Assembly: GCA_028383925.1 (NCBI GenBank) | Contig: JAOEWO010000009.1 | Coordinates: 1-64,000 of the forward strand | DNA: 64,000 bases | From: Winogradskyella sp. | GTDB lineage: Bacteria > Bacteroidota > Bacteroidia > Flavobacteriales > Flavobacteriaceae | Reading direction: 5' to 3' | Part shown: positions 1 to 64,000 of the stretch, piece after piece | Numbering within the stretch: position 1 is the first letter of the stretch | Layout of the letters: each line of letters opens with the position of its first letter | Translations under genes and position numbers: made by a program | The notes under the pieces: generated by a model | Told to the model about the DNA's origin: nothing | Seen by the model: only the letters and a program-made list of their open reading frames with translations | Databases searched by the model: none

Positions 1-2033
1 GTGGAAGTGCTGGCCGATTAACTTTTGATCAGAATGCAACCACTAATAACACACTTAGTAATTCGTTTTTTACGTTTTTAGCGAATGAATTCGAGCAAAT
101 AGATCAAGTTACCGTCAATTTTGATGGAAAATCAAATAACTCAACAAGTACTGTTGGAATTCAGATAGCACATTCTCTGGGTGGAGGAGCGGTTAACAAT
201 CAATTTAACGGAAATGAGACATTGACTGTAAGTTGGGCACCATATAGTATTATTAGATCTTTAAGTGCTGATTTTGATGAGATTCGTGTAGGTTTAAGAG
301 TGAAAACGAATGTAGCTAATGCATCATTAGGTGATACATTCGATTTTGATAATGTTTCTGTAATTGTAGATTACTTTAATTTAGCACCTCCTGCTCCAGC
401 AGGAATAGCATCTGCACAAGATGGCGCATGGGATGATACGGCAACTTGGGTTGAAGGTGTTGTTCCTACCTCATCAGATAATGTTATTATAGATCACATT
501 ATTACAGTAAATGGTGATGTTTCAGCCAATAATTTAACCATATCTGCAGGTCAACAAGTATTGGTAAATAAAGGAAATTCAATTACAGTTCTGGGTGATT
601 TAGTTACAGATTCTGGTGCTGAAAACAGCCTAATACTTAGAGGTGACTCAGATCAGTTTTCATCTTTAATTGTTAACGGAACTTCTACGGGAGAGGTGCG
701 ATTCAGAAGATATGTGAATGATAATGAAGCGACTGCAGGAAATGATTTAATAGCATCACCTGTTGTAATCACCTCGTTTAATGATTTTTATGGTGACAAT
801 GCCTCATTTTTTGTTGAAGACCCAGGAAGTAATGCTGTACTTTTCGGTCCGTTTGACAACTCAGCTAATCCTGGCGTTTATGTTAATTGGGATTTTAGTG
901 CCACAAATGAGCTTACACCTGGAGTTGGTTACAGAATGGGAACTAATGGAACATTAGATGTCACATCAGCTTTGAATTTTCACGGCCAAGTAACAACTAC
1001 CGATGTTAATGTTACTATTACTGAAGAAGTTGGTGGTTTTGGAGAATGGAATTTAATAGGAAATCCTTATCCGTCTTATATTACACTTGCTGATTTTTTA
1101 ACTGAAAATAATGCTGAATTTGCAGCATCAAGTTCTGGAGTTTATGGTTATGATGGTGATGCTTCAGATGGATGGCAAGTTTGGAATTTAGCATATTCTG
1201 CTGCGAACTCCGGTGCATTAATCTCTCCTGGTCAAGGATTTTTTGTAGCATCTAAAACAGGTGGTGGTTCAGTTGATTTCAAAACCGCTATGAGAGCTAT
1301 TGGAGCTACTGACGATTTTATTTTAGGAAGAAATAGTGAAACAAGTCATCTTGGGAATTTTGAAATATTACTTAGCAATAGTAACGATGAGTCATACAAA
1401 TCTAGTTTTTACTTTAATACAAATGCAACTACTGCTTTAGATCCTGGATATGATTCAAAAATGTATGGAGAAACAATTCCTAATTTTTCAATCTACTCTG
1501 AGTTGGTAGAAAATAATGTAGGTGAAGCTATGTTAGTGCAGTCTTTTGGTGCTTCAGAAATAAGTAATGTTGTTATTCCAATAGGAATCAATGCAGCCCA
1601 AGGAGAACAATTAACTATTAGCATTTTTAATGTTGATATGCCTGCTTCAGTTGAAGTTTATTTAGAAGATACACTAGAGAATACGTTTACACTATTAAAT
1701 GATTCGGATTTTACAATTACACCAACTACTAATCTTTCAGGAACTGGACGTTTTTATCTACGTATTTCTGAAGATGCATTATCTCTAGTTGATAACCCAC
1801 TAGATACAATTCAAATATATGCACTTAATGATCTTTTAGTAGTCAATGGAAATGTAAAAACAAATACAGTTTTAAACCTGTATGACCTTCAAGGAAGATT
1901 GGTAATTAGCAAAATTTTAGATGCATCTCAAGTTAATCAAAGTATTGATGTTTCAAATGCAACAACAGGAGTATATGTAGTTGTTCTTGAAGGTCAAGGT
2001 TATTTAGAAACAAAAAAAGTAATTATAAACTAA
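1..2033 (+). CDS. T9SS-secreted protein, 5' end outside window
   Basis: The reading frame is open from base 3 of the window with no stop, so the gene is cut by the left edge; the TTG at 222 used by the track is internal. The protein ends in a classical type IX sorting domain (LNLYDLQGRLV, then GVYVVVLEGQG and KKVIIN), so it should cross the outer membrane through T9SS. A segment near SDNVIIDHIITVNGD resembles the G8-like module common in Bacteroidota surface proteins; the upstream part looks like beta-sandwich. No catalytic motif is seen. It precedes a Calx-beta lipoprotein and a GH5 enzyme, so a role in polysaccharide binding or degradation is inferred from position only. Confidence 0.8.
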   Translation, partial: GSAGRLTFDQNATTNNTLSNSFFTFLANEFEQIDQVTVNFDGKSNNSTSTVGIQIAHSLGGGAVNNQFNGNETLTVSWAPYSIIRSLSADFDEIRVGLRVKTNVANASLGDTFDFDNVSVIVDYFNLAPPAPAGIASAQDGAWDDTATWVEGVVPTSSDNVIIDHIITVNGDVSANNLTISAGQQVLVNKGNSITVLGDLVTDSGAENSLILRGDSDQFSSLIVNGTSTGEVRFRRYVNDNEATAGNDLIASPVVITSFNDFYGDNASFFVEDPGSNAVLFGPFDNSANPGVYVNWDFSATNELTPGVGYRMGTNGTLDVTSALNFHGQVTTTDVNVTITEEVGGFGEWNLIGNPYPSYITLADFLTENNAEFAASSSGVYGYDGDASDGWQVWNLAYSAANSGALISPGQGFFVASKTGGGSVDFKTAMRAIGATDDFILGRNSETSHLGNFEILLSNSNDESYKSSFYFNTNATTALDPGYDSKMYGETIPNFSIYSELVENNVGEAMLVQSFGASEISNVVIPIGINAAQGEQLTISIFNVDMPASVEVYLEDTLENTFTLLNDSDFTITPTTNLSGTGRFYLRISEDALSLVDNPLDTIQIYALNDLLVVNGNVKTNTVLNLYDLQGRLVISKILDASQVNQSIDVSNATTGVYVVVLEGQGYLETKKVIIN

Positions 2034-2160
2034 AGTCAGAAGCTAAAATATACTTTGCGTAGACTTCTTTAGACTATTTTTATACTTGAATATACATAAT
2101 TGTTGACAACTTTAGGGTTGTCAACAATTAATTAAACCTAATCTAAATCGATAGTAATAT

Positions 2161-3879
2161 ATGAAAACTAGACTTTTGCTTTTATCAATTCTAACCTTGA
2201 CTTTCATTGTTTCGTGTGAAGAAGATGATAATGCTTTAAATGTAACAGGTATAGTTGGTTTTACACTAAGTGAATTAGTTGAAATAGAGAATGCCACAAG
2301 TGGCTTGACTGTTAATGTCGGAATCAATGATTATAATCATGCAGGAGGCACAATAAGTGTTTCAATTACAGGTGCAGATTATGGTTTAGCCTATGAAACT
2401 AATGAAGGAAGTGCAGATTTTATCTTAGATGTAGCGCCTCAGGCTTTAGTCTCAACGTTTTCTATAATTCCTGTTGATGATGACTTAATAGAAGATGATA
2501 AGGTATTAACTATTACCTTAACCAGTATAACTGGAGCTTTAGAAATTGGTGAAAATTCAACTTTGACTTTTACAATCATTGATAACGATGATCCTTTGGT
2601 GGCCATAGTCGGTTTTGAAAATGCCACAGCACAAATACAAGAAAATGACAGTAATAGTACATCTATAATAATCCCTTTTGATCAAGCAACAACAGATGGT
2701 GGAATTATAACAATTTCATCATCTGGAGATGCTATTTTTGGTACAGATTATACTGTTATTGGTCAGACTTTAGGTGATTTTACCATTAACGTTCCAGGAG
2801 GAGCCACTTCTGCTAGCTTTGATATTCAAGCTATTGATAATAGCGTTTTTGAGGCTGACAAAACAGTAACATTTTCTATCAGTGAAGTATCAGGAGGATT
2901 GTCTGCTGGTGTGACAACTGAAACAACAATAACAATAATTAATGATGACTTACCTCCGAATCCAGTTATTGATTTTAGTGCGGCTAACGCATTAACCCAT
3001 AATGAAGATGCAGGAACAATTACGCTTAATTTTGATTTATCGTCAATAACATCTTCTGATGCTACTATAGAACTGACTACATCTGGTAGTGCTGACGCAT
3101 CAGATTTTAATTTTAATGGCAGTACAATAAACCCGTATTCGTTTGTAATTCCTTCAGGATCTAGTACTTCAAGTATTGATGTTTCTATCGTTGATGATGG
3201 CGATTTAGAGACTGACAAAACCATTACATTAACCATTTCATCTGTTACAGGAGGATTAGATCCAGGGGTTAATTTACAAACACAAACCATTACAATAACT
3301 GATAATGATAATGTTGCTTTTGACTATGTAGAAACTTTTGAAACCGTTGCTGATTTAGATGAAGCAGGTTATGAAGCATTTATATTGCCATCTCAAGACT
3401 TACCTGATAATAAGTTATTTAAATTCAATTTTAATGCAACGAAATATGCCGATGTTGATGATGAAACACAAACTTCAGATACAGGATTGGTCGTGTTTTA
3501 TAGTAATACTCAAAACGGGAATGGACAATTAGATAATGTTGTCATTTCGCCACAAATGCAAACAAGTGGTAATGTTAATGTGTCTATTGATATTTCATAC
3601 ACACAGGCACCAGAATTTAATAACGCTGATGTTACATTTTATTATTCTGAAACTTATGATGGATCAGGAACTTGGAATGATTCAGATTGGTTAGTAATGG
3701 GAACAGAAACAGCTGCGAGTATGAATGCTGAAGGGTTTAATACAACCGAGTATAAAAGGAAATTAATGAACATTTCGCTAACATCAAGTTTTTACATGGC
3801 TGTTAGAGTGACACAAACCATAGATGATGTCTTTTTTAAAACCCAATGGCGTTTAGATAATTTTAAAGTAAATAACTAA
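2161..3879 (+). CDS. Calx-beta domain lipoprotein
   Basis: A lipoprotein signal is clear (LTFIVSCEE, Cys about residue 19). Three Calx-beta-like repeats follow (roughly residues 27-140, 145-262 and 265-375), each ending in an acidic Ca-binding style turn such as IIDNDDP, IINDDLPP or ITDNDN. The last 190 residues (from about 383) resemble a choice-of-anchor/jelly-roll domain containing FYSNTQNGNG and ending in WRLDNFKVNN. This architecture is common among surface lipoproteins in Bacteroidota glycan loci, where it acts as an extracellular binding protein; that role is inferred. It is 15 bp upstream of the next gene, in the same orientation. Confidence 0.8.
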   Translation: MKTRLLLLSILTLTFIVSCEEDDNALNVTGIVGFTLSELVEIENATSGLTVNVGINDYNHAGGTISVSITGADYGLAYETNEGSADFILDVAPQALVSTFSIIPVDDDLIEDDKVLTITLTSITGALEIGENSTLTFTIIDNDDPLVAIVGFENATAQIQENDSNSTSIIIPFDQATTDGGIITISSSGDAIFGTDYTVIGQTLGDFTINVPGGATSASFDIQAIDNSVFEADKTVTFSISEVSGGLSAGVTTETTITIINDDLPPNPVIDFSAANALTHNEDAGTITLNFDLSSITSSDATIELTTSGSADASDFNFNGSTINPYSFVIPSGSSTSSIDVSIVDDGDLETDKTITLTISSVTGGLDPGVNLQTQTITITDNDNVAFDYVETFETVADLDEAGYEAFILPSQDLPDNKLFKFNFNATKYADVDDETQTSDTGLVVFYSNTQNGNGQLDNVVISPQMQTSGNVNVSIDISYTQAPEFNNADVTFYYSETYDGSGTWNDSDWLVMGTETAASMNAEGFNTTEYKRKLMNISLTSSFYMAVRVTQTIDDVFFKTQWRLDNFKVNN

Positions 3880-3893
3880 AACAAACAAAAACA

Positions 3894-4238
3894 ATGAAAA
3901 AAATAATAGTTACATGCATTCTTTTTTTAGGGCTAGGATTAACAGGATTTGCACAGTCTGAAAAATTAAAAGAAAAAGCAACTGAAAAAGTTGAACAGTT
4001 AAATAAAGAAATAATGGCTGGAGATGAATCACAAGCACTTAGTGAATCTCAAAAAGAACAAATCCTTGCGGTTCAAATTGAACGCATAAAAGAGTTAAGA
4101 AAGGCTAATAAAGATGGTGCTGATAAAGAAGCTAAAAAAGCTATTAATAAAAAGCACAATCAAAAAATCTTTAAAGAGATTTTAACCAAAGAACAAATGA
4201 AGGCTAGAAAGGCTGGGAAGGAAAACCTAAAGAACTGA
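3894..4238 (+). CDS. small secreted helical protein, unknown function
   Basis: A Sec signal peptide (cleavage about GFAQ|SEK, residue 21) is followed by about 90 residues rich in Lys, Glu, Ala and Gln, predicted to be almost wholly helical. The overall look is like the small periplasmic Spy/CpxP-type helical proteins (LTKEQMKARK near the end resembles their LTxxQ turn), but I see no diagnostic motif. It lies 15 bp after the Calx-beta lipoprotein and 16 bp before the GH5 gene, so it is likely co-transcribed; a folding or chaperone role for the secreted enzymes is only a guess. Confidence 0.75.
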   Translation: MKKIIVTCILFLGLGLTGFAQSEKLKEKATEKVEQLNKEIMAGDESQALSESQKEQILAVQIERIKELRKANKDGADKEAKKAINKKHNQKIFKEILTKEQMKARKAGKENLKN

Positions 4239-4254
4239 TTTAATAGCAATTTCA

Positions 4255-6120
4255 ATGACGCGTATACTATTACCTATATTTATTTTTCTTTTAACAGGTT
4301 TTAAATCTTTTGCTCAGACATCACCCGAAGTAATGGTTGATAGAATGGGTAGAGGAATTAATGTAGGTAATGTGTTAAGCGCGCCTTTTGAAGGAAATTG
4401 GGCGCCAGTACTTGTTGAGTCTTACATTCAAGACATCGCTGTTGTAGGTTTTAAAAACGTACGAGTACCCATTAGGTTTGATAACCAAACAACATCATTA
4501 GATGCTGTTAACTATGAAAATAACCTAGGTAATTATATTGGTTCTCCTTCAGATTATCAAGTTAATTCAACATATTTAGATCGCATTGAAGAAGTGACCA
4601 ATTGGATCGTTGACAATGAGATGGTTGCCATTATAGATGTGCATGGAGACCATTGGTTTTGGGAAAGTTATGATAGTGAAAGTGCTGAATACAAAACAGG
4701 TAATGATAGACTGGCAGCCGAAGACCGTTTTAGGGCAATTTGGAGAGATATTTCTGAAAGATTTCAGAATAAATCAGAAAATATCTTGTTCGAAATAATG
4801 AACGAGGCATACTTTAGTATGTCTGCACCAGAAGTTAATTATATTAATTCCGAAATACTTTCTATTATTAGAGTAACTAATCCTACCCGAAACGTTATTG
4901 TTAATGGTGGTGGTGTTAATTCTTGGGAAGCACCATTGCAGATTCCATCAAGTTTTATTAATGGTGACGATTACTTGATTGCAACGTTTCACTATTACAG
5001 ACCTTTTAGTTTTACAAGTTCCTCTAGACCTGAATTTAACGATAATGATTGGGGAACAACCTCAGACAAGGCTACAGTAGATTCTGAGTTTGATGCCGTT
5101 TTATCATGGTCTCAGTTTAATGATATTCCAATATTTTTTGGTGAATTTGGAGCAGATAACACCTGTGGTTTTGATTATGAAGATGGAATATGCGGAACAG
5201 ATGGAGGTCCAGACAATGCTTCACGAGTAGAATACCATCGCTATCTAGCAGAAGCAGCTGTAAGTAGAGGATTCAGTTTTGCTGCTTGGGATGCTGGTCA
5301 TAAATCAAATAAAACCATTTATAATGTATCCGATAGGAGTTGGGTAGTTGATGTGAGAAACGCACTTTTAGGTGTAGATTGTTTGACTTCAGGAATTATC
5401 AAAAATGCTGACATAGAGTGTGGTTTTAATACCGATTGGGATTTGTTTGTACAATCACCTGCCATTGCAAATTATTTCAATGCTGATGCATTGAATAGCA
5501 GAAGTGATAGTAATACAATGCAAGTTGATGTAACGTCTACTGATGGGTCGTCATTTAACAGAGTTATTTTAAGAAATGATATTATTGAAGACTTATCAGC
5601 TATAAACAATACACTGAACTTTTCCTGTTTTGCTAAAGCTTCTACGAATGACCAACAATTCAGAATAAGACTCAGAGCTGTGGTAAATGGTGTCGTAGAA
5701 TTATCGGCTTCACCAAACTTAAACTTATCTGATTCAGAATTTGAACAATTTGATTTTCAATATCAAATCCCTGAAAATGCATCATCGTTGCAATTTCAAG
5801 TGCTGTGCGGAAATCAACCTGGAGTGTATTATTTTGATGATTTTAGTGTTGAAGAAGAAACACTTTCACTAGCTGATTTTCAAAATTATAGTAAGTCTGT
5901 TTTATATCCAAATCCAACAAACACTATACTTAATTTTAAAACTACTAAACAAATAAGTTTGGTAGAACTGTATAATTTAAATGGGCAACAATTCAAGATA
6001 GGCCATTCTAATAATCAAATAGATGTTTCAAATTATGCTAATGGATTATACTTTGTTAGACTTATTTATAATGAAGGAGACATTTCAAATCATAAAATAT
6101 TAATTAATCATAATAACTAA
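4255..6120 (+). CDS. GH5-family glycoside hydrolase with C-terminal T9SS domain
   Basis: Signal peptide (to about residue 21, KSFAQ), then a GH5 (cellulase-superfamily) TIM barrel to about residue 370. Visible clan-A landmarks are RGINVGN, NVRVPIRF, IIDVHGDHW, the acid/base in EIMNEAYF (Glu about 184) and the nucleophile in FFGEFGA (Glu about 297). A carbohydrate-binding-like beta-sandwich (about 378-535, ending YYFDDFSVEEE) and a T9SS sorting domain (YPNPTNT, LYNLNGQQF, KILINHNN) follow. The enzyme should hydrolyse beta-linked glucan or mannan outside the cell. GH5 subfamily and substrate cannot be set by eye; GH5_46-type enzymes of laminarin loci are one possibility. The next gene starts 13 bp downstream. 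Confidence 0.9.
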   Translation: MTRILLPIFIFLLTGFKSFAQTSPEVMVDRMGRGINVGNVLSAPFEGNWAPVLVESYIQDIAVVGFKNVRVPIRFDNQTTSLDAVNYENNLGNYIGSPSDYQVNSTYLDRIEEVTNWIVDNEMVAIIDVHGDHWFWESYDSESAEYKTGNDRLAAEDRFRAIWRDISERFQNKSENILFEIMNEAYFSMSAPEVNYINSEILSIIRVTNPTRNVIVNGGGVNSWEAPLQIPSSFINGDDYLIATFHYYRPFSFTSSSRPEFNDNDWGTTSDKATVDSEFDAVLSWSQFNDIPIFFGEFGADNTCGFDYEDGICGTDGGPDNASRVEYHRYLAEAAVSRGFSFAAWDAGHKSNKTIYNVSDRSWVVDVRNALLGVDCLTSGIIKNADIECGFNTDWDLFVQSPAIANYFNADALNSRSDSNTMQVDVTSTDGSSFNRVILRNDIIEDLSAINNTLNFSCFAKASTNDQQFRIRLRAVVNGVVELSASPNLNLSDSEFEQFDFQYQIPENASSLQFQVLCGNQPGVYYFDDFSVEEETLSLADFQNYSKSVLYPNPTNTILNFKTTKQISLVELYNLNGQQFKIGHSNNQIDVSNYANGLYFVRLIYNEGDISNHKILINHNN

Positions 6121-6133
6121 TAATTTAAAAATC

Positions 6134-7348
6134 ATGAAAAAAATTACATTTTTAATTATATTACTTATAATACCAATTATTACTATTGGACAAACATTTG
6201 ACTTTAATGGTACAGACGATGGTTTTACACCTGCAGGATCTTGTACATTAACTACTAATCCTACTTTTTTGGGAGTAGATTTAACCGGAGATGGTACCAA
6301 TCCGGCTTTTGGAACTGATACTGCTGGAGTAGATGCAGATTTAAACTCTTTTGCTGGTGTAACTATCAAGAATAGTGATCCTGCTGGACCAACATTTATG
6401 AGAATATCTTATCTAAAAGCAGCTGGAGGAAGACGATATGTGAATTTAGATATTACAGCTGGTGATACAGATTATAAAACCTATTGGTTCGATTTATCAA
6501 ATGCAGATTGGGCAGGTACAGAAGATGATGTAAAAGTACATTTTAAGGGTGCTGGGAATACTACATATACTATACCTATTGCAGGAGTGACTTTAGAAAT
6601 TGATAAAATTCAATTCGTTGATGAACTACCAAGAGAAGAAAAATTAGTTTACGAGTTTAATACTGGTGGTGATGATGAAGGTTTTAATACTATACTTGAT
6701 GCAACAACGACGGTTACAGGTGGTAGTTTAGTTGTCACACCTGATGGTGGTGCAATTGCTAAAGTAACTAATGGAGTTAACTCGGTTAATGCAGCGGCTA
6801 ACACCCATGTTCATATTATTTACAAAAACAATTCTGCAACAAACAATCAAATCAGATTTCAATTCAGATCAGATGGAGATAATTATGTAGGATTTTTTGG
6901 TGCTAATAGTTCAATAAATCAAAGTATGGGATCATTTGAAACACTTGACATTGATTTGGCATCAACTAGACCTGAATGGACGGGAACTGCTCAAGATTTT
7001 CAAGTTGCATTAAGAAATACTGCCAATGCTGGAAATGTTACAGATGCAAATGGAACTTTGGAAATTGATAGAATAGTCTTTGATAATAATGCGACTTTAA
7101 ATATTGAGCAATTTAACGCTAACGAAATTTCTATTTATCCTAATCCTGCAGTAAATTTTGTAACTGTTAAAGGACTAAATACCTTATCTAAAGTTCAATT
7201 ATTTGATGTTTTAGGAAAAGTAGTTTTTGAGGCAACGGAATTATTAAATGATCAATTTAGTGTTGAAGCATTTAATTCTGGAGTTTATCTGTTGAAACTT
7301 ACAGATGAAAATAATAGTACAATAACTAAAAGATTAATTATTAAATAA
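6134..7348 (+). CDS. two-module secreted T9SS protein
   Basis: Signal peptide (ITIGQ|TF, about residue 20). Two related beta-rich modules follow: about 21-163, opening FDFNGTDDGFTPAG and closing LEIDKIQFVDE, and about 170-318, opening YEFNTGGDDEGFN and closing LEIDRIVFDNN. Their shared opening and closing phrases point to an internal duplication. A T9SS sorting domain completes the protein (ISIYPNPAVNFV, KRLIIK). No enzyme motif is visible; the modules look like carbohydrate-binding or surface-display domains. It follows the GH5 gene by 13 bp and is the last secreted member of this run; a terminator lies downstream. Confidence 0.8.
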   Translation: MKKITFLIILLIIPIITIGQTFDFNGTDDGFTPAGSCTLTTNPTFLGVDLTGDGTNPAFGTDTAGVDADLNSFAGVTIKNSDPAGPTFMRISYLKAAGGRRYVNLDITAGDTDYKTYWFDLSNADWAGTEDDVKVHFKGAGNTTYTIPIAGVTLEIDKIQFVDELPREEKLVYEFNTGGDDEGFNTILDATTTVTGGSLVVTPDGGAIAKVTNGVNSVNAAANTHVHIIYKNNSATNNQIRFQFRSDGDNYVGFFGANSSINQSMGSFETLDIDLASTRPEWTGTAQDFQVALRNTANAGNVTDANGTLEIDRIVFDNNATLNIEQFNANEISIYPNPAVNFVTVKGLNTLSKVQLFDVLGKVVFEATELLNDQFSVEAFNSGVYLLKLTDENNSTITKRLIIK

Positions 7349-7404
7349 TAGTTAGAATAGAACAGTTTATTTAATATACTTAGGTCTATGACATAATTAA
7401 AATG

Positions 7405-7440
7405 ATAAAAGTCCAGTTATTGTAATTGGACTTTTATTTT
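7405..7440 (+). terminator. intrinsic terminator after the T9SS/GH5 run
   Basis: An 11-bp perfect inverted repeat (ATAAAAGTCCA / TGGACTTTTAT), extendable with a G-T pair to a three-base loop, sits 57 bp after the two-module protein and ends in a T-rich tract. It lies ahead of the sugar porter gene, so that gene may have its own promoter or rely on read-through. Confidence 0.75.
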
Positions 7441-7465
7441 ACAAATAGTTAAACAAATTTTATCG

Positions 7466-8842
7466 ATGAAAAAAAGTAGTTTTCTGTTATTAATTGCCGC
7501 TGTATCTGCATTAGGAGGTTTGCTGTTTGGTTATGACACAGGTGTTATAAATGGGGCACAGTTTTATCTTACTAAGTTCTTTAATTTAAGTGATGCTTTA
7601 AAGGGTTGGGTAGTAGGTAGCGCACTCATAGGTTGTTTTATAGGGGCTATTGTTGCTGGCCCTTTAAGTATTAAAATTGGCCGTAAATGGTCATTAATTA
7701 TTTCGGCTATATTTTTTACACTTTCTGCTTACGGCTCTGGCTTACCTCAAATTTTTCCTCAGTCTGTTAGTATGTTGGTGTTTTTTAGAATTTTAGGTGG
7801 TTTAGGGATTGGAATAGCCTCAATGAATGCTCCAATGTATATCGCAGAGATAGCACCTTCAAATATTAGAGGTCGTATGGTAACATATTACCAGTTGGCA
7901 ATTGTTATTGGATTTTTTGTTGTGTTTTTATCCACTTATTTTATTGGTAATAATCTTACCGAAGCTGAAAATATTCAAATAGGTTGGCGTCGCATGTTTT
8001 GGTCCGAATTAATTCCAAGTGGCTTATTTTTAATTTTATTATTCTTTATTCCTAAAAGTCCGCGGTGGCTTGCTTTAAAAGGCAATGACGCTGAAGCGCT
8101 AAAAGTTTTAAGGCGAATAAATGAAGAAAACATAGCTAATATTGAAATTAAACAAATTAAGCAATCATTAAAAACCTCTCGTTCTGCAGTAAATGTAAAT
8201 TATTTTTCTAAAGCTATATTGGCCATTGTCGCAATTGGTACTGTATTATCGGTTCTGCAGCAATTTACAGGAATTAACGCGGTGTTGTATTATGGTGCAG
8301 ATATTTTTGAGAAAGCCTTAGGTTTTGGTAAAGAAGATATTTTAGCGCAGCAAATTTTGTTAGCATTTGTTAATTTGATTTTTACGTTTGTAGCCATGTT
8401 TACAGTCGATAAATTTGGAAGAAAACCACTTTTATACATCGGGTCTATTGGTATGATAGTTGGATTTTTCCTATTAGGAATAACATTACAGCAAAACAGT
8501 GTTGGGGTTTTATCGCTTGTAGGTGTACTTTTGTTTATAGCCTCATTTGCATTATCTATGGGTCCTGTGGTTTGGGTATTGTTATCAGAAATGTTTCCAA
8601 ATAAAATAAGAAGCGTAGCAATGTCTGTAGCTGTGGCTGCTCAATGGGCGGCAAATTATATGGTTTCACAGTCATTTCCCATGGTTATGGGAAGTGAAAC
8701 TAATAATTCTGAACCTTGGAATGGGTCATTGCCATATTTTATATTTATTATGTTTATACTAGTTATAGTTTATTTAACCTATAAGTTTATTCCTGAAACC
8801 AAAGGAAAGTCGCTCGAAGAAATTGAAGGGTTCTGGAAGTAA
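7466..8842 (+). CDS. MFS sugar porter (GLUT/XylE-like)
   Basis: Twelve membrane segments and the signature motifs of the MFS sugar-porter family: GYDTGVING in TM1, GRKWS in loop 2-3, a PESPRWL-type site (PKSPRWLALKG) after TM6, QQFTGINAVLYYG in TM7, DKFGRKPLLYIG in loop 8-9, and PETKGKSLEE at the C-terminus. Its 458-residue length is normal. It should import a monosaccharide across the inner membrane with protons. Placed directly after a GH5 enzyme and near a LacI-type regulator, it probably takes up sugar released from the extracellular glycan; the substrate is inferred, not shown. Confidence 0.92.
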   Translation: MKKSSFLLLIAAVSALGGLLFGYDTGVINGAQFYLTKFFNLSDALKGWVVGSALIGCFIGAIVAGPLSIKIGRKWSLIISAIFFTLSAYGSGLPQIFPQSVSMLVFFRILGGLGIGIASMNAPMYIAEIAPSNIRGRMVTYYQLAIVIGFFVVFLSTYFIGNNLTEAENIQIGWRRMFWSELIPSGLFLILLFFIPKSPRWLALKGNDAEALKVLRRINEENIANIEIKQIKQSLKTSRSAVNVNYFSKAILAIVAIGTVLSVLQQFTGINAVLYYGADIFEKALGFGKEDILAQQILLAFVNLIFTFVAMFTVDKFGRKPLLYIGSIGMIVGFFLLGITLQQNSVGVLSLVGVLLFIASFALSMGPVVWVLLSEMFPNKIRSVAMSVAVAAQWAANYMVSQSFPMVMGSETNNSEPWNGSLPYFIFIMFILVIVYLTYKFIPETKGKSLEEIEGFWK

Positions 8843-8861
8843 ATTTAAACACAAAAGCTAT

Positions 8862-8898
8862 AAAAAAAGCGAGTTATTTTATCCGACTCGCTTTTTTT
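8862..8898. terminator. bidirectional terminator
   Basis: The 12-13-bp stem AAAAAAAGCGAGT / ACTCGCTTTTTTT has A-runs on one flank and T-runs on the other. It lies between the convergent sugar porter (+) and the adhesin-like gene (-), and can end transcription both ways. Confidence 0.85.
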
Positions 8899-8928
8899 AT
8901 TGATAACCTAGAAATAAACTTGGTTTGT

Positions 8929-10465
8929 TTATCTAATTCGTTCAATTGTAAAATATGTTTTTCCATAGGAACTATCTAGCGTCACACCAGTTTGAGAATT
9001 GTTAACATAAATCTCTATTGTTTGTCCAGCTGTAACACTAGCAACACAGGAGATTTGTCCGGCTACCTGACTTGCATCTATAGTATTGTAGTAATGATTA
9101 ACAGAATATTCTTGGTATAATGCACCATTAATGTAAACAGCGATGCCATAATATTCAGTATTGGCCTGAGCATTTACAGTATGAAAGCTAGAATCTATTC
9201 TATAAACACCTGTTGTTTCAGCAACAAACCTATTGTTAGCTGTTTGAAACTCTGTAGAACTTGTCGGGTTTAAAGTCACAGAATTAAACGCCACTTTTTG
9301 CCAACCACCAGTTCCTAAAGCTTGATTAGTTGTCATGTTGGTCCTAATGATTGGAAATGTATTAACATTTGGTGCTTGGTCTTCAAAAGACAACTGACCT
9401 GCACTATCTGTAACTAAAATTTGATCTACAGTGCCATCAACTAAAGCAAATGCGTAGCCATTGTTAGCACCTGGATTTGAAATCTGTAACTCCCCATTTA
9501 TCCTAACCAAATCATTATCAAAACGGCCATATATGAGAGCTCCATTTTGTCCTGCGTTTGAGTTTTCAATATATAAGCGATCACTATTGATTTCATTAAA
9601 CCCAGATTGATAACCAATAAATACATTACCACTTTTACTTTCTGAAGTTCCAGAATTATCTTCTGGATTATAATCGCCAGCAACAGCATCATATCTTATA
9701 TACACATTATTAGAAGCATCTGGACCACCTATATATATGTTTCTATCATTATTGTTATCGGCAACATTATTAATACCGGTTGTATTAGTAGTTAATGTAA
9801 ATGCACCTAAAGCAATGTTAGATGAACTTGAAGTATTCGTTGATAGTGCTTGTCCACCAACAGCTGTATTATTATCCCTACGTATTTGCATCAAGGGTAA
9901 AAGATCCAATACCAATATTTTGCCTCCCAGAAGTATTTAGTCTTAGTGATTGATAACCAATAGCAACATTATTATTATTATTATCTTCTGGGTTATTCAC
10001 ATCTGCTCCAATTACATCTCTCAAAGCTTCATAATCGATTCCAATATTTTTATTATGTGAACTGTCATCGTTTTCACCTGCTGAAATTCTTAAAAAGATT
10101 GATGAACCATCATTAGTACCATCAACATCAGGTTTCCCATCTAATAAATCGTTTATTTTTTCTATGCTAGTTATCGGCATCCATCGACCAGCAGTATTCT
10201 CCCAATAATGAAACTTTTCAGAATAATTTATACTTACAAAATTAACAGCAGTAGTTAGATAAACCAACATATCATCTTGATTCGCTCCAGGATTTGTTCC
10301 GGGAAATGTATCTACTTTATGAATTAAAATACCATCAGTATTTGTAGGTGTAACTTGATTGGAAGATTGAATTTGTAAAGCGGCATTAGGTGCAGTTGTA
10401 CCAATGCCAACCTGTCCAAAAATGAACAAAGGAAGTAAAAAAATAAGAAACACAATTTTTTTCAT
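8929..10465 (-). pseudogene. frameshifted adhesin-like gene: head repeats plus C1q-like domain
   Basis: Two overlapping - strand ORFs (10465-9878 and 9915-8929) are halves of one gene. The upstream half has a signal peptide (LFIFGQ|VGIGTTAP), the usual Bacteroidota GxGTxxPxxxLxI opening, and head-like repeats ending GIGSFTLDANT, then a TAG. The other frame continues at once with DNNTAVGGQALSTNT and NIALGAFTLTTNTTG, then a jelly-roll C-terminus (WQKVAFNSV, ETTGVYRID, YFTIERIR) resembling C1q/TNF-like domains. Comparing repeat register (NTTGINN against NT--DNN), four bases lie where six are expected, so a 2-base deletion near 9877-9880 is the simplest explanation. The intact product would be about 510 residues and surface exposed. 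It may be a true pseudogene or a sequencing error. Confidence 0.75.
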
Positions 10466-10486
10466 AAATGAACTTAATAGACAAAA

Positions 10487-10636
10487 TCAATCAAAAGGAT
10501 TTCCTCCTGGATCTGGTGGTGAAGATGCTTGTGCCTGTTTTGGATTTAATACAATAAAGGTACCTACTGCCGTTAAAGCAGCATACTTCCCCATTTTTTT
10601 TATGGCTTCTTTTCGACTAATTTGTTTTTGCTTCAT
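10487..10636 (-). CDS. small protein with leader-like N-terminus (49 aa), too short for ORF track
   Basis: Reading the - strand from ATG at 10636 gives 49 codons and TGA at 10487. It starts MKQKQISRKEAIKKMGKYAA, followed by a hydrophobic stretch (LTAVGTFIVL) and an AQASS signal-cleavage-like site, then a short Pro/Gly tail ending in PFD. The SRKEAIKK-hydrophobic-AxA layout resembles the Tat-like leaders of tiny Flavobacteriia proteins, though only one Arg is present. It lies 21 bp upstream of the frameshifted adhesin-like gene in the same direction, so they are probably co-transcribed. The track's + strand ORF 10404-10655 is its shadow. Function unknown. Confidence 0.6.
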   Translation of the reverse strand: MKQKQISRKEAIKKMGKYAALTAVGTFIVLNPKQAQASSPPDPGGNPFD

Positions 10637-10986
10637 AAGAATGGAATTTATTTAAATAATGCACGCATATTTGGAATTAGATACTTACTACATTAAATAT
10701 AACAAATACCTTAGAGGATTAAAAATTGAAATGCTAAGTATGATTTTAATTATACTAATTATGACAAAAATCAAACTGTTTACAATATTGATTTAAAAGA
10801 TTACAGTAGTGTTATTGATTTGCTTTAGAAGATATTAAGGATTTAAATAATCTCATAGACTGGTTCGAGAATAGGTCAATAGGGTGTACAAAGCGAAACA
10901 AAAACTCTATTTTGTCTCGCTTTTTTGTTATCAAAACATTTGCGCGCTTAATGCTTAAGGCTTAATTTTAAAAAAAAAAGAATGGA
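10637..10986. other. 350-bp intergenic: possible decayed ORF and a hairpin
   Basis: Between the small - strand gene and the LacI gene. On the + strand, 10742-10828 reads as a plausible peptide (DFNYTNYDKNQTVYNID, then LKDYSSVIDLL) up to a TAG. The next frame continues EDIKDLNNLIDWFENRSIG (about 10829-10885), suggesting a short coding remnant broken by a frameshift, with no convincing start. A hairpin with arms AAGCGA-ACAAAA / TTTTGT-TCGCTT (10891-10922, one mismatch) and a T-tract follows, like a + strand terminator for that remnant. No clear promoter for the LacI gene was found. Confidence 0.35.
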
Positions 10987-11967
10987 ATGACATTAAAAGA
11001 TCTTGCCAAAATAGCTGGTGTTTCAATATCTACGGTTTCTAAAGCACTTAATAATAGTGCAGAGATTGGGCAAAAAACTAAAGCGCGCATTCACGATTTA
11101 GCTAACCTTTATAATTACCAACCCAATAACTTGGCCATAAACCTAAAAACGGGTAAAACAAAGACTATTGGTGTTATTGTACCTAGTATTCAAAACAATT
11201 TTTTTGCTAAGGTTATTATAGGTATTGAAGAGGTGCTTAATGCTTCAAATTATAATATCATTATATCTATTACTAATGAGTCTCAAGAAAAAGAAGTTGC
11301 AATTGTTAAGACACTTTCAAATGGTGTTGTAGATGGTTTTTTAGTTGCAGTTGGTGAGGAAACTCAAGTTAATCAGCATGTAGAACATTTTAATTACGCT
11401 AATAAAAGAAATAAACCTATTGTTTTATTTGATAGAGTTATTAAGAGTCTAGATTTTAATAAGGTAATTGTAGATGATAAAGGTATTGTAAATTCTGTTG
11501 TAAAAAATTTAGTAAAGCAAGATAAAAAAGCCATTGCTTTAGTTTCTGCAATTTATAACCTAAGTGTAGGGCAATCTAGAAAAGAAGGCTACTTAGATGC
11601 TATAAAAGGCCAACAAGAGGCTATTGTTTTAGAGGCTAATGTTGAAGATTTAGAACGTGAACTAAAAACACTATTAGATAATACAACTGTAGACGCTATA
11701 GTTGCCGCAGATGAAGATGCTGCTTTATTAGCTTTAAGAGTTGCTAAAGCAAAAGGTCTTAGTATGCCAAGAGATATTTCTATAATAGGATTTGCACCAA
11801 CAAAATTAGCCGAAAATGTGAGTCCGCAGTTAACAACTATAAATCAGCATGGTATAGATATTGGTAAAAAAGCAGCTCAGTTATTAGTTAATAAATTAGA
11901 AGATAGCACGTTAGATCCTCAGCGTGTAATCGTTAATTCTACAGTAGTGCACCGAGAAACAACATAG
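10987..11967 (+). CDS. LacI/PurR-family transcriptional regulator
   Basis: N-terminal helix-turn-helix with the family phrase TLKDLAKIAGVSISTVSKALN (given in part here), hinge helix YQPNNLAINLKTGKT, then a periplasmic-binding-like effector domain (TIGVIVPSIQNNFFAK, RVIKSLDFNKVIVDD, DISIIGFAPTKLAENVSP). Length 326 is slightly short of the usual 330-345. The upstream ATG at 10982 runs into a stop at once, so 10987 is the start. In Flavobacteriia such regulators commonly control sugar-use genes; the adjacent GH5/sugar-porter block is the likely target, although the adhesin-like gene separates them. Effector unknown. Confidence 0.92.
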   Translation: MTLKDLAKIAGVSISTVSKALNNSAEIGQKTKARIHDLANLYNYQPNNLAINLKTGKTKTIGVIVPSIQNNFFAKVIIGIEEVLNASNYNIIISITNESQEKEVAIVKTLSNGVVDGFLVAVGEETQVNQHVEHFNYANKRNKPIVLFDRVIKSLDFNKVIVDDKGIVNSVVKNLVKQDKKAIALVSAIYNLSVGQSRKEGYLDAIKGQQEAIVLEANVEDLERELKTLLDNTTVDAIVAADEDAALLALRVAKAKGLSMPRDISIIGFAPTKLAENVSPQLTTINQHGIDIGKKAAQLLVNKLEDSTLDPQRVIVNSTVVHRETT

Positions 11968-11973
11968 TTATTT

Positions 11974-11999
11974 ACAAAAACAAAATAGTTGTTTTTATT
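11974..11999 (+). terminator. candidate terminator after lacI-type gene
   Basis: A hairpin ACAAAAACAA / TTGTTTTTATTGT lies just after the stop codon; the right arm is itself T-rich. It is AT-only apart from two pairs, so it is weaker than the other terminators here. Confidence 0.4.
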
Positions 12000-12000
12000 G

Positions 12001-12008
12001 TAACTTTG
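12001..12008 (+). promoter_or_regulatory. candidate promoter -7 element for hupE-like gene
   Basis: TAACTTTG is an exact match to the Bacteroidota TAnnTTTG element, 23 bp before the ATG at 12032. No well-placed -33 TTG is seen. Confidence 0.45.
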
Positions 12009-12031
12009 GTAAACACAAATACACACTTATT

Positions 12032-12622
12032 ATGTTAGATAATTTTTGGTTTAATGTTAAATATGGCATTAACCATGTATTAGACCTTAACGGTTACGAC
12101 CATGTACTTTTTTTAATGGTTTTAGCTGTACCGTACGTTTTTAAAGATTGGAAACGTGTACTCCTACTTGTTTCTATGTTTACCTTAGGGCATACAGTGT
12201 CACTTATTTTGGCAGCTTATGGTTTGGTTACTGTAAATGGTAAGTTGGTAGAGTTTTTAATACCAGTAACAATATTAATTGCAGCACTTTATAATGTGTT
12301 TACTGCTGGTAAAAAAGACAGAGGTAACAAAATAGGATTACTCTTTTTTACAACCTTATTTTTTGGCTTAGTACATGGCTTAGGCTTTGCTAGAGAATTT
12401 AAAATGATTTCTGGCCAAACAGATAGTAAATTACTTTTATTAATAGAATTTGCTTTAGGTATAGAAATAGCACAAGTTATTATTGTTTTTATAGTGCTGT
12501 TTATTGGGTTTTTGTGTCAAACTATTTTTAGATTTTCTAGACGAGATTGGGTTATGGTACTTTCGGCCATAGTTATTGGTTTGGTAATACCAATGTTAAT
12601 TGAAAATGATTTTCTTAAATAG
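12032..12622 (+). CDS. HupE/UreJ-family membrane protein
   Basis: A 196-residue protein with about six membrane segments and the HupE/UreJ phrases NHVLDLNGYDHVLFL near the N-terminus, FTLGHTVSL in the second segment, and GLVHGLGFA in the middle. The conserved His and Asp are thought to bind metal. Family members are proposed nickel/cobalt permeases, but this short flavobacterial type usually has no hydrogenase or urease genes nearby, and none is in the window. The metal substrate is therefore uncertain. It is followed 96 bp later by dCMP deaminase in the same direction. Confidence 0.85.
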   Translation: MLDNFWFNVKYGINHVLDLNGYDHVLFLMVLAVPYVFKDWKRVLLLVSMFTLGHTVSLILAAYGLVTVNGKLVEFLIPVTILIAALYNVFTAGKKDRGNKIGLLFFTTLFFGLVHGLGFAREFKMISGQTDSKLLLLIEFALGIEIAQVIIVFIVLFIGFLCQTIFRFSRRDWVMVLSAIVIGLVIPMLIENDFLK

Positions 12623-12718
12623 AATATAAAGTTTGGTAAAACTTTAACTACGCGTCATAGTTTATAAAATACTATCCTTTTATATTCGTTGTTAATACAC
12701 TACGATAACACTTTATTA

Positions 12719-13150
12719 ATGTCAATACAAAAACAACTACGTTACGATAAAGCCTATTTACGAATAGCAGAAGAATGGGGAAAATTATCGCATTGCAAGC
12801 GTAAACAAGTAGGCGCATTAATAGTTAAAGACAGAATGATAATTTCTGATGGCTATAATGGTACACCAACGGGTTTTCAAAACTATTGTGAAGATGACGA
12901 AGGCTACACCAAATGGTATGTTTTACACGCTGAAGCTAACGCTATATTAAAAGTAGCAGCATCTACACAATCTTGTAAAGGTGCGACGTTATATATAACA
13001 CTTTCGCCATGTAAAGAATGTAGTAAGCTTATACACCAAGCTGGTATTGTAAGAGTTGTTTATAAAGAAGGTTATAAAGACGATTCGGGTTTGCAATTTC
13101 TTAAAAAAGCAGGTATATCTTTAGAGCATATAGATGATTTAAAACAATAA
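12719..13150 (+). CDS. dCMP deaminase
   Basis: A zinc-dependent deoxycytidylate deaminase (143 aa from this start) supplying dUMP for thymidylate synthesis. Seen: CKRKQVGALIV, SDGYNGTP, the zinc/catalytic HAEANAI motif and PCKECSK, all typical of the ComEB/dCMP deaminase family. The track begins at a TTG (12689), but the ATG at 12719 (MSIQKQLRYDKAYL) matches the usual N-terminus and avoids an odd ten-residue extension. Its TAA overlaps the ATG of the following S41 protease by one base, so the two are translationally coupled. Confidence 0.92.
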   Translation: MSIQKQLRYDKAYLRIAEEWGKLSHCKRKQVGALIVKDRMIISDGYNGTPTGFQNYCEDDEGYTKWYVLHAEANAILKVAASTQSCKGATLYITLSPCKECSKLIHQAGIVRVVYKEGYKDDSGLQFLKKAGISLEHIDDLKQ

Positions 13151-14757
13151 TGGCTAATAAAAATAAATACATACCCTTATTATTAGGTGTTGCAATTGCA
13201 ACTGGTGTATTTATTGGTGGTAAGTTAAATTTTACAGACACATCAGATAATCTTTTTACAACAAATAGTAAAAAAGACAAGCTCAATCGGTTAATAGACT
13301 ACATAGATTACGAGTATGTAGATGCGGTTAATACAGACAGTATTGTAGATGTAACCGTAAATGGTATTTTAGACAATCTAGATCCTCACTCAACCTATAT
13401 TCCTAAAGAAGATTTAAAGCGTATTACTGAAAACATGAAAGGAGATTTTGTGGGTATAGGCATAAATTTTTATCCTTACAAAGACAGTATTGCTGTAATA
13501 AAACCCACAGAATATGGCCCAAGCGAGCGTGCTGGTATTATGAGTGGTGACCGTATTCTATACGCAGACGGAGATTCGCTTTTTGGTCGTGCTATTACTA
13601 ATGAGTTAATTGCTAAAAAACTAAAAGGTGATAAAAATACCAAAGTAAAACTTACTGTGTTTCGTAAAAGTGAAGCAAAATTACTTGAGTTTGAAGTAAG
13701 ACGAGAAAACATACCTATTAAAAGTGTTGATGCTGCTTACATGTTAACCGATAACTTGGGTTATATAAAAATAAATCGTTTTGCAGAATCTTCTTATAAA
13801 GAATTTAAATCTGCTTTAACCGAGTTAAAAGAGCAAGGTGCTACAAAATTAGCGTTAGATTTAAGAGATAATCCTGGTGGATTTTTAGGTATTGCAGAGC
13901 AAATAGCTGACGAGTTTTTAGAAGATGATAAACTCATTGTATTTACAAAAGATAAAAAAGGAAAAGAAGAACGGACTTACGCAACCCGTCGTGGTGATTT
14001 TGAAGATGGTGAAATTTATATTTTAATTAACGAAAACTCAGCCTCAGCAAGTGAGGTTATTGCGGGTGCGTTACAAGATAATGATAAAGGTGTAATAATA
14101 GGAAGACGTTCTTATGGTAAGGGACTTGTACAACGCGAAATGGCACTTGGCGATGGCAGTGCTGTGCGACTTACCGTTTCTAGATATTACACACCTACTG
14201 GGCGCTCTATACAACGTCCTTATACCAATGGAGGTAATAAAAGCTATTATAATGAGTATTATAAGCGCTTAAGAACAGGTGAGTTAGCCGATGAAGGCAA
14301 CATAGAGGTAGACGATTCTTTAAAATTTACCACACCAAAAGGCAAAGTCGTTTATGGTGGTGGTGGTATTATACCAGATGTATTTGTGCCAGTAGATAAA
14401 TCTATAGATAATGAAACTATAAACTACTTAAGGCGACGTGGGTATTTTGGTTATTTTGTTTTTGAAGAATTAGACAAAGATCGTAGTGTTTATGCCAATG
14501 TTTCTAAATTCGATTTTATAAATAATTTTGAAGTTAGCGATGCTATTGTTGTTCGTTTTCAAGATTATATTAGTAAAAAAGAAAGTGCTAATATTACTTT
14601 TGTGGCTTACAACGAAGAAGTAAAACTGTTTATAAAAGCAACATTGGCACGTCAATTATTTGATGAAAATGCGTTTGAAGAGATTAAGAATTCGCAAGAT
14701 ATTATGGTGCAAGAAATTATACTTTTAAGTGCAGAGCAGCCAGATTTTAAACAGTAA
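13150..14757 (+). CDS. S41-family C-terminal processing protease
   Basis: An N-terminal membrane anchor (YIPLLLGVAIATGVFIGG), a PDZ domain (about 80-170, GDFVGIGINFY ... AGIMSGDRILYADG) and the S41 protease core: LALDLRDNPGGFL, the nucleophile Ser in NENSASASEV and the general-base Lys in SYGKGLVQ. Length 535 fits the flavobacterial CtpA-type enzymes. It acts in the periplasm on exposed C-termini. The start codon overlaps the dCMP deaminase stop by one base. The 3' end overlaps the convergent flavoprotein gene by 11 bp. Confidence 0.93.
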   Translation: MANKNKYIPLLLGVAIATGVFIGGKLNFTDTSDNLFTTNSKKDKLNRLIDYIDYEYVDAVNTDSIVDVTVNGILDNLDPHSTYIPKEDLKRITENMKGDFVGIGINFYPYKDSIAVIKPTEYGPSERAGIMSGDRILYADGDSLFGRAITNELIAKKLKGDKNTKVKLTVFRKSEAKLLEFEVRRENIPIKSVDAAYMLTDNLGYIKINRFAESSYKEFKSALTELKEQGATKLALDLRDNPGGFLGIAEQIADEFLEDDKLIVFTKDKKGKEERTYATRRGDFEDGEIYILINENSASASEVIAGALQDNDKGVIIGRRSYGKGLVQREMALGDGSAVRLTVSRYYTPTGRSIQRPYTNGGNKSYYNEYYKRLRTGELADEGNIEVDDSLKFTTPKGKVVYGGGGIIPDVFVPVDKSIDNETINYLRRRGYFGYFVFEELDKDRSVYANVSKFDFINNFEVSDAIVVRFQDYISKKESANITFVAYNEEVKLFIKATLARQLFDENAFEEIKNSQDIMVQEIILLSAEQPDFKQ

Positions 14758-15358
14758 CTTTATCGTGTATTTTGGTGTGCTTACCACCATTCCACAATGT
14801 TAAAATATCTGTAGCAACATGAGAGCCACTGCCGCAAGCTATGGCAAACTGACTTCGCCAACCAGCTAAAGTGCCAGCGACGTACAAATTATTTTCAATA
14901 AGATGATCGTTGTTTTTTAACCAAATTCTATCCTTTTCAATCGCAGCTTTTGGGTGTGGTGCTATGTAGTTTTCTAAGCCTTTTATGGTTATTAAACTTG
15001 TATAGCCAACAGCAATAACAACTATTTTTGCGCTATATGAGTTTTTGTTTGTTTCAACTAAAAAGTGTTCTGGTGCTTTAGATATTGCTGTTACTTTTTC
15101 TGTATCTATTTGGGTAATGTGAGGGTACAAATCTTTAAGTTGTTGTTTGCCTTCTGCTAAAATAGTACGACCAAGAGTTGCTGGTTTTAAACCTAAAACA
15201 TTGTTAAAAAGAGCATTTTGAAGATGCGATGTTTTTTGGTGTGTAATAATTGCTATTTTTTTGTCTTTAGCAAACGCTTTGTTTTTAGCAGAACCTAAAA
15301 CCAAGCCACAAGACAAACCTGCTGCGCCACCACCAATAATTAGGACATCAAAAGTCAT
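14747..15358 (-). CDS. short FAD-dependent oxidoreductase
   Basis: The N-terminus carries a dinucleotide-binding fold (VLIIGGGAAGLSCGL) and the C-terminal FAD site appears as NLYVAGTLAGWRSQFA, as in thioredoxin-reductase-like flavoproteins. At 203 residues it is about 100 shorter than thioredoxin reductase, and neither a CxxC redox pair nor a separate NAD(P) domain is visible, so it should not be called trxB. Substrate and electron donor unknown. Its stop region overlaps the convergent S41 protease, and its start abuts the small membrane protein upstream. Confidence 0.8.
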   Translation of the reverse strand: MTFDVLIIGGGAAGLSCGLVLGSAKNKAFAKDKKIAIITHQKTSHLQNALFNNVLGLKPATLGRTILAEGKQQLKDLYPHITQIDTEKVTAISKAPEHFLVETNKNSYSAKIVVIAVGYTSLITIKGLENYIAPHPKAAIEKDRIWLKNNDHLIENNLYVAGTLAGWRSQFAIACGSGSHVATDILTLWNGGKHTKIHDKVTV

Positions 15359-15558
15359 TAGCGCTTTTTTTCTAGTTTCTCAATTTTTTTCGAAATTCTT
15401 AAAATTTGTAAAAGTGTAATAGCGCAAAGTGAAGCGCCAATTGTTAAAATAGCGGTGAAACTTTCTCCCTGTAACAACGCATCAAAATCTAATTTTGTCG
15501 TATTAAAAATAATAAGAGCAAGAGCTGTAATAGATAAAATTAAAGTTAATATCTTCAT
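15358..15558 (-). CDS. small membrane protein
   Basis: Two predicted membrane segments (ILTLILSITALALIIFN and AILTIGASLCAITLLQIL) followed by a basic tail (SKKIEKLEKKR). The track starts at a TTG; the ATG at 15558 (MKILTLIL) is the better start, giving 66 residues. It sits between MarC (14 bp upstream) and the flavoprotein (1-base overlap), so the three probably form an operon. Function unknown. Confidence 0.65.
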   Translation of the reverse strand: MKILTLILSITALALIIFNTTKLDFDALLQGESFTAILTIGASLCAITLLQILRISKKIEKLEKKR

Positions 15559-15572
15559 AATCAATAGTTTTT

Positions 15573-16154
15573 TTAAGCCAATAACGCTTTAATGTTATGG
15601 GCAAATAATTTAACTGCAATGGCTAGCAAAATTACACCAAAAATCTTTCTTATAATCTTAATACCGTTAGCACCAATAAATTTTTCAATTTTGGCAGATG
15701 TTTTTAATACAGCATATATTACAATAACATTACAAATTACAGCCACAATTATATTTTCTATATCAAATTCTGCACGCAAAGATAAAAGTGTAGTTAAACT
15801 TCCTGGGCCTGCAATAAGCGGAAACGCTAACGGAAACACCGAAGCCGTTATAGCATCGTGGTCGTCATCTTTATATAATGTAATGCCTAAAACCATTTCT
15901 AAAGCAATAAAAAATATAACAAATGCACCAGCTACAGCAAAAGAATTTACATCTACACCAATAACACTAAGTAAACTTTTACCAACAAATAAAAACACTA
16001 TCATTATTAGCCCTGCTATTAATGATGCTTTTTCACTCTGTATATGACCAACTTTTTTACGTAAATCAATAATAATAGGAATGTTCCCAACAATATCAAT
16101 TACGGCAAAAAGTACCATAAAGGCTGTAAAAATTTGTTTAAAATCTAAAGACAT
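15573..16154 (-). CDS. MarC-family integral membrane protein
   Basis: Six membrane segments over 193 residues with the MarC family phrases FAVIDIVGNIPI at the N-terminus, AFPLIAGPGSLTTLLS in the middle, and ANGIKIIRKIFGVILLAIA near the end. The family is widespread; despite the name, a role in multiple antibiotic resistance has not held up, and the transported substrate is unknown. Probable first gene of a three-gene - strand operon with the small membrane protein and the flavoprotein. Confidence 0.92.
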   Translation of the reverse strand: MSLDFKQIFTAFMVLFAVIDIVGNIPIIIDLRKKVGHIQSEKASLIAGLIMIVFLFVGKSLLSVIGVDVNSFAVAGAFVIFFIALEMVLGITLYKDDDHDAITASVFPLAFPLIAGPGSLTTLLSLRAEFDIENIIVAVICNVIVIYAVLKTSAKIEKFIGANGIKIIRKIFGVILLAIAVKLFAHNIKALLA

Positions 16155-16322
16155 TGTACTTGTTTTTCAAATTCGCGGCAAAGGTGCAACAATATTAAAG
16201 ATTTTCAATATTAAATTAAGATTAATTAATAGTTACTTTACCTTAATGAATTCATTTTAAAACACATACTCGTATAGGTATTAAACACGTCTTAGAATTC
16301 TTTTAGTTATCTAAAGTTTAAT

Positions 16323-16330
16323 TATTTTTG
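16323..16330 (+). promoter_or_regulatory. TAnnTTTG element four bases from the DUF3109 start
   Basis: TATTTTTG, then TCAC, then the ATG at 16335. With the usual -7 position the transcript would start at or next to the A of ATG, implying a leaderless mRNA. The same spacing recurs at 49762 and 57528. Confidence 0.55.
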
Positions 16331-16334
16331 TCAC

Positions 16335-16907
16335 ATGTTTCAACTTGGAAAAACAATTGTATCTGAAGATATTATAGAGAAAGACTTTCTATGCAACCTT
16401 TCTGCCTGTAAAGGGGCTTGCTGTATAGATGGTGATGCTGGTGCACCTCTAGAAAAAGATGAGGTTAAAATATTGGCAGATATTTACCCTAAAGTAAAAC
16501 CTTTTTTACGAGAAGAAGGTATTAAAGCTATTGAAGAGCAAGGTACTTCTGTAAAAACCGCTTTTGGTGATTTAGAAACTCCATTAATTAATGGTGCAGA
16601 TTGTGCTTACGTTATATTTGATGAGAAAAATACAGCACTTTGTGCTATAGAAGAAGCGTATAACCAAGGGGAGATTAGTTGGAAAAAACCAATATCTTGC
16701 CATCTATACCCGATTAGAGTTAGAGATTATACAGAGTTTTCGGGTGTTAATTACGATAAGTGGGAGATTTGTGACGATGCTTGTTCTCTAGGTAAAGAAT
16801 TACAAGTCCCGGTTTATAAATTTGTAAAAGAAGCTTTGATTAGAAAATTTGGTGAAGATTGGTATGCAGAATTAGAGAAAGTAGCGCAAAGTAAATACAA
16901 CAGGTAA
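16335..16907 (+). CDS. DUF3109-family cysteine-rich protein
   Basis: A 190-residue protein of the DUF3109 family, conserved in Bacteroidota. Cysteines cluster in DFLCNLSACKGACCIDGDAG, NGADCAYV, TALCAIEE, PISCHLYPIR and EICDDACSLG, a pattern suggesting a metal or Fe-S site related to the CxxxCCxxC-type zinc/iron-chelating families. The biochemical role is unknown. It is monocistronic as far as can be seen; a TAnnTTTG promoter lies immediately before the start codon. The following 453 bp lack genes. Confidence 0.88.
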   Translation: MFQLGKTIVSEDIIEKDFLCNLSACKGACCIDGDAGAPLEKDEVKILADIYPKVKPFLREEGIKAIEEQGTSVKTAFGDLETPLINGADCAYVIFDEKNTALCAIEEAYNQGEISWKKPISCHLYPIRVRDYTEFSGVNYDKWEICDDACSLGKELQVPVYKFVKEALIRKFGEDWYAELEKVAQSKYNR

Positions 16908-17360
16908 TTTTTTATATTTTTTTAATCTTTAATAGTTGGGGTTTTTTTTAATCCTGACTTTTTTTGTGCCAATCAATCAAAAAATAAATATAAATAGACC
17001 ATCTTTTTGTTTAAATATTGTTCAATTTTCATTCTATTAAAACTCCCAATAAACACTAAGCGTTAAGTCTTTTTTTGTACGACAAAGACTACTTTAAAAC
17101 GCTAAACACTAAATATTTAAATGCTTTAAAATCAAATGATTAATTCTATTTTTCAAAAAATCCTTTGTTAATGGTCTATTCAAACGTTTGTTAAAAACTT
17201 GTTGACAACGTTTACTAAATACCCTTTCATTTTAAAGCACAAAAGTCAATCTTTGTTAAAGGCAATATAAAGAAGAGATTTCTGCTTTAGAAAATTGCCT
17301 TTTTTACACCTATCAAGGAAATTTATAAAACGTTTTACGGATATGCTAACGAAATCCTGA
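16908..17360 (+). other. gene-free, structure-rich leader region of nrdBA
   Basis: No ORF on either strand. Seen: a 10-bp perfect long-range pairing, AATAGACCAT (16993-17002) with ATGGTCTATT (17171-17180). Inside it is a two-part hairpin, AGCGTT + AGTCTTT / AAAGACT + AACGCT (17059-17103), flanked by AAACACTAA repeats. There are three AACGTTT boxes (17181-17190 and 17327-17336 fully palindromic, 17207-17213), and a terminator-like hairpin at 17258-17306. The layout suits a regulated leader RNA or a small RNA ending before nrdB. No exact TAnnTTTG is present; AATCTTTG at 17248 is one mismatch away. Confidence 0.5.
17258..17306 (+). terminator. hairpin plus T-tract ahead of nrdB (terminator or attenuator)
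   Basis: Arms AAAGGCAAT / ATTGCCTTTTT enclose a second pairing, TAAAG / CTTTA, and are followed by a T-tract, 54 bp before the nrdB ATG. It is about 350 bp after the DUF3109 stop, which is far for that gene's terminator. An attenuator or the end of a small RNA is more likely; a 5'-end hairpin is an alternative. Confidence 0.6.
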
Positions 17361-18701
17361 ATGACTAAAAATCATTCTACTGATATCTTAGCCTTTAAAT
17401 TGAAAAAAAGTATGGAGATTAAACAACTAGAGATTACCCAAATTATTAAAAGAGATTACGAAACAAGTCCGTTTGTTTTAAATAAAATTTCCAATGCTGT
17501 AGAAAAAGCGATGCTTTCTGTTGGTAATGGTAGTAAAGAAGATGCAAAGTCTATTTCTGCAAACGTTTTACAAGAATTACTAGAGCGCAAAGAAAGAGAT
17601 AATAAATATTTGCCAACGGTAGAAGAGGTACAAGATCTTGTAGAGCTTAAATTAATGAATAGTACGTTTCAAGATGTAGCTAAAGCTTACATTTTATATA
17701 GAGACGAGCAAACTAGAAACAGAAAAACAAATGTTTTTGAAAAGCGTATTAATTTAAAACCTTACGAGTATCCTGCTCTTAACGAATATGTAGATGCTAT
17801 TAGACACTCATACTGGATTCATTCAGAATTTAACTTTACTAGTGATATTCAAGATTTTAAAACGAGACTAACCGTTGTAGAGCAAAATGCAATTAAAAAT
17901 ACAATGTTAGCCATTTCTCAGATTGAAGTTGCTGTAAAATCATTTTGGGGCGATATTTATGGTAAAATGCCAAAGCCCGAAATTGGAGCTGTTGGTGCAA
18001 CCTTTGCCGAAAGTGAAGTACGCCACCATGATGCCTACTCACACTTGTTAGAAATTTTAGGACTTAACAACGAATTTAAGAGACTAAAGAAAAAGCCCGT
18101 AATAATGAGACGTGTTCATTATTTAGAAACGGCTTTAAAAAATGCAAAGAGTGACGATAATAAAGAGTATGCTGAGTCTATTATGCTATTCTCTCTATTT
18201 ATAGAGCATGTGTCTTTATTCTCTCAATTTTTAATAATAATGGCCTTTAATAAACATAGAAATATGTTGAAAGGTATTTCTAATGTGGTAGAAGCAACTT
18301 CTAAAGAAGAGCAGATTCACGGAGATTTTGGAATAGACATTATTAATATTATTAAAAACGAAAACCCAACTTGGTTTGACGAGGAGCATAGCGTTTTAGT
18401 AAAATCATTATGTGAAGAAGCTTTTGAATCTGAAAGCAAAATTATTGATTGGATTTTTGAAGCTGGTGAATTAGAGTTCTTACCTAAAGATGTTATTAAA
18501 GAATTTGTAAAAAATAGATTTAACAATTCATTAGAAAGCATCGGAATTGATAAAATATTTGAAACAAATGAGGCCTTATTAGTGCAAACCGAATGGTTTG
18601 ATGATGAAATCATTGGAACAAAACATGGAGATTTCTTTGTGAAGCGTTCTATCAATTACAGCAAAAGAACCAAAAGTATAACCAGCGATGACCTTTTTTA
18701 A
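17361..18701 (+). CDS. nrdB: class I ribonucleotide reductase beta subunit with N-terminal ATP-cone
   Basis: Residues about 20-115 form an ATP-cone (ITQIIKRDYETSPFVLNKIS, VQDLVELKLM, VAKAYILYRDEQ), the allosteric module normally found on NrdA. The radical-generating ferritin-like domain follows, with metal-ligand helices containing AISQIEVAV, SEVRHHDAYSH (Glu 219, His 222 and a Tyr at 226, the position of the E. coli radical Tyr) and EEQIHGDFG. The same design is known from Leeuwenhoekiella blandensis NrdB, a class Id dimanganese enzyme, so this may be class Id. Start uncertain: the ATG at 17412 (MEIKQLEI) sits just before the cone. nrdA begins 3 bp after the stop. Confidence 0.93.
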   Translation: MTKNHSTDILAFKLKKSMEIKQLEITQIIKRDYETSPFVLNKISNAVEKAMLSVGNGSKEDAKSISANVLQELLERKERDNKYLPTVEEVQDLVELKLMNSTFQDVAKAYILYRDEQTRNRKTNVFEKRINLKPYEYPALNEYVDAIRHSYWIHSEFNFTSDIQDFKTRLTVVEQNAIKNTMLAISQIEVAVKSFWGDIYGKMPKPEIGAVGATFAESEVRHHDAYSHLLEILGLNNEFKRLKKKPVIMRRVHYLETALKNAKSDDNKEYAESIMLFSLFIEHVSLFSQFLIIMAFNKHRNMLKGISNVVEATSKEEQIHGDFGIDIINIIKNENPTWFDEEHSVLVKSLCEEAFESESKIIDWIFEAGELEFLPKDVIKEFVKNRFNNSLESIGIDKIFETNEALLVQTEWFDDEIIGTKHGDFFVKRSINYSKRTKSITSDDLF

Positions 18702-18704
18702 ACC

Positions 18705-20510
18705 ATGAACGACAACACTAACTTAGACCTCGACAATAACATGATTAAAGCACAAACTTCAGCAACACCAGCATCTAGCCAAGAGGAATTACTTAATGCT
18801 AGAAAAGAAGCTATAAAAGAAGCTAACAAAGAGCCAGAAATTAAATGGTTAACAGAAAATAGTCGAAAGTTTTTAGCTTCGGGTTATTTAACAGAAGGTA
18901 CCAATCCTGAAGAAAGAATTAGAGAAATTGCTGAAAGAGCAGAAGAGATTTTAAAAATTGATGGTTTTGCAGATAAGTTTTATGGCTACATGGCAGAAGG
19001 TTATTATTCTTTAGCCTCACCTGTTTGGTCTAACTTTGGTAAAAAACGTGGTTTGCCAATAAGTTGTTTTGGTTCGCATATTTCTGATGATATGGGCGAT
19101 ATCCTTTATACACAGTCTGAAGTTGGGATGATGTCTAAATTAGGTGGTGGTACATCTGGTTACTTCGGTAAATTAAGACATAGAGGCGCACCAGTAAAAA
19201 ATAATGGAGAGTCTTCTGGCGCTGTACACATTATGCAATTATTTGAAAAAATGGTTGATGTTGTAAGTCAAGGTTCTGTAAGAAGAGGTCGTTTTTCTCC
19301 TTATTTACCAATAGATCATCCAGACATTAATGAGTTTTTAGAAATAGGAACTGAAGGTAACCCAATACAAGAGTTAACACATGGTGTAACCGTGGGTAAC
19401 GAGTGGATGGAGCAAATGATAGAAGGTGATGCAGATAAAAGAGCCATTTGGGCAAAAGTATTACAAAGAAGAGGTGAGATAGGATACCCTTACATTTTCT
19501 TTAAAGATAATGCTAATAATGCAGCACCAGATGTATACCAAGAGAAAAAACATGAGATTTACGCAAGTAACTTATGTTCAGAAATAATGTTACCTACAAA
19601 CGATAAATGGTCTTTTGTATGCGTATTATCATCTATAAACTTATTGCATTACGATAAGTGGAAAGATACTGACGCTGTAGAAACTATGGTGTATTTCTTA
19701 GACGCTGTTTTAGAAGAGTTTGTAACTAAGTTAGAAGAATTTAGAGATTCGCCAGACCGTGATGATAGACAAACGTTTATGTTTATGGAGAAGGCCTATA
19801 ATTTTGCTAAAGAAAATAGAGCATTAGGAATGGGAGCTTTAGGATGGCACTCATTATTACAATCTAGAATGTTAGGATTTGACTCTAAAGAAGCATTTGA
19901 TCTTAACAGTGAAATATTTAAAACTATAGGCGAAAAATCTCGTAAAGCATCGGAAGAATTAGCCGTGTTATTTGGTGAGCCAGAGGTATTAAAAGGTTAC
20001 GGAAGACGTAATACAACATTAAACGCAGTAGCACCAACAACATCTTCGGCATTTATTTTAGGACAAGTATCACAAGGTATTGAGCCAATTTGGTCTAACA
20101 GTTATGTAAAAGATATTGCTAAAATAAAGACCACAATAAAAAACCCATTCTTAAAAGCACTTTTAATAGAAAAAGGAATGGATACTGTTGATGTTTGGAA
20201 AAGCATTAGAGATTACGATGGTTCGGTACAACATTTAGAAGGACTTACAGATCACGAAAAGGATGTGTTTAAAACCTATTCTGAAATTGACCAAATGACG
20301 TTGATTTACCAAGCCGCAAACAGACAAAACCACATAGATCAAGGACAGTCTTTAAACATTATGGTACATCCAGATATGCCAGTTAAAGAGATTAACAAGA
20401 TTTATGTTACAGCTTGGAAATTAGGTGTAAAATCATTGTACTACCAACACAGTATGAATGCCGCACAGAAATTTAAACAAAAGAAAGAATGTGCTAGCTG
20501 TGAAGGCTAA
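18705..20510 (+). CDS. nrdA: class I ribonucleotide reductase alpha subunit lacking ATP-cone
   Basis: The catalytic subunit reducing ribonucleoside diphosphates. At 601 residues it begins directly with the catalytic barrel and has no N-terminal ATP-cone. Visible: SLASPVWSNFG, the active-site Cys in LPISCFGS, SGAVHIMQLFEK, the central Asn-x-Cys-x-Glu in SNLCSEIMLP, the radical-transfer Tyr pair in KSLYYQHS, and a C-terminal redox CASCEG. Activity control by ATP/dATP must therefore come from the cone on NrdB. The first 35 residues are low complexity. Co-transcribed with nrdB (3-bp gap); a strong terminator follows. Confidence 0.95.
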   Translation: MNDNTNLDLDNNMIKAQTSATPASSQEELLNARKEAIKEANKEPEIKWLTENSRKFLASGYLTEGTNPEERIREIAERAEEILKIDGFADKFYGYMAEGYYSLASPVWSNFGKKRGLPISCFGSHISDDMGDILYTQSEVGMMSKLGGGTSGYFGKLRHRGAPVKNNGESSGAVHIMQLFEKMVDVVSQGSVRRGRFSPYLPIDHPDINEFLEIGTEGNPIQELTHGVTVGNEWMEQMIEGDADKRAIWAKVLQRRGEIGYPYIFFKDNANNAAPDVYQEKKHEIYASNLCSEIMLPTNDKWSFVCVLSSINLLHYDKWKDTDAVETMVYFLDAVLEEFVTKLEEFRDSPDRDDRQTFMFMEKAYNFAKENRALGMGALGWHSLLQSRMLGFDSKEAFDLNSEIFKTIGEKSRKASEELAVLFGEPEVLKGYGRRNTTLNAVAPTTSSAFILGQVSQGIEPIWSNSYVKDIAKIKTTIKNPFLKALLIEKGMDTVDVWKSIRDYDGSVQHLEGLTDHEKDVFKTYSEIDQMTLIYQAANRQNHIDQGQSLNIMVHPDMPVKEINKIYVTAWKLGVKSLYYQHSMNAAQKFKQKKECASCEG

Positions 20511-20551
20511 TTAAATGCCTTTGAAAAAAGGAATCTTATAAAATTGAATTT

Positions 20552-20584
20552 AAAAAAAGCATCTCTAATTGAGATGCTTTTTTA
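20552..20584. terminator. bidirectional terminator after nrdA
   Basis: AAAAAAAGCATCTC / GAGATGCTTTTTT with a five-base loop, flanked by A and T runs, 40 bp after the nrdA stop. Confidence 0.85.
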
Positions 20585-20612
20585 ATTAAATACTAATAAA
20601 AACCTTCAAGTT

Positions 20613-20639
20613 TGTCATTCTGAACTTGTTTCAGAATCT
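20613..20639. repeat. REP-like palindromic element
   Basis: TGTCATTCTGAACTTG followed by TTTCAGAATCT contains an ATTCTGAA / TTCAGAAT inverted repeat. I recall this phrase as a dispersed intergenic repeat in Flavobacteriia genomes. It is single copy here and its last bases overlap the stop codon of the convergent - strand gene. Confidence 0.5.
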
Positions 20640-21357
20640 AAATTTCAAACAAAGTATCTGTACCCAAATAGCTATCATCTTTATTATAATACCAAGCTCT
20701 TAATTTAGGCATTTTAATGCCATTAACGATAGCTTCTTCAGAGAGTAATATATATTCTCCGCTTTTGGGTTTTACCTTGCCATTAGCATCTGTTTTAAAA
20801 AATTGATACACTTCCATGGCATACGTATTAGGGTTAAAATAGAAGTACCATACGTCGCTACCTACGGCTTCGTTATAAGTTACTTTTAATACCAAATACT
20901 CCTTCCCTTTAAACGTTCTTTTTTCAACAGTTTTACTAAGATTAGTGCCAGGGTCTCTTAACTTTATAGGTAAGCCATAGAGGTAAGTATAGTAGTTTTT
21001 ATAAAGGGTTGCTCTCTTGCAAGACATGTTTTTTTCTTTAGCCGCAATACTATCTATGTTTTTACCATTATACACCATATAGCATTTGCCTTTTGTAAGG
21101 GTGTAAACAGTGGTAACCGTGTGTTTAGTGGCTTTGATACTAAAAAACTCATTACGCAGATCTAATCGTATAAGGCTTGTACGTGCTGGTGCATTTGGTG
21201 TGGTCATTACTACTTTAAATTTACCTTTAAATGTTTTCCAGCTATCTGTTGGGTCATGATAATTTATAGACTTTTCTAACAACGCTTCTGCCGTTATATT
21301 TTGCGCAATACCAGTTAAGGAAAAACAGCACATTACTAATGTTATAATAGTTTTCAT
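20638..21357 (-). CDS. secreted DUF6503-like protein
   Basis: Signal peptide (SLTGIAQ|NITAEALLEKS) then about 220 residues with a LolA/outer-membrane-lipoprotein-sorting-like beta layout: WKTFKGKFKVVMTT, TLTKGKCYMVYNGK, YYTYLYGLPIKLRDPG, VWYFYFNPNTYAMEVYQF. It resembles the DUF6503 group of Bacteroidota periplasmic proteins, whose function is unknown. It lies between nrdA and the broken OmpA gene and seems to be transcribed alone; its stop lies in a REP-like repeat. Confidence 0.7.
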   Translation of the reverse strand: MKTIITLVMCCFSLTGIAQNITAEALLEKSINYHDPTDSWKTFKGKFKVVMTTPNAPARTSLIRLDLRNEFFSIKATKHTVTTVYTLTKGKCYMVYNGKNIDSIAAKEKNMSCKRATLYKNYYTYLYGLPIKLRDPGTNLSKTVEKRTFKGKEYLVLKVTYNEAVGSDVWYFYFNPNTYAMEVYQFFKTDANGKVKPKSGEYILLSEEAIVNGIKMPKLRAWYYNKDDSYLGTDTLFEI

Positions 21358-21393
21358 TTGGTTTAAATTTTCTACAAATTACAAATTTGGAAA

Positions 21394-21439
21394 TAAAAAA
21401 AGCATCCAATGCCGAATTTTACGGGAGGATGCTTTTTTT
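21394..21439 (-). terminator. terminator after the OmpA gene
   Basis: AAAAAAAGCATCC / GGATGCTTTTTTT with a 20-base loop lies 25 bp past the OmpA frame's natural stop, and 37 bp upstream of the next - strand gene. Confidence 0.7.
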
Positions 21440-21463
21440 AATTGCCGTGTATACTTTAAAGGA

Positions 21464-22315
21464 CTATTTTGCTTCCATTAAAGCAAAAAATTTGTCAATA
21501 TTTGGCATTAAAATAATTCGTGTTCTTCTGTTTTTAGAACGGTTTTCGCGTGTGTTATTATCAACTAAAGGCTGGTAACTACTACGGCCAGATGCAATTA
21601 ATTGTACTGGGTTTACTTTATATTTGTTTTGTAATTGTCTTATTACAGAAGTTGCTCTTAGTACGCTTAAGTCTCAGTTGTCTGCAATTTTATCTGTATT
21701 TATGGTTCTAGAATCGGTGTGGCCTTCTACCATAACATCAATACTTGCTTCTGAGTTTATAACATCAGCAAGTTTTTGGAGAATAGTGTTTGCTTTACTG
21801 CTAATTCTATAACTACCAGAGTTAAATAACATTTTATCAGATATAGAAATCATAACTACAGTTTCGTTAATATTAACGGCAATATCTTCATCTTCATTTA
21901 AGGCGCTTGTATTTATTGTTTTTTCAAGATTGTATTGCACTGCTAAGTTCATAGAGTCTTTTAATGTTTTTGCCTGTTCTAGTTTAGTAGGATCCACATT
22001 TTTTAAGGTTGCTAGCAATTGGCGTTTACTTGCATTAGAGATTACGGTGCCATCTGCATTAATGTTTAGTTTAATGTCATTTTCTATTTTAAGACCTTCA
22101 ACATCATCATTAAGCGCGTTTAATTTTGAATTGTAATCATTAACTCTAGATTGAATTTTTGCAAATTTAGTTTCTAGGTCTTCTTTTTCTACTCTAGTCT
22201 TGGTTAGTTCACTTTTAATTTCACCATTTTCTTGTTGTAAGGCTATATATTTCTTTTTTGAAACACAAGAACTTAATAAAATTACGGTTACTAAAAGGAT
22301 TGAAATTTTCTTCAT
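21464..22315 (-). pseudogene. OmpA-family lipoprotein interrupted by an in-frame TGA
   Basis: The start shows a lipoprotein signal (LLSSCVSKKKY), then a coiled coil (EIKSELTKTRVEKEDLETKF) and an OmpA C-terminal peptidoglycan-binding domain (SGSYRISSKANTIL, MVEGHTDSRTI). At codon 214 a TGA (21674-21676) interrupts it exactly where the family has Trp in the DNWDLS motif. The same frame then continues DLSVLRATSVIRQLQ, ASGRSSYQPLVDNN, ENRSKNRRTRIILMP to a TAG at 21464. A TGG to TGA change explains everything. The truncated 213-aa product would lack half of the binding domain. Pseudogene, sequencing error or rare read-through; the first two are likelier. Confidence 0.8.
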
Positions 22316-22367
22316 ATTATTAACTTTAAGTTAAATTAGATTTACACTTTTATATACGATTAAGTGT

Positions 22368-22375
22368 TAGCTTTG
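22368..22375 (+). promoter_or_regulatory. candidate promoter -7 element
   Basis: TAGCTTTG matches TAnnTTTG, 26 bp before the ATG of the chromate-transporter family gene. Confidence 0.4.
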
Positions 22376-22401
22376 GACGTTGAATGTTTTAAATTTTTAT
22401 A

Positions 22402-23526
22402 ATGAATTCTAAATTAAAGGAAGTTGCTTTAGTATTTTTTAAGTTAGGTTGTTTTGCTTTTGGTGGCCCAGCTGCACACATTGCAATGATGGAAGAAGAA
22501 ATTATTGAAAAAAGAAAATGGATGACAAGAGATTATTTTCTCGATCTTATAGGTGCTACTAATTTAATACCAGGGCCAAATTCTACCGAAATGACTATGC
22601 ATTGTGGTTATGAGCGTGCAGGTAAATCAGGCTTATTTGTTGCTGGTCTTGCATTTATTTTTCCCGCAACCATTATTACAGCATTATTGGCTTATTTGTA
22701 TGTGGAGTATGGTGAGTTACCAGAAGTAGAACCATTTATTTATGGTATTAAACCTGCGGTATTGGCAATTATAGCTTCTGCAATACTTAAGCTTAGTAAA
22801 AAAGCAATTAAGAGTATAGAGTTAGCCCTATTGGGTGTTATGGTTTTAACAGCTAGTTTACTTGGTGTTAATGAAATTGTAGCCTTATTATCTGCGGGTG
22901 TTTTTGGGATGTTTTACTTTTACTTAAAATCTAAATCACAATCTACGCTCAACGCATTTACACCACTTTTATGGGTATTTGGTATAAAAGCAACTGCGGC
23001 AAAGTTGACCACATTAAAACTCTTTTTAATTTTCTTAAAAGTAGGTTCTATACTTTATGGTAGCGGTTATGTTTTGTTTGCGTATTTAGATGCAGAACTT
23101 GTAACTCGAGGTTTACTGACTAGAGCAGAGTTAATAGATGCTATAGCTATTGGGCAATTTACCCCAGGACCCGTATTATCTACATCTACTTTTATAGGTT
23201 ACCAACTCTCTGGTTTTAGTGGTGCTTTGGTGGCGACAACCGGTATTTTTTTACCGTCCTTTTTGTTTGTGTTAATCTTAAACCCATTTATAGCAAAAAT
23301 GCAACAATCTAAGATGTTGAGGTACTTTTTAGACGCCGTTAATGTTGCTGCTGTTGCTGTAATGTTAGCTGTACTCTTTATAATGGTAAAAGAAACACTT
23401 ATAGAATGGCAAAGTATTCTTATTGCTTTAATAGCCGTTGTATTAACGTTTAAAACTAAAGTAAGTACTATTTGGACTATAGTTATTGGTGCAGTTATAG
23501 GCTACTTAGTAATTACGCTTTTTTAA
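22402..23526 (+). CDS. chromate transporter (CHR) family protein
   Basis: A two-domain CHR-family permease of 374 residues. Each half carries the family phrase: FFKLGCFAFGGPAAHIAMM and LIPGPNSTEMT in the first, FLKVGSILYGSGYVLFAYLD and QFTPGPVLSTSTF in the second. About ten to twelve membrane segments. Well-studied members export chromate, with sulfate as the structural analogue, but many homologs in marine bacteria are not linked to chromate resistance, so the natural substrate is open. Monocistronic, ending in a strong terminator. Confidence 0.9.
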   Translation: MNSKLKEVALVFFKLGCFAFGGPAAHIAMMEEEIIEKRKWMTRDYFLDLIGATNLIPGPNSTEMTMHCGYERAGKSGLFVAGLAFIFPATIITALLAYLYVEYGELPEVEPFIYGIKPAVLAIIASAILKLSKKAIKSIELALLGVMVLTASLLGVNEIVALLSAGVFGMFYFYLKSKSQSTLNAFTPLLWVFGIKATAAKLTTLKLFLIFLKVGSILYGSGYVLFAYLDAELVTRGLLTRAELIDAIAIGQFTPGPVLSTSTFIGYQLSGFSGALVATTGIFLPSFLFVLILNPFIAKMQQSKMLRYFLDAVNVAAVAVMLAVLFIMVKETLIEWQSILIALIAVVLTFKTKVSTIWTIVIGAVIGYLVITLF

Positions 23527-23540
23527 ATATTTGATTAATA

Positions 23541-23575
23541 AAAAGCCTCAAATCTTATAAAGATTTGAGGCTTTT
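23541..23575. terminator. bidirectional terminator
   Basis: A 16-bp perfect stem, AAAAGCCTCAAATCTT / AAGATTTGAGGCTTTT, with a four-base loop, between the convergent CHR-family and PiT genes. Confidence 0.88.
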
Positions 23576-23599
23576 GTTATTTTAAAAAAGATTGGTAAT

Positions 23600-25879
23600 T
23601 TAATCTTCTTCAGCTGTAATTGTTGCAGGTTCAACAGAACTATCATGAGCGTTGTAGTACTCTTCTAATAAATTCATTGTCGCTGTTAATAAATCTTTAG
23701 TTTCTAATAATAAGCCAAAATATAAGGTCGTATTTTTTGGACTAGATTCTTCTGTTCTTGTTCTGGCAACTTGCTTAACAATTTTATCGGTTACCAGGTC
23801 AAAGATTTCTTTTTTGTTGTTTATAACAGCACCTATTTGCTCAAATGAATGCGAATCGAATGCTGCTGTTGTTTTATTAAAAAGAATTTCTATAGCATCA
23901 TCTACTTCTTTTAGTTCTTTTATCTGACTAAATTTAAGCTTCTTGTGATTGTTATTAATATGCTTATGGCTAGTTTTAGAGATGTACTCTAAAGATTGCG
24001 TCATGTCTTGTAAATAGCCTAAAATATTAATATAAAAACTACTGGCTCTTAAACTGGTTTCATCTAGGTTTTTAATAAAGTAGAATATATTATCGCGTAG
24101 ATTATCTACCTCTTCAGATAGCTTATCTATTTGTTTCTTGTTCTTTTTTAATAACGCTAAATCTTGTTTAGCTAAGCCTTTAATTGCATTAGTGTATATT
24201 CTGTTTCCACGTTTTACGACACTTGCAATGTTACTAGCACTCTCTAAGATAACTCCTTGTACAGAACTACTTCCTGTTTCTTTTAAGCTATCTTCATCAA
24301 TAGTTTTGTTAGACTCATTTTTATGAGACATGTAATTTCTGTATAATAGAATACCTGTTAATAACAATAAAATAGGCGTCATTACAGACGGATTCCACTG
24401 TATTAAAAACACAACAAAACCAGCAGCTACAAATGCGCCAATTGCGGTACCAAACCAACCACCAATAACGTTTAATACACCAGCAACTCTGTATACTGCA
24501 CTTTCTCTTCCCCATGCTCTATCGGCAAAAGAGGTTCCCATAGCAACCATAAAAGTTACATATGTAGTAGAAAGTGGTAATTTCATTGATGTAGCAATAG
24601 CGATTAATACACCAGCAACCATAAGGTTTACTGCTGCCCTAATCATATCAAATGCAGGCGCATCAATACTTTGATCTTTAGTTAAAGTTACGGCATTTGG
24701 TTTTTCAAAACTTCTGCCTATTTTCTCTTGAGTAGATTTAGGTATTACTACGCTAAATACGTTAGATAACCAAGTCGTTCCTTTTACAACGCTTCTAGAT
24801 AACCCATTTGGTTCAAATTTATCGTGAGTATCACCTTGGCGAGATAAACTTAATTCTGTCTCAGCTACCGTTTTTGCTTTTTTAGAAAACCATAAGGTAA
24901 GTACCATAATTGCACCAGCTATAAATAATAGTAAAGGTTCTGCAGGTACTTTTTTCTCTAATACTTGCATAGAAAATAAAGAAGCATCTACACCAGATAC
25001 AGACCAAGCTTCATAAGAATGGTATGCAGCCATTGGCACTCCTATAAAGTTTACCAAATCATTACCAGAAAAAGCTAATGCTAAACCAAAAGTACCTACG
25101 GCAATAACGACTAGTAATATTGTTTTTTTTGTGATGGCCTGAAAAGCAAAAGAGACTAATAACCACATTACAAAACTACCAAGTATGATGTAAATTTCAT
25201 TTCCTTCTACAATACTTTTAAGATCTTTATAGTATGGTGTCCCTTTCAAGCCTTTTAAAAATATAAAGTAAGTAATAGCAGTTAAACAAACAGCTCCAAA
25301 TATGGCGCCAAAATTTTTGATTTTATTTTCATATTGAAATGTAAATATTAATCGCGAAACCCATTGTACTAAAGCACCAACTGTAAAAGCAATAAATACA
25401 GACATCAGTATACCTCTAATAATTTCTATAGCCTTCTCTGTATTTATATAACTACCTAAATCAGAGATAGTTGCTGAGTCTGAAGCTGTAATTTTAATTA
25501 AAGACATTACTACAGCCGCACCTAATAAATTAAAAACAATAGATACCGTTGTAGAAGTTGGTAGGCCAAGCGTATTAAAGAAATCTAATAACAATATATC
25601 TGTTATCATTACTGCCATAAAGATGTACATAATATCTTCAAAGCTAAACATGGCGGGTACAAAGATGCCTTTACGGGCAACCTCCATCATTCCGCTAGAA
25701 AAAACGGCGCCTATAAAAATACCTAAACTTGCCACAATCATAATGGTTCGCATAGAAATAGCTTTAGAACCAATTGCTGAGTTTAAGAAATTAATAGCAT
25801 CATTACTAACACCTACAACTATATCAAATACAGCTAAGACGGTAATAGCAATCAACATAAATAAGTAAATATTCTCCAT
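23600..25879 (-). CDS. inorganic phosphate transporter (PiT) with C-terminal PhoU-like domain
   Basis: The N-terminal part (about 1-530) is a PiT-family permease with duplicated signatures: GVSNDAINFLNSAIGS, LGLPTSTTVS, and later AFSGNDLVNFIGVP and MKLPLSTTYVTFM. From about 540 to the end is a soluble helical region (LSEEVDNLRDNIFYF, ITEE-type ends) resembling the PhoU/DUF47 partners that usually accompany PiT as separate genes. At 759 residues it is a transporter-regulator fusion, common in Bacteroidota. It imports phosphate with a cation. The porin gene lies 79 bp upstream in the same direction, so both probably form one phosphate-uptake operon. Confidence 0.93.
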   Translation of the reverse strand: MENIYLFMLIAITVLAVFDIVVGVSNDAINFLNSAIGSKAISMRTIMIVASLGIFIGAVFSSGMMEVARKGIFVPAMFSFEDIMYIFMAVMITDILLLDFFNTLGLPTSTTVSIVFNLLGAAVVMSLIKITASDSATISDLGSYINTEKAIEIIRGILMSVFIAFTVGALVQWVSRLIFTFQYENKIKNFGAIFGAVCLTAITYFIFLKGLKGTPYYKDLKSIVEGNEIYIILGSFVMWLLVSFAFQAITKKTILLVVIAVGTFGLALAFSGNDLVNFIGVPMAAYHSYEAWSVSGVDASLFSMQVLEKKVPAEPLLLFIAGAIMVLTLWFSKKAKTVAETELSLSRQGDTHDKFEPNGLSRSVVKGTTWLSNVFSVVIPKSTQEKIGRSFEKPNAVTLTKDQSIDAPAFDMIRAAVNLMVAGVLIAIATSMKLPLSTTYVTFMVAMGTSFADRAWGRESAVYRVAGVLNVIGGWFGTAIGAFVAAGFVVFLIQWNPSVMTPILLLLTGILLYRNYMSHKNESNKTIDEDSLKETGSSSVQGVILESASNIASVVKRGNRIYTNAIKGLAKQDLALLKKNKKQIDKLSEEVDNLRDNIFYFIKNLDETSLRASSFYINILGYLQDMTQSLEYISKTSHKHINNNHKKLKFSQIKELKEVDDAIEILFNKTTAAFDSHSFEQIGAVINNKKEIFDLVTDKIVKQVARTRTEESSPKNTTLYFGLLLETKDLLTATMNLLEEYYNAHDSSVEPATITAEED

Positions 25880-25958
25880 AATTTTTAATTAAAATAAGTT
25901 TGCAAATATCTTTATACAATTTTAGTTATACGTTACCTAATTGTTATTTTATTGTGTT

Positions 25959-27164
25959 TTAAAAATGAATGTCAAAACCTAGTCTAAAGGTAATGTTATC
26001 GTTGTTTCCGTCTAAAGAGGTGTAGCTAATATCAGACTGTACTTTAAGTTTGTGCCCAACAATAAATTTATTTACACCAAGCGTATATTGTTTTGTTGGT
26101 AAATCTCCGGTAACATCTTCGTAACTTACAGTTGTAAAACGGCCAGCAATTTCGTAATTATTTTTAAACAAGTAACCTGCTTGTAAGTTTAAAGCATTAC
26201 CAGTTAATACAATGTCACCAGTTGGTGTTGTGCCATCTATTTCTGTTGCGATTTCATCATCTGCGGTACGTTTTGCATATTCACCCATAAATGAAAACCC
26301 ATTGTATTTAAACATGGCATCTGCAAAAATAGTGGTTTGGTCTGTTTCGTAAATAGTACCATCTGTTCTTATCATGTAAGCTCCAGCAAAACCTCTTTCT
26401 CTTACAGCATCTTGGTTATAGTTATAGGTAAAACCCATCATTAATTTTGGTTTCTCTTCGCGTTTTAAGTCAGATTGGCTATAATCTCCTTTAGATTTAA
26501 AAGTACCAAATGGTAAAAATTCTAATCTTGCAGTATATTGTAAACCTCCTATATTTCCTTCTGAAACATTACGACCTTCACCTTGTGATACAGAAAATTT
26601 TTCGCGCATTAAGAAATCACGTCCTAATTTTGTTTTGTGACGTATTTGAATACCTAAATCACGATCTATATTAAAACGACTATTTAATAGTGAACGGTCT
26701 ATAAGTTGCATATTAGCAGAAGATACCACACGTTCTACGTTACCAGGTAGTTTGGTTTGACCTGCCCATAATTCCCAATTGCCATAAAAATTCCACATAA
26801 TTACAGCATCTAAGATATAACGTGGTGTGTTTCTGTTAAATTCATTAGCACCCGAAATATCTCTATTAGATAGACCTAATTCTATTTTGTATTTAAGTTT
26901 AGGGCTGTAAGCAAAACCATCAAATTTTAAACGTGCACGACGCACAATAAAATTATGTTCTGGACTGCCGTATTGGGTACCATTATAATCCCAAGAAGAA
27001 TTTGAACGTACTTGAAAACGTGGAGCAAATTTTACACTAAATGAGCTGTCTTTTGCTACAAAGTTAATTAAACCTTTACCAAAAGAAGTATCACTAATTT
27101 CTTGTGCACTAATAGATGTTGTCGCACATAGGATAAGTGCGATTAAAGCTAATCTTAATTTCAT
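25959..27164 (-). CDS. OprP/OprO-type phosphate-selective porin
   Basis: Signal peptide (ATTSISAQ|EIS) and a beta barrel with the OprP-family N-terminal phrases FSVKFAPRFQVRSN and NFIVRRARLKFDGF, alternating strands throughout, and a terminal aromatic (GFDIHF) for Bam recognition. 401 residues is typical. It should let anions, probably phosphate or polyphosphate, through the outer membrane. It is upstream of the PiT gene, which supports phosphate. The upstream region holds period-11 repeats and a - strand terminator-like hairpin that may regulate it. Confidence 0.9.
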   Translation of the reverse strand: MKLRLALIALILCATTSISAQEISDTSFGKGLINFVAKDSSFSVKFAPRFQVRSNSSWDYNGTQYGSPEHNFIVRRARLKFDGFAYSPKLKYKIELGLSNRDISGANEFNRNTPRYILDAVIMWNFYGNWELWAGQTKLPGNVERVVSSANMQLIDRSLLNSRFNIDRDLGIQIRHKTKLGRDFLMREKFSVSQGEGRNVSEGNIGGLQYTARLEFLPFGTFKSKGDYSQSDLKREEKPKLMMGFTYNYNQDAVRERGFAGAYMIRTDGTIYETDQTTIFADAMFKYNGFSFMGEYAKRTADDEIATEIDGTTPTGDIVLTGNALNLQAGYLFKNNYEIAGRFTTVSYEDVTGDLPTKQYTLGVNKFIVGHKLKVQSDISYTSLDGNNDNITFRLGFDIHF

Positions 27165-27202
27165 TATAATTTTAAGTTTTTGTCGAATGCAAATAACTAA
27201 CT

Positions 27203-27235
27203 TTAATGTTAAGTTAATGTTTCTTAAATATTAAG
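27203..27235. promoter_or_regulatory. period-11 AAnnTT repeat block, copy A (Pho-box-like)
   Basis: AATGTT at 27205, AATGTT at 27216 and AATATT at 27227 are spaced exactly 11 bp. The 33-bp block is about 85% identical to copy B at 27468-27500, in the same absolute orientation. Direct hexamer repeats with 5-bp spacers are the form of PhoB/PhoP sites; position ahead of the porin fits. No good TAnnTTTG for the porin follows. Confidence 0.5.
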
Positions 27236-27245
27236 TTTTGGGCAT

Positions 27246-27272
27246 AAAAAAACTGCCTTGGCCAAAGGCAGT
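27246..27272 (-). terminator. strong - strand terminator inside intergenic region
   Basis: Read on the - strand: ACTGCCTT / AAGGCAGT around a TTGGCCAA core, followed by seven T. No gene on the - strand lies directly upstream, so it must end a non-coding or leader transcript. Confidence 0.7.
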
Positions 27273-27342
27273 CATTAGAAATCATGATAATTAGTCGACA
27301 AAAACTAATAGATTATACGAAACTAATATGTCTCATGAGACA
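27246..27342 (-). ncRNA. candidate small RNA or attenuated leader upstream of porin
   Basis: On the - strand a TATCTTTG element (27354-27347, exact TAnnTTTG) is followed by a 14-bp palindrome TGTCTCATGAGACA (27342-27329), about 55 AT-rich bases, and a strong terminator (27272-27246). This predicts a transcript of roughly 95-100 nt with structured ends and no ORF. The porin ATG lies 80 bp further on, so it could instead be an attenuated 5' leader. No -33 TTG is seen. Confidence 0.4.
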
Positions 27343-27458
27343 GTATCAAAGATAAACGACATGTTTAATGCTAACGTAACGCTATTATTAACGAATCATT
27401 AAAATATACTTGAGGGCTGTTTTTTATAACCACCTCAATTACACGTATTTAAGATCGC

Positions 27459-27515
27459 AATGTAAAATTAATGTTAAGTAAATGTTGTTTTAATATTAAC
27501 TAATCATTATATTTG
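27459..27515 (+). promoter_or_regulatory. period-11 repeat block, copy B, with TAnnTTTG promoter
   Basis: AATGTA (27459), AATGTT (27470), AATGTT (27481) and AATATT (27492) are spaced 11 bp apart. Ten bases later comes TATATTTG (27508-27515), an exact -7 element, and then the ATG at 27546. The arrangement of repeats replacing a -33 box resembles activator-dependent Pho promoters. Confidence 0.55.
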
Positions 27516-27545
27516 GGTAATACGTAATTTTTTAAACCCACAGTT

Positions 27546-27914
27546 ATGAACAAAAGAGTCTTGTTTTTATTCGCTTTATTATTTAGTATTGTTTCTTTTG
27601 CGCAACAAGAGCGCAAGTTAGAACTTAACAAAGACACCAACTTAATTGACGTAACTTATTATCATGACAATGGAGCTGTAAGTCAAACAGGTACTTACAC
27701 TTTAGATGGTAAATTACAAGGTGAATGGTTAAGCTATGATATTGATGGTAATAAGAATATTGCGGCAAATTATGATAATGGGAAAAAAGTCGGCAAGTGG
27801 TTTTATTGGACAGATAAAACTTTAACAGAAGTAGATTATACAAATAATGCTATTGCTAGCATTAACGAATGGCAAAAAGGATCTAAATCCTCTTTAGCTA
27901 GTCGTAATAAATAA
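27546..27914 (+). CDS. secreted YwqK/MORN-like repeat protein
   Basis: Signal peptide (SIVSFAQ|QERK), then two to three short beta-hairpin repeats of the MORN_2/YwqK type: VTYYHDNGAVSQTGTY, LQGEWLSYDIDGN, KVGKWFYWTDKT. In annotation pipelines this family is often called 'toxin-antitoxin system YwqK family antitoxin', but here it is exported and has no partner toxin, so that label should not be used. It may be a periplasmic or surface binding module. Its promoter region holds the four-fold period-11 repeats, linking it to the phosphate genes on the other side. Confidence 0.75.
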   Translation: MNKRVLFLFALLFSIVSFAQQERKLELNKDTNLIDVTYYHDNGAVSQTGTYTLDGKLQGEWLSYDIDGNKNIAANYDNGKKVGKWFYWTDKTLTEVDYTNNAIASINEWQKGSKSSLASRNK

Positions 27915-27933
27915 AGCATTTACTTTACATAAA

Positions 27934-27966
27934 TAAAAAAAGCATCCATACTATGGATGCTTTTTT
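27934..27966. terminator. bidirectional terminator
   Basis: AAAAAAAGCATCCAT / ATGGATGCTTTTTT with a four-base loop between the convergent YwqK-like and beta-helix genes. Confidence 0.88.
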
Positions 27967-27986
27967 AGTTAAAATCTATTCTAAAC

Positions 27987-29177
27987 TTAGTTACCTACAG
28001 TCCAATTGGCTCCCCAAGTTGCAAAATCTGTGCCTGTAGCATTACCAATACCAGATAAGAAGTCTGCGTCAGTAAACGTATCTCCAGTATCATTTTTTAA
28101 TTGAAGTGTAACATCTACAAAAGTGACGTCTGTTACAGATAAGTCACCATTTATAACTCCGGTACCTGTTGGGTTAAGACTTGTTGCGCCAGCATTACCG
28201 TCTAAATCAAAACCTTCTTCAAAGCCTTCTAATAATACGTTTGTAAAAATACCTTGTGTACCTGCTCTTAATCTAATAGCTTCATTACCTGTGTCAGATC
28301 CATTACCAACTATAGTTAAGTTAGTTACAGTTGGTTTAGACCAAAATATTGGGCTAGAGTTGTTTCCTATGTCTGTGTTGTAACCATCAGCTTCAATACC
28401 TTTATCGTGCTCAGCACCATGAGATACATGTGCATTTGTAATAGCGCCAGTGTAACCTTCTGTCCAATCAATAGAATCGTCTTGTGCGTTAACTACAGAT
28501 ACAAAATCTACGTTTACTGTACCACCAAAAAACTCAACACCGTCATCTTTTCCTTCAAATACTTGTATGTATTGTACAGTTGTGCCATTACCTACACCAT
28601 AAAAAGAGATACCATTGTTTTCTGATTGTCCATCTGCTGAGCCGCCAGAATACTGTACTCTTAAATATCTAATAATACCAGAATTATTACTTACATCTGT
28701 ACCACCATAAGGTAAACTTGCAATTTCTGAAGTAGCAGTAGCCGCACCTGTTACGGAGTTAATAGGCGCGTCTCCTAAAAGAATTAAGCCTCCCCAATCA
28801 CCAGCTTGTGGTGCAGAAGAATCTGATGTTAAAACAATAGGATTACTTGCAGTACCATTAGCGATAATCTGTGCACCACTAGAAATAGCAATGTAAACAT
28901 CCGATCCTGATGCCTCAGCTTCTAAAACCATACCAGCAGGTATTGTTAATGTAGTACCAGATGCCATAATAAGAGATCCGTTAATTTTGTACGTATTGTT
29001 TGCGTCTAATGTTAAATCTTCAGTGTAAGTACCTGCTAAAAATATAGTACCATTAGTGTTGCCACCACCAGAACCTGTGCTATTATCATTGATAATAATG
29101 TCTGCTGTATCATCTGTTGTACATGAGTTGAAAAGCATTCCGAAAATAGCTAAACCTAAAAATAATTTATTCTTCAT
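27987..29177 (-). CDS. right-handed beta-helix surface lipoprotein
   Basis: Lipoprotein signal (GMLFNSCTTDD, Cys about 19), a Gly/Asn-rich linker, then repetitive short beta strands with polar turns typical of a right-handed parallel beta-helix (YKINGSLIMASGTTLTIPAG, GVEFFGGTVNVDFVSVVNAQDDS, DKGIEADGYNTD). No catalytic triad of a polysaccharide lyase is recognised. Homologs in Flavobacteriia are sometimes mislabelled 'multidrug transporter'. It lies 34 bp downstream of a TonB-dependent receptor and is likely its surface-exposed partner, analogous to SusD-like pairing but of another fold. Substrate unknown. Confidence 0.75.
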   Translation of the reverse strand: MKNKLFLGLAIFGMLFNSCTTDDTADIIINDNSTGSGGGNTNGTIFLAGTYTEDLTLDANNTYKINGSLIMASGTTLTIPAGMVLEAEASGSDVYIAISSGAQIIANGTASNPIVLTSDSSAPQAGDWGGLILLGDAPINSVTGAATATSEIASLPYGGTDVSNNSGIIRYLRVQYSGGSADGQSENNGISFYGVGNGTTVQYIQVFEGKDDGVEFFGGTVNVDFVSVVNAQDDSIDWTEGYTGAITNAHVSHGAEHDKGIEADGYNTDIGNNSSPIFWSKPTVTNLTIVGNGSDTGNEAIRLRAGTQGIFTNVLLEGFEEGFDLDGNAGATSLNPTGTGVINGDLSVTDVTFVDVTLQLKNDTGDTFTDADFLSGIGNATGTDFATWGANWTVGN

Positions 29178-29211
29178 TTTGTTTTGAATTTAATTTCTTA
29201 TTAATATTTGT

Positions 29212-32067
29212 TTAAAAATTATATTTGAATTGAAGTCCTATGCCTAGTCCTCGTTTATAGTTTGTGACGTCTTTACCGTTTGGTGATGTTACTAATACAT
29301 TACCTAAAGAGGTGCCTTCTCTTAAGTATTGTACTGTTGGGTTTAAAATGTTTCTTATACCAAGGTTAAGTTCCATTTTGTCGTTTAGTTTGTTTTTAAG
29401 TACAAAATCTAATGTTGGTATACCTTTTTCGATAACATTACCAAGTTGCCCAGAACCTAAAGCATCAATTCTATCTGAGAAGTAAGAAAAGATTAAATTG
29501 GCTGTGGGTTTGTAGTTACCAAATGTTGGTGAGTAATTAATATCTGCATTAACAATAATTGGTGATGCTCCTTGTAACTCTTCTTCACTTTTATTAAAAC
29601 TAACACTGTAAGTACCAATTATAGATTCGTACAAATCTTGTTGTGTGTGCATGTAAGTAAAGTTAAAACCTGCAGAAAGTTTTGCATTTTCTTTTTCGTC
29701 ATCCATAAGAATGTTTTTTCTTATTTCGGCTTCAAAACCTAATATTTCAGCACGTTCACCGGTTCTAAAAAAACGTTGTGTACCTGTAGCATCAAAGGCT
29801 ACAACTTGGTTTACAGGATCGTTTATTTGTTTGTAAAATGCACCTATAGAGATAATTTCACTTTTACTCATAAACCATTCGTATTTTAAATCTAAGTTTA
29901 AGATTCTAGAATACGATACATCACTTACGTTGGTGTAAGCTATGTTGCTTGTACGTCCTAATAAATCTGGATTACCACCTATGCGCTGAGAAATACTTTC
30001 GTAAAGAAATGGTGATACTTCTTTAAATTCTGGTAACGATATGGTTTCACTTGCAGAAAAACGTAAATTTTGATCTTCATTTACACCATACTTTACACTA
30101 AGACTTGGTAAAAATACCGTTTCATTAGCGCCAATGGTATTGTTACCTGCGGCACCTAAGTTAATAACGTCATAACTTATCTCTTGTGCTATAGCTTCAA
30201 CTCTTACACCTGGCACAAATAACCATTTGTCTCCTACTTTTAGTTCTGCATTTGCATAACCAGCATACACATCTAAATTACCATTATAAGTGTTTTCTGG
30301 TAGTGCTGGACGGTTTCTATTGCTTTGTCCAGGAATATTATTAATAGCTCTAATACTATATAAACCATTTTGGTTAAAGCTAGTACTTAAATTATCTAAA
30401 GAAAAAATACTGTTTAAATTATTAACGTTAGATACTGTTGTATTTGGGTTAGTAATATCGTAACCATATCTAATATTATCAAACTGTCTTTCTTTTGCTC
30501 TACCTGCAAAACCGAAGTTTAATTTTAAGTTTTCGTTGGTATTGTAAGCTAAATTTACTCTGCTATTAAATTCGTTATCGTTTATATTTTGAAAATAACG
30601 TTGGTTATCAAAAACAACATTACTATAAAAAGTAGGTGTTGTATTTGCATCATTGTCTAGTGCAAATTGGTAGTTTTCTACACTTATACGTTTTCTGTCT
30701 GGCTCGTGTGCGTTAACGACATTATAGCCAATGCCCCAATCTAAATCATATTTGTTATCTTCAAATTTATGACGACCAGTTAATTGGTTTACATAAATAA
30801 GGTTTTGATTAAATTGAACATTCATTTGGTAAAAACCTTCATCAGTATTTAAAATAGCATCTCTATTTCTACCTTTACCGTCTATACCAAAATAACCCAC
30901 TCTATCAGATGCGTTATTTATAAAAAGTGAATTAAACTTAAGTGAGTTGTTAGCATCAATTTTATAGTTTATGGTAGCCATTGCTGTAGTTTTGGTAGAA
31001 TATTCAAATTCTTCAGCATCTTCAAAAGCTTTCTTTTCTACGTTAGTATAATCTACGTTAGAACCTCTTCTGTATTCAAAACCATTTTCAAAAGAACCTG
31101 TACCATAAAAGCTTAATCTAGATCCGTTTTCAAAATCAAAAGATTTTCCAAAAGCACCACCAAAATTTATATCTATTGGTGTTTCTGCTTGTTGCGGATC
31201 AAAGCCGTGAGATAAAATAACTGCAAAAGGATTATTGTCATACCTATTATAGAATCCAAAATAACTAGTGCCTTCGCTTCTAAAAAATGTTTGATCTGCT
31301 GCGTTTGTGTTAACAGAAGAACCTACATTAAATGTAAAAAAGCCTTTCCCTTTGTAATCTTTAGAAGTGATATCTACATTACCAGCAGAAAAATCTCCAA
31401 AAAAGCGAGACGAATAGGCTTTACTTATTGATACATTTTCTATAATATCTGAAGAAAATAAATTTAAGTCTATATTTTTTTTGTTAACATCGTTAGACGG
31501 TAATGTTAAACCATTCATGGTTGTATTTAAATAACGGTCACCCAAACCTCTTACATAAACATTACTAGAACCTTCTTGTTTAGATACACCAGATATTTTT
31601 GAAACTGCACCTGCAGCATCACTAACTCCTTTACGAGACAACTCTTCTGCACCAATACTTTGCTTAATTTCTACGGCCTTTTTTTGGTCTAATAATAGTG
31701 CTGTTTCACTTTGTTTTCTTGTAGTTGTAGTAATTACTATTTCTTCGAGACTAGCTGCGCTAGCTAACATAGAAACGTTTAGGGTTATTACTTTATTTGC
31801 AATAACTTCTACTGTAATATCTTGCGTTTGGTAACCAACAAAACTGAAACTTATAACGTATGTTCCAGGTTCTAAATCTGTAAGTTCATAAAGACCATCC
31901 ATATTAGAGGTTGTGCCTTTTGTGGTTCCTTTTATTAAAACATTAGCAAAAGGTAACGGTTCATCGTTATATTCTTTGTCAATTAACTTACCCGCAATAG
32001 AGCCTGTGCTTTGTGCAAACGTTGTTGCTGTAATAAGTAAAATAAATAGATATTGTAAACTTTTCAT
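29212..32067 (-). CDS. TonB-dependent receptor with carboxypeptidase-like N-terminal domain
   Basis: The track starts at 32127, but the ATG at 32067 gives a proper signal peptide (MKSLQYLFILLITATTFAQ) and 951 residues. Next come a carboxypeptidase-like regulatory domain (GSIAGKLIDKEYNDEPLPFA ... YELTDLEPGTYVISF), a plug (GAEELSRKGVSDAAGAVSKI, GLGDRYLNTTMNG) and an outer-membrane barrel ending GLGIGLQFKYNF. It imports an unknown large or scarce nutrient using TonB energy. The beta-helix lipoprotein follows by 34 bp. Nearby PiT and porin genes suggest a phosphorus-containing substrate; iron or a glycan cannot be excluded. Confidence 0.9.
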   Translation of the reverse strand: MKSLQYLFILLITATTFAQSTGSIAGKLIDKEYNDEPLPFANVLIKGTTKGTTSNMDGLYELTDLEPGTYVISFSFVGYQTQDITVEVIANKVITLNVSMLASAASLEEIVITTTTRKQSETALLLDQKKAVEIKQSIGAEELSRKGVSDAAGAVSKISGVSKQEGSSNVYVRGLGDRYLNTTMNGLTLPSNDVNKKNIDLNLFSSDIIENVSISKAYSSRFFGDFSAGNVDITSKDYKGKGFFTFNVGSSVNTNAADQTFFRSEGTSYFGFYNRYDNNPFAVILSHGFDPQQAETPIDINFGGAFGKSFDFENGSRLSFYGTGSFENGFEYRRGSNVDYTNVEKKAFEDAEEFEYSTKTTAMATINYKIDANNSLKFNSLFINNASDRVGYFGIDGKGRNRDAILNTDEGFYQMNVQFNQNLIYVNQLTGRHKFEDNKYDLDWGIGYNVVNAHEPDRKRISVENYQFALDNDANTTPTFYSNVVFDNQRYFQNINDNEFNSRVNLAYNTNENLKLNFGFAGRAKERQFDNIRYGYDITNPNTTVSNVNNLNSIFSLDNLSTSFNQNGLYSIRAINNIPGQSNRNRPALPENTYNGNLDVYAGYANAELKVGDKWLFVPGVRVEAIAQEISYDVINLGAAGNNTIGANETVFLPSLSVKYGVNEDQNLRFSASETISLPEFKEVSPFLYESISQRIGGNPDLLGRTSNIAYTNVSDVSYSRILNLDLKYEWFMSKSEIISIGAFYKQINDPVNQVVAFDATGTQRFFRTGERAEILGFEAEIRKNILMDDEKENAKLSAGFNFTYMHTQQDLYESIIGTYSVSFNKSEEELQGASPIIVNADINYSPTFGNYKPTANLIFSYFSDRIDALGSGQLGNVIEKGIPTLDFVLKNKLNDKMELNLGIRNILNPTVQYLREGTSLGNVLVTSPNGKDVTNYKRGLGIGLQFKYNF

Positions 32068-32383
32068 TAGTATGTTTTGTATTTCGATGCAAAGAAACGT
32101 TGACAATATCTTTTTTACGTTAATCAATAATTAACTCTTCGTAATAAAAAGGTTAGCTTAAAGTTAGCCTAACATTACCCATAGGTTTGCTTTGTAAACA
32201 ATTACTTAACATTGAAATTTTTATCTAGGTGTATTATATATTTCTAACTAATTCTATTCCAATTTATATATCTTGCAAACTCTAAGATTTTAACTGTAGA
32301 TGCGGTGATTTATATTTGTAAATAATCTAAATATTTAAAGCCCAATATCATCTAAACAGACTAAAACATTAAAATTTAAATAC
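32068..32383. promoter_or_regulatory. divergent intergenic region with period-11 repeats and dgt promoter
   Basis: Between the TonB receptor (-) and dgt (+). AAGGTT (32149), AAAGTT (32160), AACATT (32171) and TAGGTT (32182) recur every 11 bp, as in the blocks near the porin, but more degenerate. TATATTTG at 32311-32318 is an exact -7 element for dgt. For the receptor, the closest match is TTTCTTTG on the - strand about 32095-32088. Nothing else is seen. Confidence 0.4.
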
Positions 32384-33724
32384 ATGAACTGGGAGCAACT
32401 ACTATCCTTAAAGCGTTACGGTGATACACATAAAAGGTTACGAAAAGAACAAGACGAAACACGTTTGGGTTTTGAGGTAGATTATGATCGTATTATATTT
32501 TCTTCAGAATTTAGGGGGCTTCAAGATAAAACACAAGTAGTACCTTTATCTAAAACAGATTTTGTGCACACGCGGTTAACACATAGTTTAGAAGTTAGTG
32601 TGGTCGGTAGATCTTTAGGGCGTAAAGTTGGTAAATTACTTTTAGAGAAACATCCACATTTAGAAAATGTGCATGGTTATAGAATGAACGATTTTGGGGC
32701 CATTGTTGCTGCTGCAGCTTTAGCGCACGACATCGGTAACCCACCATTTGGCCACTCGGGTGAAAAAGCTATCGGTTCTTATTTTAAAGCTGGTGACGGA
32801 GCGCAATTTAAAAGTTTACTTACAGTCAAACAATACCAAGACTTATGTGATTTTGAAGGTAATGCCAACGGATTTAAAATTTTAACCGAAAGTAGAGCAG
32901 GTAGAGAAGGTGGGTTAAGATTAAGTTATGCCACGTTAGGTGCATTTACAAAATACCCAAAAGAGTCGTTGCCTAAAAAGCCAACAACGCATATTGTAGA
33001 TAAAAAATATGGGTTTTTTCAGAGTGAAAAAGAGATGTTTAAAAATGTAGCTACAGAGTTAGGTTTGGATGCAAGAAGTAAAGATCATCTTAGTTTTCAA
33101 AGACATCCTTTAGCGTTTTTAGTTGAAGCAGCAGATGATATTTGCTACACAATTATAGATTTTGAAGATGGTATTAATTTGGGACTCATACAAGAGGAAT
33201 ATGCCCTAGAGTATTTAATAAATTTAGTTAGAGGAAAAATTAAGACCAAAAATTATAATGCTTTAAAAACAACTGAAGATCGTGTAAGTTATTTGCGTGC
33301 TTTGGCTATTGGGACCTTAATAGATGAAGCTGCTCTACTTTTTATGAAACATGAAGACGCTATTTTAGCTGGTAAATTTGAAACCGCACTGTTAGATGTT
33401 AGTCAGTATAAAGCACAAATTAAAGATATAATAGACCTAAGTGTTACTAAAGTTTATTGCTCTAAAGAAGTTATAAATAAAGAGATTGCAGGTTACGAAA
33501 TTCTTAATCAGTTACTAAATGCTTATGGTAAAATGGCATTTAATGTTTTTGAAGATAACTGCTCTAACTATGATGAATTATTGAAAAATATTTTACCAGA
33601 AACGGTAAAATTAACCAACGATTCGCTTTATAATAATCTATTGGCGGTTTGTCTTTATATTTCAAAACTCTCAGATACTAACGCTATGTTACTGCATCAA
33701 AAGTTAAAAGGGCACATTTTATAG
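32384..33724 (+). CDS. dgt: deoxyguanosinetriphosphate triphosphohydrolase
   Basis: An HD-domain dGTPase cleaving dGTP to deoxyguanosine and triphosphate. Seen: RLGFEVDYDRIIFSSEFRGL (shortened), the first metal His in RLTHSLEVSVVGRSLG, the HD pair in ALAHDIGNPPFGHSGE, GNANGFKILT, and EAADDICYTIIDFEDG for the last Asp. Length 446 is typical of the Bacteroidota group. It helps balance the dNTP pool, and so complements nrdBA and dCMP deaminase elsewhere in this window, though not in one operon. Confidence 0.93.
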   Translation: MNWEQLLSLKRYGDTHKRLRKEQDETRLGFEVDYDRIIFSSEFRGLQDKTQVVPLSKTDFVHTRLTHSLEVSVVGRSLGRKVGKLLLEKHPHLENVHGYRMNDFGAIVAAAALAHDIGNPPFGHSGEKAIGSYFKAGDGAQFKSLLTVKQYQDLCDFEGNANGFKILTESRAGREGGLRLSYATLGAFTKYPKESLPKKPTTHIVDKKYGFFQSEKEMFKNVATELGLDARSKDHLSFQRHPLAFLVEAADDICYTIIDFEDGINLGLIQEEYALEYLINLVRGKIKTKNYNALKTTEDRVSYLRALAIGTLIDEAALLFMKHEDAILAGKFETALLDVSQYKAQIKDIIDLSVTKVYCSKEVINKEIAGYEILNQLLNAYGKMAFNVFEDNCSNYDELLKNILPETVKLTNDSLYNNLLAVCLYISKLSDTNAMLLHQKLKGHIL

Positions 33725-33802
33725 TGTATTTCAACGAATAAATTTGCTATTTACCGATATATTGTTTTTATTTAACTCATAATCAGCCCTAAAAACCTAC
33801 TT

Positions 33803-33973
33803 ATGAGAAATAATATACTTGGAGGCTTAGTCATCTTCATGGTTGTTTTGACTTGCCTATTGATGATTGATGATATTTCCAATCCAAAAGAAAACACCTC
33901 TAATCAAGTTAATACTGAGGTAGAAAAAATTGAGTCTACTACAGACTTAGCAATTATTGATACTGAAGAGTAA
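33803..33973 (+). CDS. small single-pass membrane protein (56 aa), not in ORF track
   Basis: ATG at 33803 opens 56 codons to TAA at 33973. It begins MRNNILGGLVIFMVVLTCLL, a single membrane segment, followed by an acidic Thr/Glu/Asn-rich tail ending IIDTEE. The last 27 bp overlap the 3' end of dxs on the other strand. No exact TAnnTTTG was found upstream. Coding use (AAT, GAA, ATT) matches the neighbours. Function unknown; its reality depends on conservation. Confidence 0.45.
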   Translation: MRNNILGGLVIFMVVLTCLLMIDDISNPKENTSNQVNTEVEKIESTTDLAIIDTEE

Positions 33974-35764
33974 ATTTTTAATTGTTTTTTTTATAGTTGC
34001 AACATCTAACCCTTGCATAGTTTGCAATTGGCTTAGTGTGCCATGCTCAACAAATGCATCGCTTATGCCAAGTATCTTAATTTGATGCTTATAGTTGTGT
34101 GAATTTGCAAATTGTAATATACTACTGCCAAATCCGCCAATAACAGTACCATCCTCAATAGTAATAACAGCCTTGTAGTGCTTAAATATGGTATGTAATA
34201 ATACAGTATCTAAAGGTTTAATAAATTGCATATCGTAGTGGCCAATAGCGTCAATTTCATTTAATTTTAAAAGGGCATCCTCAACGGATTTTGCAATAGT
34301 ACCAACAGAAAGTACAGCAATATCTTTACCTTGCTTTAGGCAAATTCCTTTTCCTATATCAATAGTTTCAAAAGGTTTTTTCCAGTCTAAAATATGACCT
34401 CTACCTCTTGGGTAACGTATCGCAATAGGAAAATTAATGCCTAACTGAACCGTGTACATTATATTACGAAGCGCAACAGCATCTCTTGGTGCAAAAATAA
34501 CAAGATTAGGAATACAATTTAAATACGCCAAGTCAAAAACACCATGGTGTGTGGCACCATCTTCGCCAACCAAACCAGCACGATCTAAACAAAATACTAC
34601 TGGTAAATTTTGTAAAGCAACATCATGTATTATCTGGTCGTAAGCACGCTGTAAAAATGTAGAATAGATGTTACAAAACGGAATTAAACCTTGGGTTGCC
34701 ATACCTGCGGCTAACGTAACTGCATGTTGCTCTGCAATACCTACATCAAAAGCACGATTAGGCATTTCTTTCATCATATATTTTAGAGAACTCCCGGTTG
34801 GCATTGCAGGTGTAATTCCTATAATATTTTTATTTTTTTTGGCTAATTCTACAATAGTTTCGCCAAAGACATCTTGGTATTTTGGTGGCTGTTCTAAACT
34901 AGATTTAGCAGAAAGCTCACCGGTTTTTGCGTTAAACTGACCAGGTGCATGATAGGTGACTTGGTTTTCTTCAGCTTGTTTTAAGCCTTTTCCTTTTGTA
35001 GTAATAACATGCAGAAACTTTGGGCCTTTTACAGTTTTTAAACGGTTTAATTCTGAAATTAATAAAGGTAAATTGTGCCCATCTATAGGTCCGGAATAAT
35101 TAAAATTTAAAGCTTCAAAAATATTATCTTGTTTCTCAGTGCCTTTTTTTACATTGGTTAAATACTGTTTTAAAGCACCAACACTTGGGTCAATACCAAT
35201 GGCATTATCGTTGAGTATAACTAACAAATTAGCATCAGTAACACCTGCATGATTTAAGCCTTCAAACGCCATTCCGCCTGCAATAGAAGCATCTCCAATT
35301 ATAGCAATATGGTGTTTGTTTTCGCCCTTAAGTTGTGATGCAATTGCCATGCCCAAAGATGCCGAAATTGAGGTTGATGAATGCCCAACGCCAAAAGTAT
35401 CATAACTGCTTTCGCTACGTTTTGGAAAACCACTAATACCGTTAAGTCTACGGTTGGTATCAAAAACAGCTTTACGACCCGTTAGTATTTTATGTCCGTA
35501 CGCTTGGTGACCAACATCCCAAACTAATAAATCTTTTGGTGTGTTAAAAACGTAGTGTAATGCAATAGTTAATTCTACAACACCCAAACTAGCACCTAAA
35601 TGCCCTTCTTTTGTGGCCACTATATTTATAATAAACTCGCGTAATTCTTTAGCTAATTGAGGGAGGTCTTTAGCTTTAAGATTTCGTAAATCTTTTGGTA
35701 GGTTGATATGTTCTAAGAGTGAATTTTTCACCTTGTAAAAATACGAGATTTTATTAGTCTTCAA
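33947..35764 (-). CDS. dxs: 1-deoxy-D-xylulose-5-phosphate synthase
   Basis: The first enzyme of the MEP isoprenoid pathway, joining pyruvate and glyceraldehyde-3-phosphate with thiamine diphosphate. Seen: VATKEGHLGASLGVVEL, VWDVGHQAYGHKILTGR, the TPP-binding IIGDASIAGGMAFEGLNHAG ... NDN, and the transketolase-type central domain with DVGIAEQHAVTLAAG and DRAGLVGEDGATHHG. The start overlaps the upstream TonB-like gene by 11 bp; a GTG at 35731 (reading MKNSLLEHINLP) is the alternative and fits usual N-termini better. It supplies precursors for the polyprenyl synthase at 49.8 kb. Confidence 0.95.
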   Translation of the reverse strand: MKTNKISYFYKVKNSLLEHINLPKDLRNLKAKDLPQLAKELREFIINIVATKEGHLGASLGVVELTIALHYVFNTPKDLLVWDVGHQAYGHKILTGRKAVFDTNRRLNGISGFPKRSESSYDTFGVGHSSTSISASLGMAIASQLKGENKHHIAIIGDASIAGGMAFEGLNHAGVTDANLLVILNDNAIGIDPSVGALKQYLTNVKKGTEKQDNIFEALNFNYSGPIDGHNLPLLISELNRLKTVKGPKFLHVITTKGKGLKQAEENQVTYHAPGQFNAKTGELSAKSSLEQPPKYQDVFGETIVELAKKNKNIIGITPAMPTGSSLKYMMKEMPNRAFDVGIAEQHAVTLAAGMATQGLIPFCNIYSTFLQRAYDQIIHDVALQNLPVVFCLDRAGLVGEDGATHHGVFDLAYLNCIPNLVIFAPRDAVALRNIMYTVQLGINFPIAIRYPRGRGHILDWKKPFETIDIGKGICLKQGKDIAVLSVGTIAKSVEDALLKLNEIDAIGHYDMQFIKPLDTVLLHTIFKHYKAVITIEDGTVIGGFGSSILQFANSHNYKHQIKILGISDAFVEHGTLSQLQTMQGLDVATIKKTIKNLLFSINNC

Positions 35765-36701
35765 TTATAAACGAGATTGGTAAAGTAAAGATTGTAGCAA
35801 TATTTTTACTTCTATGATTTCCAGGTTTAAATTGAGGTAATAAATTTAGAACTCGTTTTATCTCTTCTTCTATTAATAAATTATATGAACCTCTTATTTT
35901 TATATCTTTTACAAAGCCTTTTTTATCAATTTTAAATTGTGTATTAATTTTTTCTTTTTCTTCTGAGTTAAGATTATTAATAATAGCGCTATTAAAATTA
36001 GCTATTACTATTTCTATTATTCTTTTAGAAAAGTATTCTCTTTTTTCTGAAAGGGTTAAATTATTAGGGGTATCTAAAAATTCAGGAGGATTTTCTATTA
36101 TCAAGTGCCCTAATAAATCGTCATCATTTTCTGGTGTTTCAATTTCTAAATCATCTATTTGTGTCGGTATTACATCAATTTCACCAACCGGTTCTATAAT
36201 TATCATGCCATCTTCAACTTTTTCATCTTTAATTTTTGATTTAACTTTTTGTTTTAGTGATGTTGCGCTTGTGTCTAATTCAACTTTTTTAACGTCACTG
36301 TTTTTTAAAATTGTATCAATAGATTTTTTATATGTCTCTACGACTTCAATACTATTTATCTTTTGTTTTTTACCGTCAGTATTAGAACAAGTAAACAAGG
36401 TTGTACCCATTGTTAGTAATAGTGCTAAAAGAAATAGTCTACGAAAATTCCAAGTTTTATTAAAAATAACTTCAGGTATTTTTAGATTAATTGTATTTAA
36501 TTGGCTCTGTTTTATATGGCCACAGATGCGTTTATTTTTGTTGTTATGTATATAATTCTGAATCTCATTAACATTCATATGAGTAAAATCAACAACCGTT
36601 TTGCAACAAGATTTACAAAAACGACCTTTTTCATTTTTACTCATTTTAGACCAATCTTCATGGCAAGGTTTAGGAATTGAAATAGAATAGTTCAGTTTCA
36701 T
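35754..36701 (-). CDS. TonB-like protein with N-terminal cysteine cluster
   Basis: N-terminus ISIPKPCHEDWSKMS ... GRFCKSCCKTVVDFT is a cysteine-bearing cytoplasmic domain found on several Bacteroidota membrane proteins. One membrane segment follows (FLLALLLTMGTTLFTC, about 90-105), then an acidic linker and a C-terminal TonB-like fold (NTQFKIDKKGFVKDIKIRGS ... LNLLPQFKPGNHRSK). It may transfer energy to outer-membrane receptors or sense a periplasmic signal; the cysteines could bind metal. Its stop region overlaps dxs. The divergent tadA gene lies 80 bp away. Confidence 0.7.
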   Translation of the reverse strand: MKLNYSISIPKPCHEDWSKMSKNEKGRFCKSCCKTVVDFTHMNVNEIQNYIHNNKNKRICGHIKQSQLNTINLKIPEVIFNKTWNFRRLFLLALLLTMGTTLFTCSNTDGKKQKINSIEVVETYKKSIDTILKNSDVKKVELDTSATSLKQKVKSKIKDEKVEDGMIIIEPVGEIDVIPTQIDDLEIETPENDDDLLGHLIIENPPEFLDTPNNLTLSEKREYFSKRIIEIVIANFNSAIINNLNSEEKEKINTQFKIDKKGFVKDIKIRGSYNLLIEEEIKRVLNLLPQFKPGNHRSKNIATIFTLPISFIIED

Positions 36702-36781
36702 AATTTGTAGCTTTGCGGTTAGAACATCAAATTTCTTGCCGCAATGATTTGTAATTGGTTTGAAATTGTACTTTTACAACT

Positions 36782-37231
36782 ATGATAAATCCATTTGACG
36801 ATACTTATTTTATGAAAAAAGCGCTTAAAGAAGCTGAAGCTGCTTTTGAAAAAGGTGAAATACCTGTTGGTGCTATTATTGTAGTAGAAGATAGAGTTAT
36901 TGCTAGAACTCATAACCTTACCGAATTATTAAACGATGTTACCGCACATGCAGAAATGCAAGCCATAACGTCTGCTGCTAATTTTTTGGGTGGTAAATAT
37001 TTAGCAAAGTGTACATTGTATGTAACTTTAGAGCCTTGCCAAATGTGTGCAGGTGCATTGTATTGGAGCCAGATTTCTAAAATTGTTTATGGCGCTTCAG
37101 ATGAGCAACGTGGTTTTAAGGCTTTAGGTACAAAGCTTCACCCAAAAACAGAGGTGGTAAGAGGTGTTATGGCTGATGAAGCTTCTGCGTTAATGAAACG
37201 TTTTTTTATTGAAAAACGTAATCTAAATTAA
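36782..37231 (+). CDS. tadA: tRNA adenosine(34) deaminase
   Basis: Deaminates A34 to inosine in tRNA-Arg(ACG). Motifs: EIPVGAIIV, the zinc/catalytic HAEMQAI, and PCQMCAGALYWSQI with the two zinc cysteines. 149 residues is standard. TACTTTTA with five bases to the ATG is close to the TAnnTTTG-ATG arrangement seen at other genes. The PrcB-like lipoprotein gene follows by 11 bp. Confidence 0.93.
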   Translation: MINPFDDTYFMKKALKEAEAAFEKGEIPVGAIIVVEDRVIARTHNLTELLNDVTAHAEMQAITSAANFLGGKYLAKCTLYVTLEPCQMCAGALYWSQISKIVYGASDEQRGFKALGTKLHPKTEVVRGVMADEASALMKRFFIEKRNLN

Positions 37232-37242
37232 AATAAAAGACC

Positions 37243-37707
37243 ATGAGAAACACGATGTTAGTTATAGTACTATTAGTAACTTTTGCTTGCAAAACAAATA
37301 TGAAAACTTCTAAAAGTGAAACAATACAATCTACATTAATAGCAAAAGGTAATTTATACGGCTCGGGTGCAGAAGGTATAAATGCTCAAAATAGAGTTGT
37401 ATCTAACCAAAATGATTGGGATGCTTTAATAACTAAAATGAACTTAGTAAATACGGTGACATCTAGTTTTTCTGAAGTAGAAATAGATTTTGTTAACTTT
37501 GATGTTGTGGCTGTTTTTGTTGAAGTTAAGGGTAGTGGTGGTTACAGTCTAGATTTAAATTTGACTAAAAATTCTGAAAATATTGTTGTGGCTATAAAGC
37601 AAAACGCACCAGATGGGTTATCTACCTCAGTTATGACGCAACCATTTTATATTGTTAAAGTGCGTAAAAGTAATGTGCCAATTATATTTACTAAAACTAA
37701 CGAATAG
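37243..37707 (+). CDS. PrcB-like lipoprotein
   Basis: A short lipoprotein signal (LVTFACKTN, Cys about 16) and a small domain with NFDVVAVFVEVKGSGGYSLDL and TQPFYIVKVRKSN, which resembles the PrcB C-terminal domain. Treponemal PrcB is a subunit of the dentilisin protease complex; here no subtilisin-like partner is nearby, so only domain similarity is claimed. Probably co-transcribed with tadA (11-bp gap). Confidence 0.7.
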   Translation: MRNTMLVIVLLVTFACKTNMKTSKSETIQSTLIAKGNLYGSGAEGINAQNRVVSNQNDWDALITKMNLVNTVTSSFSEVEIDFVNFDVVAVFVEVKGSGGYSLDLNLTKNSENIVVAIKQNAPDGLSTSVMTQPFYIVKVRKSNVPIIFTKTNE

Positions 37708-37720
37708 TTAAGATTAGAGC

Positions 37721-37750
37721 AAAAAAAACGCCCAACTAAAAGTTGAGCGC
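37721..37750 (-). terminator. terminator of cold shock gene
   Basis: On the - strand: GCGCTCAACT / AGTTGGGCG (one mismatch) then eight T. It lies 22 bp after the cold shock protein stop. Confidence 0.75.
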
Positions 37751-37771
37751 TGAAACTTATAAGATATATAC

Positions 37772-37963
37772 TTATAGTACCTCTACTTGAGCGGCAACCA
37801 TTCCTTTTCTTCCTTCTTCTTCGCTGTACTCGACTTTATCCCCTTCACGTAATTCTACGTTGTTAAGGTTTGATACGTGTACGAAGATGTCTTCTCCTGT
37901 TTCATCGTTGGTAATGAATCCAAATCCTTTAGAGTCATTAAAAAATTTAACTGTTCCAGTCAT
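37772..37963 (-). CDS. CspA-family cold shock protein
   Basis: A single OB-fold cold shock domain of 63 residues that binds single-stranded nucleic acid. RNP1 is SKGFGFITND and RNP2 is EDIFVHVSNL; the opening MTGTVKFFND is canonical. It stands alone. A TATCTTTG element (37996-37989) 25 bp before the start suggests a short leader rather than the long thermosensing leader of E. coli cspA. Confidence 0.95.
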   Translation of the reverse strand: MTGTVKFFNDSKGFGFITNDETGEDIFVHVSNLNNVELREGDKVEYSEEEGRKGMVAAQVEVL

Positions 37964-37988
37964 TATAATATAAATAAAAATTAAAAAA

Positions 37989-37996
37989 CAAAGATA
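37989..37996 (-). promoter_or_regulatory. candidate promoter -7 element of cold shock gene
   Basis: TATCTTTG on the - strand, an exact TAnnTTTG, 25 bp before the ATG. Confidence 0.5.
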
Positions 37997-38129
37997 TAAT
38001 TTAAATTAATTGGAATGTTAAGAAATTGTATAATTTTAACACCCTGAAGGTTAAATAATTAAGCGATTTTTTATAAGTCCTTATTAATAAAGGGCTCAAC
38101 TAATAAGTGTTAAGCTTTATAAAATATAT

Positions 38130-38375
38130 TTATATTTTATTTTCTTTTTGGTTGGCCTTCATTTTATCTAGATTTTCTTTTGTTAGCATGTAATCTCTAA
38201 GATCCTTGCCTTTCCATCTGTAATAAGAAAATAGTGGAAATACAACCAAGAATAGCCCAACAACACCAAACCCAACGAGTTTTTGAGCATAAGAAATATC
38301 TAGTATTAAGCCAGAAATAATACTTGAGGCTGAAGCTATAAAGGCTATGAATGTTATAATTTTTATGGGTTTCAT
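38130..38375 (-). CDS. small two-helix membrane protein
   Basis: 81 residues with two membrane segments (IITFIAFIASASSIISGLIL and LVGFGVVGLFLVVFPLF) and a charged C-terminal tail (KENLDKMKANQKENKI). No known domain. It is downstream of the ClC gene in the same direction, 89 bp away, and could be co-transcribed. Similar small proteins are common in marine Flavobacteriia; function unknown. Confidence 0.65.
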   Translation of the reverse strand: MKPIKIITFIAFIASASSIISGLILDISYAQKLVGFGVVGLFLVVFPLFSYYRWKGKDLRDYMLTKENLDKMKANQKENKI

Positions 38376-38464
38376 TAGTCTTGTTTTATTAATTTTTAGA
38401 GTCGTCGAGACCCTTATTCGGGTTAAAATATTATAATGTGCTAAATATGAGAGTTACTTGTAAG

Positions 38465-40246
38465 CTAAGATGTAAAATTAATTAATTCGCGTCTATAAGC
38501 CGTTAATAATTTTGACTTAGATACAAAACCGTAATATTTACGGTCTTTAATAACAGGTAAATTCCAAGCTCCAGAAGACTGAAATTTTTTCATAACCACT
38601 TCCATAGAGTCATCTTCGTAATGAATATACTCAGGTGGTTTTTGCATAAATGTTTCAACTGTGGTAGAGTTGTAAAGCGACTGATCAAACATTACGGTTC
38701 TTATATCATCTAGTAATATAATACCAACAAAACTATTGTCTGTATCAGTAACTGGAAATAAATTTCGGTTAGATTTAGAGACACCATCTTTTAGCATATC
38801 GCCCAATGACATATCTGGGTGTAACGAAATAAAATCTTTCTCTATTACAGCATCTAAGGTCATTAATGTTAATACATTTTTATCTTTATCTTGTGTTAAT
38901 AGCGCACCTTTTTCTAGCAGTTCCTTGGTGTAAATTGTATGGTCTAATCCGTTTTTATTAATAATAAACGACATAGAAGCTGTAATCATTAATGGTATAA
39001 ATAGGGCATAGCCACCTGTAATTTCAGCTATTAAAAATATGGCTGTTAGTGGCGCGTGCAGTACACCAGCTATTAAACCAGACATACCAATTAAAGTAAA
39101 GTTAGCTTCAGAAACAGAAAAGCCCAGACCACAATTATTAATAACCTTAGCAACCACATTTCCTAAAGCACTTCCCATAACTAAAGTTGGTATTATGATT
39201 CCGCCAGAGCCTCCTGCTGCAAAAGTCGTGGTCATTGCTATGGCTTTAAAAAGTGTGATGCCAAATAGTAGGCCAATAACAATCCAAATATTATCTAAAT
39301 AAGCATCAAAAGGGGTGTTTCCTAAAGCTTTAATATCATTGCCAGCCATTAAATCATTTATAAAACTAAAACCTTCACCATAAAGTGGTGGAATAAAAAA
39401 TAACATCACACCTATGGCTAAACCACCAATAATAAGTTTGTGTTTTGCAGATTTAAAGCGGTTAAAGAAGTTGGTAATACCAAAGTATATTTTAGAAAAA
39501 TAAATTGAAGCAATACCAGTACCAATTCCTAAAAGGATATAAAATAACGTGTCTTTAATGGCAAACTTTTCTGAGACTGTAAAATCTAATAATACACTAT
39601 CACCCAAAAAAAAGTATGATGTAATTACAGAAGAGACAGAAGCAATTAAAAGCGGTAATAACGAGGCAAAAGTAAGATCTAAACTAAAGACTTCAATAGC
39701 AAAAATTATGGCAGCTATCGGAGATTTAAAAATTGAAGCGATGGCACCTGCAGATGCACAAGCTATAAGCAAACTTCGTGTTTTTTTGTCTACATGTAAC
39801 CATCTGCTTAAGTTAGAACTTAAGGCTGAAGCAGATAAAATTGCTGGGCCTAACAACCCAACCGAACCTCCAAACCCTACGGTTAAAGGTGCGGTAATTA
39901 ATGGTAAATAAATATTTTTTTTATCTATAATACCATTGCGTTTAGACAAAGCATATAAAATAGTAGGTATAGCGTGGCCACTTGGTTTTTTAGTTACATA
40001 TTTTACAAAAAGATACACCAATAGTAAACCAATAATTGGTAAGATAAAGTAAATGCTATTTTGAGTAAGTACAATACCTTTCTCTAAAATAGCCTCTATA
40101 GTAAAGGTTATATTTTTTATAGTTACAGAGACGATACCAGCTAATAACCCAATAATTAAGCTTAGTAAAAACACAAAGTTTTTTTCAGAGATATGTTTAT
40201 ATCTCCAAATATGTAAGCGTTTAAAAATCTTTGATTTTGTTGGCAC
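38465..40246 (-). CDS. ClC-family chloride channel/transporter with CBS pair
   Basis: Residues 1-440 form the ClC membrane domain: PSGHAIPTI in place of GSGIP, GFGGSVGLLGP in place of G(R/K)EGP, SPIAAIIFAIEV, and AAGGSGGIIIPTLVMG for the third selectivity stretch. The C-terminus (about 455-585) carries two CBS domains (MLKDGVSKSNRNLFPVTD, WNLPVIKDRKYYGFVSKS). The external gating glutamate (E148 of CLC-ec1) is replaced by Leu 132 and the inner proton glutamate (E203) by Val 186. That predicts uncoupled, channel-like anion movement. aspS lies 47 bp upstream with a terminator between. Confidence 0.9.
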   Translation of the reverse strand: MPTKSKIFKRLHIWRYKHISEKNFVFLLSLIIGLLAGIVSVTIKNITFTIEAILEKGIVLTQNSIYFILPIIGLLLVYLFVKYVTKKPSGHAIPTILYALSKRNGIIDKKNIYLPLITAPLTVGFGGSVGLLGPAILSASALSSNLSRWLHVDKKTRSLLIACASAGAIASIFKSPIAAIIFAIEVFSLDLTFASLLPLLIASVSSVITSYFFLGDSVLLDFTVSEKFAIKDTLFYILLGIGTGIASIYFSKIYFGITNFFNRFKSAKHKLIIGGLAIGVMLFFIPPLYGEGFSFINDLMAGNDIKALGNTPFDAYLDNIWIVIGLLFGITLFKAIAMTTTFAAGGSGGIIIPTLVMGSALGNVVAKVINNCGLGFSVSEANFTLIGMSGLIAGVLHAPLTAIFLIAEITGGYALFIPLMITASMSFIINKNGLDHTIYTKELLEKGALLTQDKDKNVLTLMTLDAVIEKDFISLHPDMSLGDMLKDGVSKSNRNLFPVTDTDNSFVGIILLDDIRTVMFDQSLYNSTTVETFMQKPPEYIHYEDDSMEVVMKKFQSSGAWNLPVIKDRKYYGFVSKSKLLTAYRRELINFTS

Positions 40247-40262
40247 AGTTTAAATCTAATAA

Positions 40263-40287
40263 AAAATCCTGCAAGAAGCAGGATTTT
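40263..40287 (-). terminator. terminator of aspS
   Basis: AAAATCCTGC / GCAGGATTTT with a five-base loop; on the - strand it ends in a T-run just after the aspS stop. Confidence 0.8.
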
Positions 40288-40293
40288 AATAGT

Positions 40294-42048
40294 TTATGAT
40301 TTTAAATTCAATTTTAAACTTAGTTCCTTTAGTTGCTCATCATCAATTGGTGCTGGTGCATCTATCATAACATCGCGACCCGAGTTATTTTTAGGGAATG
40401 CAATAAAATCGCGTATCGTTTCTTGGCCTCCTAAAATGGCAACCAATCTATCTAAGCCAAAAGCTAAACCTCCATGTGGTGGTGCTCCATATTCAAAAGC
40501 ATCCATTAAGAAACCGAATTGCGCTTTTGCATCTTCATCAGAGAAGCCTAAATGTTTTAACATAATGGCTTGTGTTGCTTTATCATGAATTCTGATAGAG
40601 CCTCCTCCAATTTCGTTTCCGTTTAATACTAAATCGTAAGCATTGGCTTTTACATCACCAGGATGGGTGTCTAATAATTCTATTTGTCCGGGTTTTGGTG
40701 AAGTGAATGGATGGTGCATGGCATGGTAATGCCCTGTTTCTTCATCTAATTCTAATAATGGGAAATCTATAACCCAAAGTGGTGCAAATACTTTAGGATC
40801 TCTTAACCCTAAACGTGTTGCTAATTCCATACGTAAGGCACTCAATTGTGCGCGTACTTTATTGGTGTCTCCAGATAATACACAAACTAAGTCTCCTTTT
40901 TTAGCTCCTGTAATTTCTGCCCATTTTGCTAAGTCGTCTTGGTCGTAAAATTTATCTACTGAAGACTTAAAGCTTCCATCGTCGTTACAACGGCTATAAA
41001 TCATACCTAAAGCACCAACTTGCGGACGCTTTACCCAATCTATTAATTTATCTATTTCTTTTCTTGTATAGTTATTTCCACCTGGTACAGCAATACCAAC
41101 AACCAATTCTGCATTATTAAAAACACCGAAGTCTTTATGTTGTGCAACAGCATTTAATTCTCCAAATTCCATTCCAAATCTAATGTCTGGTTTGTCGTTT
41201 CCGTACAAACGCATGGCGTCATCGTAAAGCATTCTTGGGAATTTTTCAACGTCTACACCATTCACCTCTTTTAGTAAATGACGTGTTAAACCTTCAAAAA
41301 CATTTAAAATATCTTCTTGCTCTACAAACGCCATTTCACAATCTATTTGTGTAAATTCTGGCTGACGATCGGCACGTAAATCTTCATCTCTAAAGCACTT
41401 TACAATCTGAAAGTATTTGTCCATACCACCAACCATCAATAATTGTTTGAAGGTTTGAGGTGATTGTGGAAGCGCGTAAAACTGTCCTTCATTCATACGA
41501 GAAGGCACTACAAAATCTCGAGCTCCTTCTGGTGTAGATTTTATTAAATAGGGTGTTTCTACTTCTATAAAACCATCACCCGAAAGGTAATTTCTAACCT
41601 CTTGTGTTACTTTAGCTCTAAATATTAAGCTTTCTTTTACAGGGTTACGACGAATATCTAGGTAGCGATATTTCATACGTAAGTCGTCACCACCATCTGT
41701 TTTATCTTCAATAGTAAAAGGCGGTACTAAAGAGGCGTTTAATATATTTAATTCAGACACTAAAACCTCTACATCTCCGGTTGGAATATTTGGATTTTTA
41801 GACGCACGTTCTATAACGTTTCCTTTAACCTGTATTACAAATTCGCGTCCTAACTTAGACGCTTTTTCCATTAAGTCTTTTGAGGTGCGTTCTTCATCAA
41901 AGTAAAGTTGTGTAATGCCATAACGATCTCGTAAATCGATATAAATCATAAACCCTTTATCTCTTATTCCTTGAACCCAACCCGAAAGTGTAACTTCTGT
42001 ATTATTGTGTGATGCTCTTAATTCACCACAATTGTGACTTCTGTACAT
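40294..42048 (-). CDS. aspS: aspartate--tRNA ligase
   Basis: Class II synthetase charging tRNA-Asp. It has the N-terminal OB anticodon-binding domain ([23 protein letters not shown], shortened), motif 2 in [20 protein letters not shown], the bacterial GAD insertion (about 290-410), and motif 3 [13 protein letters not shown]. 584 residues matches bacterial-type AspRS. The start [11 protein letters not shown] is the usual one. It appears monocistronic. Confidence 0.96.
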
Positions 42049-42131
42049 TGTAATTTATTGACTATAAATAGGCTGCAAATTTAGCACTATTATTAATAAT
42101 ATAAGAGTTGTAAAAGCGCTTTTGTACGTGT

Positions 42132-42845
42132 TTATTTTTTTATAAACTGTTTAATTGTGCAATAGCCACCACTATAGGCTTTAAGAAAGTAAGTTCCTTT
42201 TGAAAATTTAGAGACATCAATAGTAGACACAGTTTTTTTTATTGATTTTAAAATTTCTCCTGTTATAGCGTAAATTTCAATACGCTCAATAGTATTTATT
42301 TTAGTAGTGATGGTAATGGTGTTTGTTGTAGGATTTGGGTGTATATTAATTTCTACCCATTTGTTGTCTGGCTCACTTAAAATTACGGCTTCATAATAAG
42401 CAATATCGCCATTTGGTGCCATAATTGTTAAGGTACTTAAATCGTTAATAGTATTTATGGTATAAGATAGAGGTATATCTATTGTGTTGTAAAAAAAATT
42501 AAAATAGTTAGTTTCAAAACTCAGGTTTTCGGTAAGTCCACAAACTATTAGTGTTTGTGCTAAACCAGAAATTATAAATGTCATTTCTGGGTCGTTATAG
42601 GTGATGTTATTACCAGATGAAGTTAAACTATTACAGACTCCACTGCTAAAAGCGTCAGTATTTGGGTCATTATCGTTAGTCAATTCTAAGGTAACACTTG
42701 CTACTTCGTTATTACTTGGTGCTGCTATTTCGTTACCACCAATTATAATACGTGTGCAATGCCATGTAACATCTACTAAGCTTTCACTCTGACTAAATAG
42801 TAATAGTGGAAAAATGAGTGTAATTATTGAGCTTAGTATTTTCAT
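42132..42845 (-). CDS. T9SS-sorted secreted protein, HslJ/META-like start
   Basis: Signal peptide (LLLFSQ|SESL), then about 135 residues beginning VDVTWHCTRIIIGGNEI, which recalls the META/HslJ-like fold of other Flavobacteriia proteins, though the similarity is weak. A T9SS sorting domain ends it (INIHPNPTTNTITI, IEIYAITGEIL, YCTIKQFIKK). Four cysteines may be disulfide-bonded. No enzyme motif. It is transcribed alone; the efflux operon upstream is closed by a terminator. Confidence 0.75.
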   Translation of the reverse strand: MKILSSIITLIFPLLLFSQSESLVDVTWHCTRIIIGGNEIAAPSNNEVASVTLELTNDNDPNTDAFSSGVCNSLTSSGNNITYNDPEMTFIISGLAQTLIVCGLTENLSFETNYFNFFYNTIDIPLSYTINTINDLSTLTIMAPNGDIAYYEAVILSEPDNKWVEINIHPNPTTNTITITTKINTIERIEIYAITGEILKSIKKTVSTIDVSKFSKGTYFLKAYSGGYCTIKQFIKK

Positions 42846-42880
42846 GATAAAGTATATCTATAAAGATAAAAAATTAAATA

Positions 42881-42910
42881 AAAGCGCCACAACATTTGTT
42901 GTGGCGCTTT
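42881..42910. terminator. terminator of the RND efflux operon
   Basis: A 14-bp perfect stem, AAAGCGCCACAACA / TGTTGTGGCGCTTT, with a two-base loop, followed on the - strand by a T-rich tract. Confidence 0.85.
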
Positions 42911-42968
42911 CTGCTATTAATATAACCTCAGTAAATTAGCTGCGATTTTTATTTTTAAATAGTTCTTT

Positions 42969-45900
42969 TTATAAGGCACTTTCGTCTAAGCGCTTATCTA
43001 TATTAAGGGTGCCTTTAGTTGCTAAATCGTTAGACTCAATTGTTTTAGAATTATGAAACCACATCTTTAATCTCATACTTAAAAAGAATAAAATAGGAAC
43101 AACTATAAGGGTAAGAAATGTGGCTATAAAAAGACCATAAATTACGGTCCAAGCTAGTGGTCCCCAAAAAACCACGTTATCACCACCCATATAAATATTA
43201 GGATTAAAATCTGCAAACAGTGTAAAGAAGTTAATATTTAAGCCAATTGCTAACGGTATTAATCCTAAAATAGTAGTAATTGCAGTTAAAAGCACAGGCC
43301 TTAAACGCGCTTTACCTGCTTTTACAATACTATTAAAAAGATCGTCTTTAGTTAAATAATCTTCTTTTTCTAAGCCTAAATCGTTCTTCTTTCTATCTAT
43401 AAGTAATTGTGCATAATCTAATAATACTACACCGTTGTTTACAACGATTCCGGCAAGCGATATAATACCAACCATGGTCATCATAATAACAAAAGCACTA
43501 CCCGAAATTACCAAGCCACCAAATACACCAATTAAACTCAAAAATATAGCCAACATAATAATAGTTGGTTTTGAAATTGAATTAAATTGAAAAATTAAAA
43601 TAAAGAAAATTAAACCAAGACCTGTAAAGAAGGCTCCCATTAAAAAAGCCATTTGCTTGTTTTGCTCTTCAATTTGCCCTGTGTAATCAACCTTAACATC
43701 AGAAGGTAAATTATCGTAACTCTTCATTTCATTCTGAATTTGAGTTACAATTGCACCTGCATCTGTATAGCCAGGCGCTAAAGCAGAATATATAGTTACT
43801 ACACGTTTGGTGTCTCTATGCTTTATAGCGCTAAAACCAGAGTTATTTTTTTGACTGGCAACTGCAGACAACGGAATTTCTTTTATTTTACCCGTGTTAT
43901 CTCTAAAGGTTATATTTTGGTTAAACAAGGCGCTTTTATTATATCTATTTTCTTCATTGAAGCGTACATAAATATCAAAATCATCACCATCTTGCTTGTA
44001 AATACCGGCTTTAGACCCAAAGATAGAATTACGTAATTGACTACCAATTTGGTTAGCACTAACACCTAATTCGCCAGCTTTTTCTCTGTCTATCTCAACC
44101 TGCATGGTTGGTTTGTCTTTATTAACATCTATTTTAAGCTCATCAATACCAGGTATACTTCTCGAATTAATAAATTCTCGCATTTGCTCTGCAACAGCTA
44201 TTAATTGGTTATAGTCATTACCCTCAATCTCAACATTAATTGGCGAGCCAGCAGGTGGCCCATTCGCATCTTTTTCAACAGAAATTAATACTCCCGGAAA
44301 AATACCAACTAAGGCTTTTTGTACTTTTTGTCTTAAAATTTCACTGTCTTCGCCACGACGGTATTTGTACTCGCGCATAGATGCTGTAATTTTAGCTTTG
44401 TGCGGAATTTCGGCTTCAGAGCCACCATCTGTTTGTGGATTACCAGCACCTTTACCAACCTGCGAAACGGCACTTTCTACTAAGAAGTTTTTACCGTCAT
44501 CAATATATTGACTCTGGTTAATTACCTCGTAGACGCGTGTTTCAATTTTGCTAGTAATAGCATTGGTTTTTTCTATAGCTGTACCTTCTGGGTATTCTAT
44601 ATAAACAATAATTTGATTTGGTTTGTTGTCTGGAAAAAATTCAATTTTTGTACGTTTCTGGTCTATTGAAGTCCCAAATGCCATAAATGCAGCAATTAAT
44701 AATAAAAAGGTGCCTATACTTAAAATATAAGGACGCTTTTTAGATAAGGCTCCACTTAACATACGCTCGTACCAGTTTTCAAGTTTTACTAACGATTTTG
44801 TTTGAAAGTTATTGGCCCATTTTCTAATAAAGAAACGGTAAGCCCAAAGTAAAAGGGCTGTAAAAATCATTACGGTACCTAGACCACGATATGTACCGCC
44901 AAAAATTAAAATTAATAAACCAATACCACCAACAATACTAGTAGTTTTTATAATTTGTTTAATAGGCATTTCTTTATCATCAATCTTCATAAATTGAGAT
45001 ACTAATACCGAGTTAAAAAAGATGGCTACAAATAATGAAGAGCCTAAAACTATAGATAATGTAATAGGTAAAATTTTCATAAACTCACCCATTATACCAG
45101 GCCAAAAGGCTAATGGTACAAAAGCTGCCACTGTTGTTAATGTTGAAATTATAATAGGAAATGCAATTTCTCCAATACCTACTTTTGCTGCTTTTAAACG
45201 ACTTAGGCCTTCGTCTTCCATTAAGCGGTAAACGTTTTCTACAACTACAATACCGTTATCTACTAACATACCAAGTCCCATAATAAGACCAAAAAGCACC
45301 ATCGTATTTAAACTATAACCAATAGCGCCTAAAATCATTAAAGACATAAACATAGACATTGGTATAGCAAAACCAACAAATAGGGCATTTTTAAATCCTA
45401 AAAAGAACATTAAAACCGTCACCACTAAAATAACACCAAAGATGATATTGTTTACCAGATCATCAACTTGGCCAATAGTAACCGACGATTGGTCGTTTGT
45501 AATTGAAACTTCTAAATCTTTAGGAAATACATTTTTAACAGCATTTTCTTTTATCACTCTTATTTGTTCTGCGGCGGCAACCATGTTTTTGCCTGCACGT
45601 TTTTTTACGTCTAGCATTACTACGGGTTTGCCCGATTTTCTTGCATAGGTTGTTAGATCTTCTTCTTTAAAAGCAACAGTTGCAACATCTTTAAGGTAAA
45701 TAGCATTTCCGTTTTCAGCTTTAACAACAAAGTTTTCAAGCTCAGATGGTGTTTCTATTTCGCCAATAATACGTATAGTTCTGCGTTGGCCACTTGCTTT
45801 TAAGTTACCGGCAGACTGTGTAACGTTTCCGTTACCAATAGCGCTAAGAATATCATTAAAAGTTACCTTAGCGGCCATCATCTTATAAATATCAACGGCA

Positions 45901-46505
45901 ACTTCAACTTCTTTTTCTTGCGCTCCTCTAATGTCTGCTTTTTTAATTTCAGGTAAATCTTCTATTTCATCTTGCAGGTATTCTGCATAATCCTTTAATT
46001 TTTCAATAGGATAATCACCAGAAATATTAATATTTAAGATGGGCATTTCTTCAGATAAGCTTAACTCAAAAACATCTGGTTCTACTTTTGCACCATTAAA
46101 TGTTGGCCAATCTTCACCAGAAGTTTCAGAGTCTATTTCATCTTTTACTTTCTGTTTGGCCTGTTCTACCGTAATGTTTTCATCGAACTCTACCATTAAC
46201 ATAGAGTAATCTTCTTGCGATGTTGAGGTGATTTCTACAACGTTACTTACCGTTTTTAGTTTATCTTCTAACGGATCTGTAACTAATTTCTCAATATCTT
46301 CTGCAGTATTACCAGGATAAATGGTACTTATATAGATCTTAGTTTCGTTAACCTCTGGAAAGTTTTCTCGAGGCATACTAAAGAAAGCAGAAACACCAAG
46401 AAATAAAAACACAGCGATAAGCACATACATCGTGGTTTTGTTATTTATAGCCCAAGATGAGAGACCAAATTCTTTATCTATATTTTTTTTCTTTTTACTC
46501 TCCAT
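42969..46505 (-). CDS. RND efflux permease (AcrB-like)
   Basis: An inner-membrane proton-driven efflux pump of 1178 residues, longer than AcrB (1049) because of an insertion after TM6/7 and a soluble tail. Seen: TM1 (MYVLIAVFLFLGVSAFF), GNTAEDIEKLVTDPLED, TM4 with GLGMLVDNGIVVVENV (AcrB VDD is VDN here, as often in Bacteroidota HAE-1 pumps), and the last bundle (GIVVNNGVVLLDYA). Drug or lipid export is likely; the substrate is unknown. Its ATG overlaps the adaptor gene's stop by 11 bp. Confidence 0.94.
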   Translation of the reverse strand: MESKKKKNIDKEFGLSSWAINNKTTMYVLIAVFLFLGVSAFFSMPRENFPEVNETKIYISTIYPGNTAEDIEKLVTDPLEDKLKTVSNVVEITSTSQEDYSMLMVEFDENITVEQAKQKVKDEIDSETSGEDWPTFNGAKVEPDVFELSLSEEMPILNINISGDYPIEKLKDYAEYLQDEIEDLPEIKKADIRGAQEKEVEVAVDIYKMMAAKVTFNDILSAIGNGNVTQSAGNLKASGQRRTIRIIGEIETPSELENFVVKAENGNAIYLKDVATVAFKEEDLTTYARKSGKPVVMLDVKKRAGKNMVAAAEQIRVIKENAVKNVFPKDLEVSITNDQSSVTIGQVDDLVNNIIFGVILVVTVLMFFLGFKNALFVGFAIPMSMFMSLMILGAIGYSLNTMVLFGLIMGLGMLVDNGIVVVENVYRLMEDEGLSRLKAAKVGIGEIAFPIIISTLTTVAAFVPLAFWPGIMGEFMKILPITLSIVLGSSLFVAIFFNSVLVSQFMKIDDKEMPIKQIIKTTSIVGGIGLLILIFGGTYRGLGTVMIFTALLLWAYRFFIRKWANNFQTKSLVKLENWYERMLSGALSKKRPYILSIGTFLLLIAAFMAFGTSIDQKRTKIEFFPDNKPNQIIVYIEYPEGTAIEKTNAITSKIETRVYEVINQSQYIDDGKNFLVESAVSQVGKGAGNPQTDGGSEAEIPHKAKITASMREYKYRRGEDSEILRQKVQKALVGIFPGVLISVEKDANGPPAGSPINVEIEGNDYNQLIAVAEQMREFINSRSIPGIDELKIDVNKDKPTMQVEIDREKAGELGVSANQIGSQLRNSIFGSKAGIYKQDGDDFDIYVRFNEENRYNKSALFNQNITFRDNTGKIKEIPLSAVASQKNNSGFSAIKHRDTKRVVTIYSALAPGYTDAGAIVTQIQNEMKSYDNLPSDVKVDYTGQIEEQNKQMAFLMGAFFTGLGLIFFILIFQFNSISKPTIIMLAIFLSLIGVFGGLVISGSAFVIMMTMVGIISLAGIVVNNGVVLLDYAQLLIDRKKNDLGLEKEDYLTKDDLFNSIVKAGKARLRPVLLTAITTILGLIPLAIGLNINFFTLFADFNPNIYMGGDNVVFWGPLAWTVIYGLFIATFLTLIVVPILFFLSMRLKMWFHNSKTIESNDLATKGTLNIDKRLDESAL

Positions 46506-47685
46506 CTTCGTCTTCTTTATAATTAATTACATCTACAGATTGTCCGTCTCTTACACTTCTCGCACCTTCTTTAACAATTTCAGCACCATTTACTAGACCA
46601 GAAAGTACTTCAATAATATCACCTTGAGTTTTACCTGTTTTAATAATAACACGCTTTGCTTTACCAATACCATTACTATTTTTGTTACTTACCACATAGA
46701 CAAATTGCTCACCAGCTGCGTTTTCAGAAATGACGCTTTGCGGTATTAAAAGTGCTTCTTTATTGGTGTAATCGTTAATTTTTAAACGTGCAGTAAGATT
46801 AGGTTTAATAGACTTATCTTTATTTGGCACTGCAATTTCTACTTTAAAGGTTCTGTTTGCAGGATTAATAAAATCACTAGCTTGGCGTACTTTAGTTGCT
46901 ATAGTTTTTCCTAAAACAGGTAAACTTACTTCAACATTTTTACCAGCTACAACGTCTATTACGTAACGCTCTGGCACCTCAGTTTCAATATACATATTAT
47001 CTAAATTAACAATACGCATTAATGGTGTTTGCCCTGCGCCAACCACGTTGCCTTGCTCTGTTATAATATCATCTATTGTACCAGAAAAAGGCGCTCTCAC
47101 TGTTGTTTTAGCTATTTGTTTGTTTAATTGATTAACAGCTTCCTTTTGAGACTCGTAAGTAGATTTGGCTTGTAAATATTGCATTTCACTTCCAATATTT
47201 TGATCCCATAGACGCTTCTGACGTTCAAAAGTTGTTTTAGCTAATGCAGATTGTATTTTTAACTGCGCTACTTGTTGACTTAAACCTCCATCATCAATTT
47301 TTGCCAATATCTGCCCTTTACTAACGTTTTGTCCTTCTTTAACATACACATGTGTTAATATGCCATTATACTCTGGTGTAATTGTAAGAAGATCTTTTGT
47401 TGTTACGTTTCCTTGAAGTTCTATAACATGATTAAAAACTTCATTATTTGCTTTAAATGTGGTTATTAATGGAATGTTTTTGGTCGTATCCATTACTTTT
47501 ATTTTATCATCTAAAAGCTTTATTTGGTCACTAAGTGTTTGTTGCTCATTAACAAGACTACCTCTTTTTTCTCTTAAGGTTTTAAGGTCTCCTTTTTCTA
47601 AAACGGTCTCAACAGAATTCTTTTTTTCACCTGAACAGGAAACCAGAATAAGTGCTACAATTAGTATTTGATATATATGTTTCAT
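46495..47685 (-). CDS. RND efflux periplasmic adaptor (MFP) lipoprotein
   Basis: Lipoprotein signal (LILVSCSGEK, Cys about 17), a coiled-coil stretch (LREKRGSLVNEQQTLSDQIK), a lipoyl/barrel-sandwich domain (GILTHVYVKEGQNVSKGQIL and ATVRAPFSGTIDDI-type return), and beta-barrel and membrane-proximal domains to residue 396. It links the permease to the TolC-like channel. The stop overlaps the permease start by 11 bp; the channel gene ends 13 bp upstream. Confidence 0.93.
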   Translation of the reverse strand: MKHIYQILIVALILVSCSGEKKNSVETVLEKGDLKTLREKRGSLVNEQQTLSDQIKLLDDKIKVMDTTKNIPLITTFKANNEVFNHVIELQGNVTTKDLLTITPEYNGILTHVYVKEGQNVSKGQILAKIDDGGLSQQVAQLKIQSALAKTTFERQKRLWDQNIGSEMQYLQAKSTYESQKEAVNQLNKQIAKTTVRAPFSGTIDDIITEQGNVVGAGQTPLMRIVNLDNMYIETEVPERYVIDVVAGKNVEVSLPVLGKTIATKVRQASDFINPANRTFKVEIAVPNKDKSIKPNLTARLKINDYTNKEALLIPQSVISENAAGEQFVYVVSNKNSNGIGKAKRVIIKTGKTQGDIIEVLSGLVNGAEIVKEGARSVRDGQSVDVINYKEDEDGE

Positions 47686-47698
47686 ATGGGTTGGTTAA

Positions 47699-49042
47699 TT
47701 AATTATTGATTGGTGTATTTAAAATAGTTTCTAATGTAGCTTTAGAGTTTATAACATCTAACATAGCTTGTAATAACTCTTGTTGTGCGGTATATAATTG
47801 TGTTTGTGCTTGTCTTAGTTGAAAGCTTGAACCAATACCTTCAAAGAATTTGGTTTGGTTTTTAGTTTCTATACGCTCAGCAAGTGCTAGGTTTTGTTTT
47901 TTATTTGCATAATCTTCAATAGCAAATTGGTAATCGCTTTTTGCCGATGCCATTTGTAGTTTTATACGTTGCTCAGTTTCTGTTAACTGCGTCTCGGCTT
48001 TTTCTAAGTTAATTTTTGCACGCTGTGTTGCAGAACTTCGCATGCCAGAGCTAAAAATAGGAATGCTAAGGTTAACGCCAAATAACGACGAACCAAACCA
48101 ACGTTGGTCGTTATTTAAAAATGAAAAATCATTAGAAAAAGCAGAATAACCACCGTTTAAAAAAGCGTTTAAAGTTGGCAGCGCTTTACTTTTTTCTAAT
48201 TTTACCATAAGTGCTTTTGCTTTAGTATCATTATTAGCAATGAGATAATCTATAGTTTTTTCAGGGTTGTTTTCTTCGTCTAATAAAGATAAAGACATGT
48301 TGTTTTGAGCTAAAGTTTCTAAATTATCGCTAAGCTCTAAAGTGTTGTAAACGTCTCGTCCTAATGTAATATTTAGCATTTGGTAAGCTAAAGTTTTTAG
48401 CCTAGTAACATTATTAAGATTGCTTTTTACACTAGATAGGGTAATTTGAAGCTGCTCTACACTTTCTTCATCGCCCAAGCCATTTTTATAAATTTTGGTG
48501 GTTTCAAAAAGATTTTTTTCTAAAACAACTATATTTCGGTTTAAGATAATTAGACTTTCTTCTGCAAGTAATACATTGCCGTAAGCATCAATAACTGCTT
48601 TTCTTACGTCGAGATCGGTTTTAGTTTTTGCATTTTCAGAAATTTCTAAAAACACCTTTGCAGATTGCAGAGCGACTAAATACGAGCCATCAAATATTTT
48701 TTGGTCTACCGTTGCAAATACATTTGCGCTTTGTTGGGTGCCAAAAATAACATCTTGAAATGTGCCTGGTTGCCCGCCAAAAATTTCAGCCGGAATTACA
48801 GAAACTTGTTGTTTTAAAAAGTTTTGGTAATCTGCTCTTGCACTTATTTGTGGTAAACCAGATGCTGTAGTTTCCCATTTTTGTTGTTTTGCAGCTGCAA
48901 TATCTCGAGAGGCGTTTATAGCAGTTCTGTTATTTTCTAAAGCGAAGTCTATGGCTTCTTGTAGTGAAAAGCGTTGCGGTTTTTGTTGCGAAAACCCTAA
49001 GCTAAAACACAGTAGTAAAATAATTATTGAAAAGTGTTTCAT
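47699..49042 (-). CDS. TolC-family outer membrane efflux channel
   Basis: Signal peptide (SLGFSQ|QKPQRFSLQEAIDFALENN, abbreviated), two structural repeats with the long helical hairpins of TolC proteins (KQQKWETTASGLPQISA, and SATQRAKINLEKAETQLTE), and QTQLYTAQQELLQAMLDVINSK near the end. 447 residues is typical. Third component of the efflux operon, between tetR and the adaptor with only 6 and 13 bp between genes. Confidence 0.93.
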   Translation of the reverse strand: MKHFSIIILLLCFSLGFSQQKPQRFSLQEAIDFALENNRTAINASRDIAAAKQQKWETTASGLPQISARADYQNFLKQQVSVIPAEIFGGQPGTFQDVIFGTQQSANVFATVDQKIFDGSYLVALQSAKVFLEISENAKTKTDLDVRKAVIDAYGNVLLAEESLIILNRNIVVLEKNLFETTKIYKNGLGDEESVEQLQITLSSVKSNLNNVTRLKTLAYQMLNITLGRDVYNTLELSDNLETLAQNNMSLSLLDEENNPEKTIDYLIANNDTKAKALMVKLEKSKALPTLNAFLNGGYSAFSNDFSFLNNDQRWFGSSLFGVNLSIPIFSSGMRSSATQRAKINLEKAETQLTETEQRIKLQMASAKSDYQFAIEDYANKKQNLALAERIETKNQTKFFEGIGSSFQLRQAQTQLYTAQQELLQAMLDVINSKATLETILNTPINN

Positions 49043-49048
49043 TATTAT

Positions 49049-49654
49049 TTATGATTGATTTTTTGTTATAAACTGATTTAATATTTCTAATCCTTTTTCT
49101 GTAACAATAGCTCTAAGGTGATATTCTAAGTAACTCTCCATTAAATAATCCATTTGGTAGTGCTCTGTCGGAAAAAACATATTGTCTTTAATACCAGTCA
49201 TACCTGTAAAATACATTCTAGAAATAAAATCGACGTCTATAGTATTTCTAAAAACCTCAGTTGCTACTCCATGCGCTAGGCTGTCTTCAACAGATTTGTG
49301 CATTTTATCGAATTGCTTAATTTTTAACTGGTTATGAATTTGAGGGTAGTATTTTTTGAGTTGGTACTGTGGTGATGCCTTTTCGTTTTTAAGATGGTGC
49401 ATTACAAACATTTTAATGGAGTAAAGCTCTTCAATTGGGTTAGATGCCGTGTTGCATATATGATCTATGCCATTACAAATAGTATCAAATAAGTTAAATG
49501 TTACAGCTTCAACTAATTTAGTTTTATTGCTAAAATGTACATAAATAGTCTTTTTAGAAATGCCCATAGCATTAGCAATATCATCCATGGTAACACTCTT
49601 AAACCCTAGGGTTAAAAAAAGTTCTGATGATTTATGTAAAATGTTTTCTCTCAT
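49049..49654 (-). CDS. TetR/AcrR-family regulator of the efflux operon
   Basis: The ATG at 49654 (MRENILHKSSELFLTLGF) gives the usual TetR start; the track's 13-residue extension would lie on the promoter. The HTH reads VTMDDIANAMGISKKTIYVHF, quoted in part, followed by SNKTKLVEAV and a helical ligand domain. It is the first gene of tetR-tolC-MFP-RND, 6 bp before tolC, so it likely represses its own operon through the inverted repeat at 49676-49705. Inducer unknown. Confidence 0.92.
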   Translation of the reverse strand: MRENILHKSSELFLTLGFKSVTMDDIANAMGISKKTIYVHFSNKTKLVEAVTFNLFDTICNGIDHICNTASNPIEELYSIKMFVMHHLKNEKASPQYQLKKYYPQIHNQLKIKQFDKMHKSVEDSLAHGVATEVFRNTIDVDFISRMYFTGMTGIKDNMFFPTEHYQMDYLMESYLEYHLRAIVTEKGLEILNQFITKNQS

Positions 49655-49663
49655 ATTAGTTGG

Positions 49664-49705
49664 CAAATGTACGTAAGGAAACTTTAAAAACAAAAAAAGT
49701 TTCCT
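49664..49705 (-). promoter_or_regulatory. promoter and overlapping inverted-repeat operator of efflux operon
   Basis: On the - strand a TTG (49693-49691) and TACATTTG (49671-49664) are 19 bp apart, a full Bacteroidota promoter. The arms AAAGTTTCCT (49696-49705) and AGGAAACTTT (49676-49685), a perfect 10-bp inverted repeat with 10-bp spacer, bracket the -33 element. This is where a TetR dimer pair would block transcription. The ATG is nine bases after the -7 box. Confidence 0.65.
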
Positions 49706-49736
49706 AAGTTTTAGTCTTTTTTTTACAGCCCTAACA

Positions 49737-49769
49737 TTGCAATAAAATATGATGAAAGCATTATTTTTG
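49737..49769 (+). promoter_or_regulatory. promoter of polyprenyl synthase gene, apparently leaderless
   Basis: TTG at 49737, 22-bp spacer, TATTTTTG at 49762-49769, then TGCT and the ATG at 49774. The expected start point coincides with the start codon. Confidence 0.6.
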
Positions 49770-49773
49770 TGCT

Positions 49774-50748
49774 ATGCAAAATATAGAAGCGTATCAAACA
49801 TCTTTTATTAACCATTTAAAAGAGTTTACAGTAAATAAAGAACCAAAAAATCTTTACCAGCCCATTAATTATATTCTTAATCTTGGTGGTAAACGTTTAA
49901 GACCTGTATTAACTCTAATGACTGCTGAGATTTTTGGTGGTAATGTTAATAACGCAATGAATGCAGCTCTATCTGTAGAGGTGTTTCATAATTTTTCTTT
50001 AGTACATGATGATATTATGGATGATGCCCCTTTACGAAGAGGTAAAGCCACAGTACACGAAAAATGGGATATTAACACAGGTATCTTATCGGGTGATGCC
50101 ATGCTAATAATGGCTTATCAGCTATTTGAAAATTATAAGCCTAGTACATTTTTAGCTTTAGCAAAGTTGTTTAGTAAGACTGCTTTAGAGGTTTGCGAAG
50201 GTCAACAATACGATGTAGATTTTGAAACCAGAAGTGATGTTACGATATCAGAATATCTTAAAATGATAGCATATAAAACAGCTGTTTTGGTTGGTGCAGC
50301 CATGAAAATGGGTGCTATTGTTGCAGATGCTTCAGAAGAAGACCAAAATGCAATATATGATTTTGGTCGTTATTTAGGTATTGCATTTCAGCTTCAAGAT
50401 GATTATTTAGATGCCTTCGGAAACCCGGAAACCTTTGGTAAACAGGTTGGTGGTGATATTATAGAAAACAAAAAGACCTATTTATATTTAAAAGCATTAG
50501 AGTTTTTGGGTACATCTGAAAGGCTTCAACTCGAAGATTTATTCGCTAAAAATTTTGAAGATAATACTGAGAAAATTAAAACCGTAAAACAGTTTTTTAT
50601 CTCTAGTGGCTCAGCAGAGGCAACTCAAAGAGAAATTGAAAACTATACGTTAAAGGCCTTTTTAATATTAGAAAATTTAAATATTTCTGCTTCTAAAAAA
50701 ATGCAATTAGAAGATTTTGGAAACAGTCTTATGACGCGAAATGTTTAA
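49774..50748 (+). CDS. polyprenyl synthetase (trans-isoprenyl diphosphate synthase)
   Basis: Condenses isopentenyl diphosphate with allylic diphosphates. Both Asp-rich motifs are present: LVHDDIMDDAPLRRG (FARM) and QLQDDYLDAFG (SARM), plus GGKRLRPVLTLM near the N-terminus. Length 324 and the residues before the first Asp motif (SVEVFHNFSLVHDD) suggest a medium/long-chain or GGPP-type enzyme, for quinones or carotenoids; chain length cannot be fixed by eye. The following hypothetical gene is 21 bp downstream. Confidence 0.92.
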   Translation: MQNIEAYQTSFINHLKEFTVNKEPKNLYQPINYILNLGGKRLRPVLTLMTAEIFGGNVNNAMNAALSVEVFHNFSLVHDDIMDDAPLRRGKATVHEKWDINTGILSGDAMLIMAYQLFENYKPSTFLALAKLFSKTALEVCEGQQYDVDFETRSDVTISEYLKMIAYKTAVLVGAAMKMGAIVADASEEDQNAIYDFGRYLGIAFQLQDDYLDAFGNPETFGKQVGGDIIENKKTYLYLKALEFLGTSERLQLEDLFAKNFEDNTEKIKTVKQFFISSGSAEATQREIENYTLKAFLILENLNISASKKMQLEDFGNSLMTRNV

Positions 50749-50769
50749 GTCTTTCAGTTTAAAATAAAA

Positions 50770-51120
50770 ATGAAACTACCTGACACATTTCAAGATTTAA
50801 TAACAGAAGCAAATCAACTAGAGCTCTATAAAAAATTAATAATTCAATTAAATAAAGATTTACGTTCTGCCAATGTAGATTTAGAGTTAGATGAAGATAC
50901 GTTGCCAACAAGTTTAAAATTAGTATTGCAAGAAGCGCTATTTTATCTTATTCAAAATAAATTTTCAGATTATGTTAACTTACTTTATATCGTAGATGTT
51001 TCTGAAATTAAAGTCCGTGAAATTGATGGTAACGACACGGTAAAACTATCTGAAGCTATTGCATTTTTAATCTTACAACGTATTTGGCAAAAGGTGTGGT
51101 ATAAATTTAAGTATGCTTAA
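50770..51120 (+). CDS. conserved hypothetical protein
   Basis: A soluble, mostly helical 116-residue protein (LPDTFQDLITEANQLELYKK, NKFSDYVNLLYIVDVSE, ILQRIWQKVWYKFKYA). No domain recognised. It follows the polyprenyl synthase by 21 bp and probably shares its transcript. Its stop overlaps that of the convergent gene by three bases. Confidence 0.75.
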   Translation: MKLPDTFQDLITEANQLELYKKLIIQLNKDLRSANVDLELDEDTLPTSLKLVLQEALFYLIQNKFSDYVNLLYIVDVSEIKVREIDGNDTVKLSEAIAFLILQRIWQKVWYKFKYA

Positions 51121-51638
51121 AACCAAAATCTTACAAAAGGCATCCATGCTTCGGGTTGTATGCTTTTATTTCGGTCATATAATAGGTCGTATCTTATACC
51201 AATAGTAACATTACCGTTTGTATAACCTAAACCCATAAATAAAGCTGGGTACCAATAGCGTTCTTCAAAACTTGGGTTATTTTGTAATTGAAACAGTGGG
51301 TCAAATTCTCTATTAACATGCAGTTGTTCAAACTCTGCAGAGATCTGTATTTCTCTATACGGATTAAATAGGCCAATAGCGCTAGCACCTAAAACAGTAG
51401 ATTTAAATGTGTCGCGTTGCGAACTGTATTGAAAGTTTAAACCAACACCAGTAGCTATATAAGGATTAAATCTATAAAGTGCATTTGGTGCTAAAGCCGC
51501 ACTAAAAAAATCATTACCTATATTTAGTCCTAAACCTCCACCAAATTGAACGTTTTTCCAAAAGGATGATGTGTTTTTTAGATCTTGAGAAAATGAAAAG
51601 ACTGTAAAAAGAAATATTAAAATGCTACTAAAAATCAT
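51117..51638 (-). CDS. outer-membrane beta-barrel-like protein
   Basis: The ATG at 51638 (MIFSSILIFLFTVFSFSQ) gives a good signal peptide; the track's start adds 11 residues. The mature part alternates amphipathic strands (VQFGGGLGLNIGN, GVGLNFQYSSQ, FMGLGYTNGNVTIGIRYDLLY) and ends in an aromatic (FVRFWF), as small 8-strand barrels do. Homologs next to sucA are sometimes mislabelled alpha-ketoglutarate decarboxylase; nothing here supports that. Function unknown. Confidence 0.75.
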   Translation of the reverse strand: MIFSSILIFLFTVFSFSQDLKNTSSFWKNVQFGGGLGLNIGNDFFSAALAPNALYRFNPYIATGVGLNFQYSSQRDTFKSTVLGASAIGLFNPYREIQISAEFEQLHVNREFDPLFQLQNNPSFEERYWYPALFMGLGYTNGNVTIGIRYDLLYDRNKSIQPEAWMPFVRFWF

Positions 51639-51740
51639 CTTTTTGTAACGTAACCCAATTAAATTTATCATCTTAATAATTCTTATTTTTTCAATATGTT
51701 ATAAATATAATAAAACCACATCTATATTTAGCAAAAGTTG

Positions 51741-51748
51741 TATTTTTG
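51741..51748 (+). promoter_or_regulatory. candidate promoter -7 element of sucAB
   Basis: TATTTTTG, an exact TAnnTTTG, 39 bp before the sucA ATG. Confidence 0.45.
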
Positions 51749-51787
51749 AATAAATTTTGTTGAAGCGATAACGTCTCATAAAAAATA

Positions 51788-54544
51788 ATGGATAAATATT
51801 CCTTTCTAAACGCAGCACATACAGCATATTTTGCTGATTTATACGACCAATATCTTAAAAACCCAGATTCTGTTGAGCCAAGTTGGCGTGCCTTTTTTCA
51901 AGGTTACGACTTCGGTTCTGAAAATTACGGAATGGAGGGTGAAATCGTTGAGGGTGTATCTGCACAAATACCAGAACAACTTCAAAAAGAATTTCAGATT
52001 TTAAACCTTATAGATGGTTACAGAAACAGGGGGCACTTGTTTACAAAAACAAACCCAGTAAGAGCCAGACGTAAGTATGAGCCTACTCTAGAAATAGAAA
52101 ACTTTGGTTTATCTAAAAACGATTTAGAATCTAAGTTTTCTGCAGGTGAAGTTTTAGGTTTAAGTGCAGCAACGCTTCAAGATATTATAGATCATTTAGA
52201 GCGCATTTATTGCGACTCTATCGGTGTAGAATACATGTATATAAGAAAGCCCGAAGAAATTCAGTGGATTCAGAAGAAGCTTAATATAAACGATAACCAT
52301 CCTACTTTTTCTGCAGAAGAAAAGAAAAATATATTAAGAAAACTTAACGAAGCTGTTTCCTTTGAGACTTTTTTACATACCAAATACGTTGGTCAAAAGC
52401 GTTTTTCTTTAGAAGGAAACGAGTCGCTTATTCCTGCACTAGATGCACTTATTGAGACGGCAGCCGGCTATGGTGTTAAGGAATTTGTTATGGGTATGGC
52501 GCATCGTGGTCGTTTAAGTACATTAACAAATATTTTTGGCAAATCAGCACAAGATATTTTTAGTGAGTTTGATGGTAAAGATTACGAAGAGGAAGTATTT
52601 GATGGTGATGTAAAGTACCATTTAGGTTGGACCAGTGATCGCGAAACCAATAACGGAAAGAAAATAAACCTAAGTATAGCACCAAATCCCTCTCACTTAG
52701 AGACTGTAGGTGCTGTTGTAGAAGGTATTGCGAGAGCAAAACAAGATAAAAAAGAAGTTGAAGACGCATCACAGGTTTTACCAATTGTTGTACATGGTGA
52801 CGCTGCAATTGCAGGTCAAGGTCTAGTATATGAGCTTGTGCAAATGGCACAGTTAGAAGGCTATAAAACTAACGGAACCATACATATAGTTGTTAATAAT
52901 CAAATTGGTTTTACAACTAATTATTTAGACGGTCGCTCAAGTACCTATTGTACAGATGTTGGTAAAGTGACGTTATCGCCAGTATTACACGTAAATTCTG
53001 ATGATGCTGAGTCTGTAGTGCATGCTATTTTATTTGCATTGCATTTTAGAATGAAATTTAAACGCGACGTTTTTATAGATTTACTAGGGTACAGAAAATA
53101 CGGCCATAACGAAGGTGATGAGCCTAAGTTTACACAACCTTTACTTTATAAAGCCATATCAAAACATAAAAACCCCAGAGATATTTACGCAGAACGTTTA
53201 TTGTCTGAAGGTGTTATTGCTGAAGGTTACGTTGCCAAAATAGAAAAAGAATACAAAGATAAGCTTGAAGAAAAGCTAGAAGATTCTAGAAAAATTGAGA
53301 AGACCGTTATTTCTCGTTTTATGCACGAACAGTGGAAAGATTTTGTGCGTGTAGATGAATCAGAAATGATGAAGCCTGTAGATACAACGGTTTCAAAAGA
53401 TCTTTTAAAAGATATTACTAAAGTTGTTTCTAATTTACCAGAAGATAAAAAGTTTATAAGAAAGATTCAGCGTTTAATAGAATCTCGCCAAACCATGTTC
53501 GATGAGAATCGTTTAGATTGGGCAATGGCAGAGCACTTAGCTTATGGTACTTTATTATCAGAAGGCTTTAATGTTAGAATTTCTGGGCAAGATGTAGAGC
53601 GTGGTACATTTTCGCATAGACATGCTGTTGTTAAGGTAGAAGATAGCGAAGAAGAAATAATTTTGTTAAAAAATGTTGCTGAAGCGCAAGGTCAATTCAA
53701 TATTTTTAATTCATCATTGTCAGAATATGGTGTTGTTGGTTTTGATTATGGTTATGCCATGGCAAGTCCTAATACACTTGTTATATGGGAAGCTCAATTT
53801 GGAGATTTCAGTAACGGTGCTCAGATAATGATAGACCAGTACATTTCTTCTGGTGAAGACAAATGGAAAACACAAAACGGATTAGTAATGTTATTGCCAC
53901 ATGGTTACGAAGGTCAAGGTGCAGAGCACTCGTCGGGTCGCATGGAGCGCTATTTACAAGTGTGTGCTAAAGATAATATGTTTGTTGCAGATTGTACAAC
54001 ACCGGCCAACATGTTCCATTTAATTAGAAGGCAAATGAAGGTTAATTATAGAAAGCCTTTAATCATATTTACACCAAAAAGTTTATTACGTCATCCAAAA
54101 GTAGTGTCGTCTGTAGATGATTTTGCAAACGGAAGTTTTGAGATGTTAATAGATGATGAAACCGCAAATGTAGACCATGTAAAAACATTAGTTTTTGTTA
54201 CAGGTAAGTTTTATTACGACTTACTAGAGGTCCAAGAAAAACTAGAAAGAACAGATATTGCATTAGTAAGAGTAGAGCAGTTGTTTCCGTTACCAGCAGA
54301 AGCGATGCGAAATGTTATTAAGAAATATAAAAATGTAGACGATATTGTTTGGGCACAAGAAGAACCAAGAAATATGGGTGCTTACAGCCATATGTTAATG
54401 CATTTAGAGGAAGCAAAACAATTTAGATCTGCAAGCAGAAGACCTTATGGTGCACCTGCAGCAGGTAGTTCTGTGCGTTCAAAAATAAGACACCAAGAAG
54501 TTATAGATTACGTTTTTGATAAAACCAAAAACAACCAAAGATAA
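51788..54544 (+). CDS. sucA: 2-oxoglutarate dehydrogenase E1 component
   Basis: Thiamine-dependent decarboxylase of the TCA cycle. Typical features: N-terminal E2-binding segment (FLNAAHTAYFADLYDQYLKN, PSWRAFFQGYDFG), EKKNILRKLNEAVSFETFLH then KYVGQKRFSLEGNESLIPAL, TPP motif GDAAIAGQGLVYE ... NNQIGFTT, and transketolase-like half with QVERGTFSHRH-type motif (QDVERGTFSHRHAVV), GFDYGYAM and EAQFGDFSNGAQIMID. Length 918 is usual. sucB follows by 44 bp. Confidence 0.96.
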   Translation: MDKYSFLNAAHTAYFADLYDQYLKNPDSVEPSWRAFFQGYDFGSENYGMEGEIVEGVSAQIPEQLQKEFQILNLIDGYRNRGHLFTKTNPVRARRKYEPTLEIENFGLSKNDLESKFSAGEVLGLSAATLQDIIDHLERIYCDSIGVEYMYIRKPEEIQWIQKKLNINDNHPTFSAEEKKNILRKLNEAVSFETFLHTKYVGQKRFSLEGNESLIPALDALIETAAGYGVKEFVMGMAHRGRLSTLTNIFGKSAQDIFSEFDGKDYEEEVFDGDVKYHLGWTSDRETNNGKKINLSIAPNPSHLETVGAVVEGIARAKQDKKEVEDASQVLPIVVHGDAAIAGQGLVYELVQMAQLEGYKTNGTIHIVVNNQIGFTTNYLDGRSSTYCTDVGKVTLSPVLHVNSDDAESVVHAILFALHFRMKFKRDVFIDLLGYRKYGHNEGDEPKFTQPLLYKAISKHKNPRDIYAERLLSEGVIAEGYVAKIEKEYKDKLEEKLEDSRKIEKTVISRFMHEQWKDFVRVDESEMMKPVDTTVSKDLLKDITKVVSNLPEDKKFIRKIQRLIESRQTMFDENRLDWAMAEHLAYGTLLSEGFNVRISGQDVERGTFSHRHAVVKVEDSEEEIILLKNVAEAQGQFNIFNSSLSEYGVVGFDYGYAMASPNTLVIWEAQFGDFSNGAQIMIDQYISSGEDKWKTQNGLVMLLPHGYEGQGAEHSSGRMERYLQVCAKDNMFVADCTTPANMFHLIRRQMKVNYRKPLIIFTPKSLLRHPKVVSSVDDFANGSFEMLIDDETANVDHVKTLVFVTGKFYYDLLEVQEKLERTDIALVRVEQLFPLPAEAMRNVIKKYKNVDDIVWAQEEPRNMGAYSHMLMHLEEAKQFRSASRRPYGAPAAGSSVRSKIRHQEVIDYVFDKTKNNQR

Positions 54545-54588
54545 AAACAATACAACTCAAATTTAGAGCTTAAATAAAGATAAAGCCC

Positions 54589-55821
54589 ATGATTTTAGAA
54601 ATGAAAGTGCCTTCACCAGGCGAATCGATTACTGAAGTAGAAATTGCAGAATGGCTAGTGCAAGATGGAGATTACGTAGAAAAAGATCAAGCCATAGCAG
54701 AAGTAGATAGTGATAAAGCGACTTTAGAATTACCTGCAGAAGCTAGTGGAATAATTACATTGGCCGATGCTGATGGTAATAGATATGAAGAAGGTGACCC
54801 TGTTGTGGTAGGTGCAGTTGTATGTTTAATAGATACAAGCGCAGCTAAACCAGAAGGTGGCGATGCTGCTGTGAAAACAGAAATTAAAGAAGCAGCTCCT
54901 AAGAAAGCGGAGCCAAAACCTATAGTTGCCGAAACAAAAACCTACGCAACTGGTACTGCTAGTCCTGCTGCTAAGAAAATTTTAGCAGAAAAAGGAATGA
55001 ATGCAAGTACTGTGTCAGGCACTGGTAAAGACGGTAGAGTAACTAAAGATGATGCTGTAAATGCGGTACCATCTATGGGTACACCAACAGGTGGAAGTAG
55101 AGGGACGTCTCGTAGCAAAATGTCAATGTTACGTCGTAAAGTAGCCGAACGTTTAGTAGAAGCTAAAAATACAACGGCAATGTTAACCACATTTAATGAG
55201 GTTAACATGACACCCATTTTTGAGTTACGTAAACAATACAAAGAGCAGTTTAAAGCTAAGCATGGAGTGGGTCTTGGTTTTATGAGTTTCTTTAGTTTGG
55301 CAGTTGTTAGAGCGTTAAAAATGTATCCTGCTGTAAACTCAATGATAGACGGTAAAGAAATGTTGTCTTACGATTTTGTAGATATTAGTATTGCTGTATC
55401 TGGCCCTAAAGGACTAATGGTACCAGTGATTAGAAATGCAGAAAACTTATCGTTTAGAGGTATTGAGTCTGAAGTGAAACGCTTAGCTATTAGAGCAAGA
55501 GAAGGTGAAATCACTGTAGATGAGATGACTGGTGGAACATTTACTATCACCAATGGTGGTGTTTTTGGAAGTATGTTATCTACACCAATAATAAATCCTC
55601 CACAGAGTGGTATTTTAGGTATGCATAATATTATAGAGCGACCAATAGCTGTAGATGGTAAAGTTGAAATTCATCCTATGATGTATGTGGCTTTATCATA
55701 TGATCATAGAATTATTGACGGTAAAGAATCTGTAGGTTTCTTAGTTGCAGTTAAAGATGCATTAGAAAATCCTGAAGAATTATTAATGGATAATAATTTA
55801 AACAAGGTTTTAGAATTATAA
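54589..55821 (+). CDS. sucB: dihydrolipoyl succinyltransferase (E2 of 2-oxoglutarate dehydrogenase)
   Basis: N-terminal lipoyl domain with the modified Lys in [12 protein letters not shown], an Ala/Pro/Lys linker, the E3-binding domain ([30 protein letters not shown]) and the acyltransferase catalytic domain ending in [16 protein letters not shown] with the catalytic His and Asp. 410 residues. Start may instead be the Met five codons in (MKVPSPGES). With sucA it forms the complex; no E3 gene is in this window. A strong terminator follows. Confidence 0.95.
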
Positions 55822-55844
55822 ATTAATCTATAATTTTAAAATAT

Positions 55845-55877
55845 AAAAAAGCGCAATCATTTATGATTGCGCTTTTT
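55845..55877. terminator. terminator after sucB
   Basis: AAAAAAGCGCAATCAT / ATGATTGCGCTTTTT with a two-base loop, 23 bp past the stop. Confidence 0.88.
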
Positions 55878-55904
55878 CTCCTTACAATAAGTAACTAACT
55901 AAAA

Positions 55905-56018
55905 TTAACTAAAAAAATTGACTGCAATATTTGCTGATATTACAAGTATAGAACTAAGAATAAGTAGAATTATAACTAGCTTATCTTTTTTTGAATAATT
56001 GTCTTTCATTGTCTGCAT
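55905..56018 (-). CDS. 37-residue membrane peptide, not in ORF track
   Basis: On the - strand ATG at 56018 (or 56009) opens a 37-codon frame: a charged head (MKDNYSKKDK), one hydrophobic segment (LVIILLILSSILVISANIAV), and an NFFS end before TAA at 55905. The positive-inside pattern and stretch of Ile/Leu codons look coding. It stands alone between sucB (convergent) and a long regulatory region. Function unknown; conservation is needed to confirm it. Confidence 0.45.
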   Translation of the reverse strand: MQTMKDNYSKKDKLVIILLILSSILVISANIAVNFFS

Positions 56019-56036
56019 AGATATATTGGGTTTTTT

Positions 56037-56072
56037 AAAAAGCTCTAAATTTTAAATTAAATTTAGAGCTTT
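56037..56072 (-). terminator. AT-rich hairpin, possible - strand terminator
   Basis: AGCTCTAAATTT / AAATTTAGAGCT (12 bp, six-base loop) with T-runs on the - strand side, 23 bp before the small membrane peptide. It could also be a 5' structure of that gene's transcript. Confidence 0.4.
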
Positions 56073-56120
56073 AGAAACTTAAATTTGGGGCAAAAATTAA
56101 TAGGCAATGTAAAATTCGGA

Positions 56121-56157
56121 ATAATTTAGACACCATACTATACGTAACTTTACGTAT
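56121..56157. repeat. 37-bp direct repeat, copy 1, with palindromic core
   Basis: Shares 35 of 37 bases with 56303-56339, same orientation. It contains ATACGTA-ACTT-TACGTAT, a 7-bp inverted repeat with four-base spacer, the form of a dimeric regulator site. Confidence 0.7.
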
Positions 56158-56210
56158 TTTTTGGTTTTTATTACGCTTTTGGCTCATTTTGGTACTTTTT
56201 AAAAAAAGTA

Positions 56211-56236
56211 AAGCCTTGGATTTTCATCCAAGGCTT
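56211..56236 (-). terminator. terminator of the response regulator gene
   Basis: AAGCCTTGGAT / ATCCAAGGCTT with a four-base loop; on the - strand a T7 run follows after three bases. It lies 120 bp past the response regulator stop, between the two 37-bp repeats. Confidence 0.65.
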
Positions 56237-56302
56237 AATAATCCCTAAGAACTAATTAATAGCTCGTTATTAACCCTAATTAATAACGCTGTAAATATCC
56301 GT

Positions 56303-56339
56303 ATAATTTAGATACCAAACTATACGTAACTTTACGTAT
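56303..56339. repeat. 37-bp direct repeat, copy 2, with palindromic core
   Basis: Second copy of the element at 56121-56157, differing at two bases outside the ATACGTA-N4-TACGTAT core; it starts 17 bp past the end of the response regulator gene. Confidence 0.7.
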
Positions 56340-56356
56340 ATTTCATTTATTTTATA

Positions 56357-56980
56357 TTAAATAAATTCGCTATTTTCTTTAGCCCAAATCAGTAAACTAT
56401 TTTGTTTACGCTCTAGCTTAAGCTTTTTAATAATATTACTCTTATGTTTTTCTACCGTTCTTGTAGATATAGATAATAACGCACCAATCTCAACTCCTGT
56501 TTTATTGTTAGAGATATACCTAAGTATGTTTTTTTCGTGTGTTGTTAATGTATTAAGATATTGTGGTTGGTTTTTTAATTCTAAAAAATTAAGTAGTTCT
56601 GGGCTAAAATAAGGCCGGTCTTTAATAACTGATGCGATACAATTTTCTATTTCTTCTAAAGCAAATTCTTTTAGTACATAACCAAATACACCAATAGACT
56701 TTGCTATATTGTAGGTGGTTTCATCTTTTTCAAAAGTAATTAAGACAATTTTAGTGGCCAGTTTGTCTTTTTTACATTTTTCTGCAATTTCTAAGCCCGT
56801 AAGAAAAGGCATTTTAATATCTAAAATTGCAATATCTGGTGCGTGAGCTTTAATTAAAGATAATGCTTCTTTGCCATTTTTGGCAGAAGCTAAAACGTTA
56901 AAACGTTGTTCAATAAGATAATCATTTAACCCTTTAAGTACTAAAGGGTGATCATCTGCTATTATTATAGAAGGATTCAT
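56357..56980 (-). CDS. NarL/FixJ-type response regulator, orphan
   Basis: Receiver domain with the acidic pair (IIIADDHPLV), phosphorylatable Asp in DIAILDIKMPFLTG (about residue 53), Thr in VLITFEKDE and Lys in GYVLKEF. A linker and a LuxR-type HTH follow (LTTHEKNILRYISNNKTGVE, ISTRTVEKHKSNIIKKL). 207 residues. No histidine kinase is adjacent, so its partner is elsewhere. Two copies of a palindromic 37-bp repeat lie just beyond its 3' end and are possible binding sites, though nothing here shows that. Confidence 0.92.
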   Translation of the reverse strand: MNPSIIIADDHPLVLKGLNDYLIEQRFNVLASAKNGKEALSLIKAHAPDIAILDIKMPFLTGLEIAEKCKKDKLATKIVLITFEKDETTYNIAKSIGVFGYVLKEFALEEIENCIASVIKDRPYFSPELLNFLELKNQPQYLNTLTTHEKNILRYISNNKTGVEIGALLSISTRTVEKHKSNIIKKLKLERKQNSLLIWAKENSEFI

Positions 56981-57038
56981 GTTGCTATTAATTCTGTTCT
57001 ATGTTAAAGATATAAAGATTCTCGAGGTTTTATAGGGC

Positions 57039-57479
57039 TTATAGTTTTAAGTACAAGTTTTTTTTATCGTAGTCTATAATCGCTTTTGCTTTTTTTAAAA
57101 CATCTGCACCTATAATACCATCTACAGGTTCTGCATTATGTTTTACAAGACCTTCATTAACATGAGAAAGGTTAAATAGTATAATTGCAAAATTTACTTT
57201 TTTCCATTTCCCAATCTTCAAGTTGTTAGACTTTGAAACTTTGGTTAACATATTAGATGCGCCAGCACCCACTGCTTTTATTTCAGAATCTTTAACTTTT
57301 AAATTAAAACGTTCAATCGCTTCAAAACCTACACAGCTACTAGAGGCGCCAGTATCTAAAATAAAACGTCCTTTAATATTATTAATAGATGCTTTTATTT
57401 CAAAATGATTGGTTTTGGTCAGTTTCAATTTTATTTTAGAATAACCTTTGTCTATGAGGTGCGTTTTTAGTGTATTCAT
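57039..57479 (-). CDS. retropepsin-like aspartyl protease domain protein
   Basis: A single aspartic-protease lobe of 146 residues with the catalytic motif in GRFILDTGASSSCVGF (Asp-Thr-Gly about residue 42-44) and the hydrophobic IIGADVLKKAKAIIDYD near the end, as in clan AA single-lobe (dimeric) proteases. No signal peptide, so it should be cytoplasmic. Its start is 60 bp from the divergent tatD. Substrate unknown. Confidence 0.85.
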   Translation of the reverse strand: MNTLKTHLIDKGYSKIKLKLTKTNHFEIKASINNIKGRFILDTGASSSCVGFEAIERFNLKVKDSEIKAVGAGASNMLTKVSKSNNLKIGKWKKVNFAIILFNLSHVNEGLVKHNAEPVDGIIGADVLKKAKAIIDYDKKNLYLKL

Positions 57480-57527
57480 TGTTGCAATTTGTGTAAATAT
57501 AGTAAATGGAATAACGGATTAAACATT

Positions 57528-57535
57528 TACTTTTG
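57528..57535 (+). promoter_or_regulatory. TAnnTTTG element four bases from the tatD start
   Basis: TACTTTTG, then CAGT, then the ATG at 57540; same spacing as at DUF3109 and polyprenyl synthase. It supports the ATG at 57540 over the track's upstream start. Confidence 0.55.
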
Positions 57536-57539
57536 CAGT

Positions 57540-58307
57540 ATGATTATTACAGATACACATACACATTTATATAGTGAGGCTTTTGATGATGATAGATCAG
57601 AAATGATTCAACGTGCTATAAATGCTAATGTGAAACGGTTTTTTATACCAGCAATAGACTCAACATACACGGCGTCTATGTTTCAGTTAGAAAAAGATTT
57701 CCCAGACTATGTTTTTTTAATGATGGGTTTGCACCCTACGCATGTTAAAGAAAATTATAAAGAAGAATTAAAACATGTTGAAGACCAGCTTGCCAATCGA
57801 AAATTTTATGCAGTTGGTGAAATTGGCATAGATCTTTATTGGGATAAAAGCACGTTAGGTATTCAAATAGAAGCTTTTAGATATCAAATTAATTTAGCAA
57901 AACAATATAAACTCCCCATAGTAATTCATTGTAGAGAAGCTTTTAACGAAATATTTGAAGTTTTAGAACAAGAAAAATCTGATGATTTATTTGGTATTTT
58001 TCATTGCTTCAGTGGCACTTTAGAGCAAGCTAAACAAGCCATTTCTTATAATATGAAATTAGGTATAGGCGGTGTGGTTACCTTTAAGAATGGTAAAATA
58101 GATCAGTTTATAAACCAAATAGATACCAAACATATTGTTTTAGAGACAGATGCACCTTACTTAGCACCCAAGCCTTATCGAGGTAAACGTAACGAAAGTT
58201 TATATATTAATAAGGTATTAGAAAAATTATCCGAACTTTACCAAATAAGCGAAAAAGAATTGGCTGAGATTACTACAGAAAATTCAAAAGCTATATTCGG
58301 AATTTAA
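57540..58307 (+). CDS. TatD-family metal-dependent hydrolase
   Basis: TIM-barrel nuclease of the TatD family. Metal ligands: THTHLY near the N-terminus, AVGEIGIDLYW, IVIHCREAF, IFHCFSGT, and LETDAPYLAPKPYRGKRNE at the end. From the ATG at 57540 (MIITDTHTHLY) it has 255 residues, as usual; the track's 17 extra residues would overlap the promoter. The asparaginase gene starts 4 bp after its stop, so the two form an operon. Confidence 0.93.
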   Translation: MIITDTHTHLYSEAFDDDRSEMIQRAINANVKRFFIPAIDSTYTASMFQLEKDFPDYVFLMMGLHPTHVKENYKEELKHVEDQLANRKFYAVGEIGIDLYWDKSTLGIQIEAFRYQINLAKQYKLPIVIHCREAFNEIFEVLEQEKSDDLFGIFHCFSGTLEQAKQAISYNMKLGIGGVVTFKNGKIDQFINQIDTKHIVLETDAPYLAPKPYRGKRNESLYINKVLEKLSELYQISEKELAEITTENSKAIFGI

Positions 58308-58311
58308 AATT

Positions 58312-59337
58312 ATGCAAAAGCAAAATATTTTATTAATATACACAGGTGGTACTATCGGAATGATAAAAGATGCCGATACTGGCACTTTGAGGGCTTTCGA
58401 TTTTAATAATATCTTAACTAGAATACCAGAATTACGCCTTTTAGACTGTAATATAGAAACTGTTTCTTTTAAGGCACCTATAGACTCATCTAATATGAGT
58501 CCTAAATATTGGTCAGATATTGCCAAAATAATAGAAGGTAATTACAATAAATTTGATGGCTTTGTTGTTTTACATGGCAGTGATACTATGAGTTACTCTG
58601 CATCTGCATTAAGTTTTATGCTAGAGAACTTAAACAAGCCTGTTGTTTTTACAGGGTCTCAATTACCAATTGGAGATTTACGTACAGACGCTAAAGAAAA
58701 TTTAATTACATCTATTCAAATGGCATCCTTACATGTTAATGGTGTGCCAGTAATAAGAGAAGTTGCGTTGTATTTTGAATATAAATTATACAGAGGTAAT
58801 AGAACCACAAAAATAAATGCAGAACATTTTGAAGCTTTCGATTCACTTAATTACCCACATTTAGCTGAGTCTGGCGTGCATTTAAATATTAATAAAGAAG
58901 CATTACTAAAACCCAATAGTGGCAAAAAATTAATTGTACGTACAGCTATGGATACCAATGTTGGTATTCTAAAATTATTTCCAGGGATTTCAAAACCTAT
59001 AATAGAAGCGATATTGACAAGCCCACTAATTAAGGGGTTAATTATAGAAACTTATGGTTCTGGTAACGCTACAAATGAAGATTGGTTTATTACATTACTA
59101 AAAAAAGCAATAAGTAACGGACTCTATGTAGTTAACGTTACTCAATGTGCAGGAGGGAGTGTAGCTATGGGGCAATATGAAACAAGTTCTCAGCTAAAAT
59201 CTATAGGTGTAATTTCAGGAAGAGATATTACAACAGAAGCAGCTATAACTAAACTAATGTACCTATTAGGAGAAAAAATAGGGGCAAATAATTTCCAATT
59301 CATATTTGAAACATCGTTAAGAGGTGAAATGACCTAA
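58312..59337 (+). CDS. type I (cytoplasmic) L-asparaginase
   Basis: Hydrolyses asparagine to aspartate and ammonia. Both catalytic Thr motifs are present: IYTGGTIGMI (first triad) and VLHGSDTMSYSASAL, with Lys in DLRTDAKENL. No signal peptide and 341 residues fit the cytoplasmic AnsA type. It is 4 bp downstream of tatD. Confidence 0.93.
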   Translation: MQKQNILLIYTGGTIGMIKDADTGTLRAFDFNNILTRIPELRLLDCNIETVSFKAPIDSSNMSPKYWSDIAKIIEGNYNKFDGFVVLHGSDTMSYSASALSFMLENLNKPVVFTGSQLPIGDLRTDAKENLITSIQMASLHVNGVPVIREVALYFEYKLYRGNRTTKINAEHFEAFDSLNYPHLAESGVHLNINKEALLKPNSGKKLIVRTAMDTNVGILKLFPGISKPIIEAILTSPLIKGLIIETYGSGNATNEDWFITLLKKAISNGLYVVNVTQCAGGSVAMGQYETSSQLKSIGVISGRDITTEAAITKLMYLLGEKIGANNFQFIFETSLRGEMT

Positions 59338-59413
59338 AATTAACGTAGTAAATTTTACGGTTTGAAGTTTTTTTCGTTATTTGCCTCTCTGTAATTTGTT
59401 TTTTAAAATTTAG

Positions 59414-59501
59414 AGAGAGGTGGCCGAGTGGTCGAAGGCGCACGCCTGGAAAGTGTGTATACTCCAAAAGGGTATCGAGGGTTCGAATCCCTTCCTCTCT
59501 G
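59414..59501 (+). tRNA. tRNA-Ser (anticodon GGA)
   Basis: A cloverleaf can be drawn: acceptor AGAGAGG / CCTCTCT with G discriminator, D-arm around GCCGAGTGGTCGAAGGC, anticodon stem CACGC / GTGTG with loop CTGGAAA (anticodon GGA at 59448-59450), a long variable arm (TACTCC AAAAG GGTA region) and T-arm GAGGG-TTCGAAT-CCCTT. The 88-nt length and long variable arm are typical of serine tRNA. CCA is not encoded. The track ORF at 59420 is a shadow of it. Confidence 0.95.
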
Positions 59502-59576
59502 CTTATATTTTAAGGAGTAGTTACATTTATTTTTTTATCTTTAACCCTTTAACTAATAAAATTAAGATTAAGAACA

Positions 59577-60365
59577 ATGAAAAGATTATTTTCTATCCTC
59601 GCCATAACATGCTTAATGGCCATCGGAACTGTTAATGCTAATGCAACAACACTAGCTGTAACAAGTGCAACAACTGTAACAAGTGCAACAACTGTAACAA
59701 GTGTAATTCAGGCAGATGAAACTGCTGAAGAAAATTTGAGTTTCCATCAAGAATTAAAAAAGCGTTTTATTGAAGGTGGACCTGGTTTTATGGGTATTGT
59801 ATTACTATGTTTAATTCTTGGATTAGCAATTGCTATTGAAAGAATTATTTATTTAAACTTATCTACAACAAACACTAAAAAATTAACACAAAACGTAGAA
59901 GATGCTTTAGCTTCTGGTGGTATTGAAGCTGCTAAAGAAGTTTGTAGAAATACAAAAGGGCCAGTTGCTTCTATTTTCTATCAAGGTCTAGACAGAGCTG
60001 ATGAAGATATTGATGCTGCTGAAAAAGCTGTAGTCGCTTATGGTGGTGTACAAATGGGACAATTAGAAAAGAATGTGTCTTGGATTTCTTTATTTATAGC
60101 TTTAGCACCAATGCTTGGTTTTATGGGTACAGTAATCGGTATGATTTCTGCCTTTGATAAGATTGAAGCTGCAGGTGATATGAATCCTTCTTTAGTAGCA
60201 GGTGGTATTAAAGTAGCACTTTTAACAACTGTATTTGGTCTTATTGTGGCTATTATACTTCAAATTTTCTATAATTATATCATCGCTAAAATAGATAGCA
60301 TTGTAAATGATATGGAAGATGCGTCAATTACATTGATGGATTTATTAGTAAAACACAAAAAATAA
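59577..60365 (+). CDS. MotA/TolQ/ExbB proton channel protein
   Basis: An unusual N-terminus has a signal-like helix and a TSATTV tandem repeat. Then come the ExbB/TolQ membrane segments (GIVLLCLILGLAIAIERI, WISLFIALAPMLGFMGTVIG and VALLTTVFGLIVAIILQI) with the conserved Ala/Gly/Pro and Thr residues. 262 residues. It should form the proton channel that powers outer-membrane processes with the ExbD pair downstream. First gene of the ExbB-X-ExbD-ExbD operon (gaps 11, 6, 11 bp). Confidence 0.93.
   Translation: MKRLFSILAITCLMAIGTVNANATTLAVTSATTVTSATTVTSVIQADETAEENLSFHQELKKRFIEGGPGFMGIVLLCLILGLAIAIERIIYLNLSTTNTKKLTQNVEDALASGGIEAAKEVCRNTKGPVASIFYQGLDRADEDIDAAEKAVVAYGGVQMGQLEKNVSWISLFIALAPMLGFMGTVIGMISAFDKIEAAGDMNPSLVAGGIKVALLTTVFGLIVAIILQIFYNYIIAKIDSIVNDMEDASITLMDLLVKHKK
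59656..59703 (+). repeat. 18-bp tandem repeat inside exbB-like gene
   Basis: CTGTAACAAGTGCAACAA is present twice in full and once in part, coding for TSATTV units between the signal helix and the first channel segment. Copy number could vary in frame between strains. Confidence 0.85.
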
Positions 60366-60376
60366 GACATTAAATT

Positions 60377-60823
60377 ATGAATTTTAAAACTATATCAAAA
60401 ATACTAGTAGCGATACTCGGTCTTTTAGGTATCATTTTCTTAGTGCGAATTGTAGCAGCAGGAGATGAAGCTATTGAGACAGGTGGACAAGATGGTTTAG
60501 CAGATCCTATGGGATATGTTGCATACATTATGGTCGGATTAGCTGTAGCACTTGTTTTGTTTTTTATCTTGAAAAACTTATTTACAAATACTGCTGGCTT
60601 AAAAAATACGTTAATAGGTGTAGGAGCATTTGTTATTGTTTTGGTTATTTCTTACGCTATTTCAGGAGGTGACGGTAAATTATACGACCTACAAGAAGGC
60701 GGAGTAGCAACCGAAGGTACATCGCAAATGGTAGGTGCAGGCTTAGTCGCTTTCTATTTATTACTAGCCATTGCGGCGGGAGCAATGATTTTCTCAGGAG
60801 CAAAAAAAATTATAAGTAAATAA
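60377..60823 (+). CDS. membrane protein between exbB and exbD
   Basis: 148 residues with four membrane segments (ISKILVAILGLLGIIFLV, VAYIMVGLAVALVLFFIL, TLIGVGAFVIVLVISYAI, GAGLVAFYLLLAIAAGAMIF). No named family recognised; the same gene position between ExbB and ExbD appears typical of Bacteroidota. A structural or regulatory partner of the channel is inferred from the operon. Confidence 0.8.
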   Translation: MNFKTISKILVAILGLLGIIFLVRIVAAGDEAIETGGQDGLADPMGYVAYIMVGLAVALVLFFILKNLFTNTAGLKNTLIGVGAFVIVLVISYAISGGDGKLYDLQEGGVATEGTSQMVGAGLVAFYLLLAIAAGAMIFSGAKKIISK

Positions 60824-60829
60824 AGTATT

Positions 60830-61465
60830 ATGGCAAAAAGATCAGCACCAGAAGTTAATGCAGGTTCAATGGCTGACATTGCTTTTTTACTGTTAATTTT
60901 CTTCCTGGTAACAACAACGATAGAGAAAGATAAAGGTATATTAAGGAGTTTACCTCCAATTGATGATACCAATTATGATCCACCTATTATTAAACAGAAA
61001 AACTTATTTACAGTTTTAATAAATCGTAACAACCAATTATTTGTCGAAGACGAAGTAATGGAAATTAAAGATTTAAGAAAAGCGGCTATTGAGTTTTTAG
61101 ATAACGCAGGTGGTACAAATGCCGCAGGTGATGTATGTACGTATTGTAAGGGTAAGAAAGATGAATCTTCATCTGATCACCCAGATAAAGCAATTATTTC
61201 TATGAAACATGATAGGGAAACTTCTTATGAAAAATACATTGAGGTACAAAACGAACTTGTAGCTGCTTATAATCAGTTAAGAGAACGTGAAGCACGTAGG
61301 TTGTATAAAAAATACTACCCAGATGTGGAAAATGTTTTTATAACCATGCTAGAAGAGAAGGAAAAGAATCAATTTAATAAGGATGAAGTTCTTAACGAGC
61401 GCATTGAAGCTATAAAGAATTTATTCCCTATGAAATTGTCTGAAGCAGAACCAGATAAAAATTAA
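60830..61465 (+). CDS. ExbD/TolR-family protein, first copy
   Basis: One N-terminal membrane helix with the proton-accepting Asp (GSMADIAFLLLIFFLVTTTI) and a periplasmic domain. At 211 residues it is longer than E. coli ExbD (141), owing to an insertion with a CTYCKGKKDESSS stretch whose Cys pair may bind metal or form a disulfide. Follows the four-helix protein by 6 bp. Confidence 0.9.
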   Translation: MAKRSAPEVNAGSMADIAFLLLIFFLVTTTIEKDKGILRSLPPIDDTNYDPPIIKQKNLFTVLINRNNQLFVEDEVMEIKDLRKAAIEFLDNAGGTNAAGDVCTYCKGKKDESSSDHPDKAIISMKHDRETSYEKYIEVQNELVAAYNQLREREARRLYKKYYPDVENVFITMLEEKEKNQFNKDEVLNERIEAIKNLFPMKLSEAEPDKN

Positions 61466-61476
61466 AAGTAATAATT

Positions 61477-61938
61477 ATGTCTAAGTTTAAGAATAAAAAT
61501 AAAGGTGAGTTACCGGCTATTTCAACGGCTTCACTACCAGATATTGTATTTATGTTACTTTTCTTTTTTATGGTGGCAACTGTAATGAGGGATAACTCTT
61601 TAATGATAGAGAATACATTACCAAGTGCAGATCAGATAGAGAAACTTAAGAAAGACAGAACTATGTTTATTTATGCAGGTAAGCCATCAAAAGACTATAA
61701 GAAATTTGGCGACGAACCACGTATTCAAATTAACGATGCTTTTGTAGGTTTAGAAGATATACAGACGTCTGTATATGAAGCAAGAAATAAGCTAGACGAA
61801 AAACTACAAACAAGGTTTGTAGTTGGTATGAAGATAGACGTAAAAACAAACGCAGGTATAGTTTCAGATATTAAACAACAGTTACGAGAAGCTAATGCAT
61901 TAAAAGTTATGTATATCACAAACACTAAAATTGATTAA
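61477..61938 (+). CDS. ExbD/TolR-family protein, second copy
   Basis: 153 residues with STASLPDIVFMLLFFFMVATVM as the membrane helix (Asp conserved) and a compact periplasmic domain ending VMYITNTKID. Paired ExbD genes are normal in Bacteroidota; the gliding/T9SS motor uses other proteins, so TonB energization is the likely role. Last gene of the operon; a terminator follows. Confidence 0.92.
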   Translation: MSKFKNKNKGELPAISTASLPDIVFMLLFFFMVATVMRDNSLMIENTLPSADQIEKLKKDRTMFIYAGKPSKDYKKFGDEPRIQINDAFVGLEDIQTSVYEARNKLDEKLQTRFVVGMKIDVKTNAGIVSDIKQQLREANALKVMYITNTKID

Positions 61939-61963
61939 TCAATTTTAAAACTTAATTTTATAA

Positions 61964-61996
61964 AAAAAACGCCTTGATAATTTCAAGGCGTTTTTT
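61964..61996 (+). terminator. terminator of the ExbB/ExbD operon
   Basis: AAAAAACGCCTTGA / TCAAGGCGTTTTTT with a six-base loop. The track's start for the next gene lies at its edge, which argues for the later ATG. Confidence 0.85.
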
Positions 61997-62032
61997 ATGG
62001 CTTACATTCTCAGATTTTGTAGATTTATACTT

Positions 62033-62731
62033 ATGAATATTAAATTATCGCTTTTAGTTTTATGTCTTACAGGTATTAGTTTTGCTCAAAATAAAAAAAA
62101 GATGATCAATTCTGAGCCCGATAATAACTACAGAGAAGATCAATTTTACGCCTCTGTGACCTATAATCTTTTAAGTAATAAACCAAAAGATGTCTCGCAG
62201 AGTGGCTTTTCTACAGGTTTTCATTTTGGGTTTATTAGAGATATGCCTATTAATGAGAAAAGAAATAAAGCTATTGGTCTTGGTTTGGGTATATCTTCAA
62301 ATTCATACAATCATAATATAGGTATCGTCGAAGTAGATAACAACCTCACTTATGGTATTATTGATGAGAGTGAGATAAATGTATCAAAAAACAAACTTAC
62401 AACCTATCTAGTAGAAGTTCCTTTGGAATTTAGGTGGCGCACTTCAACGGCTACAGATTATAATTTTTGGCGGATCTACACGGGTTTAAAAGTTGGATAC
62501 ATCGTTTATAATACAGCGACGTTTCAAAGTAACTTAGAAACGATTAAACTTTCAAATTTAAATGACCTTAATAGCTTACAGTATGGTGTAACATTAAGTG
62601 TTGGCTATGGTACATGGAATTTTCATGCATATTATGGCCTTAACTCTATCTTTAACACCGATGCCAACCTAGATGATGCTAATATCGATTTTAGATCATT
62701 TAAGATAGGTCTCATGTTTTATCTGCTATAA
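62033..62731 (+). CDS. PorT-family outer membrane barrel protein
   Basis: From ATG 62033 (MNIKLSLLVLCLTGISFAQ) there is a clear signal peptide and a 232-residue protein; the track's start overlaps a terminator. Strands such as GFSTGFHFGFIRDMPIN, AIGLGLGISSNSYNHN, VEVPLEFRWRTS and FRSFKIGLMFYLL fit the PorT family, whose best-known member is required for type IX secretion. Several T9SS substrates are in this window. Convergent overlap of 6 bp with the next gene. Confidence 0.82.
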   Translation: MNIKLSLLVLCLTGISFAQNKKKMINSEPDNNYREDQFYASVTYNLLSNKPKDVSQSGFSTGFHFGFIRDMPINEKRNKAIGLGLGISSNSYNHNIGIVEVDNNLTYGIIDESEINVSKNKLTTYLVEVPLEFRWRTSTATDYNFWRIYTGLKVGYIVYNTATFQSNLETIKLSNLNDLNSLQYGVTLSVGYGTWNFHAYYGLNSIFNTDANLDDANIDFRSFKIGLMFYLL

Positions 62732-63334
62732 CCAATAGTTAACAAAAATTAACTGCGGAAACAAACCTACAAGCGTTCCTATAAGTAATTCTTTATTGGT
62801 ATGTGCTTTAAGATGCAATCTCGATGTTGCTATTGCACCCAAAATAATCATCATTAAAGAGATTGTGCCATTAATATTTATTTTATAATGAATACTTAAT
62901 GCCACAGCAAACATAAAAAAACCAGCAGCGCCAATCATATGTATACTTGCCTTTACCTTAAACAATGCTAAAATTAGACAGGTTAAAGTTGAACATAAAA
63001 TGCCTAAAAAGAAGTAATATAATTCTATAATCTCAGCAGATGTAAGCACACGCAGTATAATTAAGACCACTATTATACAATTAATAAATAAAGGGATAAC
63101 ACGCTCTTTAGTACTTTTTAAATGAATAGATTGTACTTTGTTTATTGTTTTAAGTAAAAAAAACAATAAAATAGGCAAGAGGATAGTTAGTATTATAATT
63201 GAGAATATTTTGGCCTTAATAATTGGCTCGGGTATAAAACGAGGAGTTTTAGAAAAATAAAATAAGACACCTAATAATGGCATAATCAAAGGGTGAAACA
63301 CCAACGAAATACCTTTTAGTACTATATCTTTCAT
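62726..63334 (-). CDS. PAP2-like integral membrane protein
   Basis: Six membrane segments over 202 residues. Degenerate PAP2 motifs can be read: KSTKERVIP (for KxxxxxxRP), and SRLHLKAHTNKE (for SRxxxxxHxxxD, with Glu instead of Asp). The middle PSGH is not clear (a Ser-Ile-His, SIHM or SIHY, is nearby). It may be a lipid phosphatase relative with altered or lost activity. rpoN lies 12 bp upstream in the same direction, so they may be co-transcribed. Confidence 0.65.
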   Translation of the reverse strand: MKDIVLKGISLVFHPLIMPLLGVLFYFSKTPRFIPEPIIKAKIFSIIILTILLPILLFFLLKTINKVQSIHLKSTKERVIPLFINCIIVVLIILRVLTSAEIIELYYFFLGILCSTLTCLILALFKVKASIHMIGAAGFFMFAVALSIHYKININGTISLMMIILGAIATSRLHLKAHTNKELLIGTLVGLFPQLIFVNYWL

Positions 63335-63346
63335 TTAATATGCAAC

Positions 63347-64000
63347 TTAAATTTTTTTTCTCAATCTTGCCACAGGCAAATCTAACTGTTCTCTATATTT
63401 AGCCACAGTTCTTCTTGCTATTGGATACCCTTTTTCTTTAAGAATTTTAGAAAGTGCTTCATCGGTTAGAGGTTTCTTTTTGTTTTCTTCCTCTATAACG
63501 GTTTCAAGAATTTTTTTAATTTCTCTAGTAGAAACTTCTTCACCTTGATCATTAGTCATAGATTCTGAGAAAAATTCTTTTATTAGTTTAGTACCATAAG
63601 GTGTATCCACATATTTACTGTTAGCCACACGCGATATGGTAGAAACATCCATTTCTATTTCGTCTGCAATATCTTTTAAAATCATTGGGCGTAATTTACG
63701 CTCATCACCACTTAAAAAGAATTCTTTTTGATAGTTCATAATAGAACTCATAGTAACAAATAAAGTCTGTTGGCGTTGCCTTACAGCTTCTATAAACCAC
63801 TTCGCAGCATCTAGTTTTTGTTTAATAAACATAACTGCATCTTTTTGGGCTTTAGATTTCTGTTTAGTATCCTTGTAGCCCTTAAGCATATTGTTGTACT
63901 CTCTAGAAACATGTAACTCGGGTGCATTTCTACCATTAAGTGTAAGTTCTAACTCACCATCAACAATTTTTATAGCAAAATCGGGTACAATATGCTCAAC
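63347..64000 (-). CDS. rpoN: RNA polymerase sigma-54 factor, 5' end outside window
   Basis: The frame is open up to the right edge (upstream residues include EHIVPDFAIKIVDGELELTL), so the track's Met at 63889 is internal. Present: the core-binding domain (KDAVMFIKQKLDAAKWFIEA), the HTH region (ILKDIADEIEMDVSTISRV) and the RpoN box (ARRTVAKYREQL) that contacts the -24 promoter element. It directs transcription needing an enhancer-binding ATPase. The N-terminal activator region lies beyond the window. Confidence 0.95.
   Translation of the reverse strand, partial: VEHIVPDFAIKIVDGELELTLNGRNAPELHVSREYNNMLKGYKDTKQKSKAQKDAVMFIKQKLDAAKWFIEAVRQRQQTLFVTMSSIMNYQKEFFLSGDERKLRPMILKDIADEIEMDVSTISRVANSKYVDTPYGTKLIKEFFSESMTNDQGEEVSTREIKKILETVIEEENKKKPLTDEALSKILKEKGYPIARRTVAKYREQLDLPVARLRKKI

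Follow-up and report, generated by a model that had tools for sequence, protein, structure and literature searches.

Ribonucleotide reductase (RNR) makes the building blocks of DNA, and the nrdBA operon in the stretch analysed here (the window: 64,000 nt of Winogradskyella sp., contig JAOEWO010000009.1, positions 1–64,000) raises the question of whether its expression is controlled by a leader RNA. The original prediction described the 453 bp in front of the operon (16908–17360) as a structured, possibly regulatory leader belonging to no recognised riboswitch class. That idea is supported by compensatory changes between relatives, by the association of the RNA with a single nrdB lineage and by the lack of an Rfam match, whereas most of the bases originally named as forming the leader do not belong to it.

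The operon comprises nrdB (17412–18701), encoding a class I RNR small subunit with an N-terminal ATP-cone (Pfam PF03477 and PF00268), and nrdA (18705–20510), encoding an NrdE-prime type protein without an ATP-cone (TIGR02510, 766.8 bits; the Pfam ATP-cone is absent). Both genes lie on the forward strand, as do the terminator, operator, promoter and RNA elements described below, and the nrdB loci closest to that of the window are found in Psychroserpens and Winogradskyella. The start of nrdB had been placed at 17361. Homologs instead indicate an ATG at 17412, with relatives aligning from residue ∼15–23 of the reading frame that opens at 17361. An N-terminal NrdB extension from 17361 was rejected as well, because it would be in frame and open in merely 5 of 53 leaders; the ATG at 17361 falls within hairpin P3 of the leader RNA. 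With nrdB starting at 17412, the non-coding stretch therefore becomes 16908–17411. Upstream of it lies a DUF3109 gene (16335–16907), followed by an intrinsic terminator at 16934–16966 (stem AGTTGGGGTT..AATCCTGACT, then a U-run) that is predicted to set this gene apart from the nrd unit. A terminator is found at the equivalent place in the relative G039 (AGTCAGGATTTT..AAAATCCTGACTTTTTTT) despite a different upstream gene. The G039 locus (L187) keeps a spacer of ∼200 bp along with the terminator, and between terminator and operator it has an additional insertion that includes a separate hairpin (GAAGCATTTAAATAATGCTTC). A partial, AT-rich second match of the upstream stretch occurs elsewhere in that genome, on contig 88.

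Where would a leader begin? nrdBA is predicted to have its own promoter, composed of a −33 region CTTTCA (17224–17229) and a −7 box AATCTTTG (17248–17255), and the position of the −7 box in the sequence would put the transcription start at ∼17260. The flavobacterial −7 box is TAnnTTTG at −12 to −5 (PMC9723704); AATCTTTG agrees at five of the six specified bases, deviating at the first (A for T), and the match to the −33 region is weak. The equivalent of ∼17173–17277, from the operator through the −7 box, aligns without gaps in 54 relatives (consensus TTGTTAAaAACTTGTTGAcAAcGTTT..CTTTcatTTT..CAATCTTTGT), and the motif CTTTyaTTTT...CAATCTTTG is conserved at fixed spacing in these 54. The predicted leader in the window spans 152 nt (17260–17411), and the distance from predicted start to ATG in relatives is 148–199 nt, with a median of 187. 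We count this leader as long by comparison with the median 5′ UTR of Flavobacterium psychrophilum, which is 24 bp (PMC9723704).

The leader can be arranged into helices P0–P4. At its 5′ end, P0 (17260–17266 with 17294–17300), identified from the minimum-energy fold and a partner-swap test, closes a variable P1 hairpin. A stem at 17258–17306 had been singled out as terminator-like; it is real and its sides covary in relatives, but it constitutes the 5′-terminal P0/P1 domain of the predicted transcript. Compensations in P0/P1 include GGC/GCC, GACA/UGUC, GGUU/AACC and GAGGUU/AACCUC. P2 (17307–17319) is a UUCC/GGAA-type hairpin in relatives and is weak in the window, at 2–3 bp. It is followed by a conserved unpaired stretch AUAAAACGUUUUACGGAUAU at 17325–17344 (consensus UAACACGUUUUACGGAUUU in alignments A1 and A2), which holds one of the AACGTTT boxes discussed below. 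P4 pairs GCUAA (17345–17349) with UUAGC (17388–17392), with an alternative pair 17345–17395, and its 3′ strand ends 17–20 nt upstream of the nrdB start. Enclosed by P4 is the P3 hairpin, GAAUGA (17359–17364) with UCAUUC (17372–17377), the arms of which read GAAUGAU/AUCAUUC, GAACAAC/AUUGUUC, GAGUGAU/AUCACUC or GAAUACU/AGUACUC in different species, remaining complementary while the loop varies in length. P0, P1, P3 and inner P4 appear unaided when the window leader is folded to minimum energy. A three-codon ORF of the form AUG-NNN-NNN-UAG/UAA lies over the P4 3′ strand in slightly fewer than half of the leaders, and its equivalent in the window (17380–17391) reads CUG-AUA-UCU-UAG; this ORF is possibly a by-product of P4.

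To assess the helices we used leaders collected with an nhmmer profile built from Winogradskyella sequences; of 88 non-identical upstream regions, it recovered the element in 55. These 55 homologous leaders come from Winogradskyella, Psychroserpens, Lacinutrix, Olleya, Oceanihabitans, Tamlana and Algibacter. RNAalifold returned zero pairs on the MAFFT alignment because the arms are partly misaligned and the hairpins vary in length. This led us to draw the structure manually from the arms, after which it was counted on the same alignment (A2 for P2, P3 and P4). For P2, P3 and P4 together, 87.7% of cells are paired and 44 are double-changed, compared with 20.9 ± 4.1 in shuffles, and the pairing drops to 39–58% once the partners are slid. 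Shuffles take no account of relatedness, so a second null of 300 alignments was simulated along the tree. A 6-bp helix with at least 85% of cells paired occurs in none of these 300 phylogeny-aware alignments; P3 qualifies as such a helix, with 92% of its cells paired and double changes at five of six pairs. Tested against this null in a 16-pair set, pair 83–96 (P3) has an E-value of 0.001 and pair 62–120 (P4) one of 0.016; the P4 pair with that value, 17345/17395, is AU in 29, GC in 10 and GU in 2 of 46 cells. P2 is paired in 77.9% of cells and shows double changes at four of five pairs.

Pairing dropped significantly when partners were exchanged between species, with counts of 15/2000 for P0, 0/5000 for P1, 58/5000 for P2, 0/5000 for P3 and 18/5000 for inner P4, and with no signal for control segments or for the wide P4 segment. 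The best single pair in an all-pairs covariation scan had an E-value of 0.5. Since no pair in that scan fell below 0.05, it is whole helices that carry the support. Folding energy adds little, as the leaders fold no better than neighbouring spacers (mean z −0.96 versus −0.84). Taken at the level of the alignments, compensatory changes back P0–P4, strongly for P3 and moderately for P0, P1, P2 and P4, so that the leader has a conserved secondary structure, even if several of its helices are weak. The covariation that the original prediction had asked for is present in homologous leaders, in these helices.

A covariance model of the core leader (R1, spanning 17299–17407) has a single significant match in the window, the core leader itself, at 90.1 bits. 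In relatives, the predicted promoter block and the nrdB start bracket this element, placing it between promoter and start codon. Within the genus, R1 is present in 41 of 69 genomes, in one copy each and directly before nrdB in all 41, and these are exactly the genomes whose NrdB is 85–100% identical to that of the window. The 28 genus genomes that do not have R1 carry an NrdB that is 69–77% identical or partial, or another type of RNR. Across the family, R1 was found in 10 of 400 genomes, from seven genera. A search of Rfam 15 yielded nothing at the gathering threshold for the window locus or for 17 relatives, only sub-threshold matches, and none at all for locus L083; the leader accordingly belongs to no riboswitch class described there, and an identification as 6S or another known RNA was discarded for want of a match. 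Neither nrd nor ribonucleotide is mentioned in the flavobacterial transcriptome paper (PMC9723704, main text) or in recent RNA-discovery papers. Comparison between genomes demonstrates that the leader exists, that its helices carry compensatory changes and that it is tied to one nrdB lineage; by the same comparison it is, in these marine bacteria, a clade-specific, conserved base-paired RNA with no Rfam entry.

Other nrdB genes have leaders of their own. In a sister group (Seonamhaeicola, Hyunsoonleella, Jejuia and others; NrdB 78–80% identical), the region upstream of nrdB (L104, L106, L109, L110, L112, L115, L118–L120 and L123) holds a different leader of consecutive stable hairpins, the arms of which, judged by eye, seem to covary (ACACAC/GUGUGU versus GAGCCU/AGGCUU; CAGGG/CCCTG). 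Loci L173–L184, from genus genomes with an NrdB 75–77% identical, mostly have RNR promoters with a variant repeat ATGTTAATAAAAGTGTTAAAAAA, and most have a conserved leader GGAGGAATAAATTGGATATTTGA...CCTCATG that is distinct again.

Upstream of the predicted promoter, tandem repeats of ∼12 bp (TTTGTTAAAAA / CTTGTTGACAA / CGTTTACTAAA, 17184–17216; 12-bp repeats TTGTTAAAAACTTGTTGACAAC at 17188–17209) form a putative RNR operator. The repeat matches once in the window, where 0.08 matches are expected. It also occurs with zero mismatches in 13 of 13 genus genomes that carry a different type of RNR, with the ATP-cone on NrdA (G007, G012, G013, G015, G017, G020, G021, G024, G050, G051, G054, G060 and G107). 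There it lies ∼1.2–1.3 kb before the nrdA match and is the sole perfect match per genome; in G007 the DUF3109 gene adjoins the operator too. Judged from these genomes, the RNR was apparently replaced while the promoter element was retained, and it is this conservation across a change of RNR type that makes the repeats look like an RNR operator. The element is confined almost entirely to the RNR operon. A near-copy with one mismatch was seen in G000 (contig 11, 20741–20762; L160), where similarity extends over ∼50 bp before the gene of an HU-HIG DNA-binding protein.

Which regulator might read these repeats is a separate matter. They resemble NrdR boxes (PMC9110341) in that both provide, putatively in our case, RNR-specific transcriptional control through promoter sites. 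They differ from NrdR boxes in being 12-bp TTGTTRA-type repeats, and the operon does not fall within an NrdR regulon, as the nrdR gene is absent from the genomes searched: the model TIGR00244 finds NrdR in 0 of 21 relatives and 0 of 151 Flavobacteriaceae genomes, and is positive in nine control genomes. In E. coli, the nrd promoter is under the control of DnaA, which has boxes of the form TTWTNCACA. The repeats here are only loosely like TTATCAACA, and a DnaA-box reading gained no support at dnaA, with neither motif clustered ahead of that gene in those loci where the region is included.

The reading that we consider probable is that nrdBA has its own promoter, an upstream RNR operator and a conserved cis-regulatory leader that tunes expression, most likely at translation initiation. 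The operator of 12-bp repeats would provide transcriptional control of RNR in organisms without NrdR. In the transcript, the P0/P1 domain at the 5′ end would be followed by P2, by single-stranded ACACGUUUUACGGAUUU and by P4 around P3, and formation of P4, prompted by a signal, would alter the access of ribosomes to the nrdB initiation region. Shine–Dalgarno sequences are absent from Flavobacterium johnsoniae, as from its phylum, and translation in this species falls when the initiation region is structured (PMC6847099). This property, together with the position of the P4 3′ strand 17–20 nt before the start codon, is why we prefer translational control. We infer that the leader acts in cis on nrdBA, where it probably sets how much RNR enzyme is made, and the conservation of the unpaired nucleotides 17325–17344 suggests a specific partner, either a small molecule or a protein.

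Other roles for the same structure have to be weighed. P0 and the hairpins could protect the nrdBA mRNA or act as RNase sites, serving stability or processing without any regulated switch. P0 does begin at the first nucleotides of the predicted transcript, and in P0, P1 and P3 it is pairing rather than sequence that is conserved, but such a role leaves unexplained both the conserved unpaired stretch and the conserved P4 strand near the start codon, and we consider it unlikely. Alternatively, P0/P1 and the U-run GCCUUUUUU (17297–17305) could end transcripts early, with an AAAGGAA/CCUUU pairing serving as the antiterminator. Six U residues directly follow P0 in the window, and the P2 3′ strand is able to pair with CCUUUU, which overlaps P0, or with UUCC in relatives. 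Against attenuation, P0 has just 3–7 bp and encloses a domain of ∼27 nt in the window (usually 30–80 nt elsewhere), a terminator scan makes no call at P0/P1, and in most relatives other nucleotides break up the U-run (UCUUUUUAUUCC, CCCUUUAUUUC). There is only a slim chance that the leader is an attenuator of this kind.

A more specific proposal is that the leader is a riboswitch sensing nucleotides or deoxynucleotides, one that replaces NrdR in the Flavobacteriaceae without it. Streptomyces nrdABS, with its cobalamin riboswitch, is the RNR case of metabolite riboswitches in 5′ UTRs. Like that riboswitch, the window leader is a structured, conserved leader on a class I RNR operon and has conserved unpaired nucleotides; unlike riboswitches, it matches no Rfam riboswitch and is limited to one operon in one clade. 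We hold a nucleotide-sensing riboswitch to be doubtful. For the cis-regulatory leader in general, a stability element or a protein site would fit the narrow distribution and the single associated operon too.

Selection might also have acted on DNA only, the conserved block representing promoter and operator palindromes with no selected RNA structure. The operator and promoter (17184–17255) do have the character of DNA elements, with no gaps in their spacing. An operator would, however, be expected to keep its sequence, and the P3 arms diverge yet remain complementary around loops that vary, which makes this explanation very improbable for the leader.

The elements emphasised by the original prediction lie largely upstream of all this. 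Its 10-bp perfect inverted repeat (16993–17002/17171–17180) is present in the sequence, but as an RNA pairing it is at chance level for so AT-rich a stretch: the region has four perfect 10-mer inverted pairs where dinucleotide shuffles average 2.03, and 98 of 500 shuffles have at least four. In G039, the sole relative that aligns over this upstream stretch (76% identity), the arms, AATAATGCTT on the left and ATGGTCAATT on the right, no longer pair. Nor does G039 retain the two-part hairpin at 17059–17103, although it is present in the window. The overall folding energy of the region is unremarkable (z −1.75, 5 of 100 shuffles). Three AACGTTT boxes (17183, 17207 and 17330) do exceed chance (0 of 500 shuffles), but the first two are part of the conserved repeat upstream of the promoter, within the putative operator, and it is the third that lies in the conserved leader. 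A transcript starting downstream of 17258 had been named as evidence against the leader as first drawn, and the predicted start at ∼17260 is such a start for the upstream parts. By that criterion the long-range pairing, the two-part hairpin and AACGTTT boxes 1 and 2, all upstream of it, are not leader. The best-supported RNA element, 17299–17407, falls mostly in the 54 bp that had been placed immediately upstream of nrdB and in the first part of nrdB as then annotated. A separate small RNA or riboswitch at 16993–17180 is scarcely credible: although G039 shows 76% identity across 198 nt, both named pairings are lost there, the 10-bp pairing is at chance level, and among 100 genomes none but G039 aligns over the whole element.

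A translation-tuning leader on nrdBA can be set beside other flavobacterial systems. Like the Flavo-1 motif and further structured 5′ UTRs from Flavobacteriaceae (PMC9723704), it is a computationally inferred RNA in a 5′ region; Flavo-1 stands before many kinds of gene (PMC9723704), whereas the window leader has one copy per genome, always in front of nrdB. The enzyme itself resembles NrdAi/NrdBi of Leeuwenhoekiella blandensis (PMC5794259) in having an ATP-cone at the NrdB N-terminus and none on NrdA, and that work, in the part available to us, treats enzyme allostery and does not deal with a leader RNA.

The leader has the usual hallmarks of new regulatory RNAs, namely compensatory changes, an unpaired conserved core and strict gene association. 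If it did prove to be a nucleotide-sensing riboswitch, RNR would be regulated twice by the same pool, through the NrdB ATP-cone and through its own mRNA. The locus bears on the control of ribonucleotide reductase levels in bacteria that lack NrdR, and it offers two testable layers of control: an operator unchanged across RNR replacement, and a leader RNA restricted to a single RNR lineage.
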